DNA from: Chaetoderma sp. LZ-2023a
Lineage: Eukaryota > Mollusca > Caudofoveata > Chaetodermatida > Chaetodermatidae
Assembly (NCBI GenBank): GCA_034401795.1
Contig: CM067360.1
Span: 118,894,279 to 118,958,278, forward strand
Length of the DNA stretch: 64,000 nt
Reading direction: 5' to 3'
Part shown: positions 1-64,000 of the stretch, piece after piece
Layout of the letters: every line of letters starts with the position of its first letter
How positions within the stretch are numbered: position 1 is the stretch's first letter
Notes under the pieces: generated by a model
What the model was told of the DNA's origin: nothing
The model's input: the letters and a program-made list of their open reading frames with translations, nothing else
Databases searched by the model: none
Program-made: the position numbers and the translations under genes

Positions 1-928
1 TTTATTAGAATATGCAATACTTATATACAATATTAACTTATAACGGATGTCGCATCCAACCTTCGGTACCACTTAGATGTTTTACTTATTAATTAATAAC
101 GGTATAACGTAACTAAGATATGTTTCTATGTGTTGTACCTATTAGTCATCAGAATAAATGCCACATGTAGTCGTTGCCCCGCATCCCTGTGGTGTGAGCT
201 GATGCACGGTGTAGCTGCTGCCTGGAGAATCGCTGCAGGATGTTGGCTGATACGTTTCACACTCAAGAACAGTGAAGAATAAAGCCGTTACTGGTGGCCA
301 ACATATTCTAACACATAGTACATACTGAATAGTTCACCGTAATACTGCTATGTCGTGTGTGCTATAAGGGTGGTGGATGCCTCCATATTATGAAGACTTG
401 TAGATACACAATGCAAGGTTATTGTCTCGGCACAAGACGATTCGCGCCCATTAGCACTAGCGGCGCGAAAAGCAATGCCCTTGTCTGGACTATGGTCAAA
501 ACGTGAATTCAGTGATGCTGGATGCGTCCATTGTTTGTTACCACCATTTCTGTCGTGGTGTGGCAAATCTGGCGAGACATTTAAAACACCACTTGTCTCT
601 ACATGCTAATTTCGGCGGTAATTACGCCGCATTGAAGGTACCTGAAGGTACCGCTATGATGGTTGTAGAATGAGAAAACGTCTTTTAATAAATATTTTTG
701 CCCCTGCTGATCTACCAGGAGCGTCCAAAACATAGTGTGGTGCAGAGCGCGGGTGTCCTGAGATGGCACCTGAGGGTAATAAGTTGCGTTGGTGTAGATT
801 GCAGAATGCGAGCTCTACGCAGTAGGCAGATAAGGAATTTGTTCTCAATTGGACCATCACCGCCTCCATTCTTACTATGTCTAAATAAGTTGGTGGTTTG
901 ATTGGTGGCTAGGGCTCATTCACGCCAT
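1..928. other. No gene recognised; unique-looking sequence
   Basis: No recognisable gene, array or dispersed repeat shared with the rest of the window. Open frames here are under 75 codons and do not look like any family I know. A small direct repeat, GAAGGTACC, occurs twice near 635-650. Confidence 0.5.
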
Positions 929-929
929 A

Positions 930-1145
930 TCTAGGCAGGTTTTCTTTATTTTATTGGTAACTTCCCCAGTTTTTACACCGGTACCCATGTATACACCTGG
1001 GTAGAGAGAGGCGACGAGGAGTGAATGAGATTGCCTGTGTGTCCACCAATTGCGTGGTTGCTATAGCTGATCGCGGACACTCGAGCGGGATTTGAACACC
1101 GCCCGGCAAGTCGACCACGCTAACACCGCGGCCAATCGTCTCCTC
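930..1145 (-). mobile_element. tRNA-derived SINE (probable)
   Basis: Read on the minus strand, the right part resembles a tRNA gene head. An A-box-like TAGCGTGGTCGA lies at 1111-1122. A good B-box-like TGTTCAAATCC lies at 1088-1098, followed by CGC. Downstream on the minus strand comes a body with TACCCAGGTGTATACATGGG, then an A-rich tail around 935-955 (AATAAAATAAAGAAAA). Internal pol III promoter boxes followed by an unrelated body and A-rich 3' end are the usual layout of a SINE. I see only one copy in the window, so family membership is inferred from structure. It could also be a tRNA pseudogene fused to unrelated DNA. Confidence 0.6.
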
Positions 1146-1719
1146 TTCTAACTGTGACCGACTTGCAGAGCTCCTTTTATACTCGCTGGAGAGGGTGCGT
1201 CAGCGGGCTCAGCCAATCAGTGCACGTGTTGCGTATGAGGCATGTCAGCTAGTGAAATAGTGCCTATCTCTCACCCAATCGTGCACGCGCTCCGGCGATA
1301 TCTGCGTTCTAGTTGGAGCGCCAAACAGTCAGTTTTAAATTTATCATATCCTCGCCAGATCTGAGCCGATTTAAATTCTGTTCAGTGTTTCAAATTCCCC
1401 ATTCAATTTCGGTACCAAATTCATGGAGAACGGCCCAATATTATGGAATCGCCATAATTTTACTAACTATATACATAAGCCGCCAGTCTCCATACGCTAA
1501 CGCTCTAGAGCAGACGCCCTCTCATTGCCACGCAAGCACATAGGGCGATCTCACGGACTCTATCATTGTATTCAATGTACATGGCTACATGTACACAACT
1601 ATATGCTACACAAGGGGGCGAGCGTGGAGCATCCCAGCCCAGGCCGTTCCGTACCCAGACATGCTGGGCCGGTCCATACCCGACAGAGCGGTCTGCGCTA
1701 CACCGCAGTGGTAAAACAT
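1146..1719. other. No gene recognised; two CCAATC-TGCACG boxes
   Basis: No coding region recognised. Two similar 14-15 bp blocks, CCAATCAGTGCACG near 1213 and CCAATCGTGCACG near 1277, lie about 65 bp apart. They could be promoter-like CCAAT boxes or part of an unrecognised repeat. Confidence 0.3.
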
Positions 1720-2135
1720 ACTTCCTTCATTGAGTATTGCAACAGAGCTGGATTGATGAATGATATAATTTAGAGAAACACATAAATCACACAAAAACAT
1801 CAATACTCATTATAGCTGCAAGTGACAAATGCTGAATTTTAGGTAAGAGCGTAATGTAATGCTACGTGTATGCTAGACTTACTTTCGAATCTGTCTGGCG
1901 GCTATTAGATTAGTGCCCGGTGTGTAGTAACAACACATTTCCTGCACCGAGCATTGCAACATAGCTGGAATGATGCATGTTCTACGTTGGAGAAAGAAAT
2001 AAAGCACACGTACGCACGTACGCACGTGCGCACGCATGCACGCACACACCAATACTCATAATTCTCCTTAGTATCCTGCATAATTTACTGTGCCGTGTAT
2101 GCGCGAATTCTTTTCGAAGAATCTGTCTGGCAGAT
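1720..2135 (+). repeat. Tandem pair of a ~200-bp dispersed repeat (F7)
   Basis: Two successive units share GAGTATTGCAACAGAGCTGG-like starts, a TAGAGAAA block, then CAATACTCAT and a shared GAATCTGTCTGGC end. The first unit (1720-1935) has only CACACAAAAACA at its centre. The second (1940-2135) has a ~45-bp CGCA/CGTA-rich stretch at the same point (2004-2048). A third copy at 22,200-22,560 has a ~200-bp CGCA array at that same point. Confidence 0.7.
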
Positions 2136-2204
2136 ACATTCTCACATTTCCTTGCTCTCCTCAGAATCAATATCGCTGGGCAATACGTTTTCGCTTCAAA
2201 CTTA

Positions 2205-3900
2205 TTAATAATCGTTATCTCAAGAAAGTAACTTGACTTACCGGGCGTGAATTAATTTGATAACGTATACGCAATATAGGTTTATTATATGTCTCTCAAC
2301 ACCAAATCTTAACTATCATATTGCCACATTAATGGCTCTTCGGGGATGGCATCGGGTGATATAATGTATTATCTCTGTATATTTAAGAAGGACATGCGTA
2401 ATGTGTAGAAATGGATATATATTCTGATTTTGGACTATGGCCATCAAGAGCAGTCACATGGTGTCCAAATCTGCTCCAGCTGGATATCTGGTTATTGTTA
2501 AGATTTATATTCATGACAAATAGCGTCCCATTCTTCCTGCAAATCGGCATTCACATATTGCTATGGTGACCATTGAGGCCTTAACAACGTAAGTAGAATG
2601 GATGAATCCAGGCTTACCTAGGCCACGCCCATCTCTAGCTAAGCTCCACCCACGCTGTGCCCGTGTTTGGATCGATCGAAACCTGCACTTCCTGAATCTC
2701 AATTTCCAGAAAACTATACAAGTAAGCTGTTGCATATGTTTAAATTAATCTGGGTGGGTGCTGTTTCGCCCAGTCAGTCACATTAGTTTCAGTATATTAA
2801 TATGATATACTAATTACAAAAAGTCATACAATTCACACAAATCGATGGACTATTAAGCGTTTATGACGGACTTCTTAAGACTGCATTCATGACGTGAAGG
2901 GTCATGATCTCAGCTTGTATGTGGCGTAGTTGATTATGAAGTCATATGGATGATCGATACACTGGTTTCATCCATTTAGCTGTGTGCGATGCAGCGTTAT
3001 GCAACTAATATTGCTTGTTGTTTCATGGTATAACATGTTTCGATTTCAATCAATACAGTCAATCAAATATGACCTCATTGCCTTCCAAATGTATGTATCG
3101 AATACCCAGACTACCAACTAATTATCTCTGGCTAACCGTTTCAACTGCCTCTCCATCTAACGGAGCAAACATTCCTTTGTTCGCGAGATCTTATCCTCGA
3201 TATATTCGCGTGCTGGTGGCGGAGATTTATTAGCCTGGAACAAAGTAACTCAATTATGTATGTGGTTGGCAAGCTTCTAGGCAATGTCAAGCAAGAGGTT
3301 GTACTTGTCCTACGCGTCGTGATCTTGAGTCGTAGATGTAGTTTATGTCCATTTCTAGATGGAAGGCTTACATCTCCAGATGAGGGATTAACTGACTGAC
3401 TGATGCCAGCACGACGCCATACTTTCAGTGGACAATAACTCAGGACCTTTGAATAGTTTGAGAACAATTTGGCTGCACTCCGTTAGTGGCTTATTCAAAT
3501 TGTTCTCAAAATATTCTGCATAACTAGAATAAAATGACATGAAAAAGTAGTCTGCAGAAATTCAGCAGGCAAACAGTTACGATAATGCATTTAAGAATAG
3601 ACTACCTAAGTATTCACTTCAACTCGACCGGGCACGCGATTAGAATAACAATACTACTGCATAACACATTTAAGGATAGGCTATCTAACTGGTCGCGTCA
3701 CTTAGACCAGCCACGTGATTAGAATAGCAATAACACTACATGTGTCAATAATGCCATCATATGTGTAATGCAATCGGTTCCCATCTTCTGCGAAATCTCC
3801 ACCATTTCTTCAGGGATGGGCACATTGTAGTGCGCTACTAATGCGGATTGGTCAAATCAATAGAAACGTGTACGTCATAACAATCATGTTATCACTTTTT
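2205..3900 (+). mobile_element. Composite repeat U, copy U1 (no terminal array)
   Basis: Left body 2205-2540 matches 5403-5740 and, in part, 22,970-23,110. It is followed by a hairpin/CRE MITE (2598-2975), a middle body (3000-3240) with TATGTATCGAATACCCAG and CTTATCCTCG blocks, and a second hairpin (about 3445-3515). The unit ends in sequence homologous to 7100-7420 (GGTCAAATCAATAGAAAC near 3850). Unlike U3, U4 and U6 it is not followed by a GAAT array. It also lacks the second MITE found at 6428-6840, so it serves as the empty-site reference. Confidence 0.75.
2598..2975 (+). mobile_element. Hairpin/CRE MITE, subfamily B
   Basis: Bounded by ATGGATGAATCCAG (2598-2611) and CTGGTTTCATCCAT (2962-2975), inverted repeats matching at 13 of 14 positions. 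Inside are CATCTCTAGCTAAGCTCCAC, GATCGATCG, TTTCCAGAAAACTATAC, a degraded central palindrome and a CATGACGTGAAG-type block. About 378 bp. Confidence 0.7.
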
Positions 3901-4079
3901 CATTGCATAAACGCGCAATGCTTAATTCTATTTAGCTGTCATGATCTGTATTAGACGTCCCCATTTGATCATCCAATGTTAAAGCCCTGTGTATCTAGAC
4001 AATATCAGTGTATACTGCATGCTGTACCCAGCTACGCGGTAGTGTATTCGCATGGGTGTTACTCTCGATACGCGCAACA

Positions 4080-4700
4080 TGTTCCAGTTAAATTATATAG
4101 CCGGTTACGCGTTTATAATGGACTTACATATGTTAGTCATGACATAGTGTATAGGGACAACAGCCTGCATGTGATGTAATTGATTATGCCGTCATATACG
4201 TGCCTGGCTGACTGTATTGCTCTATTAAGTGGTTAGTGGCAAGAACAAATGCACTCTTTGGCATATTGAATTGTGTTAAAAAAAATAGATGGGCTTTTTC
4301 TCGATGAGGTTTACTACTGTATGCAGAAAAGATTGCGTGCCCCTTTATGTCATAAGATGTAAGATGTTTGACATCTCGGAAATGCTGTCAATCAAATACT
4401 ATCCCATGCATCTAAATGGCAAAGTTGGGATTAGCCTGGGTTTACATACAGCTAACGTCAGAATTCGTGTCAGAATAACATTATCAGTCCACAAACTATA
4501 GCGCGTGCTTATATATTTCAAAACAAGTTATGAACTATATTTGCTACCGACTAACTCTCTGCGATTCACCTTTTCAACGGCTTGTCCAACTAGTGTCTAA
4601 GGTATCCTTAAGACTGGCTTTCTCTGTGCATTGGCATGGTAAATGGCGGACGTTTATTAGCGAGTAGATCAAACACATTCAATATGACACACATTTCTAA
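4080..4700 (+). mobile_element. Diverged partial copy of composite repeat U (U2)
   Basis: 4100-4205 resembles the distal half of the hairpin/CRE MITE (ACGCGTTTATAATGGACT, then CATGTGATGTAATTGATTATG). 4385-4700 follows the middle-body order seen in U1 and U3: GTCAATCAAATA, ACGTCAGAATTCG, CTACCGACTAACTCTCTG, TTTCAACGGCTTGTCCAACT. Strongly diverged, no array. Confidence 0.5.
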
Positions 4701-5402
4701 GTTTCATGAGCAATGCTTGTTGGCCAACATGCCATATATTAGCACATTCGGCGAGATCAGTGACTCTTAATTCTAGAAGCTAACGTTACTATCATAGATC
4801 CTCTACTATGCTAGTATTTAGACCGCCACATCTGGTCCTCTGCGTACTGATGTGATGTCCAGAAATATAGTAACATACTCGCATACCACTAATCGTTTCC
4901 ATTTGTGTAAAGGTAATGGCTCAACAACGGTAATGCGACAATTCCTGTGTATATCCAACACATTCACAGATATTGGCCACTTCTCAAACACTCTTTAGTT
5001 TAAAACTAGTTAATGGTTCTTAGGGTAATAAGCACATGATATCAAATTTGCTTAGAGACGGATATCTGGACGCGGTATGAAGGAACTCGAGGGGGAATCG
5101 CAAAAAGAGTTCCAGAATAAACACGTAACAGCTGAAGTATCATTTGAAATAATGGTGTAAAAGCAGTACTACTATCAACATATGTATTTCTTTTCACCAA
5201 GAATTCAATACCATCAGACACAAAAACAAGGTAACATAGATGGAAGATAACCTCCTATAACAGGGTATAAAATAGGCAATCAACATATCGATACTGCCAC
5301 CAGCAACCCACAGGTAGTGGTTGAGGCATTTTATTACATATGTATCAACTGTCCAATTTTCAATTGCTCTCTTCGGACAACAAGTTTACTTTTCAAATGC
5401 AT
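4701..5402. other. No gene recognised
   Basis: No gene, array or repeat shared with the rest of the window was recognised. Confidence 0.4.
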
Positions 5403-5742
5403 TAATCATCGTTATTTCAAGAAGGTAACTTGAACTAACAGCCGTGAATTAACTTGATACTGTTTACTCAATAACGGTTTAATATATATCTAACACAGTA
5501 TATTCTGTCAGCTTATTGCCACATTAATGGATGTTAGAGGATGTCATTGAGTGGTATACTATATTATCTTCGCATAGTTAAGAAGGACATAATATTGCAT
5601 AAATGGATAGATATTCCGATTCTGGAATATGACCATTAAGAACGGGCACATGGTGACCAGATATAGTGCAGTTGGATATGTGTTTATTGTTTAGATCTAG
5701 ATTCATGGATAATGGTAACGCTTGTTACGACGACCTCTGATA

Positions 5743-6113
5743 CATATCATCCAGTTTTACCTATGCGCCTCCAATCTCTAGCTATGCCACCGCACCCCCG
5801 CACCCCCCCCCCCCCCCCGCACCCCACCCCCCACCCACCTCCCCGAATTTGCTCGTGTTGGATTCTATCAACCCCTGAACTCAATTTCCATAAGACCATA
5901 GGCTACAGGTAACACCGTCCAGTCAGTCAACTTGGTTTTAAAACTATTCAACGCATTGTTTATTAAATAGAAATGGCATACAATTCGAATAACTCGACAC
6001 ATTGTTACGCCTTTATGGTGACCTTCATGACATGATCGGTTATGACGTCAGCCAACAGGTGGCGTAGTTACTTATGAAATCATACGGTTGATTGATACAA
6101 TGGATTCAGCCAT
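5743..6113 (+). mobile_element. Hairpin/CRE MITE, subfamily B, with poly-C insertion
   Basis: Begins with ATCCAGTTTTACCTATGC and ends with ATGGATTCAGCCAT. The CTAGCTATGCC block is followed by a ~45-bp C-rich tract (5797-5843) not present in sister copies. It keeps a GATTCTATCAACCCCTGAA-type block and a TATGACGTCAGCC site near 6040. The central palindrome is largely lost. Confidence 0.55.
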
Positions 6114-6427
6114 TTAGTCGTGTGCCATGTAGCATTATGCGACTAACATTGCCTGCTGTTTTATAGTATAACATGTTTCACATTTAATCAATACGGTCAA
6201 TCAAATATGACATTATTCCATTCAGTGTCAAATCGGAGGGTAACCTGCTTTGTGCAATCTAATAACGTCAGATTCGCTTCCCAAGTGAAATTATGAGCCG
6301 ACATTACGGTACTTACGTACTTATGCTGTTTAGCTTTGTAAATGTCCTAACTTATGTATCGAATACCTAGGCTACCAAGTAATTATCAGTGGCACACACT
6401 TTCAACAGCTTCTCCATCTAACTTAGC

Positions 6428-6840
6428 AATGGACCTTTCCATTTTAGCTATGCCCGGCCCATCTCTAGCTAAGCTCCATCCACACCTCGCTCGTGCTCTG
6501 ATTAATCGATCTCTGAACCCCCTGATTATCGATGTCAAGAAAACTATACAGGTACGCTGTTGAATAGTTTGAAACTAATTTGACTGGGTGCTGTTGTTGC
6601 CTAAGGCAGCAACAGCACTCAGTCAAATTAGTTTCAAAATATTCAACACCATGTTTCTTAAATAGCAAAGAATTACAAAGACATACAATTGATACAACGT
6701 GTCGGAGTATTTGAGATTTGGTGACCGTCTATATGGAACCCTTTGTGACGTAATGATTGTGACGTCATCGTGCATGCGCTGAGATGATTATGACGTCATA
6801 CGAGGTCAGATGATGCGTGGCTACTTTGGAAAGGTGAATT
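6428..6840 (+). mobile_element. Hairpin/CRE MITE, subfamily A, intact
   Basis: 413 bp. The left end AATGGACCTTTCCA and right end TGGAAAGGTGAATT are inverted repeats (12 of 14). The central palindrome spans about 6552-6650. Its two arms carry GAAACTAATTTGACTG and the complement around CTAAGGCAGC. TGACGTCA sites lie near 6759 and 6790. The flanks (TCCATCTAACTTAGC and ATTCCTGCG) match uninterrupted sequence at 3155-3180 (U1) and 23,880-23,905 (U7), so the insert can be delimited by comparison. Confidence 0.85.
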
Positions 6841-7486
6841 ATTCCTGCGTTTGCCAGATCTTATCCTCGGTGTATTCAGGCGTTGGTGATGGGGACTTTT
6901 TAGCATGGATATGCAAGGTTCGAAAGCAATGCCAAGCAAGAGGGTGTCGTAATCTTGGATCATAGATGTAGTTTATGTCCATCTCCAACTGGGAAATAAC
7001 TCTGGACCTGCTGCATATTCAGAGAACAATTTGACTGATATTTGTCGGTGTCTTAGCCACCAACAATTTGAAGTCAATTTGTTTTTCAAAATATGCTGCA
7101 TGTCCAGATTTAAACGACGTGAAAAATGTGGTCTGCAGAGATGATTCAGAAGGCAAACAGTTAAGATAACACATTCAAGGGATAGGCTACCTAACTTTCC
7201 GCCTCAATCAGACCAGGAATGTGGTTAGAATAGCTGCCAGATACATCAATTATGCCATCACGATGTGCACAATGCAATTGCTTACCATCATCTGCACACA
7301 TTCAAATTAATCGACATATATTACATCGATACTTGTTTGTAGCAGTTCGTTTCATTTGGGTTTGAGAATTACAGTGAGCAACCACTGATGAATGATCAAA
7401 TCATTAGAAACTTTAAATTATACCAGTGATCGAGTGAATGCATAGTTTAATGAGTGAATGCATAAATGAATGCATGCCTGACTGAC

Positions 7487-7882
7487 GGACTGAATGAATG
7501 AATGAATGAATGAATGAATGAACGAACGAATGAATGAATGACTGAATGAATGAATGAATGAATGAATTAATTAATTAATGAATGAATGAATGAATGAAAG
7601 AACGAACGAAGGAACGAATGAAAGAATGAACGGTCAGAACGAAGGAACGAACGAACGAACGAACGAATGAATGAACGAACGAACACGAGAATGAATGCGA
7701 GAACGAACGAATGAACGAATGAATGAATGAATTAATGAATGAACGAACGAATGAATGAACGAACGAACGAACGAACGAACGAACGAACGAACGAACGAAC
7801 GATCGAACGAATGAACGAACGAACGAACGAACGGCCGAACGAATGAAAGAACGAACGGATGGACGAACGACCAAACGAATGA

Positions 7883-7913
<31 letters not shown>

Positions 7914-8725
7914 CACGAACGAACGAATAGGTCGAACGAACAAACGAACGAACGAACGAACGAACGAATGAATGAAAGAATGAATGAAAGAATGAATGAA
8001 TGAATGAATGAATGAATGGACGAATGAACCCTTGAGCAAAAGAACGTACAAATGTACAAATGAACGAACGAACGAACGAACGAACTAACGAACGGACGGA
8101 CGAACGAACGAACGAACGATTGAACGAACGAACGGATGGACGAACGACCAAACGAATGAACGAACGAACGAACGAACGAACGAGCGCACGAACGAACGAA
8201 TAGGTCGAACGAACAAACGAACGAACGAACGAACGAACGAATGAATGAAAGAATGAATGAAAGAATGAATGAATGAATGAATGAATGAATGAATGGACGA
8301 ATGAACCCTTGAGCAAAAGAACGTACAAATGTACAAATGAACGAACGAACGAACGAACGAACTAACGAACGGACGGACGAACGAACGAACGATTGAACGA
8401 ACGAACGAACGAACGAACGAAGGAACGGACGAACGAATGAAAGAACGAACGGATGGACGAACGACCAAACGAATGAACGAACGAACGAACGAACGAACGA
8501 ACGAACGAACGAACGAACGCACGAACGAACGAACGAACGAATAGGTCGAACGAACACACGAACGAGCGAACGCGTGGACGAAAGGGCGAATTAATGAATG
8601 AATGAATGAACAAACGAAAGAATGCATGAATGAATGAATGAGTGAATGAATGAATGAATGAATGAATGAATGAATGAATGAATGAATGAATGAATGAATG
8701 AATGAATGAATGAATGAATGAATGA
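7487..8725. repeat. GAAT/GAAC tetranucleotide array with higher-order units
   Basis: About 1.24 kb of 4-bp units, mainly GAAT and GAAC, with rare CACG, GGAC and GGTC variants. Landmarks recur about every 275 bp: GACCAAACGAATGAACG near 7870, 8146 and 8463, AATAGGTCGAACG near 7926, 8199 and 8538, and GAGCAAAAGAACGTAC at 8034 and 8311. The array therefore contains higher-order units made by segmental copying. Long open frames of F-V-R-S or F-I-H-S repeats exist in every minus-strand frame, because a 4-bp unit gives the same 4-residue cycle in all frames. Confidence 0.95.
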
Positions 8726-10040
8726 ACATGTTTCACATTTAATCAATACGGTCAATCAAATATGACATTATTCCATTCAGTGTCAAATCGGAGGGTAACC
8801 TGCATTGTGCAATCTAATAACGTCAGACTCGCTTCCCAAGTGAAATTGTGAGCCGACATTACGGTACTTACGGTACTTATGCTGTTTAGCTTTGTAAATG
8901 TCCTAACATATGTATCGAATACCCAGGCTACCAAGTAATTATCAGTGGCACACACTTTCAACTGCTTCTCCATCTAACTTAGCAATGGACCTTTCTATTT
9001 TAGCTATGCCCGGCCCATCTCTAGCTAAGCTCCATCCACACCTCGCTCGTGCTCTGATTAATCGATCTCTGAACCCCCTGATTATCGATGTCAAGAAAAC
9101 TATACAGGTACGCTGTTGAATATTTTGAAACTAATTTGACTGGGTGCTGTTGTTGCCTAAGGCAGCAACAGCACTCAGTCAAATTAGTTTCAAAATATTC
9201 AACACCATGTTTCTTAAATAGCAAAGAATTACAAAGACATACAATTGATACAACGTGTCGGAGTATTTGAGATTTGGTGACCGTCTATATGGAACCCTTT
9301 GTGACGTAACGATTGTGACGTCATCACGCATGCGCTGAGATGATTATGACGTCATACGAGGTCAGATGATGCGTGGCTACTTTGGAAAGGTGAATTATTC
9401 CTGCGTTTGCCAGATCTTATCCTCGGTATATTCACGCGTTGGTGATGGGGACTTATTAGCATGGATATGCAAGGTTCGAAAGCAATGCCAAGCAAGAGGG
9501 TGTCGTAAACTTGGATCATAGATGTAGTTTATGTCCATCTCCAACTGGGAAATAACTCTGGACCTGCTGCATATTCAGAGAACAATTTGACTGATATTTG
9601 TCGGTGTCTTAGCCACCAACAATTTGAAGTCAATTTGTTTTTCAAAATATGCTGCATGTCCAGATTTAAACGACCTGGAAAATGTGGTCTGCAGAGATGA
9701 TTCAGAAGGCAAACAATTAAGATAACACATTCAAGGGATAGGCTACCTAACTTTCCGCCTCAATTAGACCACGAATGTGGTTAGAATAGCTGGCAGATAC
9801 ATCAATTATGCCATCACGATTTGCACAATGCAATTGCTTACCATCATCTGCACACATTCAAATTAATCGACATATATTACATCGATACTTGTTTGTAGCA
9901 GTTCGTTTCATTTGGGTTTGAGAATTACAGTGAGCAACCACTGATGAATGATCAAATCATTAGAAACTTTAAATTATACCAGTGATCGAGTGAATGCATA
10001 GTTTAATGAGTGAATGCATAAATGAATGCATGCCTGACTG
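8726..10040 (+). mobile_element. Composite repeat U, copy U4 (tandem duplicate of U3)
   Basis: Starts abruptly at ACATGTTTCACATTT directly after the preceding GAAT array. It is nearly identical to 6171-7486 with hardly any indels. It lacks the left body and subfamily B MITE of U3, so the duplicated segment was [6171 to array end]. Contains the subfamily A MITE at 8983-9396. Confidence 0.9.
8983..9396 (+). mobile_element. Hairpin/CRE MITE, subfamily A (duplicate of 6428-6840)
   Basis: Same ends, central palindrome and TGACGTCA sites as 6428-6840, offset by 2555. Copied as part of the tandem duplication, not an independent insertion. Confidence 0.85.
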
Positions 10041-11333
10041 ACGGACTGAATGAATGAATGAATGAATGAACGAACGAATGAATGAATGACTGAATGAATG
10101 AATGAATGAATGAATGAATTAATTAATGAATGAATGAATGAATGAATGAATGAATGAATGAATGAATGAATGAATGAATGAATGAATGAAAGAACGAACG
10201 AAGGAACGAATGAAAGAATGAACGGTCAGAACGAAGGAACGAACGAACGAACGAACGAACGAACGAACGAATGAACGAACGAACACGAGAATGAATGCGA
10301 GAACGAAAGAATGAACGAATGAATGAATGAATTAATGAATGAACGAACGAACGAATGAACGAACGAACGAACGAACGAACGAACGAACGAACGAACGAAC
10401 GAACGAACGAACGAACGAACGAACGAACGAACGAACGAACGAACGAACGAACGAACGAACGAACGGACGAACGAATGAAAGAACGAACGGATGGACGAAC
10501 GACCAAACGAATGAACGAACGAACGAACGAACGAACGAATAGGTCGAACGAACAAACGAACGAACGAACGAACGAATGAATGAATGAATGAATGAATGAA
10601 TGAATGAAAGAATGAATGAATGAATGAATGAATGAATGAATGAATGAATGAATGAATGAATGAATGGACGAATGAACCCTTGAGCAAAAGAACGTACAAA
10701 TGTACAAATGAACGAACGAACGAACGAACGAACGAACGAACGAACGGACGAACGAACGAACGAACGATTGAACGAACGAACGAACGAACGAACGAACGAA
10801 GGAACGGACGAACGAATGAAAGAACGAACGGATGGACGAACGACCAAACGAATGAACGAACGAACGAACGAACGAACGAACGAACGCACGAACGAACGAA
10901 CGAACGAATAGGTCGAACGAACACACGAACGAACGAGCAAATGAATGAATGGATGAATGAATGAATGAATGAATGAATGAATGAATGAATGGATGAATGA
11001 ATGCACGAATGGACGAATGAACCCTTGAGCGAAAGAACGAACAAATGTACAAATGAACTAATGTATGAACAACAGAACGAACTAATGAATGAACGAAGAT
11101 ATGGACACACGAATGACCAAAGGAACGAAGGAACGCATGACCGAACTAACAAATGAATGAGCGACCGATTGAACGAATGAACGAACGAATGAACGAACGA
11201 ACGAACGAACGAACGAACGAACGAACACACGAACGAACGAACGAACGAACGAACGAACGAACGAATTAACGAACGAACGCATGGATGAACGAGTGAATGT
11301 ATGAATGGATGAATGGATGAACGATCTTATGAG
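10041..11333. repeat. GAAT/GAAC array, second copy
   Basis: About 1.29 kb and a homologue of the array at 7487-8725. The order of variants is the same but run lengths differ: a pure GAAC run at 10,355-10,465 and long GAAT runs at 10,125-10,190 and 10,575-10,665. Landmarks GACCAAACGAATG occur near 10,500 and 10,841, and GAGCAAAAG or GAGCGAAAG at 10,682 and 11,027. Beyond 11,060 the pattern degrades. Confidence 0.95.
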
Positions 11334-11443
11334 ACGATATAAGGCGACCTTCAAACTAATATTGCTGATTATGGGGCTAGACCTTTCCAGTTGTAGGTAT
11401 GGCCGGCCCACCTCTAGCTAAGCTCCACCCATACTTCGCAATT
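11334..11443 (+). mobile_element. 5' fragment of hairpin/CRE MITE, truncated at an inversion breakpoint
   Basis: This ~108-bp piece is the close reverse complement of 15,062-15,165, sharing CTTCAAACTAATATTGCTG, GGGGCTAGACCTTTCCAG and GGCCGGCCCACCTC. It stops after CACCCATACTTCGC at 11,440, where the inverted copy U5 begins. Confidence 0.75.
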
Positions 11444-12552
11444 GCAATTGCATTGTGCAAATCGTGATGGCATAATTGATGTATCTGGCAGCTATTCTAA
11501 CCACATTCCTGGTCTAATTGAGGCGTAAAGTTAGGTAGCCTATCCCTTGAATGTGTTATCTTAACTGTTTGCCTTCTGAATCATCTCTGCAGACCACATT
11601 TTTCAGGTCGTTTAAATCTGGACATGCAGCATATTTTGAGAAACAAATTGACTTCAAATTGTTGGTGGCTAAGACACCGACAAATATCAGTCAAATTGTT
11701 CTCTGAATATGCAGCAGGTCCAGAGTTATTTCCCAGTTGGAGATGGACATAAACTACATCTATGATCCAAGTTTACGACACCCTCTTGCTTGGCAGTGCT
11801 TTCGAACCTTGCATATCCATGCTAATAAGTCCCCATCACCAACGCGTGAATATACCGAGGATAAGATCTGGCAAACGCAGGAATAATTCACCTTTCCAAA
11901 GTAGCCACGCATCATCTGGCCTCGTATGACGTCATAATCATCTCAGCGCATGCACGATGACGTCACAATCGTTACGTCACAAAGGGTTCCATATAGACGG
12001 TCACCAAATCTCAAATAATCCGACACGTTGTATCAATTGTATGTCTTTGTAATTCTTTGCTATTTAAGAAACATGGTGTTGAATATTTTGAAACTAATTT
12101 GACTGAGTGCTGTTGCTGCCTTAGGCAACAACAGCACCCAGTCAAATTAGTTTCAAAATATTCAACAGCGTACCTGTATAGTTTTCTTGACATCGATAAT
12201 CAGGGGGTTCAGAGATCGATTAATCAGAGCACGAGCGAGGTGTGGATGGAGCTTAGCTAGAGATGGGCCGGGCATAGCTAAAATGGAAAGGTCCATTGCT
12301 AAGTTAGATGGAGAAGCAGTTGAAAGTGTGTGCCACTGATAATTACTTGGTAGCCTGGGTATTCGATACATATGTTAGGACATTTACAAAGCTAAACAGC
12401 ATAAGTACCGTAAGTACCGTAATGTCGGCTCACAATTTCACTTGGGAAGCGAATCTGACGTTATTAGATTGCACAAAGCAGGTTACCCTCCGATTTGACA
12501 CTGAATGGAATAATGTCATATTTGATTGACCGTATTGATTAAATGTGAAACA
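11444..12552 (-). mobile_element. Composite repeat U, inverted copy U5
   Basis: Near-identical reverse complement of 8726-9837. The match starts at GCAATTGCATTGTGC (11,444) and runs through AAATGTGAAACATGTT (12,541-12,556). It continues into the reverse complement of the flanking array with its irregular landmarks (GAATTAATG, AACAAACGAAAGAATGC) to about 12,758. With U4 it forms a ~4.2 kb imperfect palindrome. Confidence 0.9.
11885..12297 (-). mobile_element. Hairpin/CRE MITE, subfamily A, in inverted copy
   Basis: 413 bp from AATTCACCTTTCCA to TGGAAAGGTCCATT, with the central palindrome (about 12,075-12,170) and two TGACGTCA sites (near 11,928 and 11,960). Reverse-complement partner of 8983-9396. 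Confidence 0.85.
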
Positions 12553-12830
12553 TGTTCATTCATTCATTCATTCATTCATTCATTCATTCATTCATTCATT
12601 CATTCATTCATTCATTCATTCATTCATTCATTCATTCATTCATTCATTCATTCATTCATTCATTCATTCATTCACTCATTCATTCATTCATGCATTCTTT
12701 CGTTTGTTCATTCATTCATTCATTAATTCGCCCTTTCGTCCACGCGTTCGCTCGTTCGTTCATGGGTTTCGTTCGTTCGTTCATTCATGCATTCATTTAT
12801 TCATTCATTTTTAGTCATTCATTCATGCAT
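12553..12830. repeat. ATTC tetranucleotide array
   Basis: Almost pure ATTC from 12,553 to 12,670, then degenerate with GTTC units to about 12,820. To about 12,758 it is the inverted copy of 8560-8725. Open frames of F-I-H-S repeats are artefacts of the 4-bp unit. Confidence 0.95.
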
Positions 12831-12859
12831 TCACAATTATTGATTCTCCTATTTTAATC

Positions 12860-14660
12860 GGATTTGATTAAGTATATTCAGTCATCTACAACCTTTCAAT
12901 TATCGTACATTTATCCATGCATCCATCCATAGAGTAATGTGCTCTACCAATGTCTGGCTGTTCCATCTATTGACATAAATTCATTTAGAACATTGATCAA
13001 TCAGTCAGTTAGTGGATCGGTCAGTGTGTTATTCTGTCTGTTGATCGGTCGATCGGTAAGTCGGTCGATCGGCTAGTAAATCAGTCTGTCAGTCAATTTG
13101 TTGATCAGTCGGTCGGTCAGTTGGTTGCTTGGTCGGTATGTGGATGGATTGATGGGTGGGTGGGTGGTATGTATGTCAGCCAGTCGGTCCATCAGATGGT
13201 ATGTTTGTCAATTGGTCGGTCGGTCCGACGAGCAGTCAGTCATAGTGATGTCTACACATTCGATTATTTTGGCTGGTACATTTGTCAACCAGTCTGTCCC
13301 TCAGTCAATCACTCATTCAGTCCAGCAGATATCTAACTATGCAGCCACCGCCTGTACCTGAAGATAGCAATATCTATTCACATTATCGAATAATGATGCG
13401 ATCCTGAATTCCGGATGTGCCACATATATTGCTGAAAATATTAATTCTTGAGAAGGGTTATTTTAATTTAATTTTCTCTAACACATCAGAGAAGATTAGC
13501 TTTGCTACGCATAATGTGGCTGTCGTGCACTATGCACTTCTTACTGATATGATGAGGCCACCGTCTCACTAAAGCTCCTCTAAAAGTATTCTGGAATAAT
13601 CAATATGGCAAATAGTGTATTAATTAAAATAAAGATATCCCATGCTCAAACATACCAGTAGCATGACTTGTCTTACTCTGATCTATCTACGGCATTTAAA
13701 TTATCCCTGAGATAGCAGAGTAAGATTCGTGAACCATCGAAATATTAAGTAAATTTGTATTTGGCGGAATTGGACATTTTATTTTAGCCGATTTGTCTTC
13801 TTCTTCTTCTTTTCGATCGCTGGTATCACACTTGGAGAGCCGTTACCCATTTATCTTGCGTCAGCTATGAACGAATTGGCTAGTTAGTCAAATGATTGTC
13901 GTCTTGGCGCAATATTCGCTTAGATCGTGTTCACGCTTAAGAGTCAATCTGGACCAGCTCTATACTGAAATGAACGCATATATAGTATGCCTTATATGTG
14001 ACGTGAATGCGCTGCCTTCAAAGACAAACCATGACAAGACAGTAGATTAACAATTGTACAGACTTGGGAAGCTGCCGATAAATATCTTTCACGTGTCTAA
14101 TTGTCAAAGTCGTGTTCAATGTTCGACCACTTCACCACGCCATGTATATATACTACGTTGTTCCACAACCTTCATGTTCCACTAGCTCTCATAATAACAT
14201 GAGTTTCTGAGTTGGTAATGGACTAATCCTGGCGCAGTAAGGTTCATTCATAGCCCAGTGCGGGGCCCACCATTCTTTATTATCAGGGTACGCTGCAGTA
14301 AGGAGTTATTTATATTGTAGTCATTACCACGCTCGTGTAATCACATGCACATGCAGATGGTACTGTGTATTTGCATACATGTCTTAAAATCCCCGGTCAC
14401 AGTTTCCACACTGTTTCTGGTAGAACCCACGTCTATCAAGTAAATCTCACTATTTTCAGCGAATTCCCTAAGTGCATTATGAAGTCAGTGATGGGGAGAT
14501 AGATTAGCGGGATCTTTGACTTAATTTCAGGTGACAGTCATTCAGAAGTTGTGAGTGGAATACTCAACTGACGAAGTGTTGCACTTACCGTGCCATGCAT
14601 TCCAGTTGCTCATGTCAAAATTGCTCACGTCTGAATGGCGTTGCCGCATATGGTTGACTA
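12860..14660 (+). repeat. Dispersed repeat F3, copy 1
   Basis: Opens with a lead (TATATTCAGTCATCTAC), then a degenerate GTCA/GTCG tetranucleotide tract (about 13,000-13,325). A ~1.3 kb body follows with blocks shared with 17.1, 20.1 and 24.1 kb: CCTGAATTCC, ATTTCTTAATGATATGATGA-like, TTTGGCGGAATTGGA, GTCATTCAGAAGTTGTGAG. No coding potential seen. The body leads into a reverse hairpin/CRE MITE at 14,729. The layout (tetranucleotide tract at one side, palindromic module at the other) recalls pearl-type elements, but that is inference. Confidence 0.75.
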
Positions 14661-14728
14661 GTCATCTGTTAGTCACGTAGTGTGGACGTATGTTCTGAAT
14701 AATATATGTTCATTAGGCGCCATGCCAA

Positions 14729-15128
14729 TAGGCCGTTCCACTGTACCCCTCTATCATATGGCGTCATAATCGACTGCGCGCCGTGTAGTATGAACTCATA
14801 CTTAATGCCGTCATGCATGCCGCAGATACGTACATGACGAACGCGTATTTGAAGACGGACTATGCGCTGTTGTACGAATTGTATGGCTATATGCTTTACA
14901 AAAATTTCCTGTTGACTATTCTGAACCTAATTTGACTGGGTCATGTCGCTGCCATAGGTAACCACATCACCCAGTCCAATTAGTTACAAACTATTCAACA
15001 ACTTACCTGTATAGCTTTCAGGAAATTGATAGTCAGCGCATTTGGGGATCGATCAGTCACAACACAGCGAAGTGTGGGTGGAGCTTAGCTAGAGGTGGGC
15101 CGGCCATACCTACAACTGGAAAGGTCTA
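14729..15128 (-). mobile_element. Hairpin/CRE MITE, subfamily A
   Basis: Plus-strand order: CATATGGCGTCATAATCGAC, GAAGACGGACTATGCGC, palindrome (14,916-15,003), TTACCTGTATAGCTTTC, GGATCGATCAGTC, GTGGGTGGAGCTTAGCTAG, and the end ACTGGAAAGGTCTAG. CRE-like sites are mutated (GGCGTCAT, ATGACGAA). Confidence 0.75.
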
Positions 15129-15164
15129 GCCCCATAATCAGCAATATTAGTTTGAAGGTCGCTT

Positions 15165-16800
15165 GAACTATCAGTATGCCAACATGCATGTAAGCCCAAC
15201 ATGCATGTAAGCCAACCGGCCATATCATATGACTATCACACACTCACGACTGACGTTAGTATGTTCGCATGCCGACTCAGTGTACACCGGCAAACTGGCA
15301 TATTAGATACATATGTGTTGAGGTATTCTTAGAGGTATCTATTTACACAGTTAAAATCGTGTTCGGGAGGAAGGCATCTGCAAGCCAGCAAAAAGCGTGT
15401 GTGGGGGTGGAATGGGCTTTAGGGTTGCGGGCGGTGGGTAACAACACGAGGAAAGAAGAGTTTAGGCGATAAACATGGAGATGTTTTACCACAATGTATG
15501 CGCTCAATGGCAGCACGCAGCAGGTAATACGCAATGCTAGAAGCAACGCTAACACAGCCAGGGCAACCGGGTGAGAGCAGCGATGCTAGTCCAGTTAAAT
15601 TGCAGAGAGTCCTGGACGGGGTGAAATACTGCATACTGTTACCTTACAGATATACTCCCTCAGCATGTCAACCCCATGCCTTTGATTGATCTGTTTAACA
15701 AATAGTTAATAAGTTTGACGAATATGAAATCGGTGGTGATTGGCGAATGGTTGTGAGAGAGATGATTGGGTGAAGTGTTTATAACTGAGGTGGTCTACTT
15801 ATGGATACAATTTGTTCAGACCGTGATAATGGAGAGTTAGTCCAATACAGGAAATGTTTTTTTTTGTAGAAATATGGTATTTTGTAAACTTCACAGTAAG
15901 GATGGCTTAGATAAGACACCGTGAAGGTCAATACCCATGCGCACCTACATGGCCACTCAGCAAGAACGTAGACAATACGACCCAGTTAGAACAACATGAA
16001 GGGCAAGAATGGTCTGGCCATCGATGGACCGTTAGAAACAGCACAATGCGACTTAGCCAAACCTGAATGGCGACAAGTGCATACGCATTCCTCTCGCTAT
16101 TTTACTATATCATTATACACATAAAGACGAGCAAACATAGCCATATGAATCTACATTTTGTCGATATACCACACTAATTTGCATAATTACATGCCATAAT
16201 TGCATACGTTGCATTTGTTATTTACTCATTCTCCAGTACCTTAATCAAATGTTTACTAGCTTGATCAATTAATAAGTTGATTGCTTTAATATGGATATTT
16301 ATTTGTTATGCGTATGATATTTTCCGCCATCGCTAATCATATTAGATGCATTACTGCTGTTTTTAATTATTAGCTTGTGTAGTTAAAAAGACACGTGCAT
16401 TAAGAGCGGATAAACACATGAAGAGCTTCCCTGTTAACGCGGCTGTGAAATGTGTTTCTTTACCAAGGACGACTTGAAGGCAATTCTGATGCTCCAGATA
16501 CTCCACTAGCATTAGCACTGATGATAATATAATGATGACATCATTGGCGTACTAGCTCACGTCTCGTCAATATTGCCATTCACCGTCGTATGAAACAGGA
16601 ATAATTGAGCTGGTAGGCGACTTCTTCAGCAAGGTAAACATAGCAAGACCGTTGGCAACAAGACAGGAATGGAAATGGTGACATCGTACTTAATAAATGT
16701 CTGGGACGAATACATAAACATAGACGATATATAACTGTTCCTCCATAGCAACGTCTTGTGTGGCCTTCGCACGACAACATGCCTGTTATGTAAAACACAT
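15165..16800 (+). repeat. Dispersed repeat F4, copy 1
   Basis: Paralogous to 25,880-27,545, sharing GAAGGTCNCTTGAAC, AACTGGCATTATATTAGA-like, CAATTCTGATGCTCCAGAT, CATTAGCACTGATGATAAT and GTCAATATTG. It contains an 18-bp direct repeat, CCAACATGCATGTAAGCC-like, at 15,178-15,212. No gene recognised. Confidence 0.65.
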
Positions 16801-17099
16801 ATCAATCTTTATTTCAGCTGGCAGGATCTGATTCGTAAACATGCTGGAGTATCACTGCGCTCTACTTTATGTTGGCACTATCATTGCAAAAGCAATGATT
16901 CCGAAAGGACCGTATTGGCTAGATAAAGCGCATGAGATGAATGACAGTAATTTGTCCATACAATATTTAGATATCTTCTGGGGCATATCTTCCTAATAAG
17001 AGATTCTTAGACATATTGTCGACATTATCCCCGTGGACATGATTCAGCAAATCATTTCGAAAGATCAAATAAAGTGTATAGCTCAAATTATTTTCGAAA

Positions 17100-18100
17100 T
17101 ATACATCAGAATGCTTATTAAAATTGGTCGGTCGGTCGGTCAGTCGGTCAGTCGGTTGGTCGGTTAGGTTGCCGGATGGTCTGTTGGTCTGTTGGTCGGG
17201 TGATCGATCGGCCGCTCGTTTGCTCAGTCAGATAGATGTTATCAAAGTAGAGGCGTAATCATTTAATGGTGAGAAATCCATATATAAACAAATGCTTGCA
17301 CAGTAAGTAAATGTATTAGTCGGCGCGTTGGTCAACAAGTCCGTTAGTCATCTAGTCACTCGCGTATCTGACCATGTGTACCTGAACATAACACAATGTA
17401 CTTACGTAATTGAATACTGATGCTCTCCTGAATTCCTTATCTGGTAAATATATTGCTTCACATGGCAATCCTTCTTTCGTGCAGACTAACTTATAACGCG
17501 CATTGCGTAGGGTTCCGCTCTCTATAACACAAGGCACTGCTGTTCGTGCTAAGCGTAATGTGTCTATCGTGCCCTCTGCATTTCTTAATGATAAGATGAG
17601 ATCACGGCATCGCTAAAGCTGATCCATAGAAAGACATACAATTATATGACTTTTGCAGATGTGGAAGGTTTATGATAATTATTTTCCCCGTTTGTGATGC
17701 CAATGCTACGGTATATTTCCAGCCACTCTGCCCCACCTTTATACGCGTCGTTCCCCATTTCTCCACGCTATGATTCAATATGCTACGAATTTTACTAGAT
17801 TATTCAATACCATGTAGGGCGCTGCAAATATTTGTACAACGAACTACGTTTCGGTTTATCCAAATCACGTTGCTATTATTAGTTTACTCGCATTAAACAT
17901 GTTAAATTCGCTGTTAGAAGTATCACCACGGGTGCATCTATGAAGTAACGATCTGCGAATCCATGTGTATTGAATATCGTCGAAATGGTCTAAGCCATCG
18001 TACTGATCACGCATTGTGAGCTTGTAAATGTAACTTAGTTGGGCAACCATTCCTACGTTGTGAGAAGAATAGTCAACTGATAATGGCTTTCACCCATGCC
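17100..18100 (+). repeat. Dispersed repeat F3, copy 2 (shortened)
   Basis: Starts with the degenerate tetranucleotide tract GGTCGGTCGGTCAGTC (17,125-17,232). It keeps the blocks TATATAAACAAATGCT, CTCGCGTATCTGACCA, CTCCTGAATTCCTTATCTG, CAATCCTTCTTTCGTGCAG, CATTTCTTAATGATAAGATG and GTTGTGAGAAGAATAGTCAA. About 600 bp shorter than copies 1 and 3. Confidence 0.7.
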
Positions 18101-18296
18101 GGCTCAGATTACCAGACCAGTGCAGTATTTGACTAATTCTGGACCAATATGGCCCGGTATTGGCCCCGTATCTGCCCATTAACAGAGCTCACTAGGGGCA
18201 TACTGTTTCTATCATTCACGCGGTCTGCATCTTGCTTTAGGTGTAGGTATCCAAATGGAAAGCCACGCCATTAAAGCATCAATGGTATACGTGGAC

Positions 18297-18480
18297 TGGA
18301 TGAATCCAGTGTTAGTGTTGCCATGCCCATGACTATCTAAGCTTCCTTCACGCGTTGTTTGTGTTGGGATCGAAAGAACTCTGCAACCACTGCCTCTCAA
18401 TTTCCAGAAAGCTATACAGGTATGCTGTTGAATATTCTGAGACTAATCTCAACGCTAGGAGGCACTGTTGATAGAAGTGT
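18297..18480 (+). mobile_element. Hairpin/CRE MITE, subfamily B, 5' half
   Basis: Begins CTGGATGAATCCAG, then CCATGCCCATGACTATCTAAGC, GGGATCGAAAG, TTTCCAGAAAGCTATACAGG and the first palindrome arm (GTTGAATATTCTGAGACTAA). The second arm and CRE half are missing. Confidence 0.6.
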
Positions 18481-18892
18481 TAGGCGGTTCTTTCTTAACA
18501 ATAGGCTCGTGTTCCAACGATGTCGAGATTAGAAAATGATTTTCTTAATTTGCAAATGATGTGTATCGTGCCTCTTCCATAATTCTTCCAACATTATTAA
18601 TTTTATGAAGACTACACATGATACCGAATAATGTATGGATGGCTTAGCATCATCGACAACGACTTACGTTATCATCTCAGAACGAAACGCTTGGCATGTA
18701 TCTGTCACTATGCCAGCTTAGTTAGACCTATCAGGAAGAGGTTGATCCCTTTTTGAAAGTCACAATTTAGAAAGAATGTTTTTCGAACAATATGCAGTTG
18801 TCGATACAGATCATTCCATGTGCTGCTTGAAGGGATATGTATGTTGACTCGCGTTCTGAATTCTGTCTGAAATAACAGCTGGATTGGATGAA

Positions 18893-19607
18893 TCCAGTTT
18901 TAGCCATGCCCTGCTCCACCTACACTATGCCCGTGTTGAAATCGATCGATCAATCTCAGTTTCCATAAAATTATACGGGCATGATGTTGAATATGTTGGC
19001 ACTAATATGACTGCGTACTGTTGCTGTACATGTCAGCAACAGCGCTCAGTCAAATTACTTTTAACATATTAAAGATAATGAGTATTAAATAGAAAAGGCA
19101 TACACTTCGTACACCTTGCCATACTATTACGCGTCTATAATGCATTTAATTAGGCATCGTATGTATTACTTGATTATGACGTCAGCCGACATAATTATAG
19201 CGACAAATGATTGATTGATGCACTTGTATTTAGTTGTTTCAAACAAATGTATCGAATACGAGGCTACCATCCAATTCTCTCTGATTTACATTTCCAACCG
19301 CTTCTCCATCTAATGGTGCAATTATCACTTAGTTTACGAATCACGCCTTCGGTGTACAGATGTGTTGATGGCGAGGATTTATAGGCGTGAAGATAAAGGT
19401 AACGTAATTAAATACGCGTTGATAAGCTTCGCGAACAATGCTAAACAAGAAGCTGTGCTTACCCCACACGTCGTAATCGTATCAGTCAAATTGTTTTCAA
19501 AATGTTCTGCATATCCAGAGTTAAACACTCGGAAAAATGCGGTCTGCATACATTGATCAGGAAAACATTTAAGATAGCACATTCAAGGATAGGTTACCTG
19601 CCTTTTC
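18893..19607 (+). mobile_element. Composite repeat U, copy U6, with subfamily B MITE
   Basis: A subfamily B MITE occupies about 18,893-19,232: it starts ATTGGATGAATCCAG, has its palindrome at 18,983-19,070 and a TATGACGTCAGCC site near 19,185. The middle body follows (TGTATCGAATACGAGGCTAC, CTTCTCCATCTAATGG), then the remains of the second hairpin (GTCAAATTGTTTTCAAAATG). The unit runs directly into a GAAT array, as in U3 and U4. The site filled at 6428 is empty here (near 19,323). Confidence 0.7.
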
Positions 19608-20108
19608 GAATAATGAATGAATGAATGAATGAATGAATGAATGAATGAATGAATGAATGAATGAATGAATGAATGAATGAATGAATGAATGAATGAATGA
19701 ATGAATGAAGGAATGAATGAAGGAAGAAGGAAGGAAGGAACGAACGTGCGAATGAGCGACGAGTGAACGAACGATCAAACACATGAACGAACGAACGAAA
19801 GAATGAGCGAAGGAATGAACGAACGGGCGAATGCACACATGAATGAACGAATAAATGAACGGATGGACGAGTAAATTAATGACGGATGAAATGAACGAAC
19901 GAATGAATTAACACACGAATGAACGAACGAAGGAACGAACGAACGAACGAATGAAGGAATACATGAATGCATGCTCGAACTTATGAATAAATACAGTCCT
20001 TCCTTCATTCATTCATTCATTCATTCATTCATTCATTCATTCATTCATTCATTCATTCATTCATTCATTCATTCATTCATTCATTCATTCATTCATTCAT
20101 TCATTCAT
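19608..20108. repeat. Head-to-head GAAT and ATTC arrays
   Basis: GAAT units (pure at 19,612-19,710, degenerate to about 19,985) abut ATTC units (20,002-20,108) after a ~15-bp junction. The two arrays are reverse complements and could fold into a long imperfect hairpin. The array belongs to U6 on the left. On the right it leads into F3 copy 3. Confidence 0.9.
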
Positions 20109-20109
20109 T

Positions 20110-22020
20110 TATCCATCTGCATGGTAAATGCTCTCTTTTCTTTATTGCTACGCAGGAGCATAAGTATTTATTCTGCCAATTATTCTTCATCCACTCATTT
20201 AGTACATTGGTCCATCGGTCAGTCAGCCGCTTCGTGGGTTTTTATGTTAGTGGGGGGTCGGGGGTGTGGGGGGGGGTGTCGGTCGGCGAGTCATTCGGTC
20301 TGTGAGTCAGTCGGCTGGTTAGTTGGTCGATTGGTAAGATGAACATCCTGCTGGTCCGTCGATCAGCCGGTCGATCAGTCGGGCAGTCGGTCGGTCGGTG
20401 GGACGCTTAGTCGATCGGTTGGTCAATAGGTCGGTCGGTGCCTCGGTGGGTTGGTGTGTCAGTCGGTCGGTCTGTCGGACGGTCGGTTGGTAGGCTCGTC
20501 AGTCGGTCATTCAGTCAGTCAATCAGTCATAGCGGTGTCTAAACATTAGAGTTGTAATCATGTAATGGTGGCAAACCTGTATATAAACAAAGGCTCCCGT
20601 AATCAGTAAATTGATCATGTAGTCGATAGATTGGTCAAACAGTTGCTCGCTCATGCATTCACTCGTGTATCTAACTATCCAGACACCCTTTGTAGCTGAA
20701 GATAACAACACCTATTTACATTATCTGATAACTTGTTCCTGAATTCCTTATCTGCACAGTATATTGTTTAAACTGGCAATCCTTCTTTCGAGCAGACTAG
20801 CAGATAGCAAGCATTAAGATGGTTATGCCAATACATCTCTCTGTAAAATCCCACACTGTTACTCTTGTTAAACATACTACGGCTGCAGAACACTTTGCAT
20901 TTCTTAATGATATGATGAGATCGCCCGAATCACTAAAGTTCATATACAATTCTTCTGGAATCTTTAATATGTCCTCGATGTTATTACTTAAAATAAAGAT
21001 GCCACATTCTCAAACATGCCAGTAGAATGGCTTGTCTTACTGCGATCTATCTATGCTATTTTTAAAAAGCCTACCTGAGATATCCTGGTAACTTTGTGAA
21101 TTATTGACATATTAATTAATGCTAATTTGGCGGAATTGGAAATTTTATTTTTGCTATTTCTTCTTAAGTCAGCGGTGAACGACCTGACTTGTTAGATACC
21201 GGAGTGCTATCTTGGCGCTATAGTCACTTAGCAGTGTTAACACTAGAACGCTAATCCGGAAGTATGGCGCTAATCCGGAATAATGTCATACTGAAGTAGC
21301 AGGCTAATTCGGATTACATCTCTAATGTGAGCACAGCCTTGGCTGTGATGTGAATGAGCTTCCTTAAAGGAAATGCAATGACAGACAATTAGCTGAACAC
21401 GTTTAGAGACGTGGAACGTTGCCAATAACTATTTTTCACCTTTATGATTGTAAATGATGCGTTCAATTTGCAGTTATTCCGCCATTTAATTTATCCTCCA
21501 TTGCGGCACTTTAGTTATGCGCCCATATCTGTTAAGATACCACAGGTTACGGTGCCTGCAATGGGCCAATGCCGAACAGATGCGCGCTGGCATTGCCTCA
21601 GAGTTGTCCGGTAAACTGTAGTATCCGGACCATATGCAGTAAGGAGTGGATTGTAATGTGGGTACTACCATATGTGGGCAACCACATGCGCATGCTGATA
21701 ATTTCTGACATTGCATGCACATGTTCGATTCCTTGGTCATAGGTGTGTCACCGTTGCAGGTAGAAACCCGGCTAAAGCAAAGCTTTATTAATGCATTTTC
21801 ATTGAGTAACCTCTAAGTGTACTCAGCCAATGATGGCAGGCTAAATTAGTGGGATCGTAAATGCAATTTCATGTGGATGTCATTCAGAAGTTGTGAGAAG
21901 AATGATCAACGGAGCAAGTGCTGCACTAACAGCACCAGTCATTCACATGACTCGTGATGGAATGGCGCGTGTTTGAATAGCGTTTCCATCTCGAGATGAA
22001 AGGGTCTGCTGCACTGATCT
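20110..22020 (+). repeat. Dispersed repeat F3, copy 3 (longest)
   Basis: Degenerate GTCG/GTCA tract at 20,208-20,530. The body blocks match copies 1, 2 and 4. The 3' part (21,640-21,940) matches 14,280-14,580. It holds a small inverted-repeat insert at 21,234-21,335 (AACACTAGAACGCTAATCC against AATTCGGATTACATCTCTAA), related to the element at 32,582-32,818. Confidence 0.75.
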
Positions 22021-22199
22021 TGATATGTATCACATAGATAACGCTGGCATATTCAAGAGTGATTAACTAGCCAAGTGAATATGAGCACATATTACAGTAG
22101 TATAACAATCCCATGCCACGGCACCACAATAAGTCAATGCTGGTAAAAGTATGTATGCGATTGTCGCCAGAGACGAGACTAAATGGTTGACTATTAGGT

Positions 22200-22560
<361 letters not shown>

Positions 22561-22646
22561 TTTGCTGCAGATAGGCCTAAATCATATACATTACTAAACA
22601 TGAGTTTGGTATCTATTCAATTATTCCAAATCCTACTATATATATT

Positions 22647-22976
22647 TAACCATTCTTAATGCGTGTTATCTGTTAGTCTGCATGGAAGACTGGCAAAGAT
22701 GGCATCGACCCATCCGACTGCTTCAAATCCTACCATTTCTATATTCTTTGGATTTGAATTTTAGTTCAGCTTTAGTGAGTGGGTGATCCCTATCATACCA
22801 GTAAGAAGTGAAAAGTGTACAATGGCCACCTGACGCTTAGCAAGAATAGCAGTGCCTGATGTTATATAGAGAAGTAATGGCGTAACCATTCTTAATGCGT
22901 GTTATCTGTTAGTCTGCATGGAAGACTGGCAAAGACGGCATCAACCCATCCGACTGCTTCCAAATCCTACCATTTA
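22647..22976 (+). repeat. Pair of 93-bp direct repeats
   Basis: 22,647-22,739 and 22,883-22,976 differ by two substitutions and one inserted C. They are separated by 143 bp of unrelated sequence. Both start TAACCATTCTTAATGCG and end AAATCCTACCATTT. Confidence 0.85.
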
Positions 22977-24090
22977 AATATATATATTGTGATTCTGGAA
23001 TATGACCATCAAGGGCAGCCACATATGCTGCAGTTGGATATGTGTTTATGGTTTAGATCTACATTTATGGATAATGGTTCCGCATTCAGCTCGTGAAAAC
23101 GACCCCTGGGAAACATCCATTTGGGTGAATTTAATAAATGTGGCCTGTCGTCACATGCAAATTTCCATTCATCTATAAATATCGTGATCATTAAAGCCTT
23201 AACAATATAAGTAGCTTGGATGAATACAGTATAAGTTATTCCCAGCCCACCACTTGCTACGCTCCACCCACGCTGTACCCGTGTCGGGATCGATCGAAAC
23301 TCGCACTCCCTGAATCTCAATTTCCAGAAAACTATACAGATAAGCTGTTGGATATTTCTAAACTAATTAGGTTCAATACATTAAAATAATATAATAATTA
23401 GAAAACGCATACAATTTGTACAACATTACGGACTATTAAGCTTTGATGACGGACTTAATTACGGCATTCATGACGTAATTGGTGATGATGCCAGCCTGCA
23501 TGTGGTGTAGTTGATTATGAAGTCATTTGTTTGATCGATACACTTCATTCCTCCATTTAGCTGTGCATGATGCATCATTATACACGTAATATTGCTTGCT
23601 GTTTTATCGTATAACATGTTTCGCATTTAAGCAATACCGTCAATCAAATATGACCTCATTCCCTTCAGTGTCAACTCAGACGGCGGTCTGCTTTTGCGAT
23701 TTAATAAAGTCAGATTCGCTGTTCATGCAAAAGTGTCCGGCCCCCCAACCTCGCCCCCTCACCCACCCCCCCCCCCCACCCCATTCCTTACGCGGTTAGC
23801 CATGAGATATCCAGACATATTTATCGAATACCCAGTCTACCAACTAATTTGCTGTGCTTCACCTTTCTAACTCTTTCTCCGTCTAACGGAGCAAGTATTC
23901 CTTAGTTCGCAAGACCGTATCCTCGGTATATTCGCGAGTGGCGGTGGCGGGTCGCTATGGCATGTATATAAATGTTGGCATGGTTCGAGAGCAATGCCAA
24001 GCAAGAGGCGCGTGCTTGCCCCACATATCGTAATCTTGGGTCATAGATGTAGGTTATGTCACTTCCCAGCTGGATATCTATTGATATTCA
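22970..24090 (+). mobile_element. Composite repeat U, copy U7
   Basis: Left-body fragment (22,970-23,110), a subfamily B MITE (23,216-23,555; left end TTGGATGAATACAG, degraded palindrome, ATTCATGACGTAATTGG), then the middle body (23,590-23,960). The middle body has a C-rich tract at 23,755-23,785 and an unoccupied MITE site at about 23,895. It ends in ATCTTGGGTCATAGATGTAG and passes into F3 copy 4. Confidence 0.75.
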
Positions 24091-24099
24091 GTTATTTAA

Positions 24100-25205
24100 T
24101 TATTGATTATGCTATTTATTCGTAAGACGTTAAGGATATTCAGTCATCTATCTGTCTTGCTATCAGCATACGTTTATCTATGGATCTACCCATCTATTAA
24201 TTTGCGTTATCGATTCCTGGATTTTCCATCTATCCATATGCGTTCATTTAGTGCATTTGCCAATCGGCCAGTCGGTCTGTCCGTAGGTTACTGGATCAGT
24301 CGGTGGGTCATTCGGTATGCTGGTTGGTGGCTCAGCTGGTATGTCGTCTGGTTGGTTGGTCATTCGGATGGTCGGCCAATCGGTTGGTTAGTAAGTTGTT
24401 TGTGGGTAAGTGTGTTGGTTGGTGGATGCGTAGGTCGGTGGATGATTGGGTGGATGGGTGGTGGGTGGTTCGGCTGGTCAGTCGGTCAGATGGACGATCG
24501 GCCGGTCAATTGGTTGGTTGGCCGGTCTGTTGCCGGTTGGTCAGTATGTCGGTGTTGGGTGGGTCGGTGAGTGGTGGGTGGGCCAGTCGACTCGTCAGTC
24601 TCTCGATTCCTTGGACGGTCAGGCAGTCAGTTGTTCGAGTGTTTGGTCGATGAGCCAATCATAACGATGTCTAAACATTAGCTGTCGATCTACCTGTCAT
24701 GTGCCATTATTGCGCACTAACTTGTGCCAAACATACATAAAAAATAAAGGTCAGTCACCCACCCAGTCTAAAGCGTATCCAATTATGCAGCCGCATTCGA
24801 CACATAGACACAACAAAATCTTTTTAACATTATGGAATAATGGTGTGTTCCTGAATTCCTTATATGCCAACTATTCTGCTTAAACTGTTAATCCTTCTGT
24901 CGAGCAAACAAGCAGATGCCGTGCATTAGGCTGGATAACGCCAATACCTATCTTTGTAAAATCAGACACTGTTGCTCAGTTACTCTTTCTAAGTATATTA
25001 CGGATGTCGCGGACTCTGCACATCGTAATGGTATGATAAGATCACCAACTCATTAAAGCTCCTCTAATATTGTTCTGGAATAATCAATATGGTATCGGCA
25101 TCATTAATTATACTAAAGACACGCCACGCTCAACCATACCAGTCACATGACTTGGCGTACTGTGATCTGTCTATGCCATTTATAAAACGCATGAGATAGT
25201 AGTGT
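24100..25205 (+). repeat. Dispersed repeat F3, copy 4
   Basis: Lead GGATATTCAGTCATCTATC as in copy 1, degenerate tetranucleotide tract at 24,262-24,655, then body blocks GATGTCTAAACATTAG, TTCCTGAATTCCTTAT and CAATATGGTATCGGCATCATT. It is followed directly by a reverse MITE, as is copy 1. Confidence 0.75.
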
Positions 25206-25555
25206 AACCATAGCTAGCAACAACAACACCCTGTCAAATTAGTTCCAAAATATCCAATAGCTTACCTGCGTTCAGGGATCGATCGATCCTAGCACGAGGC
25301 GCGTGTAGGGGCGGGCGGGGGGGGGCGGTTCTGGTTAGAGATTGGCGGCGCATAACTAAAAGGGAAAGGACCATTTCAGGGCAACACTCCATATACGGTA
25401 TTGACTATTTTGAAACAACTTCAACAGGACGCTGTCGCTGCCTTATTGCTCTTTCTGGAAAGGCCCATTTCAGGACAACACCCCATGCACGCTATTGCAT
25501 ATTTTGAAACGACTTCAACAGGACGCTGCCGCTGCCTTATTGATATTTCTGGTTC
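25205..25555 (-). mobile_element. Truncated hairpin/CRE MITE plus 94-bp tandem duplication
   Basis: 25,205-25,376 holds one palindrome arm, TTACCTGCG, GGGATCGATCGATCC, a G-rich tract (25,310-25,328) and GCATAACTAAAAGGGAAAGG; the CRE half is missing. It overlaps a tandem duplication with period 94: 25,368-25,461 and 25,462-25,555, each with a TTGAAACNACTTCAACAGG arm-like block. Confidence 0.65.
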
Positions 25556-26633
25556 AAAGAGCAACATCTTGTTAGATCTACACATCACTAAGGTAGGAGC
25601 AGGAGGAGTAAATTCGGGTATCAGGCATCTTAGCTGTTTGTGATGCAGAACACAACTATACAATTATCTAAGAGCAAGGATGTGCTGACAGATGGGCTGG
25701 TGGACACTGTCTTTGATAGTAACATTACACACGTGTCAATTAGTCATAGACACTATATAATCGCAGACAGTCAAAGGAAGAACGCAGATACACACCCTGT
25801 CTCCTATTGGTCACATGCTGAAAGCATGTGGCGAATAACATACCTTTGCAGTAGGCTCTACACCATTTCCTATAGTCAGCATATCTAGAGTGAAGGTCAC
25901 TTGAACACTTGAAACTCAATCCGCATGTACGCCAATCATGCAATGGGAGCCAGAGTGTCGATACAATACGAATATCGACCCCAACCACCCCCACCCACCC
26001 CACCCAACCCCACCCACAGGCATCTACAGTTATTATGTTCCCATTCCCAATGTGTATGCGGAAACTGGCATTATATATTAGAAACGTGTCAGTTATTCGT
26101 AGATGAAACTGCCGAGCCAAAAGACATAGAATTATTGTAGAGATAACGCATTGATTTTAATTTTTCGTTCATCATTCTCTAGTTCATTGATCGAATGTGA
26201 ATATAATTCTTGTAGATATAACGCGTTGGCTTTAAAAATTGTTTTATTTTTAGTTTATCGTTCTCTAGTTCATTGATCGAATGCATGCCAACTGTATTAC
26301 ATAATATACCAACTAGTTGAATAACCGTTATATTGACTGGGTACGTGATTACTTACTTTGAACGATACATTGACCATTACTCAGTTGATTGATTTAATAT
26401 GCACTTAACCCTCTTGTGTAAAACAGCGCCTCAAGCCCGTGCTTGCTACTTATACTAATTATACTAATGTCAAGGCCAAGAGAACACTATTTTAAACATG
26501 CCATTTGAATCTACAAATATGTACGAAACATACTATTCTGTTGTCATGCAAATTAATATTTCTAATGACCACAGCAGAGGTCGTGTTTGACCGCCTTGGG
26601 ATAGTGACCACGGAAACATCAATGTGTGCTTAC

Positions 26634-26772
26634 ACAGTGCCCGTTTGCAGGGCAAATAAGGACTATTTCTTAAAATGTACCGCTGAAATGGCTGGTTCGG
26701 TTACCGAGCTAGTCATTCCATTAGGAGATTTGCAAAAATGGTCTACTCCTTGTCTGTATATGGGCGTTTCTT
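26634..26772. mobile_element. Foldback MITE family F6, copy
   Basis: Outer parts GTGCCCGTTTGCAGGGC and TGTATATGGGCGTTTC are roughly inverted repeats. The inner arms AAAATGTACCGCTGAAATGG and CATTCCATTAGGAGATTTGC mirror each other around a CGGTTACCGAGC centre. The same architecture recurs near 28.6, 31.8, 36.1, 45.6, 50.6, 51.4 and 57.7 kb. Confidence 0.65.
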
Positions 26773-27304
26773 AAGACTACTAAAATGGCCGGTTGTGACA
26801 CCTTGCCGAACTTGACCGATAAAGGGTTTAATTGACACAATAGGGATTAATAAACCTACGTATCTATATTTATTTCTTATGCATATTGCACATTCCTTGG
26901 TACGGAAATATGTATACAGTCATTGACTATCATTTTATATGCATTAGGCATGCCCTTATTTCTTAGCCGCACGCTTGCGGTTAGACGACCCTCGCATTAA
27001 GAGCACATAAACGCATGACGGGCTTCACTTTCTACGAGGCAGACTTGGATGCAATTCTGATGCTCCAGATACTCAACCAACATTAGCACTGATGATAATA
27101 TAATGATGAAATCATTGACATACCAGCTCACGTCTTGTCAATATTGTCATTCACCTTCGTACGAAACACGAACAATCGAACTGATATTGCGTCTATTCAG
27201 CAGGGTAAACATTGCAAAATCATGGGCAACACGCCAGGAATGGCAATGGAAAATTATACTTGACGATTGTGATGAGGTTGTCTAGGACGATTACATTCGG
27301 TCTT

Positions 27305-27425
27305 CGGCCAACATGCCACGATTCGATGCGCTTACTACTGTTTAACGTTAACCGGAACACTGCCACTGGTACAGGTTCCGGGTAACGTTAAACAGTAGTA
27401 AGCGCAAGACATTGTGGGGTGTTGG
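27305..27425. mobile_element. Long-hairpin insertion
   Basis: The inner arms 27,328-27,358 and 27,375-27,405 are 31-nt reverse complements with one mismatch and a 16-nt loop. Outer arms with GGCCAACA and TGTTGGCT extend the pairing to about 50 nt with mismatches. The homologous place in F4 copy 1 (near 16,700) lacks this DNA, so it is an insertion. Confidence 0.75.
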
Positions 27426-27680
27426 CTAAACACAGAATACATATATAAGATACATAAGCGTTCCTCAATAGCAACTTGTTGTGTGGATTAGAAACACCCC
27501 ACATGCTGCCACCTGCATGTTACGTAAAACAATTGCTATTTTTAGGTCATCCTTGTGGCGACTAACATGTATTATTGAACCACTCGCTCACAACGATGAT
27601 GTGGTAGCTGCTTGAATTAATCAATAAATAATTTAAGTTCGAAGACGAGGAACGCATGTGCACAATACAGATGTCCGCGT

Positions 27681-28083
27681 AATTCACCTTTCCAGAGTAC
27701 CCACCCATCATATGACGTCATAATGAACTGCGTGATGTGTAGAATGACATCATAATGAATGGCGTCATGAATGACGTCGATAAGTACGTCACGAACGCAT
27801 ATTTGAAGACGGTCTATGCGTTGTTGTACAAATTGTTTGCTTTTACTATGTAAGAAATATTCTGTTTCATATTTTGAAACTAATTTGACTGGGCGCTGAT
27901 GCTGCCATATGCAGCAACAGCACCCAGTCAAATTAGTTACAAAATATTCAACAGTTTCCCTATATAGTTTTCAGGAAATTGATAGCAAGGGCATTTGGGG
28001 ATCGATCAATCCCAACACGGCGAGGTGTGGGTAGAGCTTAGCTAGTGATGGGCGGGGCATAGCTAACCATGGAAAGGCCCATT
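27681..28083 (-). mobile_element. Hairpin/CRE MITE, subfamily A, near-intact reference copy
   Basis: 403 bp. Ends AATTCACCTTTCCA and TGGAAAGGCCCATT. The distal half has TATGACGTCATAATG, GGCGTCATGAATGACGTCG and TACGTCACGAACG. The palindrome spans about 27,864-27,953. Then GGGGATCGATCAATCC, GAGCTTAGCTAG and GGCGGGGCATAGC follow. Very close to 58,603-59,005, which has the same length. Confidence 0.85.
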
Positions 28084-28097
28084 TAATGAAGGAGTCT

Positions 28098-28455
28098 AGT
28101 CTATCAATGCATTATATGACGTCATATTCAACCGCGCGACTTGTATGATAATGTCATAATCAATGGCGTTATGCATGGCGTAAATAGGGGTCTAAGCTAG
28201 TCACAAGCGCACGATTGACGACGCACTAAGTGTGTTTGCACGAACTGTAGTTCTTTACTATTAAATAAACATGCTGTTGAATATTTTGAAAGTAATTTGA
28301 CTGGACACTGTTGCAGGCATAGGCAGCAAAAGCACCCAGCCAAATTACTTTCAAAATACTCAATAGCTTACCTGTATAGTTTTAAGGAAAATTGAGATTT
28401 CGAGAGTGCAATGGTCGATTGAAATAGGGGCGCGGCATAGCTGAAACTAGCTTCT
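28098..28455 (-). mobile_element. Hairpin/CRE MITE copy
   Basis: TATATGACGTCATATTCAAC, ACTATTAAATAAACATGCTG, palindrome 28,272-28,365 (GAAAGTAATTTGACTGG arms), TTACCTGTATAGTTTTAAGG, then a degraded proximal end GGGGCGCGGCATAGCTGAAA. It sits 15 bp from the preceding copy in the same orientation. Confidence 0.8.
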
Positions 28456-28565
28456 ACCATTGATATGCTTGTCATCGAGAAACACAGGAGCGTTACAATA
28501 ACAGTTTGGTGAGGTAGTAAATAGATTACGATGCTCAAATACATTAACACTTAAGCCGGCCAAGA

Positions 28566-28745
28566 CGGATTTTGTGGTCTTGAGAAGGGCCCCTTTGCAT
28601 TCTAAAATCTGAATATTTAAAAAGAAATTACCATAGAAATGACTCTCAATAACAGATCCAATCATTTCAGTACAACAATTTCAAAAATAGCATTCTCTTG
28701 ATCTGCAAATGCACATTTTCTAAGAGAAATTTAGAATTTCTTGAA
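28566..28745. mobile_element. Foldback MITE family F6, copy
   Basis: The mirrored arms ATTACCATAGAAATGACT and ATCATTTCAGTACAAC surround AATAACAG. The outer flanks CCTTTGCATTC and GATCTGCAAATGCACATTT are inverted. Confidence 0.6.
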
Positions 28746-28759
28746 CACATTTTAGTGTT

Positions 28760-29085
28760 GAAGGGCCAGGAGCGTGTTATGATAGTGACAGATGAACGCT
28801 ACATGAATGAACCATAAATATTACTTGTGAAGATTAAGAATTCTTGTTCAGAGCACTATCGTATTGTAATGGTAATATAAACATCGCGAATGCCACACGG
28901 TTACTGAGTTATCAGTGGTGAATTATCCGTATGCTTATCACCAATGGGCTCAACAACTCTCATGAAAGCTGGGCGGATACTGCCAATCGATACTATTAGT
29001 TGCATAACTGTGGTATTCGGCAACCCGGCCAGTACCACAGCCATCTAATTACTAGTCAATCCTGCATTAATAATGGATGGGTACC
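28760..29085. other. No gene recognised
   Basis: No gene or recognised repeat. Confidence 0.35.
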
Positions 29086-29087
29086 AC

Positions 29088-29330
29088 CTGTCACTCAATT
29101 AGATGACGTGATTACGTCATATGTAGGCTGACGTCATAATACAAATGCATGACAAATGCCGTATCTAGTTCCATTATGGGCACCTAAGAATCCATCAAGC
29201 GTACGAATTGTATGTCTTATTCAAAGTAAAACGTTATTGATCACTTTTGCTGCCACAATCGGAAACAACAGCCCGTGCAAATCAGTTTCAAGGTTTAGCT
29301 GTATAGTTGTCTCGCGTGTTCACCAACATA
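29088..29330 (-). mobile_element. Diverged hairpin/CRE MITE
   Basis: Order preserved: GATGACGTGATTACGTCATA, GGCTGACGTCATAATAC, CGAATTGTATGTCTTATTC, the remains of the palindrome with TGCTGCCACAATC, and GTTTAGCTGTATAGTTGTC. Confidence 0.5.
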
Positions 29331-29390
29331 TCATTCACTCGCCACTCACACCGCCGAAGGACGATTTGAGTATTGCGGCAGATAATGTCC

Positions 29391-29470
29391 GCCCGCCCGC
29401 CCGCCCGCCCGCCCGCCAGCCCGCCCCCCCGCCCATCCGGCCTGCAGCTCATCCGTCCGCCCGTCTGCAT
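29391..29470. repeat. CCCG/CCGC-rich tract
   Basis: About five CCCG units followed by degenerate C-rich sequence. Open frames here are A-R-P-P type artefacts. Confidence 0.8.
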
Positions 29471-29722
29471 GTGTGTCTGTTTATCCGAACACTATTTCCG
29501 GATGCCTAGAAGCTAGAATCAGCAAGTTTGGCATGTCGATGCACAATATAGATGGCTAGAGATAAAATAAGTTTGCGCTCAAACAGTCAAATTTCCAAGT
29601 CACTGGATCAACACGTGTATCCCGAAGTACGCATTTCTGTCATAAATTTGGAAAGCAAATAGGTAGAATCCACGCACATCCATTCCTATTATATGTGGTT
29701 AGAAGTTCTATGCTATTCAGGT

Positions 29723-29911
29723 CAACATATCAACTATTTACGTCAACACATCAACTATTTAGGTCAACACACCACACATTTATGTCAACACATCAACCAT
29801 TTAGCTCAACCAATCAACTATTTATATCAACACATCAAATATTTAGGCAAACGCATCACGTATTTAGGTCAACGCATCAACTATTTAGGTCAACCCATCA
29901 CATATTTAGGT
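29723..29911. repeat. 21-bp minisatellite, nine units
   Basis: Nine consecutive 21-bp units with the consensus CAACACATCAACTATTTAGG plus T, each carrying 0-6 changes. The unit is a multiple of three, so two plus-strand frames stay open; I see no sign of a real protein. A degenerate unit may precede the array at 29,702-29,722. Confidence 0.95.
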
Positions 29912-29949
29912 CACGGAGACAGGAAGTGGAAACTAGAATAGGCCTTTTT

Positions 29950-30395
29950 GGCCATAACACCGGAATGCAAGAAGGTAGAATCACCTTATTTGGCGACGCC
30001 TTCAGCTTATGAGTATGGTTGCTTTGAGATTGAGGGCAACGGATCAACTATCTAGGGCACGCTAGCCACTAAGTGCAGGGTCAAGTCAGAATACAAAGTC
30101 GTGAGTCATCATATTCTTAGAGTGCATTCTAGTGTTCACTGCAATGGTTTCCATATTTAAGAAAACCGACACAGACATGTATACTAAAAAAAACTTAACA
30201 GACTTTTAACGATGTCTAAGAACAAGTTGTTATCAAGATGCAATGCTTTGTAAGCAATGGATTTCACGACTTGAATCATAAACAATATGCATGATAACCA
30301 CATTACAATCCACTAAAACAATTTGTTGAATATAGTTTTAAAAACATGTTTCAAACGATTTTAGAACTTAACAGTACAGCGGTTCTGCTTGTTAT
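29950..30395. other. No gene recognised
   Basis: No gene or recognised repeat. Confidence 0.35.
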
Positions 30396-30397
30396 GT

Positions 30398-30645
30398 AAT
30401 GAGCCTTTCCAGTTTTAGCTATGCCCCGCCCATCACTAGCTAAGCTCCACCCACGTCTCGCTCGTGTAGGGGTCCATCGATGTCTGGACTCGCTGAATAT
30501 CAATTTCCAGAAATATATATATATATATATACAACTGATCAATATTGTTCGACGATGGCGGCAAATACGTGGATATATAGGCAGGCTGTTAAATATTTTG
30601 AAACGTATTTGACTGGACGCTGTTGCTGTCAAATTAGTTTCAACA
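30398..30645 (+). mobile_element. Truncated hairpin/CRE MITE, subfamily A
   Basis: Left end AATGAGCCTTTCCAG, then GCCCATCACTAGCTAAGC, TCAATTTCCAGAAATATAT with an inserted AT dinucleotide tract (30,513-30,532), and the first palindrome arm. The loop is deleted, and the second arm is cut to CAAATTAGTTTCAAC. No CRE half. Confidence 0.7.
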
Positions 30646-30689
30646 CCGAATATATTCATGTTGAATACAACATAATGCCTTAATTGGTA

Positions 30690-31270
30690 TATATCTATAG
30701 CGTTAACGGGTTGATTGATATAGGTAGTATTTTGAGCGAGTTGAGGCGCTGTTGACATAAGAGAGGTTAACGTGGCGATACTGGATTTCAGAGGAAATTG
30801 ATGACGGATTACGCAGAACCGTTGGAAATAACGTTATCAAATTGGCATACTTATTTAAAAGGCTTCACATTGAATTTAATCATAAAGAAAGAAGTACAAA
30901 TAAACTGCTATCTAACATAATATCTGTTTTGATGTGTCTTGATAATATGATTCAAAGTGTGATACGTTCCAAGACTAACTTTATTATTTTTCAACACGCT
31001 TTCGCACAAAAATCCCTTTCATCAAGTTCTATCAAAACCGTTCGTTTCATTGTTCACTAACCAATAATTGCATTTTTCGTTATTTTCAAAAATGGATGTT
31101 CTGCCAGTTCTCATAACAACACTATTTCAAGAAATAAATGAGCCTTACTTACTGTTGACGATGTTAACCTCAAAGGCCTCTTTTATTAGCATGTCGTCAG
31201 TCACAGCAATGTACAGTTGCCCGATTTTAAGCAGTGGTCAAAATTGATGACATTTGGATGTCTGATGTCC
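30690..31270. other. No gene recognised
   Basis: AT-rich, no gene or repeat recognised. The longest open frame (30,842-31,060) has no familiar motif. Confidence 0.35.
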
Positions 31271-31271
31271 T

Positions 31272-31660
31272 AATAGCCCTTTCCATATTTAGCTATGCTC
31301 CAGACATCTCTAGATAAGCTCCACCCATGCATCGCTCGTGTTGGAATCGATCTCTGAACTCACTGGCTATCAATTTCCAGAAAAATATACAGGTATGCTA
31401 TTGAATGTGTTGGAACTAATTTGACTGGCCGCTGTTGCTGCCCAGCGCTCGGTCAAATTAGTTCCAAAGTATTCAACTGCATGTTTATTAAATAGTAGAG
31501 ACATACAATTCGTACAACGTGTCGTACCATCAAGCGTTAAAGATGGGCCAAATATAACCATTATGACGTAATAAGTATGGCGTCATCAGAACACGGTGCT
31601 TAGCTGATTATGACGCCATATGGTGTCATAGGATAGATGGCTACTCTGTAAAGATGAATT
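31272..31660 (+). mobile_element. Hairpin/CRE MITE, subfamily A
   Basis: Left end AATAGCCCTTTCCA, right end TGTAAAGATGAATT. It has CATCTCTAGATAAGCTCCAC, GGAATCGATCTCTGAAC and the palindrome at 31,398-31,483. CRE-like sites are mutated (TGACGTAA, TGACGCCA). About 389 bp. Confidence 0.8.
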
Positions 31661-31837
31661 AGTAGTTAACTGAGTTGATGATAACGTAGAGGAAATGGTG
31701 CACGCAACAATCTGAGTGCTCATTTGTTAGTATAAAATGATTGTACAGGAAGTTATGTTTAGTTCTGGTACGCATATACATTAACCCTTTCATGACGAAG
31801 GCCAACATCGGCCTCTGCAGCGGTCTCTAGAGATAGC

Positions 31838-31972
31838 CATTTGCAGAACATGAGAAGACCATTTATTCGAAAACGTACCACAGAAATGACTGGCTCTATA
31901 CTCGAGCCAGCAATTCCAGTCGTAAATTGTCAGAAAGTAGTCTTCGATCGGACTTCAAATGGACATTCTATA
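31838..31972. mobile_element. Foldback MITE family F6, copy
   Basis: CATTTGCAGAACATGAGAAG at the left against CGGACTTCAAATGGACATTC at the right. The inner arms CGTACCACAGAAATGACTGG and CCAGCAATTCCAGTCGTAAA are inverted around CTCTATACTCGAG. Confidence 0.7.
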
Positions 31973-31984
31973 AGTACATATGTT

Positions 31985-32575
31985 GATGGTGACCATTAAT
32001 GGGTTGAGATTGTCGTCCTCTCTATTGTATACACCACCCTGATAAAATCCCAATGATTTGCCTGTGCACGAGTTGTATGACATCCAGCGTTCGTTTCCGT
32101 ATGTTGGTGTATACCCGCTATGATGGCATTAAGTAGAACACTTTATAACAGAGGATGTACTGTTCGACCCTATTTGTATCAAGTTACAGAGATTTACTCC
32201 CTGACTATTATTTATTTGCCGTACTGTAACTAGTTTTTTGCATTTGCTATTTTGTATTCAATGCCATAAATAAGGATTAAAATACAACACATTATTGCCC
32301 GATTCATTACGCCTGGTAAGCGATGTATGATGTGCCCCAGTTCAGTTCAGCGCTTCGCGAAAACACGGCGCAACTGCCCCGTAATGCAAATAAGGCGGTC
32401 GGCTATAACTCAACAAACGATTCTTGAGAAATTGGTAGCGCGGTTTGACGATTTAACTTATGGGATTCGAGAAGCGAAAATATTTTTTTCTGAAAATTCA
32501 GCATGCTGAAACAACGTACCGCAAACAAGTCCTTTATGGGAATTAGATTACTGTGTGAAGCATAGATATCTCTTG
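31985..32575. other. No gene recognised
   Basis: No gene or recognised repeat. The open frame 32,327-32,509 is 60 codons with no known motif. Confidence 0.35.
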
Positions 32576-32581
32576 GACCGT

Positions 32582-32818
32582 GTTCGCACTAGATAGTTAA
32601 TCCGGCGTAACGCCTTACTTTAGTATGGGGTTACTCCGGATTGACTTTATAGCCCGAACAGGGTCGTATGTGGCTTTCGCATTAGAGGGCTAATCCTAAG
32701 TAACACCGATCGATCGCAAACGCTCGTCATAACTTGTATACGTGTGAAAGCTTGCACAAATACAACTGAAGTGTGTGATTGATTGGAGTGTATTCGGATT
32801 AGCTCTCTCAGTGTGAAC
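32582..32818. mobile_element. MITE with ~24-bp inverted ends
   Basis: GTTCGCACTAGATAGTTAAT at the left matches the reverse complement of the right end (ATTAGCTCTCTCAGTGTGAA) with one gap and few mismatches. 237 bp, no coding capacity. Related ends occur at 21,234 and 21,335 in F3 copy 3. Confidence 0.65.
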
Positions 32819-33004
32819 GCAGAATAATACACTACATACTTTATTTCCCATGAAATATGTACTCGTTTACGGAAATGCAAATAAGGGCTTGCTGGGAAAA
32901 TACATTAAGGTAACCGCTCCAACGGGGTGGAAAGAAATGATCGAAATTGTTCGATGATGGCGACAAATACGTTGTCTTTACGCAAAGAAACGTAAACGCA
33001 ATTA

Positions 33005-33381
33005 CAATGGGCCTGCTCAGGCTCCATCCGCACCTCGCTCCTGTTGGAATCGATCGATCCCTGAACTCACTGACTATCAATTTCCAGAAAACTATAGAGG
33101 TACGTTGTTATATATTTTGAAACTAATTTTACTGGGTGTTGTTGCTGCCTATGGCAGCAACAGCGCCCGATTAAATTGGTTTCAAACTATTCAACAGACT
33201 GTGCATTAACTGGTAAAGACATCCAATTCGTACAATGTCTCGGACTTTTCCGCATTAAAGATGGACTATATCGAGTCATTCCTGACACCATGATTGTGAC
33301 GACATCCTGCAAGTCATGTGGTTGATTATGACGTCATATGGCGTCGTCATATGATGGATGGATACACTTGAACGGTTCATT
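33005..33381 (+). mobile_element. Hairpin/CRE MITE, subfamily A, internally deleted
   Basis: Left end AATGGGCCTG runs directly into CTCAGGCTCCATCC, so about 25 bp are missing. Palindrome about 33,105-33,195. TATGACGTCATATGG near 33,328. The right end is degraded (GAACGGTTCATT). Confidence 0.7.
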
Positions 33382-33431
33382 CAACCTGCATTAAGCGGGC
33401 ACCTTATGGGACAGATCGAAAATGAAGGGAT

Positions 33432-33795
33432 CCGATTTGCCACTCAATTATACGATGGCATAATCAATTACGTCACTTGTTAGCTAACGTCGCGACCAGA
33501 ATGGCGTAGGCCCGTCACGAGGGTCGAAAATACCCGTCACAAAAGTGTATGAATTGTTCTTTTTGTGTAAATTTGCAATCTATTAAATATTCTGTTGAAT
33601 ACTTTGAAAGCAATTTGACTTGAGAACAGCAACAGCTCCCAGAGAAATAAGTTTCAAAATAATCGACAGTTTATGTATATAATTACCTTAAATTCGATAT
33701 TCTGGGTATTCAGGGTTCGAAGGTGATACATCGATTCCAGCGCATACAATGTAGGAGGCGCTTAGCTAGAAAAGGGCGTGGCATAACTACAAGTT
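33432..33795 (-). mobile_element. Diverged hairpin/CRE MITE
   Basis: ATACGATGGCATAATCAATT, TTAAATATTCTGTTGAATAC, a shortened palindrome, GCGCTTAGCTAG and GGGCGTGGCATAAC keep the family order. It faces the preceding plus-strand copy. Confidence 0.6.
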
Positions 33796-33850
33796 TACCC
33801 CAACCCACCCACACCCACCTTAATACAGTTGGCGTAATATATTGACCATC

Positions 33851-33937
33851 TTTTGGCGCTAGAGAAATGACATTTCTTTAAAACGTGTGGTATTACAACC
33901 ACGTGTCTTAAGGAACCGCCATATTTTTGCGCCAAAA
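33851..33937. mobile_element. Small foldback sequence, 87 bp
   Basis: Perfect 9-bp inverted ends TTTTGGCGC and GCGCCAAAA, with an inner ACGTGTGGT...ACCACGTGT near-palindrome. One copy only, so this may be chance. Confidence 0.35.
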
Positions 33938-34779
33938 AGCAAGTTGTTGCTCTGGCAGGTTTGATTGTAATATTATTTACACGAACACGAATATCGTCCT
34001 TACCTTTGCACCTCCAAGAATAGGGACCGAGCGACGATGATGATGATATTGATGAAGAAAACGTCCAAATGGTCTATTCATCTCGGGAACTACAACTGTC
34101 GACAGAGTTACCGCCGCGTAGCTGGTAAGCGGTAATGCCGGTTCGCGGCCCTCTCATGGGAGAAGGTTAGACCTCGCTGCGTTGTATTTACGCCAGTTCT
34201 TCACGTACTTCATCTGCTAATTGCCGATTCCTGTTGCCTGGATCATTAAGAGAGATGGTCACAGCGGGACCTAAGATGCAAAAATACAGAAATAACATTA
34301 GAAAGCGAGATTTATATGCATTGACCATTTATCGCCTTTCGACTGCGCTGTACTATTTGGATAAGAGAAATATTAAGTGCTCGTGGGTGCGTGCTGTGTG
34401 CGGTTGTGCGTACGTTCGTGCGCATGTGCATGCGCACGTCTGTGCGGGAGCCAAACGGGTGGGCAGTTGGAGGGATTGGCGTGCGGGTGGGCGGGAATTT
34501 GTTCCTATTGTCATCTCGATATCATTGTCCATTTAAATACATTTCCGAGTGCATATATATGTGTGTGGCCCACAAATGATGGTTTCCCTCACAATGCAGA
34601 TGAACAAATAGAAGTGTCTTGAGTGTACGAAAACCGCTCATGAATTGTCCATTATACTACTCATATAGGCTAATGCGTATAGAGAAGCTAAAGACGCAAA
34701 ATGCCTAATTTGTGTCTCGAAGTTTCAAAGTTATTTGGTGACAAAATTTGTTTTCTGCAAATTGTAAGCCCAGAATAGA

Positions 34780-35169
34780 CATTTCAAATGTATCCAACCA
34801 TCATATTGACGTCATAATCAACTACCTCACGTGTATGATGACGCCATAATTACGACGCCGGGAATGACTCGAAATAGTCCGTTTTTAGCACTTAATATGC
34901 CGACACGTTGTACGAATTGTAAGTCTTTACCATTCAATTAACATTCTGTTGAGTATTTTGAAACGAATTTGACTGGACGCTGTTGCTGCCATAGGCAGCA
35001 ACAGCGCCCAGTCAAATTAGTTTCAAAATATTTAACAACGTAGCCTGTATAGTTTTCTGGAAATTGATACTTGGCGAGTTGAGGGATCGAGGGATCCGAA
35101 CACGAGCTAGTTGCGGATGGGGCTTAGCCAGCAATGGGTAGGCCATAACTAAAACTGGACAGATCCATT
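34780..35169 (-). mobile_element. Hairpin/CRE MITE, subfamily A
   Basis: TATTGACGTCATAATCAAC, palindrome about 34,946-35,037 with near-perfect arms, TGTATAGTTTTCTGGAAATT, GATCGAGGGATCC, GGCTTAGCCAGCAATGGG, end ACTGGACAGATCCATT. Confidence 0.8.
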
Positions 35170-35358
35170 ACCAATAGAAACAGATGTATCTCCTCAGCAC
35201 ATGAGCGACAACTGGCACGAGGGGGTAATTTTTAATGGAAATGTACATTAGCTATTCGATGGTAGTTAAAAGAATGGCAGTTTGTCTGTTGGAACAAAGT
35301 GTATCTCATTGGAGCATGACATTGACCGCTGCAATTGGTCCCAATGCAATACTACACT

Positions 35359-35850
35359 GCGTTACTTATCCGCTGTTTCTTCTTCCAACTATACGCTGCT
35401 AACTCATTCTGTAAGTGCCACTCGAGCGATGGCAACGCGCCGTTGGCATAGCTAGTATGCTAAATGTTAACTTCATTTTGAATGTATGTAAACGTAATAC
35501 ACACACTGCTGTTAAGATTTACCGTTTAAAAAAACACACATTTTATTATGTGTTGGTTCATTTTGCGCTCGTACGCTTTTTCTGAAACATACCTTTGCAT
35601 AAATCGGCTGGCAAAGGGATATGTAATGAAACAACTAACATGATTTGTGTAAGGATATATGTATTCCATTCATATCCTAGCGGAAAAAACAACATTCTAA
35701 CGGGCAGAAAACCTGCATTTTGGGAACAGCAATGACAACTTGACAAGAGCTACAGAAAACAGAATCATTTTTCTTTCAGCTTGAAGAGAGTTTCAAAATA
35801 GCATAGCATATAGCGTATAGTTGGAAGAAGATACAGCGGATAAGTAACGC
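35359..35850. mobile_element. Element with 39-bp terminal inverted repeats, 492 bp
   Basis: 35,359-35,397 (GCGTTACTTATCCGC...) and 35,812-35,850 are reverse complements at 38 of 39 positions. The interior is AT-rich and non-coding apart from short open frames. It is the cleanest long terminal inverted repeat in the window. No convincing target-site duplication can be read, and no second copy is seen here. Confidence 0.8.
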
Positions 35851-36063
35851 CATTCCCTATTTTGGTTTGATGTGTTACGCCTCCTCAATCGTATTAGCCA
35901 AATTGTCTACACACATTTTGAGGGGCGAGTGGATATTCACGTTTCGCATTCATCCTTTAAAGGAAATAACACAAACTGTATCCTCATGTTACACCGTCCC
36001 CCATAAATATATGTTAACATTCATCATATTCCTGAGGATGTATTACTAACATCTTGTGGCAGG

Positions 36064-36205
36064 CATGCCATTTAAAAAGGCATTGCGGGCCAAGAGAAGA
36101 GTATTTTTTTGAAAAGTTACCACTGGGATGACTGGCTCTGTAATCTAGTGGTATCTTTTCAAAGATCCTCTTCTCTTCGACGGCAAATGGGCATTCGTCA
36201 AGATG
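36064..36205. mobile_element. Foldback MITE family F6, copy
   Basis: TACCACTGGGATGACTGG and the mirrored AGTGGTATCTTTTCAAAG arms. Flanked by CATTGCGGGCCAAGAGAAG and CTCTTCTCTTCGACGGC, then CAAATGGGCATTC. Confidence 0.6.
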
Positions 36206-36219
36206 ACTGCAGTGCCGGT

Positions 36220-37075
36220 TTCTGGTCAATTTATTCATTACAGTGATACGTTGGGGCAAGAGGATTGAAGGTTACACTATTCCATGGGCGAAATATAAAA
36301 CTACATTTCCTACACATAATGATGTAGTTATTAAGTCGAAGAAAGGCCGCTACCAAAGGATATTGCCATTTCCTTGTAATCTGGTGCATATTGAGTACCA
36401 GATACATCATGCGATTAACCGATTAAAGGTTGAGCCAAAGTATATTGAAAGCTTGGGCATACATGCATTCACAACGAAATGATAAGTAAATCTAAGTCTC
36501 GGGTCATTATTCCATTATTCCACTATGTTTATTTGGGCTGCTATTGGTGGAACCATCGATATCAATTCCTCGCCCGTATAGAGCTATGTCACAACCACTT
36601 TTTAATAGTGTTCGACTCGATTTGAAATTGTGAGACATTAATTCTCAGAATCTGTACATTCCGTAAAGTCCAAAAGTACGAATCGCTGACTATGTTATTT
36701 ACTGGCATCGGGAGTCTTTGATCGATGTAATTATATATCCCGGATCGAAAGCGCCACACGGCTCCACGTATGTAAAATACGCACTAGATTAAGTCAAGTC
36801 TGCTAAATTCCTCATGCTGATCTATAAACACAGGCAACCAACATGTGGAATATTGGGTGAAGTTGGGTTGGTGGTACAAGCTCTTCCATTTCAGAAACAC
36901 TGTAGACATGCGCGAACAGGAGAGACACATTTAAAACTTCACATGCCCGGCAAATGGACATTACACACGCAAACATGTTGATAGGGTTGAACCAAATGCA
37001 TCCATTAGCCGTCTGATTGCTGAGTTCTTTTGCAGACAACATTGTAGACAACATATTCCATGTATTATATATATA
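36220..37075. other. No gene recognised; weak MITE debris
   Basis: 36,540-36,660 resembles 47,490-47,600 (TCGATTTGAAAT-GTGA block) and, distantly, the proximal part of the hairpin/CRE MITE. No gene recognised. Confidence 0.3.
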
Positions 37076-37081
37076 TATGAA

Positions 37082-37172
37082 CCTGCTAAATATTCTGAGA
37101 GCAATCCGACTGAAAGTTGGCGGTAGCTAACACACCAACAACTTTCAGTCAGATTTGTTTTTGTTAAATATT
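37082..37172. mobile_element. Isolated hairpin like the second hairpin of repeat U
   Basis: GACTGAAAGTTGGCGG and CCAACAACTTTCAGTC are inverted around TAGCTAACACA. The flanks AAATATTC match at both sides. The layout parallels 7018-7100 (TTTGTCGGTGTCTTAGCCAC). Confidence 0.55.
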
Positions 37173-37174
37173 CA

Positions 37175-38455
37175 TCACGTCAAGAGTTTTTCTCATTGAG
37201 TATTTATTGGCTGGTGTATCGCAGCCTCGGGACAGTTACAGCATAAACTAAATACGATTTTGAAACAAGCATATGTTAATTTCTGTATCATATCTTCAGT
37301 TCTGTTCCTACAGAATAGTCTCCGAGCTCTGTATCTCTAGTATATATGCATCGATCGAACAGAAATGGGGCTATCAAATGCTGATGCCACACTGGAACCG
37401 GTTTGTGACAACAGTCGGACTGATACAAATACCCGATCTACAGACCATATAGTTACGGTTCAAGGTGTTTACATGTGATAAGCTACTAACATTTACAGGT
37501 AAAATACTGATTGTTTTTAAAAAAAAATGGGACTTTACAACATTGGCTTGGGCAGTAACTACTTTCGCCGAAACTGATTTCCAAATTGTCACTAGGTATC
37601 ATGGTGTGACTTTTGAACAAATCGGCGTATTTTCAAACCGTGCTCTTTGAAATCTGTTCTCCCGTTTGCAATACTCGCTTTCGCTCTCAATACCCCAAAG
37701 TAATCAGCAGCAATTTCCCCAATAGGAAATTAATCGCCATATATCTATGTATCAAGGGAATATTATTTGGACTATAGTTCAGTGACACCTCCGGATACAG
37801 CAACGCGCGCATTCCCAGCTAACGTCACTAACTGGTTCCAATCAAAGCGCAACGTCTCGATCCAGCCATACATGGGGTGATACCTACTCTTGATTATGTC
37901 AAAAGCGCTTCAACGTGGCTCATATAAATTATGATTTCTCAAGAAAAATTTAAGACCCAGTCATTCATGCAGTAACTTTTCAAAAATGGTCTTCACTTGG
38001 CCTGTAGACGGACCCCGCTCAATACCACTTCAGAGAACGGCTTGGCCATTGCACTGTTAACTTGGCCACAGGGGGTTAAGACGCTCCTTTCTATTATTTT
38101 GCTGGTGCTCGGCGTTCTAATACAGCATGCATTGGCCGTTCAGTCCATGTAATGGTTCCCTTGTCAAGTCCCGCAAGTAGCATATCCAAAGATAAACGAG
38201 ACCCATCCACTGTATTACTACTATGTCTCCGCTAGGGTGGGTTATTTGTATTTTTGATAACATAATTCCTGTCTTTAAGTGATTGAATTGGTGTTTCATG
38301 TGACATCGTTATTTGTACTGTATTAAGCAATACACATCTATATATCTGAAGTTTAGAACTGCACATTATTTCATAAGAACTGTACCTTTTTACTCAGAAC
38401 TGTACACATTATCTAGAACCCGCACGCTGCATCAATAGCCATTCGCATGACATCA
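37175..38455. other. No gene recognised; F6 half-copy at 37,960-38,035
   Basis: CAGTAACTTTTCAAAAATGG and CTTCACTTGGCCTGTAGACG match the right half of family F6. Otherwise nothing was recognised. Confidence 0.4.
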
Positions 38456-38515
38456 CATGCACGCACGCACGCACGCGCGCACGCACGCACCTACGCAGTC
38501 ACACACGCACATATC
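38456..38515. repeat. Short CGCA-rich tract
   Basis: About eight ACGC/CGCG units followed by CACACG sequence. Confidence 0.8.
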
Positions 38516-38944
38516 CGTAATATACACACCGAGAAAGATGCCAAGTTCCGTTCAAAACGTTTCATGAGTACGCCCGGACAAGAAGAGGTTGATGAATTGT
38601 AAGTGTGTCAGCGGAGATAACCATGGGGTATATAAACAGAGTGTGCTGAAACACGGCCACAGCTGATGTCTTCTCGCATGTTATCCAACTATCAAATTAG
38701 AAAATTCAAGGGAGAGAACTCAGATAAATAAGAATGGACGTCATCGAATTGGAATCATACCACGGCCTCTTAATACACCCAGTGGCACAGAAATTCAACA
38801 CTCTTCGAGATCTGGCACGAAAAAACACAATTTTGACCAGTTTACGTGATTCAAGGGGGATGACTCAAGCAAATACGGATGCCGTTTACAAAAAAATGTC
38901 GCCCGCATATCTCCATGTGCTACTAGTACCATTCACCAATTTTC

Positions 38945-40095
38945 TTAGGAATTGCAACTGACTGTAGACGGAGTTGCGTTAACAGAAAATGAGTACAGAC
39001 CCATGGACGCATAGACAGCCAGACACACATGCGGATGGACATATGGACTGATGGATATGCTGATAGCTATATCACCCAGCCAGCAGTAACAAAAATGCAG
39101 ATGATAACCACATGTGGTATGAATCCATGCAGGTATTCTGAAGTTATGCATCGGTTTCCAGTTAATTAAAGGGGCATAATTCTCTAATGAGGACGTTCCC
39201 AACAAGGAGAAAAAGCTGCATATGCTATATAATATATTGGGAACCTTAGTAGTTGCGTTGACAAGACATGATTGCCAGAGATGGACGGACAGACACGCAG
39301 GCATACATGTTGGACAGATGGGTGGACGTACACGCATACGTATAGGATACGCACATCTTCAGACAGTAACGATAACACTTACCACATTTCAAAAGAATCG
39401 CAACTTAACGGTAGGAGGAGTTGCGTTGACAGAAACTGATTGGAAAAGTGGGCATTTTGAAGTTATGCCTCAGTTGTTCTTCATGTTTAAAGGGTGGGTG
39501 TTGGGGTGGGCGGGGGTGGTGGTGATGGGTGGGGGGGGGGCTAAGTCTGTAATGAAAATTTCCCGGCCACGAAAAAGCTCAATCTGCACATGATACGGAT
39601 ACACGCCACATTAATCCATTGAGAACGCTAGGATAAGTTATATTGACCATAACCGATTGGCAGCAATAGATGCATAGACAGATGGACAGGCAGACGGTGA
39701 GACATGATGGAAAGGTGGATAGAGGTCCAGGCATAGATGTAGCGCATTCACATCTTCAGTTGGTAATGAGAATACATACTACGTTTCAAAAGAATCGTAA
39801 CTAAACTGCAGGAGGAGTTGCGTTGAGAGCAATAATTCGCAGCGATGTGCATGCACACACACACGGGTGGACATTCTGGACAGACGGGAGGGCATACATG
39901 TATCTGGACAGCGCACGCATCTGCAGGTGGCAATGGTTAGCTTCAACACGTTTTAAAGCATTATAGCGAACTTTAGGAGGAGTTGCGTTGACAAGAAGTA
40001 GACAGACGGGCCAACCGGCAGACAGACAGGCGGGCGAACATAAGAACAGCAAGACAGACGGACTGACTGATACACTAACGGACGGAACTGTATAT
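38945..40095 (+). repeat. Five-copy GGAGTTGCGTTGACA repeat with GACA-rich tails
   Basis: The core GGAGTTGCGTTGACA or close variants occurs near 38,970, 39,251, 39,415, 39,812 and 39,976. Four of the five are preceded by AGAATCGCAACT-like or CACATCTTCAG-GGTAA blocks. Each is followed within about 50 bp by a GACAGACGGAC/TGGACGGAC-type tract. On the minus strand the core reads V-N-A-T-P-P, which makes similar short open frames. I recall such core-plus-GACG-tail sequences from bivalve genomes, but that is memory rather than a search. A G-rich tract lies at 39,494-39,540. Confidence 0.65.
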
Positions 40096-40099
40096 TCAC

Positions 40100-41350
40100 C
40101 ATTTTATCGACTCGAAGACGTGAATAGTAGACCTTTTTAATTCGCAAATAGCGTCAATGCATTCAACTTATTATTTCTAACAGCAACAGGGTTAAATACA
40201 ATTTCAAGTTTAAATCTGGATCTTTCATTTAAAACACTAGATTTTAATTTCAATTTTCCAGTTTCTTGTTTATTTAACCACATGCCATTATTTGAAGTTA
40301 TTTACGTGTATTTGATAGTAGTATCTTTCAGTTTCGTCTTGTAATTTTTTTTTAGTTTACAATTTCCTTCCTAATTTCTGTTTTCAGATGTTATTTTACA
40401 GACTGACCTCACCCCACACCCACACACCCCACCCCAGCCTACTCCCGAGAGAAATAAAGTAATTCCACATCCCACCCCTCCTATACACAGCATACAACAT
40501 TGCCAACCGCCAGCAACAGTTCATTAGGCAGCAACAAGCAGCACACCCATAGCAGCATCTTAATTTTTTATTCTTTACAGTGTTGACTTATTTATAGCAA
40601 CCATACGGGGAAGCAACGCAACTCTTCGGGGAAGCACATCTCTGAGTGAGGCATGGCTCAAATTCACCTAGGTGTGAGCGGCCATTACACACAGCCACTA
40701 GCTAACACTTACTAACTAACGCGTTTCTGTGTTTTGTTTTGGAAGCATGTTAACTGATGTATTCGTTCTACTGTAGTTATAGTCCTGTACTAGCAAATGA
40801 TTTTAATTTTCATATGATACACACATTGATAGATGTTTGCGGGAATATATCCAAATATCTGGTAGCGAGCGCGTGGACCAAGTCCGTTATAACAATTTCA
40901 TATATTCCTGTAACGCGTCCAAAAATCAATGTGGTATAGTGTTGTTATAATATCGCATCGCACGTATGGATTTCCAGATGTTTTGTCTGACCAACATTGC
41001 GCACATGCCTAGTAACTACGGTGACAAAAATCACCACACACGCATCGACGTATACATATACATAGACACTTGAATCTACGCTATTCCCCGCGTTGCACGC
41101 ACCAGCTTAAAACAAACTACAGGAACACAGATGGTTAAAACCCTCTCTAACGAACTGATAGAGGTTTTAAAGAAATTGTATTGCATGTATGCCACAAACA
41201 GTGTCTCATAACTGAAACGGAAGAGGCAGCTGGTACCTTGGCTCTAGTTTCCTGCCACAGGATACCACAGATCAGGTTGGCTTACATCTTGTGAATCTAA
41301 ACCATGTTTTGATTTGTGAAATTTACTAATCCAGGTTGTCTTACTTGAGG
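40100..41350. other. No gene recognised
   Basis: Nothing recognised apart from C-rich stretches near 40,410-40,480 and a small hairpin, AAAACCCTCTCTAACG...ATAGAGGTTTT, near 41,138-41,171. Confidence 0.35.
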
Positions 41351-41352
41351 AT

Positions 41353-41690
41353 GAATTTACCTTTCCACGTGTATATATGCGCCGCCCATCTCTATCTAAG
41401 CTTCACCCTACGCCTTGCTCGTGTTGGGATCGATCAATCACTGAACTCACCGACTATCAATTTCCGGAAAACTATATGGGTACGCTATTGCCTATGTTGG
41501 AATTAATTTTGCCAGTCAAATTAATTTCAAAATATTCAACAGCATGTTTATTATATTGTAGAGACATGCACTTCGTGCAACGTGTCGGATTAAGAGCTAA
41601 AGACGGGCCATATATAATCATGTATGCCGTAATTATTATGGCGTTATCCTACACGCCGCTTTGCTGATTATGCCGTCATATTGTGAATTC
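41353..41690 (+). mobile_element. Hairpin/CRE MITE, subfamily A, reduced palindrome
   Basis: Left end AATTTACCTTTCCA, which matches the usual right-end sequence AATTCACCTTTCCA and so supports equivalent inverted ends. CATCTCTATCTAAGC, GGGATCGATCAATC, TCAATTTCCGGAAAACTATA. The palindrome loop is deleted. CRE-like sites are mutated (ATGCCGTAA, ATGCCGTCA). Confidence 0.75.
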
Positions 41691-42590
41691 CTGGGCCCAA
41701 GAGCAATGGGCTCGCTATCCAGAATTCATGTGGCTCAAGGGTAGTCATAATGTGGCATTGCCCGATGACTAGGCGACATTGAGTGACCCCTATAATGATC
41801 CCGGATAATGATGATGATGATGATAAGATTAGTGATAGATGGATTTTGCCTCCCACCACTATCGTCGCCAGCCCATGACTGGCATACATATATATTAGTT
41901 ACCAGTAATGTAGGGCGATATGCTTTGTACACATTTATGTGGTATATAAATTAACATTGAGCTTTTCTATCAAGAGCTAAATAGGCACACCATATAAATG
42001 TCCGTTTCAAACTCAACTGTTGACTATTAAAACAGAATTTAGACAGATATAAAACTGAACACTGAAAGCAATGATATTTGCAACGTGAGAGGCTGTTTTA
42101 TTTGTTAAAAATGGCCGTTACTTCCGAAATCGAGATTAACGGGCGGACAGCCACATTTGAAAGTTATTAGAGGGCATGATTCACCGTCGCGCGAGCACTT
42201 GAGAATTGCTGAAAGTCACAAGAAGCGAGTTGTAATAAGTAAAAATAACCCAATAATGCGTGTGAGCATTACTCATTCGTCACAAGTTGGTGAAGCGTTT
42301 GAGCACTCATCACCTCTTGAGAATTGCTGACAATCGCACGTAATCATGTCTAATAATATAAATGACCGAATGAGGGAATCGATGGAACTAGTAAATGGCA
42401 GATTGACTGTCAAATAAATGGAAGAGTGAACAAGTTGTCCGCCAGCAGAATAATCAACGATTGGGCATTGAACAACACAGTAGCGGCAAGATCAATGACA
42501 CAAACAACACCATACCATATTGCCGTAATCACCTTTGATGATGGCATAGATGCTGACGACAATGATGGCAATAGATGGGTAATTACTATT
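41691..42590. other. No gene recognised
   Basis: No gene recognised. A GAT trinucleotide run lies at 41,808-41,823. Confidence 0.35.
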
Positions 42591-42753
42591 CCTGCAGCTA
42601 CAAGAATAATAACAGCAACAACAGCCATAATAATAGCAATAATAATACTAATAATACCAACAACATCAACAACAACCTCTACTACCACTGCTACTGCTAC
42701 GGCTACCGATATTACTACTACTAGTACTACTACTACTACTACTACTACCACTA

Positions 42754-42825
<72 letters not shown>

Positions 42826-42826
42826 T

Positions 42827-42886
<60 letters not shown>

Positions 42887-44190
42887 GACGACGACGACGA
42901 CGGCGACGTCATGGGCGACGGCGACGACGACAGCGACAACTACAACAACATGCAGCACCATTTATATTCCTTTATCTCTGAAAACTTAAACCTTTCGCAC
43001 ATGTTGCTCTCTTATACAAAGACCCACGCATGCATTCATATCAGTTATGCATTGCTGTACTTATTTACGTACCTTTAATTACTTACTCTAAAAGGTTGGT
43101 TTCCTTCTGATAAAATCCAGCTGCACCCATCCTGTACTATCATTCATTTACCTCTTGGTGCGAGACACTGCTAGAATCTCATTCTGTAGCCGAGAAATTG
43201 TCGTTCAATAAAGTTAACGTAATCAACTTCATCTCTGTATTGCCGTATGCATATATTCGTTATTATGAATCCTTACCACGAGTCATGTCTGTGTTGTTGT
43301 GCTATGCTTTCTTATGAACTCCCTATTCACACACATGCACCATTGAAAATCGCATCACCAATGCTAACCTCTCATTACGACTATCTCGAGGCGTGTTGGC
43401 GCTATTGGAATAGTTATTGCTGTAAGTTCTGTTTATTCAGCCCTCTGTATAAACCAACGTTCGGGCTTCGATATTAACGAATTAGCAGTCATACAACAAA
43501 GGGAACATGGTTAGGGATCGAGAGATGCTGGCCTCTGGCCTCCTGGTCGTGTTTCTCTAAGACGTGTCTACATCAACGAGCATCCATTAGCATGTTAAAT
43601 CTATAATGAACACAACACATTCACTGGCCATGCAGCCGTGGATAATGAAGCAATCCCAGATACTGGTTTTGCCAAATCTCGTCTACACATCGTGTGAATT
43701 AAGAGTTACCTGAATTAACTGTTTGAGATGAAGCGAGGTGCACCGATTGTTAAGAATGGATGGGCTAACGTGTGTTGTTGACTTAGAGTGCAACCTCTTT
43801 GGTAAATGCATTTTCAAAATGGGGCTTTTCATTGCCGGCCTGTGGATCACTACACGCTGTTCCTGACGTTCTGTTAAATGATTGCAGTTGGTGGATGGCG
43901 GGTGTCCCTAGAATATTTAATGTGGAATTGTGCTGTTATTGCCAATTGCAGACACACTTAGGAGTACGGGCAATGAGTGTGTTATAGTTGAAATATACAA
44001 TTGAGAATTGTATCGCTTTGATGAGCCTGTTTCATAGACTGCTCATGTTTCCTGGATGACTTTCACTATTCCATGCAGGTGTATCGATTCCAAACAGGTG
44101 TCAGCGATTACATTATATATCTATAGTTATTGATGAAGTTAATGAATCTAGCAATGAATAACGCTTGGCGATCTGCCATGGTAAATTGCG
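42590..44190 (+). repeat. Dispersed repeat F5, copy 1, with CTA array
   Basis: Begins with an ACA/ATA-rich lead, then a CTA array (about 42,711-42,880), GAC units to 42,935, then a body. Body blocks shared with 53,480-54,960: AATCGCATCACCAATGCTAA, ATCTCGAGGCGTGTTGGCGC, CAACGTTCGGGCTTCGATAT, TCTCTAAGACGTGTCT. Long open frames on both strands are poly-Thr or poly-Val from the trinucleotide array. A reverse hairpin/CRE MITE follows, as in copy 2. Confidence 0.8.
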
Positions 44191-44191
44191 T

Positions 44192-44491
44192 CAAATGTTT
44201 GCTGACGTCACAAATGACAATCGATAAGTCCATCGCGAAATCGTACGCTATTGTACACATGTTGTGAATCTACAAGTTATTACGCATTCTGTAGAATATC
44301 TTGAAACTAATTAGACTAAGAGTTGTTCCTGCCAAAGGCAGCACCAGCTCAAGATCCAGTTAGTTTCAAAATATTCACAGCTTACCTGTATACTTATATA
44401 AGTATATAGCCCGATTCCAGCACGTGTACGGCGTGCTGGAATGTATATGCCTACACATGGGCGTGGCATAGCTATATAGGGATCCGTTCAT
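44192..44491 (-). mobile_element. Diverged hairpin/CRE MITE
   Basis: TGCTGACGTCACAAATGAC, palindrome about 44,290-44,382 (GAAACTAATTAGACTAAG arms), TTACCTGTATACTTAT, then degraded GGGCGTGGCATAGC. Confidence 0.65.
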
Positions 44492-44765
44492 TCCATAAAT
44501 GAGCACACACGTATACCATTATAACAGTCGTGGAAGCGGACGTGTCCAGAAATACGCACACTGAGCAATCCATGTCAGGATAGCCGCCGGCATCGTGGGG
44601 AATGATAATGTTACATTAGCTAAATTCAGTTGTATTTTCTAATAGGTTACAGTTAGCGCTCCCCTATCCGTGAGCGCCGCCATCCATGTCACTATCATCG
44701 ATGTATATGTATATGTATCCAAAGATAAATAACGTGGTTATCGTTTCAAGACGTATATATGTCAG
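44492..44765 (+). repeat. Segment F9, paralogous to 59,320-59,645
   Basis: Shared: GATAGCCGCCGGCATCGT, TCTAATAGGTTACAG-like, ATGTCACTATCATCGATGTA. In both places it lies directly downstream of a reverse hairpin/CRE MITE. Confidence 0.55.
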
Positions 44766-44909
44766 AAACACATAAACAATTTGACACATACCACACTAGA
44801 CCCACTACTAATAGTACCATCATCTGGAAAATAAGTGAGAAGAATGCAAAGCGAATTTGTATACATAATTTCACAGTACTACTCATATATTATATATCTA
44901 TACAATCGT

Positions 44910-45415
44910 GCTGATTGTGGTGGTGATGGTGGTGGCGGTGGTGGTGGCTGTGGTGGTGATGGTGGTGGTGGTGGTGGTGGTGGTGGTGGTGGTGGTGGTG
45001 GTGGTGGTGGTGGTTGTGGTGTTAGTGGTGGTGGTAGTGGTGGTGGTAGTGGTGGTGGTGGTGGTGGTGGTGGTTGTAGTGGTGTTAGTGGCGGTGGTGG
45101 CGGTGGTAGTGGTAGTGGTGGTGATGATGAATTGATGATGATGATGATGATGATGATGGCGATTATGTTGATGGCGTTGGTGGTGGCGGCAGTGGCGGCG
45201 GTGGCGCTGGTGGTGTTAGTGGCGGTGATGGATGATGATGATAATGATGCTAATTTTGTTGATGGCGTTGGTGGTGTTGGCTGTGGCGGCAGCGGCGACG
45301 GCGGCGGCGGTGGCAGTGGTGGTGGTGGTGATGGTGGTGGTGATGGTGGTGGTGGTTGTAATTGTAGTGGTGGCCGTGGTGGTTGTGGTGCGGTGGATGG
45401 TGGGGGTGATGATGA
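44910..45415. repeat. GGT/GTG trinucleotide array with GAT and GGC parts
   Basis: About 500 bp, mostly GGT, with GAT runs near 45,121-45,160 and 45,226-45,246 and GGC-rich parts. TTGATGGCGTTGGTGGTG at about 45,168 and 45,257 suggests internal duplication. Poly-Gly, poly-Val and poly-Pro open frames on both strands are artefacts. Confidence 0.95.
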
Positions 45416-45606
45416 TAAAGATAGCACGCTGTACACTTTTACAGCATTGGAGGCAGAACAGGTCATCATAGTTACATAAAATATATGTTTTAAAAGGTGG
45501 CATGTGTATTTGTTTTTGGCTCCGCACACGTCCATTACTTCTCTCTTCTATATATAATAACCATGTATTGACTAAATTTGCCCAAGAATATCAAAATATG
45601 TTCCTA

Positions 45607-45735
45607 TTGAATGCCCATTTGTAATCCAAGAAAAAAACCATTCGCTGGCATGAATATAGCGACCGTTGAGCCAGTCATTCCCGTTTTCCATTTTTAAATA
45701 TAGTCTTTTCTTGGTCTGCAAACGTGATTCCCTAA
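45607..45735. mobile_element. Foldback MITE family F6, copy
   Basis: GAATGCCCATTTGTAATCC at the left against TCTTGGTCTGCAAACGTGATTC at the right. The inner block GAGCCAGTCATTCCCGTTTT is the family core. Confidence 0.6.
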
Positions 45736-45799
45736 TACCAGAACAGAGGCCGGTAATGATTCGCTTGGCCATTACATGATTAATAACATGGATATAATT

Positions 45800-46800
45800 T
45801 CATAGAACATTATCTCTGAAATATAACAACGCTTTTCAGTATATCACACGTATTTCAAGGTTGTCAATCAGATTTAGTTAGTCGTCTGAAGTGGCTGTTC
45901 ATACTTTTGGTACAGCGAATAAGAAATCAATAGCATTTTTCTTTTCAGCTACTCTATAACATTAACAGTAATGCATACTAATAATGCAAAGGAATAACTT
46001 CAAGTTCCACATATGTCTCTAGGTAGATTTCATCTATAGAGACATCATGTCTTTAACGCCGTAGGTGAAAAGGAGTGACTTGCACAACTTGGAGAGTCTC
46101 TTTGTTTGAATGAGTTTGATACAAAGAACGATATATTATTATAATTCATCGATGGACCAAAGAAGGCGTCCGGGTGCCCAGAACATCTAAGTAAGTACTA
46201 CTGAATCAAAAGATGACGTCGCTATGCAGACACAGTGCTAGTACGTGGCGAAACAACATGTGTATAAACAGGTGAACTCTTTGTGTTCTAAAGTACTATT
46301 CAATTACAAGGCATTCGCTATGTGATTTGACGAACTGTTTAAAACAAATCCGTCCATATGTTTACAGTATACTTACTTTCAAAATAAATAAGTACCCATC
46401 ATGATCATCTCGGTCATATCATCAAGGTAAGCAACATGTTACCGAGATGTTCACGAAACCTACACTCACATTCTATATATCACGGAGAGGTAGCCCCGTT
46501 TCCATATTATGAATTATCCTGAGAACGGAACCAGCAGTTTTGTAAATAATTTCAAAATAGTAAACTTAATATTTCTTACCTTGCTATCGACTTAATGGTT
46601 ACACATAGATATGGTACACGTATACACATAACCATAGTCTTAGTGACAAATCCGTACTACTAACGGAACAGGGCAAATCTTGTAGTTGTATTGTAGTTGT
46701 ACATTTTCTCATTAAAGAGAGATAATGGCAGACAACGATTGCATATTTATTTTATTGATCTGGAAACGAGGAGGACACCATTGTCTGTGTTATTCGTGTT
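45800..46800. other. No gene recognised; one small hairpin
   Basis: A short hairpin, ATGTCTCTAGGTAGA...CATCTATAGAGACAT, lies at about 46,014-46,047. Nothing else recognised. Confidence 0.35.
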
Positions 46801-46804
46801 GGTG

Positions 46805-46930
46805 CAGCCGGGTTAATGTGCAGTCGTGTGTGTGTGCACGTGTGTGCGAATGCGCTGGTGCGTGCGTGCGGGTGTGTGTGCGTGCGTGCGTTCAAGTGAG
46901 TGCCAATGGGGACATGTGTGTGCGCCCGTT
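46805..46930. repeat. GT/GTGC-rich low-complexity tract
   Basis: Alternating GTGTGT, GTGCGTGC and TGCGTGCG stretches. A Cys/Val-rich open frame covering this tract is a compositional artefact. Confidence 0.75.
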
Positions 46931-46934
46931 TGCA

Positions 46935-49675
46935 AATATGTGCATGTTTGCTAACACGAATGTGTCTGTTCTAGTTTCTAACTGTAGGCGTGCGCATCTA
47001 TGTGTATCTGCATGTTTATGCCCCTGCTTGGCGATGATAATTAATTATCCTAAAGTAAACCAATTCACTGTCGAAAGGATTGATGAGATTGCAAAACACT
47101 TATGCAAGTGCACTACCCAGCGGGTGTTTCTTTCTGCTAATGCTTGCTAATTGGTTCATAGCGTACGCAAGACGCCCGTTGCAACCATGTGGGGAATGAG
47201 ATAACACACTTGGGCTAACATTCTACTGCTTACACGCGACACTCTAGGATGGAAATCAACAGAGCAATGGACCGATGATGACCCATCCTGGGGGAATATA
47301 CAAATGTAATCATGTTTTAGATTTATTTACCGATTCCAGCATTAGGGTCATTAGTATTTCTTCATGAATACATCCAGATATGTTCTGTATTCATTACTAG
47401 TGACAGGACACATTATGTGTATATCTCAATAATCTTACATTTTGGCAATACAAACACTCAAGGTGAATACATAATAGAGGCATCAATTTCTAGCTATGCA
47501 TCAATCCATTTCTAGCTCAGCTCGCCAACTTATCACGTACGTTAACTTCGATTTGAAATCGTGAAAGCTGAAGTCCCAGAATGTCAATTTCAAATGTAAC
47601 CGCACTCATACACTGTTGACTATTTGGACATTAGTTTGGTAATGATTTATTTTTAAATGCACGGCATTCTGTATATTAAATGCTTGATTAAAATAAACAC
47701 CTGCATTTGTAATACAACTACATGTGTAATACAACTACATGCGGAATGTGCAAATGAACGACACAAATGTACATTTCTTAGGATTGCCACATAGTTTCAA
47801 AGACAATACAACACACATTAACACAGGATACTGTTACATGAGCAGAGAATAGATCATACACATACAACGATGGTTGCTAGATAATGGGCGATGGTCAACA
47901 CATATAACAAGATTTTAAGCCAGCGCCTGTAAAGACTTTGTAGTGGATGATTATGAATACTCGGTAGGTCAAGATGCTTTAAACAAGGCTGGGGTGATCA
48001 TTGGAGACACAGTAGTCCTGTAAGACCTCTTACTTTAGGATACAACTTGCTTCGATTGGGGAGGTCGTTATGAATGGGTTCATAATCCATGCAGTTATTG
48101 TAACTCTGAAACAGTGCCAGGAATGCACTATTCGCAAGGCCCTACTATAAGGGGTTGCCATCCCCCCTCTCCAGAAGGGGCCCCTCTCGGTGTATTTGTA
48201 CTGTACATGTGCGTCTGGTCTGGTCAGGGGATCCTCCGCCAACACAATTTGAAAATGATGTGCTCTTAGAAGCAATCCCCTGAGTTTTGCATGGTAAAAT
48301 GGTAAGAAAAGATAGCTAGAAACAATAAATGGGTAATTCGTTTCTGTAGAGAAATAATACAATTGTATTAATGCTTAACAAAGCCCACATTGCGGTCTGA
48401 TTTCAGCGGACGCCACGGGCAAGCTTCCACAGAGTCTTTTGGGAAGATCACTCTGTTCCAATAGAATGTGGCAGAGTTATTGAAACATGTCTTAAGAACA
48501 AGAAGCACTTCATGCTCGCGTTGACCCTTGCATCTACAGATGCGGGTAAACATAACTATTGTAACATTAATCTATTACATCCTGCCACTAAATAACTATC
48601 TGAAAACAACTGCTAACCGTTTTGTAGTAATGTGCTCCGTGATGTAAAGCAGTTAAAGCTCGCCGCCTACGGCTTGCTTGACGAGGTATGTTTGGTTCAA
48701 TGTGTACAATTGTTCCAAAGCAAGCCAACAAGTCGGGATTGTAACGCGTTGTGACGCACTTGTGAACTGGCTCCCGAGTGGTAGTGCATTTGGGGAATAT
48801 ATCTCGTTGTGCTGAGTGTGAATTGTGTTGAATGATTCATGTAGAAAGATCGGACAAATTTACCGAGACTCGTAAACTTGAACTTGAATTGAATTACAAT
48901 GTGTGTTCAACCAGTTACAGAAACTCGGAATCTAATTCCCGCTGTTATTAACACACGGAATTAGATAGTTCACGTTCAATAGCGATAGTCATGTTAATAC
49001 AAAATAAAAAACAGTCCTGCTGGTTTCTCATAATCGTATTGTACTGTTCATTTTCACTTCTAAGGCTATGTGCTACTTTGCGCTAGAAAAGCATGCAAGA
49101 GAGACCACATAGCGATAACGACCCGATTCCATGGTTACTAAACCCGATCTAAAATGGTTGTATCAGTCACAGAAAACAGCCTAACTATGGATGACTATAC
49201 ATATATATATGCAGTAAACTATATTATAGAAACCGGACTAAGTATGCACAGATGCTGTAACGTAAAACGCACACATTGCAACTGGAAGAAGGCCAGGTAA
49301 CGTTGCGAGGAAAGTCAGCACACTTGCGTGCTTACCACATATCACAATCTTGAATTGCCCCAAGTGATCAGATGGGCAGTTCATGAGATGGCACCGCCAG
49401 GTAATGAGGGTGAAGGATTACGTTTTGGACAAGCTTCCGGATAACATATTGTGGCAAGGGCTATACTGCGATCACCAAACCACTGGTTTAATAGAATTCA
49501 AAAAGAAATAACGAACAACAGTGGCCGAGCGATAGGATAGGGTAAATTGTGGGCCACGAAAATGGACAGCGTGTTCAACAGTTTTTTCAATATGTAACTT
49601 CTGCAGTAAACGTTAAAACAATGATCTGTCCAATAATAGGGTACCACTTTCTGCACAGCAGGCTTGAGTACAAGT
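46935..49675. other. No gene recognised
   Basis: About 2.7 kb without a recognised gene. 47,490-47,600 has weak similarity to 36,540-36,660. An 18-bp direct repeat, GTAATACAACTACATG, sits near 47,710. The longest open frame (48,030-48,362, minus, 110 codons) has no motif I know. Confidence 0.35.
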
Positions 49676-49835
49676 GTAAATGCATATGCATTTACATGTA
49701 AATGCATTTGCACGTGCATGTGCACGTGCATTTGCATTTAACCGCAATTGTGAAATTTCTGGCGCATTTGTATTTGCACTTGCATTTGAATCTCATGTAT
49801 TTGCATTTGCATGAAAGGTTTGCATTTCCATTTGA
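49676..49835. repeat. Degenerate TTGCAT hexanucleotide tract
   Basis: Repeated TGCATT, TGCACG and TTGCAT units across about 150 bp. Confidence 0.8.
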
Positions 49836-49889
49836 GTTTTCAACTCATTTCATCCTTTTCATTGACACTACGTTTCTCATTTTTGGATT

Positions 49890-49995
49890 TCCTTCAAAAT
49901 TGGCTGGCACCTGCTGTTACAAATAGCAGCAACAGCTCCCCGCCAAAATAATTTCAAAATATTCAACCAAAGTATTTCTTAAATCATACAACTGA
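49890..49995 (+). mobile_element. Fragment of hairpin/CRE MITE
   Basis: One palindrome arm, AGCAGCAACAGCTCC...ATAATTTCAAAATATTCAACC, followed by TATTTCTTAAATCATACAAC as in intact copies. Confidence 0.55.
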
Positions 49996-50627
49996 CATTT
50001 CCGTTGCCAGAAATTATAAACTTAATTCTCTGTGATCTATTAATTCATTTCACTCTACGTTTCATAGCATGTAGCTAATCATAGTTTTCGGCCATCAAAT
50101 ATGCATATGCAATATCATGAATATTTTGAAATTAGTTTGACTTAAGTCTGCTGATATCTTAGCAAGCCAACCCGTTTTAGTTAATCTGTTTCTACAATAA
50201 ACTCACTTACATACAAGCCCGCTGGAATGATTGGCTCCATTATTTTCCACTCTTGACCTGCAAAAGGGCATTTCTAAATACCAAGGCAAAGGATGTTTTG
50301 GCAGATTTGGCCACCAAAGCGTTACTGTAACAATCGGACTAAACGTTGTTGTCGCAGTAATTAATATGTTGATTATCAGGAGAATTAACGATATTCATAC
50401 TACCCCCTGTCTTAAAGAAACACAATCTTCTGACTTCCAAATCACAGATGGTCACCCAGGCACTTTTGCCTGTATACTATATTCTCCAAGTGCTCTATAC
50501 GTGTTAAGCTCCTTTCAAAGTAATTAGTGTGCTCTTAGTAATATATCTCTACTTGTTCAGTCTATATGGTTGTTAACTCCATTCATTCAGAAATTTCTAA
50601 TCCTTTTGTTGTCAAGTTTGGCTCATT

Positions 50628-50765
50628 GAATGCCCATTTGCATTAAAAGAGAAGATATTTGAAAATGTGTGACTGATATGACGAGTTTGATAATCGAGTC
50701 AGTCATTCCAGTGGTAAATCTTCAACAGTTATCTTCATGTAATGCAAATGGACATCTACCACGAT
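50628..50765. mobile_element. Foldback MITE family F6, copy
   Basis: GAATGCCCATTTGCATT at the left against AATGCAAATGGACATCT at the right. The inner arms TGACTGATATGACGAG and GAGTCAGTCATTCCAGTGG surround TTTGATAATC. A right-half fragment also lies at 50,220-50,285. Confidence 0.7.
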
Positions 50766-50959
50766 CAATACATAATAGTTGTTGATAAATATGAGTGACA
50801 CGCGTTAGTTTACAGCTCACCCATTGTGATTAGAAGGCCCTGCCATTCAGTCTGATTATACACACATACCCGGCCATGTGCGACTAAAATGATCTCTGAC
50901 AAAGTTAGCATTTAAAACTTTGAATCTTAAAGCGCCAGAATCTTAGTTCAGGTCTTAAA

Positions 50960-51225
50960 TAAGCACATTTTGAAACAAATTTGACTGGACGCCTTTACTC
51001 ACAGCTGTCAGCCAAATTATCTTCAACATATTCAACAGACTATTTATTAAATTCTTACAGATATTGCATAAGCTGATCACTATTTTGAATAGAATTTGGC
51101 TGAAACCTGTTGCTGCCATAGGCGACGTAGCGATTATTAATCAAATTCCTTTCAAAATCTTGAACATAATATTTGATAATAGTTGATAATTATTTTGAAA
51201 GTAATGCAACTAGACACATATTGCT
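50960..51225. mobile_element. Debris of hairpin/CRE MITE palindromes
   Basis: Three weak arm-like stretches: GAAACAAATTTGACTGG at 50,972, GAATAGAATTTGGCTG at 51,093 and GAAAGTAATGCAACTAG at 51,196. Each is followed by a partial complementary arm. Confidence 0.4.
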
Positions 51226-51354
51226 TCCAAGGGCGCAATGGCTATCAATGAAATAATCAACATCACATTTAGGAATCTGAAAATGCAATGCATTAACGGT
51301 TACCCTTTAATGGTGAAATAAGTAGCATTTGTTCATAGTAAAGTTGTATGTGCT

Positions 51355-51480
51355 GATAAAGAGAAGACTATTTTTGAAAATAGCGTACTCTGGATTGACT
51401 AGTTCAAAAAGTGAGCCTGTCATTTCAGTGGTAACATTTTTAAAAAATGGTCTTCTTTTGGCCTGAACATGTACACTGTT
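51355..51480. mobile_element. Foldback MITE family F6, copy
   Basis: GAGAAGACTATTTTTGAAAA and its mirror TTTTTAAAAAATGGTCTTC flank a GAGCCTGTCATTTCAGTGG core. Confidence 0.65.
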
Positions 51481-51489
51481 AAAGCAAAA

Positions 51490-52112
51490 CGTTGCACAAA
51501 ATGTAAACAAACATCACATATGCCAAAACTCATGATCAACAACAAAGTAACAAAGAAGCTGCGCAAAAAAGTCAACACAATTCTTTTATACATCGATTTA
51601 TCCTGAAGCTGCCACATAGAATGCATTAGCAAAGAAGTCACAAATAACCCTAGGTGGGTTACGCATTATCCCATACCTAGCATATCGCACCACAAAGCAA
51701 AACCCAGCAAGTCGGCTGAATTACAAAAGAGATGCATCACATCATTTACAGACAAAAGGAATACGAAAATATCTGATGTTAATTTTTTAAGCTGACAGAT
51801 ATTGGCAGGATGCAGCTGCATACCATGGCATATGACGTCCATCGCAATACCTTACACAGCTCAGTATCACATATTTTCTTTAAAAAACGTATACATCCAC
51901 AAATACAACACACGAACAAAACTAAATATAAACACTCAATTTGCAAGAACAACAGGAACATAATTATCTGTCATTCCATCCAAGTTTTGGAATGAACTAT
52001 AGGGTAATTTAAGGACACAACTCGTGCGGCACAGATCACGTAAGGACTGCATTAAAAATAGGTATTGCTAGTAATTATTCAACTCAGCCATCATAATCAC
52101 CTCTCTCTCTCT

Positions 52113-52143
<31 letters not shown>

Positions 52144-52570
52144 ACGTAATGTATGCAGTTGATTCTGATTGCTGTATTAAATACCTTTTGTATTATATAT
52201 TTTGTATAGTGTAAAGATACACGAATATTAATTTAGGCGCCTGTACGCCTCATATGCAATTCCGCAATTGCAAAGAACCTATCCTGTATATATCGTACTG
52301 GGTTTAAACTGAACATAAAAGTAACTAACGTGAACGTGAGAATGAACATATTCAAGAGCGTATTACCTGTGTATTTACATTGAAAGTACTATGTGTTGTG
52401 AAATCAGTGTTCAAAGGGTTAATTATTATTAGCTAATAGTTCATAGGCAGTTCACATTAGAACTCCATCAATAACTTGTTCGACATTGGAGGTATTGCTG
52501 GCTAGCGTAATTAAGGAATCCAATATGCCAGTCGAATATAAGAGGCCATACTGACTTAGGTCCTTTTAGA
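51490..52570. other. No gene recognised; CT microsatellite at 52,103-52,142
   Basis: CT dinucleotide runs flank a run of about 12 C. No gene recognised. Confidence 0.4.
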
Positions 52571-52572
52571 TT

Positions 52573-52890
52573 GATGTCTTAATCAATTATGTCATGAGTG
52601 ACGTATCCACGTCCGTCATAAATGGCCAATAGTCCGTCAAGGTGTGTGAATCGTATGCCTTTCACTATTTAATAAACACTCGGTTGCACATTATGAAAAA
52701 ATTGGCCGGACGATGTTGCGGCCATAGGCAGCAACAGCACCCTGCCAACTTAGTTTCAAAATATTCAACAGCTTACCAATATAGTGTTCTGGAATATGAG
52801 TTTCATGGGGTTCAGATGAAAATCGACCCTAACGTGGGTGGAGCCTATCCAAAGATGAGTGGGGTGCAGCTAAAACTGGATTCATCCATT
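52573..52890 (-). mobile_element. Hairpin/CRE MITE, subfamily B
   Basis: Proximal end ACTGGATTCATCCATT (subfamily B terminus), GGGTGGAGCCTATCC, palindrome remains about 52,683-52,770 and mutated CRE-like sites (TATGTCATGAGTGACGTAT). The distal terminus is not clear. Confidence 0.65.
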
Positions 52891-53336
52891 CTAAAATCCA
52901 ACTACATGTAGCTATGTTGACCTCTGATCCAGCTCAGTAGACTTGAACTGTATTGTTTGGCCAATACACTGTTCTATTGGTACAGGATGTGCTGACTGTT
53001 GATTGCCATATACGCCATTACTGGCTCACAGTGGACACTAAGTCATACTAAAGAAATACATTAACAGTTTGCGAGCTTCCATATCTGAACTACATTTATT
53101 TGACCTTGCAGTCGCAATGGGCCTGTTTGTCAAATTGGGTTGATATGATTTTCCGAGCTTAGGTCAATTGGATAGATAAGCTAGGCGTGCTAACGTTACA
53201 TTATTTATGCTTTTAAGAAAAAGAAGCAATTAGCCAAAATCACCTTGTCTTAGAACTATGATGACACGGTTTCTCCGACTGTCTGCCTATCGATTTGTCG
53301 ATGTATGTGTCGCGGAACCACGACGAGTATGACGAC

Positions 53337-53343
53337 ACCGACA

Positions 53344-53390
<47 letters not shown>

Positions 53391-53697
53391 AGCGACACTG
53401 GCGATACTGATAGCGACGACGGCGGCCGAGGAGGATGACGGCGACGACAACAGCAATGATGACAGCGACACTGACGGCCGATGACAACAACATCAACAAT
53501 GGTAATAATAAAAACAAGAACGACGATAGCGCCGATGATGACGCCAACACCCGGCGATGCCGCCGATGACGACGATGACGACAGCAACGGCAACGACGAC
53601 AATAACAGAACAGTAGCAGTAATACTACTAAGAAGAACAGCACCACCAACAACAACCGCGACGACGACGACGACGACTGCTGCTGCTGCTGCTGCTG

Positions 53698-53782
<85 letters not shown>

Positions 53783-54960
53783 TACTACTACTACTACTAC
53801 TACAACTACTACTACTACTACTACCCCTACTACTACTACCACTACTACCACTACATCAACTACAACAGCAACTACAAAAACATACAGCAACATTTATAGT
53901 GGTTTATGTCTGGACGCATACACTTTTAGCACTCTGATGTTCTCTAATACAAACGCGTGCATATTAAATCATATGAATTATAAGTTTCACAATTAAGTTT
54001 CGTACCTTGGATTGGTGAAGATGAAGCCAATATAAACGTATATTTCATGCTGGTAGAACACACGCATACTCATTATGCACTAACATTAATTTACTTAGAC
54101 TCAAGTTGTAAGTTCCGAGCCAACAAAGTTAACGTAATCAACTGAATCTGTGTAATGCCGTATGCGTTATATTGTTTGTATCACTCCTTCCCACGAGAAA
54201 CGTCTGTGTCGCTGTCCTGGGACGTGTTTATGCACCGCCTATTCACACAATCCACTATTCAAAATCGCATCACCAATGCTAACCCCTCATTACAACTATC
54301 TCGAGGCGTGTTGGCGCTACTGGAATAGTTATTGCTGTACGTTCTGTTTACTCAGCCGCTGTATACACCAACGTTCGGGCTTCGATATTAACGAATTAGC
54401 AGTAACTGCTACAAAAGGAACTTGGTTTGTGATCGAGAGCTGCTGGCCTCTAACCTCCTCGTTGTATTTCTCTAAGACGTGTCTGCATCCGAGAGTATAC
54501 ATTACCTGGCTAAATCTATAGTGAACAAAACCCATTCACCTTCCATGCACCGATGGTTAATGACACACTCCAAGTTACTGGTTTGACTAACCCTCATGCA
54601 CACCTGGATTACCTGTATTAAGACGGAGTATGCATTGCTCGAAATGAAGCGAGTGGCCATTTTATTAATGGTTGCGCTCAAATATGTTGCTGAGAGCAAC
54701 AGCTTTGGTAGATGGCATGTTCAAGATTGTTTGGTACCGTATACTTAATGATGGAGATAGTATATGGGACTGTGCATTGCCCCTTAATGGAAATATAAAC
54801 GCTTTGATTATTTTGGCATTCTGTTAAATGATTGTAGATGATGGATGACGATTTTCCCTGGATGATTTAATGCGAAATGACGGAGTTATCACAAATTGGT
54901 AACAGACTCAGGAGTACGAACAATGTGTGTGTGGTACTGAGATGGAGAAAGGAGGATAGC
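53337..54960 (+). repeat. Dispersed repeat F5, copy 2, with ACG, CTG and CTA arrays
   Basis: ACG run 53,344-53,391, mixed GAC/CGA sequence to 53,676, CTG about 53,677-53,698, CTA about 53,699-53,870, then the body shared with 42,990-44,190 (offset about 10.9 kb). Poly-Thr, poly-Val and poly-Ser open frames on both strands are artefacts. Confidence 0.8.
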
Positions 54961-54965
54961 ACACT

Positions 54966-55316
54966 AGCCATCAGTCATATGGCGGCATATTCAAATACGT
55001 GCTGCCAATGACGTCATGAATGGCAGGGTAAAGTTCGTCATGAGCGCATGATTGATGACGGAGTAAGCATTGGTGTACGGATAGTATGTCTTTACTATTC
55101 ACTAAACATGCTGTTTATTTTGCACCTAATTTGAGTGAGCGCTATTGTTGCACCCTGTCAAATTAGTGTCAAGCCATTCAACAGGTTACGTGTATATTTT
55201 CCTTAGAAATTTGAGATTCGGGGAGTGCAGGGGTCGGTTGATCCAAGCACGGGCGAAGCGTGCGTGGAGCTTAACTAGGGATGGGAGGGGCATGGGTACA
55301 ATTGGAAAGGTGTATT
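54966..55316 (-). mobile_element. Hairpin/CRE MITE, subfamily A
   Basis: CAATGACGTCATGAATGG near 54,996, palindrome with a deleted loop (55,110-55,185), GGGGTCGGTTGATCC, GAGCTTAACTAGGGATGGG, end TTGGAAAGGTGTATT. Confidence 0.7.
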
Positions 55317-55319
55317 GCC

Positions 55320-56195
55320 TAAAAAATCATCCATTCGGACACTGTATTTGTGGTACTTGGAGGACAGCGTAGAGTATTGCGCGACTTTGATGTAATATCC
55401 AGTTTCATAGACTGCTCTTGTTTACTGGAAGACATTCAATATTCAACGCTTGTTTATCGAATCAGCTGATTAAGATGGCATACATGTATATCTATAGTTA
55501 TTGATGGCGCTATTGATCAATCAATGCATAAATTATGCTGTTTCTGTGAAAATTTAAAGGGGCCTGTTATAGTTATTTCTCCGTCACTGCGATGGCGTCG
55601 CAATGCAGTCACAGGGAACATATGTTTTACCCCACAGTAAAAAAGAATGGTATGTGTATGCGGTAGCTATCGTGTGATGTAAATAGTTGTGATGCCATAT
55701 ACTATGTAACATTTTACTAAATATTCTCTTTGGAATTGTATCAACTGTGCACGTATTTATGTACATGTGTGTGCATAAACTAATTGTGAATTGTCTGCTG
55801 ACCTATTAGTCTTACAGGAATAAAAATGTGCCCACATTAGGTCGCTCTATAATGGGATATGGTCTTCATTTAGACGATGGAATTGTGGCACTGCGAGTAT
55901 GGCACATTTATTTCAAGATACACTAATTGGATTAGTCGTGTGTATTTTCACCAAAAATTGATGTTTATGGCATGCTATGGTCATTTTATTCAAATCGTCC
56001 TGGGCAAATAATCATTGCGAACGCAGTATCGAGTTTCATAAAACGCTGCACTAACTAGATTTTAGCAACGTCATAAACAGCGGAGGGAATCTCAAATCTA
56101 GTCAATTCCTTTTTCCAATAGCTACAATATACTGAGAATACTGTTGATGTTTATCTTCAGGATATATGGCATATTACAGAGAAATATGCATTTCA
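55320..56195. other. No gene recognised
   Basis: No gene or recognised repeat. Confidence 0.35.
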
Positions 56196-56197
56196 TG

Positions 56198-56446
56198 TAG
56201 CATTGCTACGAATTGTGCCTTTACCATTTAATAAGCAGTATGCTGAATATTTTGAAACTAATTTGACTGAACGCTGCAACAGCGCCAAGACTAATTGGTT
56301 TCAAAATATTTAACAGCTTAGCTGTATAGTTTTCTGGAAATTGATAGTCAGGAAGTTCGGAGATCGATCGATTCCAGTACAGACAAAGTGTGGGCGGACC
56401 TTCGATAGAGATACGCGGGGAATGGCTAAAACTGGAAGGGTCCATT
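56198..56446 (-). mobile_element. Hairpin/CRE MITE, proximal half
   Basis: Starts at the TACGAATTGTGCCTTTACC block, without the CRE half. Palindrome with shortened loop 56,232-56,312, TGTATAGTTTTCTGGAAATT, GGAGATCGATCGATTCC, end ACTGGAAGGGTCCATT. Confidence 0.75.
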
Positions 56447-56449
56447 ATG

Positions 56450-57730
56450 CAATCAGGATACGTTCACCTGGACTATTATACTATAATGGAATTGTATTCG
56501 AAAATGCACATATTGAAAGATAGCTATAAGCACTCTTATTATGATAATCGTGATGGTTATAAGTAAACTCGTAAATATAACAATTGCTCTTATGTGTTAC
56601 CAGCAACACAAAGAACATCCACACATAAATTGTCGTCATGAACAAGAGGGCCAGACTAGCAACATATTAAGCAGTATTCCTTCACAGTGGTAACTACACT
56701 AATATATGTTTACAGGGGACCGACCACACACGGAGAAAGCTCAACGGACGCAAACGTATGCGTTTATATACTATAAATACAACGATACCTATATTGTTTG
56801 CACATTTTCGAATTTCTTAATTGTATGTGTCGCCATGGAAAGTCATTTTCTTCAATTTCTCGTGAGAAACACTGTGTGACGGTATCGCATGCATGATTGC
56901 TGTGGTATGACGTCATTTCGTGAATAATATTATATTGTTGATGATTTATACCTCACAGGAGTTAATTCGAACACCTCCATATTAAAGAGATACAAGAGGA
57001 ATACTAGCCTGTATTAAACTAGAACTTGGATCCCGTTTGGTAACTGTTCTGGACGCTAAATTCCTCTTATCTGAACACACGTTTTGAGTAATCTGCAGCG
57101 TTGCATAAGCCTGACAGAGCCGACACCTTCGTACTATAACCCGACATGGTTAGCGGGACAGTATAATCTACAATGACGCAGTGTACACTATGCTCAATGC
57201 AGTCCCACTGTCACTGAAGCTTGTACAACAAAAATGCCCTATGTTTGGACATCTTTTGCGAACGCCGCAACACCTATACAAAGACTGTCGTTGTCGTCGT
57301 CATGGTCGCCATCACCAGCATCAGTAGAAGTCTCTTTGGCAATGCTGAACAGTCAACATCAACAATTTGTGCGAATGGTTGATGTTATAGGCATGTGAAC
57401 TTTTGCACAACTTGTTTCACCATCGAAGTATGTACGCTTTCACATTGCTGTGGAAACGTGGCCTTGATGAACGTCAGCAACATCTTTAAACTACTCCAAT
57501 GGCAGTGTTTCAACACGTCTGCGCTTGGGATGCATAATAGAGCTGGGCGATATACAGATTTCACATCGTAAACCAGTCCACTATGGTGGCGATTTACAAA
57601 CAGCCGTTATCACGTTTAAACCCAAAACCCGAGTTTAATACAAATATTCGCTTTAGCCAATACTGATTAATAGCAATATGTATTAATATTGATGCCTTAG
57701 TCGGCCAATGCCGTTCTCTATATTTGTTTC
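56450..57730. other. No gene recognised
   Basis: About 1.3 kb with no recognised gene. A TATGACGTCATTTCG site lies near 56,906 outside any recognisable MITE. Confidence 0.35.
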
Positions 57731-57734
57731 GAAA

Positions 57735-57875
57735 ACTCTCAATTTTCAGACCAAGATAATACTATTTGTTTACTTTAGACTGACTGACTGGCTCGATAAG
57801 GGAGACAGGCATTTCAGTGGTAAATGTTCACAAATAATCTTTCGTCAGTCTGCAAATTGACATTTTCCCAATTGT
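57735..57875. mobile_element. Foldback MITE family F6, copy
   Basis: TTCAGACCAAGATAATACTA at the left, GACTGACTGGCTCGATAAGG and CAGGCATTTCAGTGGTAAAT at the centre, CAGTCTGCAAATTGACATTT at the right. Confidence 0.6.
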
Positions 57876-57879
57876 ATTG

Positions 57880-58600
57880 ACGAAATTTGTCCATTAAATG
57901 GTTAACACTATAAGCGGTCAAGAAGAACTCAAACTGCCACAAACCCAGCTGATACTTTTTCGTTTAACGTGATGGATAAATTGGAAATCGCCATTGGCAG
58001 CAAAATGCTTCAGTCAAATTATTTCAAAATAATCAGCATATTACATGAGTACGTGGTTTTCAGTAGCGATTATGTGGTTTGGATTTTAGGATTAAAATGG
58101 TAGCAATTGTGCGGGTTGTGACTATTTTCGTTTTGTTGCTCTGAGCTCTGTCTATTGTGCGAGAGGTGCTAACTCCATTTCAGCGCTGTATTATTGCTGT
58201 ATAAATTATGCCCCAAAGACAGGTGATCGTCTAATACAAGTGATGTAATATACAACTCATTGTAAACAACTTTTATGGGCACAGTGTGTGTTTGCTACGT
58301 CAAGTGCATTGTTCGGAAACCGCTTATAGAACCACACATGTTGATTTAAATCGTAAGGCACCCTTTATAGACATTTGAACTGTAACTAGGGTTTTTTTGC
58401 TGGATGGTAGAGCAGGCAGTGTATAAACTACGTTACTTAAGGCTGTATTGCCCTGTTGTTCTACGAATTCCCCGCCCCTGTGGATATCAAAGAAGTCCAT
58501 GATTAAGTGGATTATGGACGAGGAACCGACCCTGTGTCATGTGCTGTGCGACGACCGTAAGACAATACAATTGCCCATGCCAATAATTAATGCTTTTCGG
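57880..58600. other. No gene recognised
   Basis: Palindrome-arm debris (CAGCAAAATGCTTCAGTC) near 57,995-58,035. No gene recognised. Confidence 0.35.
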
Positions 58601-58602
58601 CC

Positions 58603-59005
58603 AATTCAACTTTCCAAAGTAGCCACCCATCATATGACGTCATAATGAACTGTGTGCTGTGTACAATGACATCATAATGAATGACGTCATGAATGACGTC
58701 GATAAGTACGTCACGAACGCATATTTTAGGACGGTCTATACATTGTTGTACACATTATTTGCTTGTACTACTTACTTAATATTATGTTAAATATTTTGAA
58801 ACTAATTTGACTGTGCGCTGTTGCTGCCATAGGCAGCAACAGCGCCTAGTCAAATTAGTTACAACCTACTCAACAGCTTTCCTGTATAGTTTTCAGAAAA
58901 TTGATAGCTAGGGCATTTGGAGATCGATCAATCCCAACACGGCGAGGTGTGGGTGGAGCTTATCTAGTGATGGGCGGGGCATAGCTAAACATTGAAAGGT
59001 CCATT
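58603..59005 (-). mobile_element. Hairpin/CRE MITE, subfamily A, near-intact
   Basis: 403 bp, closely matching 27,681-28,083 throughout. Ends AATTCAACTTTCCA and TTGAAAGGTCCATT. TATGACGTCATAATG near 58,633, AATGACGTCATGAATGACGT near 58,680, palindrome about 58,792-58,876. Confidence 0.85.
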
Positions 59006-59645
59006 GTGTCACTAGTTACCTGACGTCACCATCAACATTACGTTACTCTGGCACATGTATTTAAACCACCTCGCCACACATGACTAGTATGGCTGAGGTA
59101 AATATGCAGATTAAGCATACAGATTGAATATCTTAGAAGTGTTTTTGAAGTGCAGCTGTTCCTACCATAGGCAGCATTATTTCAACGTTCAATTAGTTTC
59201 AAAATAATCAACAGTTTTCCAACAATTGATTATTTGAAATTGTGACTGCGCGCATCCATGGTCCAACGTATATAACTCAATTCAAGCGCCCTTACATAGT
59301 ACGCCGGGCATATATAGATATGAGGGTCATATACGTATACACAGATTCTTCATTTTCGTGGGGGTGGTGGGGTGGGGTGGAAACGGTTATGTCATTGCAA
59401 TAGCCGTCGAAGCAGACATGGGCAGTAATAAGTACACTAATCACTGTCCAGATAGCTGTCGGCATCGTATAGCCGTTCTAAGAAGAGCAGGGTTGCGCTT
59501 CATGACTGTAGTTAAATTAAGTTTTATGTTCTAATAATGTACATGCCACTCAGCGAACCCTGAGAATGGCCATTAATGTCACTATCACTGATGTATATGC
59601 ATGTTTATTTAGGTTTACTTAGCGCGAATATAGAACAACGGTGAC
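59006..59645 (-). repeat. Diverged hairpin/CRE MITE followed by F9 copy 2
   Basis: 59,015-59,320 keeps CCTGACGTCACCATCAAC, a decayed palindrome (CTACCATAGGCAGC) and CCGGGCATATATAG. 59,320-59,645 is paralogous to 44,492-44,765 (GATAGCTGTCGGCATCGT, ATGTCACTATCACTGATGTA). Confidence 0.5.
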
Positions 59646-60468
59646 AACCCCCCTCCCCCCCCCCACGCCCACAACCACCCCACCCCACCCCCACCCCAGG
59701 GAAAGCCTCACACATAATGTCGACTAAGTTAAACAAACTTGGGATGAATGATATAGCTGGCTATGTTAGCTCATAAATAACTTAGCATATAATGTTGAAT
59801 ATTTTTTAAATAATTGGCTTGGATGACATGTCTAAGGCAGCAATGTCTTCCACTTCGACTATGTTCAACATATTTAACAGAGCATTTCTTTCATCGTGTT
59901 CAAAACTGTACTAACTAACATGTGTATGTGTTGTTTTGTATAGGAAACATGTTAACTTATGTATAAGCTGTATGTATATTTTAGCTCACTGACTCTGGGG
60001 ACTCGTTGTACAGTTTACATATGGTGTAGGAGACATTATTCTGCATACTTTCGTAATCTAATGTGTACGCGAGTGATATTGTTTAGGTCGTGACGGGCGA
60101 GAGGTGTATTGTAATTAACTAGGTTATGCGCACTTGCTTATCTGTATGGACTTCACTTGTTTTAAGATACCCTAGGGAGAGAAAACATGTACGTGTGCAA
60201 TACCATGTTAATAATGAGTTCTCGGAGAGTTAGGTCCGTCAGAATAATTGTGCGTATGGGTACAATTAATGCTATATAAGGCGCACATCATGCCGACTTC
60301 ACAGTGAATCGATCCATATCAAGCCAATTCAATTCAACTGTACTACTCCCATGATATGTCCAAAGTAGGTGGGCGATCGTAATTGCCACCTACATGTCTG
60401 TGACGCACCACATTAGTGTGCCCTTCAAACAGACACGGACATGGACTGAAAATTGCATATTTTTTCAT
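59646..60468. other. C-rich tract, otherwise nothing recognised
   Basis: 59,648-59,699 is a poly-C and CCACCC tract. Palindrome debris lies at about 59,790-59,882. No gene recognised. Confidence 0.4.
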
Positions 60469-60469
60469 G

Positions 60470-60805
60470 TAGGCTCTCAATTGAGGAGTTCATTTCTAGC
60501 TATACTTCGAACATTTTAGCAAAGCTCGGTCAATCTTTGACGTGTGCTGGAATCGTTTTGAAGCTTGGAAACCTGAATTCCAAGAATCTAAATTTCACGG
60601 TAAATATACAATTGTTGCCTCATTTAACTCCCTGTCAAATACATTTCAAGGATTCAACATGCCGCTTGCTAAGTTGCAAATTCATCAACTGCATACGCAT
60701 CCTCCAGTGTCGTGACTTATTGTTAGATGTTCGCGTCACAGCTATGTCATATTGATTGTGACATGAGCTAACGTGTGCCGAATGATTGTATTATGACGTC
60801 AGATA
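60470..60805 (+). mobile_element. Strongly diverged hairpin/CRE MITE
   Basis: Order conserved: TTCTAGCTATACTTC, TAGCAAAGCTCGG, GTGCTGGAATCG, TTCCAAGAATCTAAATTTC, AAGGATTCAACATGCC, and TATTATGACGTCAGATAC near the right end. Confidence 0.5.
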
Positions 60806-60945
60806 CTTGTGTGGCACATTAGAGCCATCTAGTGCCAGTTGTCATATGCTGTTGATCTGCCAAAATGTGGCATCGCATATGCTTTTGTCACGACATTGTA
60901 TGTGCTGAAATAGGCAATGGTAGTAATTGTAGGAACCGCGTGACA

Positions 60946-62064
60946 ATATATACTGAACCAAAACAGTTTAGCAACACTGAGAATATTACTGTATACATGT
61001 TATTTAACAAAAACAATAAATTGATTCAAATATATTATTTAATTGATAGGCCATTTTCCAATTTGAACAACAGTCTTTTGTTACTGTAATGCTAGCATCG
61101 CGCCTTTAACACTGCATCATTCAACGGAAGGGTCCAATTTAAATAATGACACTGAGCTGTCAATACCTGTTGTGACCTCCGCGCGCATTAACCACCGCCG
61201 TGCATCGCTTTTTCATGCTTCGAATTAAGCACCTGATGTCACGAGGAGGAATCGCATCCCATTTCTGGAGCAGCTTCCAGCTCCCGCACGTTGTGAAGAT
61301 GGGGATGGTTATCACGCACCATACGGCCAAGAATGTCCCACACGTGTTCGATAGGAGACAGGTCCGGTGATCGCTCTGGCCAGTCCAACACCGGAACGTT
61401 GTTAGCCTCAGGAAATCACTGGTGACCCTAGCTGAATGAGGACGGGCGTTGTCTTGCTGGAACATAAAGTCTGCACGATGCTGCATAAAAGGGATGACAA
61501 CAGGGGCGACAACTTCCGCAGTGTAACGTCGAGCCGTTAAATTTCCGCGAATCACAATAAGATCTGTGTTGCCATTTTCATGGAGTCCAGCCCACACCAT
61601 GACACGGCCGCCACCGAATCCGTCGTGCTGAATGATGTTGGCTGCATCATACCGTTCTCCTAGACGTCGCCAAACTCGTTGCCTACCATCCGCCACATTC
61701 ACACCAAAACCTCGACTGAAGAAAACATGGCTCCATTGTTGAGCACGCCATCGCTGATGAGTTCTTGCCCATGCAAACCGATTCTCGATGTGACGCTCTG
61801 TTAACGTTCGTTATCTGCTTTTGCAATATGGTGAATTTTTGCCTTCGCTACCCGCCAATGTGGGCCAGTGCGTGAAAAAATGCATTTTCACATGCAGTAA
61901 GCGTGCGGCCGGGAAATGCAAGAAATGATTTACATTTCTTCATGATCAGAGATACATTACATTGACGAAACATGCCTGCACAATTGGTTATAAATGGACG
62001 CATAGTTTTAATTCAACAAACCAAACTTCACTGTTGCTAAACATTTTTGGCTCAGTATATGTAT
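60946..62064 (-). mobile_element. Decayed Tc1-like transposon with ~36-bp inverted ends
   Basis: 60,946-60,980 (ATATACTGAACCAAAACAG then TTTAGCAACACTGA) is the imperfect reverse complement of 62,028-62,064 (TCACTGTTGCTAAACATTTT then CTCAGTATATG). They flank the transposase remnant on both sides at distances expected for a deleted Tc1 element, about 1.1 kb in all. Confidence 0.6.
61160..61960 (-). pseudogene. Tc1-family (DD34E) transposase remnant
   Basis: The minus-strand open part 61,702-61,160 encodes the C-terminal half of a Tc1/IS630-type transposase, which cuts and pastes its own element in the nucleus. Visible are the GGGRVMVWAG block, FQQDNARPHSAR with the second catalytic Asp (codon 61,453-61,451), and the final MKKRCTAVVNARGGHNRY. 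Upstream, to about 61,850, the same strand reads RHIENRFAWARTHQRW and QQWSHVFFSRG. The usual SDESRF motif with the first Asp is destroyed by a small deletion. A one-base frameshift near 61,405 and a compensating indel near 61,270 interrupt the stretch with SPDLSPIEHVWD, which holds the Glu (61,347-61,349). The spacing between Asp and Glu is 34 residues once frames are followed. Clearly inactive; the N-terminal DNA-binding region is not recognisable. Confidence 0.88.
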
Positions 62065-62065
62065 A

Positions 62066-62470
62066 CTGCCAAACTGATCTCATGTGCTGAGTTGAATTTA
62101 TAAATACACTGAAATGTGTCCAATACTGAACCACCAAGAGACGGGAGCTTTGGCTCGGTGAAAGCTCGCGTGATACAAATGGCAATATACATGTACCCAG
62201 CAATAAAACAGAAATGTTCTATTAGCTTGCATGGGTGTGAAGTAATCATTGCAAACTAAATGAATAGACATGTATTTTCTTTTACTAGCAGTGGACACAA
62301 AGTATGCTATGCATCAGTTCAGCAATACGCTGATAGCCTACAACAGCCCTATTATCCATATACACCATTGGAACGTGTATTTGTGTTGGGGCTCTGCGCA
62401 CGTCCATGTTTGTTCTCTTGGACATATGTTTACCTGTTAAAAGACGAGATGTGGTTAAAATATCAAAATG
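62066..62470. other. No gene recognised
   Basis: No gene or recognised repeat; AT-rich. Confidence 0.35.
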
Positions 62471-62474
62471 TTGC

Positions 62475-62560
62475 TAATGGAATGTCCATTTACAGGCTAA
62501 GAAAAGACTAATGCTTGCAAATTTACCACAGGCCAATTGAAAAACATGTTTTCTTTTGAC
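62475..62560. mobile_element. Half-copy of foldback MITE family F6
   Basis: GGAATGTCCATTTACAGGC and AAGAAAAGACTAATGC followed by AAATTTACCACAGGCC match the left half of the family. Confidence 0.45.
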
Positions 62561-62934
62561 ATTCTTCAAGACCATGCGAGAGGCTGGCCTAGTCCGACAT
62601 GGCTATGGCAGTGTCAATACATATACACCTGTGCAACAGTTAAGCACCAGCAAAAACAATAGAACGTAGAAACATGATGGTACAACTAGGCTGCCATACT
62701 TTTTGTCCCCGCGTTAGCTGACATAATTCCAAGTACGAAATGCACATGCATGCATGACTTCACGCCGCTTGATGTCCGTGCGTGGCGGGAAACAGCACAC
62801 GTGTTCAGTTATGTAAAAGTCCAGTTTGAGGTGTAGAACATTACATACAGATTTAGGCGACAAGATTAGGAATTTTGTGTTCATGACCGTGGTTTATTTG
62901 TACAGAGAGAATTAGCTCTTGATTGTGAACCGCT

Positions 62935-63959
62935 ATGGCAAGACGAAGGTTAAGTGATCGTGTGAAATGGCAAATCATAGGCATGCATACCACTGGTATG
63001 TCATGCAGAGAGATTGGCAGACAGCTGAACATTAACCATACTGTAATCAGTCGTTTGATTGCAAAACATGGGCAAACTAACGAGGTGAAGGACAGGCCTA
63101 GATCTGGAAGACTGAAGAAGACTACTGCCCGTGATGATCGAGCCCTAGTACGCCTTGTTAGTAGTCTCCATTCACCAACAGCAGAGTGCTCAGCCAGCAA
63201 TGGGAAACGCGCAATAGAGTGTCAATGTCTACCGTCAAAAGGAGATTGTATGCTGCTGGCATGAAAGCTAGGAGACCTGTCAGACGTCCTCTCCTCACTG
63301 CACACCACAAAGAGGAGCGTCTGAGGTGGTGCAACGAAAGAAGACACTGGAACATGAGATCCTGGAGACGGGTACACTGGTCCGATGAAAGTCGGTTCCT
63401 GCTTCATGCCACAGATGGTCGAACTCGTGTATGGAGGTCCAGACGCACGGCGTACGACCAACATAACATCATGGAAGAAGTTCCATTTGGTGGAGGTTCC
63501 GTTATGATATGGGGGTGCATCTCATTTGATTGTAAGCTGGATCTGTTGACTGTACCTGGAACACTAAATGGACAAAGATATCAAGATTCCATACTGGATA
63601 GAGTTGTCGTCCCTCATTTTGTAAATCATGCACCTGGAACCCACCCTATATTCATGGATGACAACGCCCGACCACATCGTGCTAGAGCTGTGCATGAATA
63701 CCTCCGCCAGAATGCCATCGAAACCCTACCATGGCCAGCAAGGAGCCCTGACATGAACCCTATTGAGCCTATCTGGGACATTCTGGGAAACATGGTGAGA
63801 AGGAGGGATCCTCCTGTGCAGAACCTACAGGAATTAACAGACGCACTCCATCTTGAATGGCAACGAATACCACAATGGCGTATCAGTCGGTTGGTGACCA
63901 GCATGAGACGTCGTGTCCAGGCCGTCATCCAGGCACAAGGTGGATATACCCGGCATTAA
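62935..63959 (+). pseudogene. Tc1-like (DD34E) transposase with a single frameshift
   Basis: A nearly complete Tc1-family transposase in two overlapping frames. 62,935 to about 63,185 encodes the N-terminal part: a helix-turn-helix region (residues about 1-50, MSCREIGRQLNINHTVISRL) and an RPRSGR linker. From about 63,186 the next frame continues with QQWETRN, then the catalytic domain: HWSDESRF (first Asp at 63,384-63,386), FGGGSVMIWG, FMDDNARPH (second Asp at 63,660-63,662) and SPDMNPIEPIWD (Glu at 63,765-63,767). 34 residues separate the second Asp and the Glu. It ends GGYTRH then TAA. The combined length of about 340 residues is normal for the family. The frame change fits a one-base loss near 63,185. 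A sequencing error there would make the gene intact. The ATG at 62,935 opens the conserved N-terminus directly. The right end of the element lies outside the window, and its left end was not identified. Confidence 0.92.
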
Positions 63960-64000
63960 TAATGACAGTCTCAAACTCGTGCACAGATGTTAAACTTCGT

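Follow-up and report, generated by a model that had tools for sequence, protein, structure and literature searches.

ISL2EU is the group of PHIS (Harbinger-like) DNA transposons that most resembles the family described here. As set out in the sections of the published survey that we draw on (PMC4482050), ISL2EU elements occur only in animals and are flanked by an AT target site duplication (TSD) with a conserved A before it and T after it, empty sites confirming the target A|AT|T; their terminal inverted repeats (TIRs) measure 6–259 bp and usually start with GG. The survey was transposase-based and, by its own statement in those sections, might have missed miniature elements (MITEs). Small elements mobilized in trans by an autonomous group are a feature of PIF/Harbinger and Tourist-type MITEs such as mPing (PMC2836001, in the portion used here), a pattern that our family probably shares. 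For fish genomes, the available portion of a further study gives Harbinger-like sequences as 0.002–0.14% where they are present (PMC9179366).

The family has in common with ISL2EU an AT duplication, an A|AT|T target and TIRs that mostly begin with GG, and elements encoding YqaJ and HTH/DDE proteins (with THAP in two) are present in the same genome. In contrast to known ISL2EU elements, it is short (0.4 kb) and non-coding and has a central palindrome; unlike the Harbinger-like sequences of fish, as far as that portion describes them (PMC9179366), this one family makes up 7.65% of a 200-kb sample of its genome. Its mechanism would be the ordinary one of an ISL2EU-type MITE, its copy number is extraordinary and its copies share a palindrome.

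The reference copy lies in the window, by which we mean the whole 64,000-base stretch of DNA analyzed, as a 403-bp unit at 27681–28083 whose limits, taken from a preliminary description, proved exact. Read on its own strand, this unit extends from AAT-GGGCCTTTCCATGG... to ...GGAAAGGTGA-ATT. The transposon proper is shorter than that description had it, as the three outer bases at each end belong to the target: the element occupies 397 bp of the minus strand (27684–28080), with its 5′ end GGGCCTTTCCATGG at 28080, where it begins with GG, and its 3′ end ...GGAAAGGTGA at 27684. AT is present on both flanks, preceded on the left by the target A (27681–27683) and followed on the right by the target T (28081–28083), an assignment based on the junctions and, for the left side, also on empty sites of other copies. 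Two adjoining 21-bp direct repeats, TAGCTATGCCCCGCCCATCAC and TAGCTAAGCTCTACCCACACC, are subterminal at the 5′ end (28024–28065, minus strand), and a related, shorter CCACCCATCA stretch is found at the 3′ end on the opposite strand; these repeats are candidate transposase-binding sites. The central palindrome described earlier as ~90 bp with ~45-nt arms was found at 27862–27954, with two 44-nt arms that are 89% complementary and 5 nt between them. The copy folds at −147.8 kcal/mol (z = −9.66 against 100 shuffles). Palindromic TGACGTCA-like sites are clustered at 27713–27790 (minus strand), in the 3′ third of the element. At the level of sequence, the preliminary description was accurate overall; its regulatory and small-RNA reading is a hypothesis.

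A profile built from six full copies, with window matches taken at E up to 0.01 and grouped into intervals by hand, identified 27 element-scale and 12 hairpin-scale intervals that together cover 9,902 of the 64,000 bases, in agreement with an earlier count of about 28 copies or fragments; the reversed window, used as a control, gave no profile match below E = 2. The core 17-mer CTAGCTAAGCTCCACCC has 15 window matches at ≤3 mismatches, where 0.05 are expected. The closest sister of the reference copy, 90% identical, is at 58603–59005 (minus strand). Other full copies are at 6428–6840 (plus strand), 31272–31660 (plus strand, from profile and junctions), 34775–35169 (minus strand) and 14728–15128 (minus strand). 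A subfamily B copy at 2597–2976 (plus strand), with the 5′ end GGATGAATCCAG and a related 3′ end, is nested in a larger repeat. This larger dispersed repeat is found at 2300–3800, 5500–6427 plus 6841–7281, 19230–19610 and 22900–24100 and hosts the nested subfamily B copies. The copies at 8984–9396 and 11885–12297 are duplicates of 6428–6840 within a segmental duplication and not separate insertions. The duplication itself has three copies that are 88–98% identical (6170–8617, 8725–11324 and 11444–12832), the third inverted. Its 119-base junction at 11325–11443, 96 bases of which match 15162–15067 at 99%, has the look of templated insertion at the breakpoint of a rearrangement, or else is an assembly artefact.

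How abundant is the family in the genome as a whole? The exact 17-mer occurs 46,652 times (23,491 + 23,161) in the 2,438,752,110-base assembly, and the same 17-mer reversed but uncomplemented occurs 0 times. We also sampled 20 stretches of 10 kb on 11 contigs, at round coordinates picked by hand, and searched them at E up to 0.001. The family accounts for 15,308 of these 200,000 bases, with 31 hits that span at least 200 profile columns; five of the 20 stretches have none, and the reversed sample gave no profile match at all. The window is about twice as family-rich as the sample, at a slightly looser threshold. Very roughly, as the basis is 20 stretches, the sample scales to ~380,000 copies and ~190 Mb. 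On this estimate, a genome of 2.4 Gb would owe several per cent of its length to one short ISL2EU-type MITE family, an abundance that is unusual for a group described as scarcer in fish in the portion of PMC9179366 used here. The junctions considered below, the 17-mer counts and the 200-kb sample support the earlier proposal of a MITE with defined ends and high copy number throughout the genome.

Placement of the family depends on its junctions, where the 5′ pattern is A|AT|GGACCTTTCC.... Window junctions were placed by eye, with that at 2970 shifted by a few bases and the 3′ end of 41359 left unplaced. In the window, 12 of 16 5′ ends have AAT immediately before the element and 10 of 11 3′ ends have ATT immediately after it. 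Among A-type ends, 10 of 11 conform to the 5′ rule, as do two of five B-type ends (GGATGAATCC...), the exceptions being 14733, 18299, 18884 and 23218; the full copy at 14728–15128 has GCT instead of AAT at its 5′ junction. All three B-type 3′ ends read CCATT, but they belong to paralogous copies of a single larger repeat. In the sample, AAT is present at 17 of 19 5′ ends, a proportion biased upward since these ends were included only where the match extended to the first columns of the profile, and ATT at 12 of 16 3′ ends, two of which are the common junction of one tail-to-tail pair; flanks further out are near random. AT is found at both junctions in nine of the 10 both-ended sample copies, four of which have one junction base that departs from A|AT..AT|T, and in six of eight such window copies (all but 14733 and 23218). 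A GG start is seen at 11 of 16 window 5′ ends and at all 19 of the selected sample 5′ ends, and the 3′ end of the element is a weaker TIR match (CC, GA, TC or CT). Further end variants with AAT are present in L001–L008. In sampled locus L016, two copies (6526–6940 and 7328–6937) lie tail to tail with one GAATTC junction in common, an arrangement that would result if one copy had inserted precisely at the terminus of its partner.

The target A|AT|T is consistent with two insertions for which paralogous empty sites are available. A scan of 21 window loci yielded one clean case, the copy at 6428–6840, which splits one member of a repeat; the other three members in the window (3084–3239, 19247–19450 and 23810–23950) are uninterrupted and equal in length at the junction once one AT is removed. 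The filled site reads GCAAT[element]GAATTATTCC and the empty paralogs read ...GCAA[AC, GT or TT]AT..., with AATT in only one of the three. A second window candidate, 54960, was rejected, as its junctions fail to align. The other insertion, at L030:3981, has landed within a single unit of a tandem array with a 31-nt period: the filled unit is GTCACA-AT-[GGACAC...TTCATGA]-AT-TGAGCAAATT, and the neighboring unit, GTCACAATTGAGCAAATT, is the exact empty site.

That ISL2EU elements duplicate AT was the lead for placing the family. Both the AT duplication and the A|AT|T target were derived from the junctions ahead of any comparison with the survey (PMC4482050). Since the AT duplication, the A|AT|T context and the GG start are published hallmarks of ISL2EU in the sections of that survey used here (PMC4482050), we assign the family, with a probability of roughly 0.84, to the ISL2EU group as a non-autonomous (MITE) family. 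No description of this MITE family was found in the literature searched; the whole window contained 0 Rfam families at gathering scores, and two core patterns had 0 exact matches in viral_contigs.

If the family is of ISL2EU type, which elements supply its transposase? The same genome has 67 YqaJ matches and at least 150 DDE_Tnp_4 matches (150 of 2,519 candidates scored); YqaJ also matched E. coli and B. subtilis among 14 controls, and DDE_Tnp_4 matched Bacteroides ihuae among its controls. Thirteen of the 67 YqaJ places were read whole or in part, five as two-ORF stretches (L029, L030, L039, L040 and L041, representing three distinct families) and eight as a 3.2-kb upstream piece (L031–L038). 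A YqaJ ORF is near an ORF with DDE_Tnp_4 and HTH_Tnp_4 in L029, L030, L039 and L041; THAP scores above its cut-off in L039 and just below it in L029 (23.4 versus 23.9 bits). L039 and L040 have ~4.8 kb in common at 97.8%. The five two-ORF stretches look like autonomous ISL2EU elements, and long open frames are present in some of them. An autonomous element with the TIRs of the MITE family was not found at these 13 places: L029 appears to have AGACTCCTCT-type ends and L039 and L040 appear to have ACAC.CGT-type ends, both different from those of the MITE, and the L030 and L041 stretches stop short of their ends. The MITE beside YqaJ in L030 and L041 was considered as an end of the autonomous element and rejected, as it is nested in the 31-nt tandem array within a longer shared repeat. 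Within the window, Pfam searches of 10 of the 229 ORFs revealed no ISL2EU gene.

Since none of the YqaJ places read had the family's ends as its own, we infer, rather than observe, mobilization in trans. The THAP/HTH/DDE_Tnp_4 transposase of an autonomous ISL2EU element located at another genomic site would bind the MITE ends; its probable contacts are the TAGC..CCCATC subterminal repeats, with the ATGACGTCAT cluster as a further possibility. The transposase would then excise the MITE and insert it at A|AT|T, with duplication of AT.

Among the internal parts of the element, the palindrome has diverged least, with a mean divergence of 0.150 versus 0.184–0.296 elsewhere in the window copies and 0.107 versus 0.148–0.223 in the sample; only the terminal 11 columns are less diverged (0.086, six copies). 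In the closest pair, 27681 and 58603, the hairpin has not changed more slowly than the rest (0.118 versus 0.092). We read the low overall divergence as possible constraint between source elements, a reading for which this one close pair is the basis. Evidence that pairing is kept within copies is weak and mixed. The sample fits independent decay, with 793 pairs observed versus 790.0 expected of 997 and three co-changed pairs versus 4.3; the 18 window copies are somewhat above expectation, with 525 pairs versus 492.5 of 677, eight co-changed pairs versus 4.2 (Poisson 0.066) and a covariation of 0.124 versus 0.103 in shuffles (6/500). Maintenance of the hairpin copy by copy, through selection or correction, is unsupported. 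The palindrome center is a deletion hot spot: deletions of at least eight columns span it in nine of 20 window cases, against a random mean of 1.1 (maximum 6 in 10,000), and in five of 20 sample cases, against a mean of 1.03 (maximum 6). Most likely, the palindrome belongs to the source elements, and copies that have landed would mostly decay and tend to lose the center by deletion. The hairpin thus seems to be mainly a property of sources and a liability afterward. Because copies of many ages carry the same palindrome, the instability of palindromes can be measured with this family. A further 90-bp palindrome at 32576–32665 (45-nt arms, 78%) has no match to the MITE family.

Is the hairpin a part of this MITE alone? 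Hairpins separated from the remaining element sequence were counted at 40 loci in 309 kb; the 200-kb sample accounts for 25 of these and also has 33 element loci. One possibility, which we consider a minority reading, is that the hairpin constitutes a palindromic repeat in its own right, acquired by the MITE and by other elements and spreading alone or as a cassette. Consistent with this idea, two adjacent pairs differ between settings: the MITE mostly has G-C followed by T-G, T-A or C-G, and most stand-alone hairpins have A-T at both positions. Pair covariation across 28 MITE and stand-alone hairpins is 0.187 versus 0.137 and exceeds all 500 shuffles, but this measure, driven in part by those two adjacent pairs, counts inherited changes repeatedly, and ancestry-resistant measures reach only 29/500 and 11/500. 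A TTAACCCTTT-type end (≤1 mismatch) lies within 150 nt of seven of the 40 hairpin-only loci, compared with 5.4% of 2,000 random places; the other 33 loci lack one within that distance. Neither sharp outer ends nor duplications were seen at the stand-alone hairpins, and the hairpin-only loci may represent what is left of old MITEs, because the least diverged internal part is also the most detectable. The motif TTAACCCTTT/AAAGGGTTAA occurs 32 times in the 309 kb, as in L012, L016, L020 and L021, versus once in the reversed control; we take it to mark a MITE family that probably inserts at TTAA.

A broader version of this idea, to which we give distinctly less credence, is that a ~140-bp palindromic module is portable among transposons with different ends, with pairing kept from source to source and the center deleted in dead copies, and that it helps elements to multiply. 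As part of the same joint and rather improbable reading, the sharers of the module would be the ISL2EU-type MITE, the TTAACCCTTT-ended elements and the autonomous ISL2EU elements. In L030, L039, L040 and L041, hairpin-like modules are indeed found in the interval between the YqaJ ORF and the transposase ORF, which are convergent, and L029 has a MITE fragment there instead of a bare hairpin. This position, and with it the link to ISL2EU genes, is only suggestive. Near ISL2EU genes there is no clear excess of hairpin-only loci, with seven in 45.4 kb (L029–L038) versus 25 in 200 kb.

Rewiring of transcription by the distribution of CREB/ATF sites, as the main effect of the element, is improbable. 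The preliminary description had proposed that the family spreads CRE-like sites, and the enrichment it implied is present: 18 of the 20 TGACGTCA octamers in the window (1.29 expected) and 25 of the 54 in the 200-kb sample, of which the family forms 7.65%, are within the family. The number per copy is more variable than the 2–5 TGACGT sites proposed, ranging from 0 to 6 TGACGT/ACGTCA in 20 copies, several of them truncated and counted over profile columns only. Regulatory use is unproven because the CRE octamers are not clearly better conserved than neighboring octamers: their percentiles within their own half of the element are 0.52, 0.84 and 0.93 for the window copies and 0.42, 0.67 and 0.89 for the sample copies. 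Exact retention is 3/18 and 3/17 for the first two sites and 3/4 gap-free copies for the third. Conservation is highest for the octamer closest to the end, a pattern that would fit a role in transposition at least as well as binding of a host factor, and a palindromic cluster beside a terminal repeat would be equally expected of transposase-binding sites. The cAMP-response-like sites and the hairpin both appear to belong to the transposon itself and are not proven switches, and for the sites a regulatory role is a testable but so far unsupported hypothesis. For the hairpin, the use as a small-RNA precursor or editing substrate that the preliminary description also proposed is likewise unproven.

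With regard to the ISL2EU assignment itself, the nearest competitor is Pangu, another PHIS group, whose 3-bp ANT duplications would here be AAT. Pangu TIRs usually start with AG or GG and the ANT target is AT-rich, according to the sections of the survey used here (PMC4482050), and the duplications at 6428 and L030:3981 can be read as AAT, which is the most that these two insertions allow. Several copies nevertheless combine a 5′ AAT with a 3′ TAT or CAT (2597, sampled loci L021 and L012, and 34775, where AAT is paired with TATT), and in copies whose 3′ flank is TATT or CATT only AT is common to both sides, so that a Pangu ANT suits the AAT copies but not these; the conserved T after the duplication is also an ISL2EU feature in those sections (PMC4482050). 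We therefore consider a Pangu origin improbable. PIF/Harbinger, for which the same sections give a TWA duplication (PMC4482050) in place of the AT-type duplication at our junctions and empty sites, and Spy, which likewise has a palindromic AT-rich target but inserts at AAATTT without duplication, where our copies have a variable base outside AAT/ATT and empty sites that fit a duplication, were both rejected.

Besides the ISL2EU-type MITEs, the window contains other repeats and transposon genes. Long degenerate GAAC/AATG tandem arrays of 4–8 bp, with long repetitive open frames, extend over 7449–8727 and 10005–11321, and the bin 8001–12000 has an AT skew of 0.308. Two of the 10 ORFs tested had Pfam matches, a Tc1-type transposase and a neighboring DNA-binding part. 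The Tc1/mariner-type transposase ORF is at 62929–63956 (plus strand), with matches to HTH_Tnp_Tc3_2 and DDE_3 over 63165–63956; for the neighboring DNA-binding ORF, the best match, HTH_SB, is below its cut-off, and PAX is just above its own. A further ORF at 61163–61810 (minus strand), without a Pfam match, appears Tc1/mariner-like by eye.
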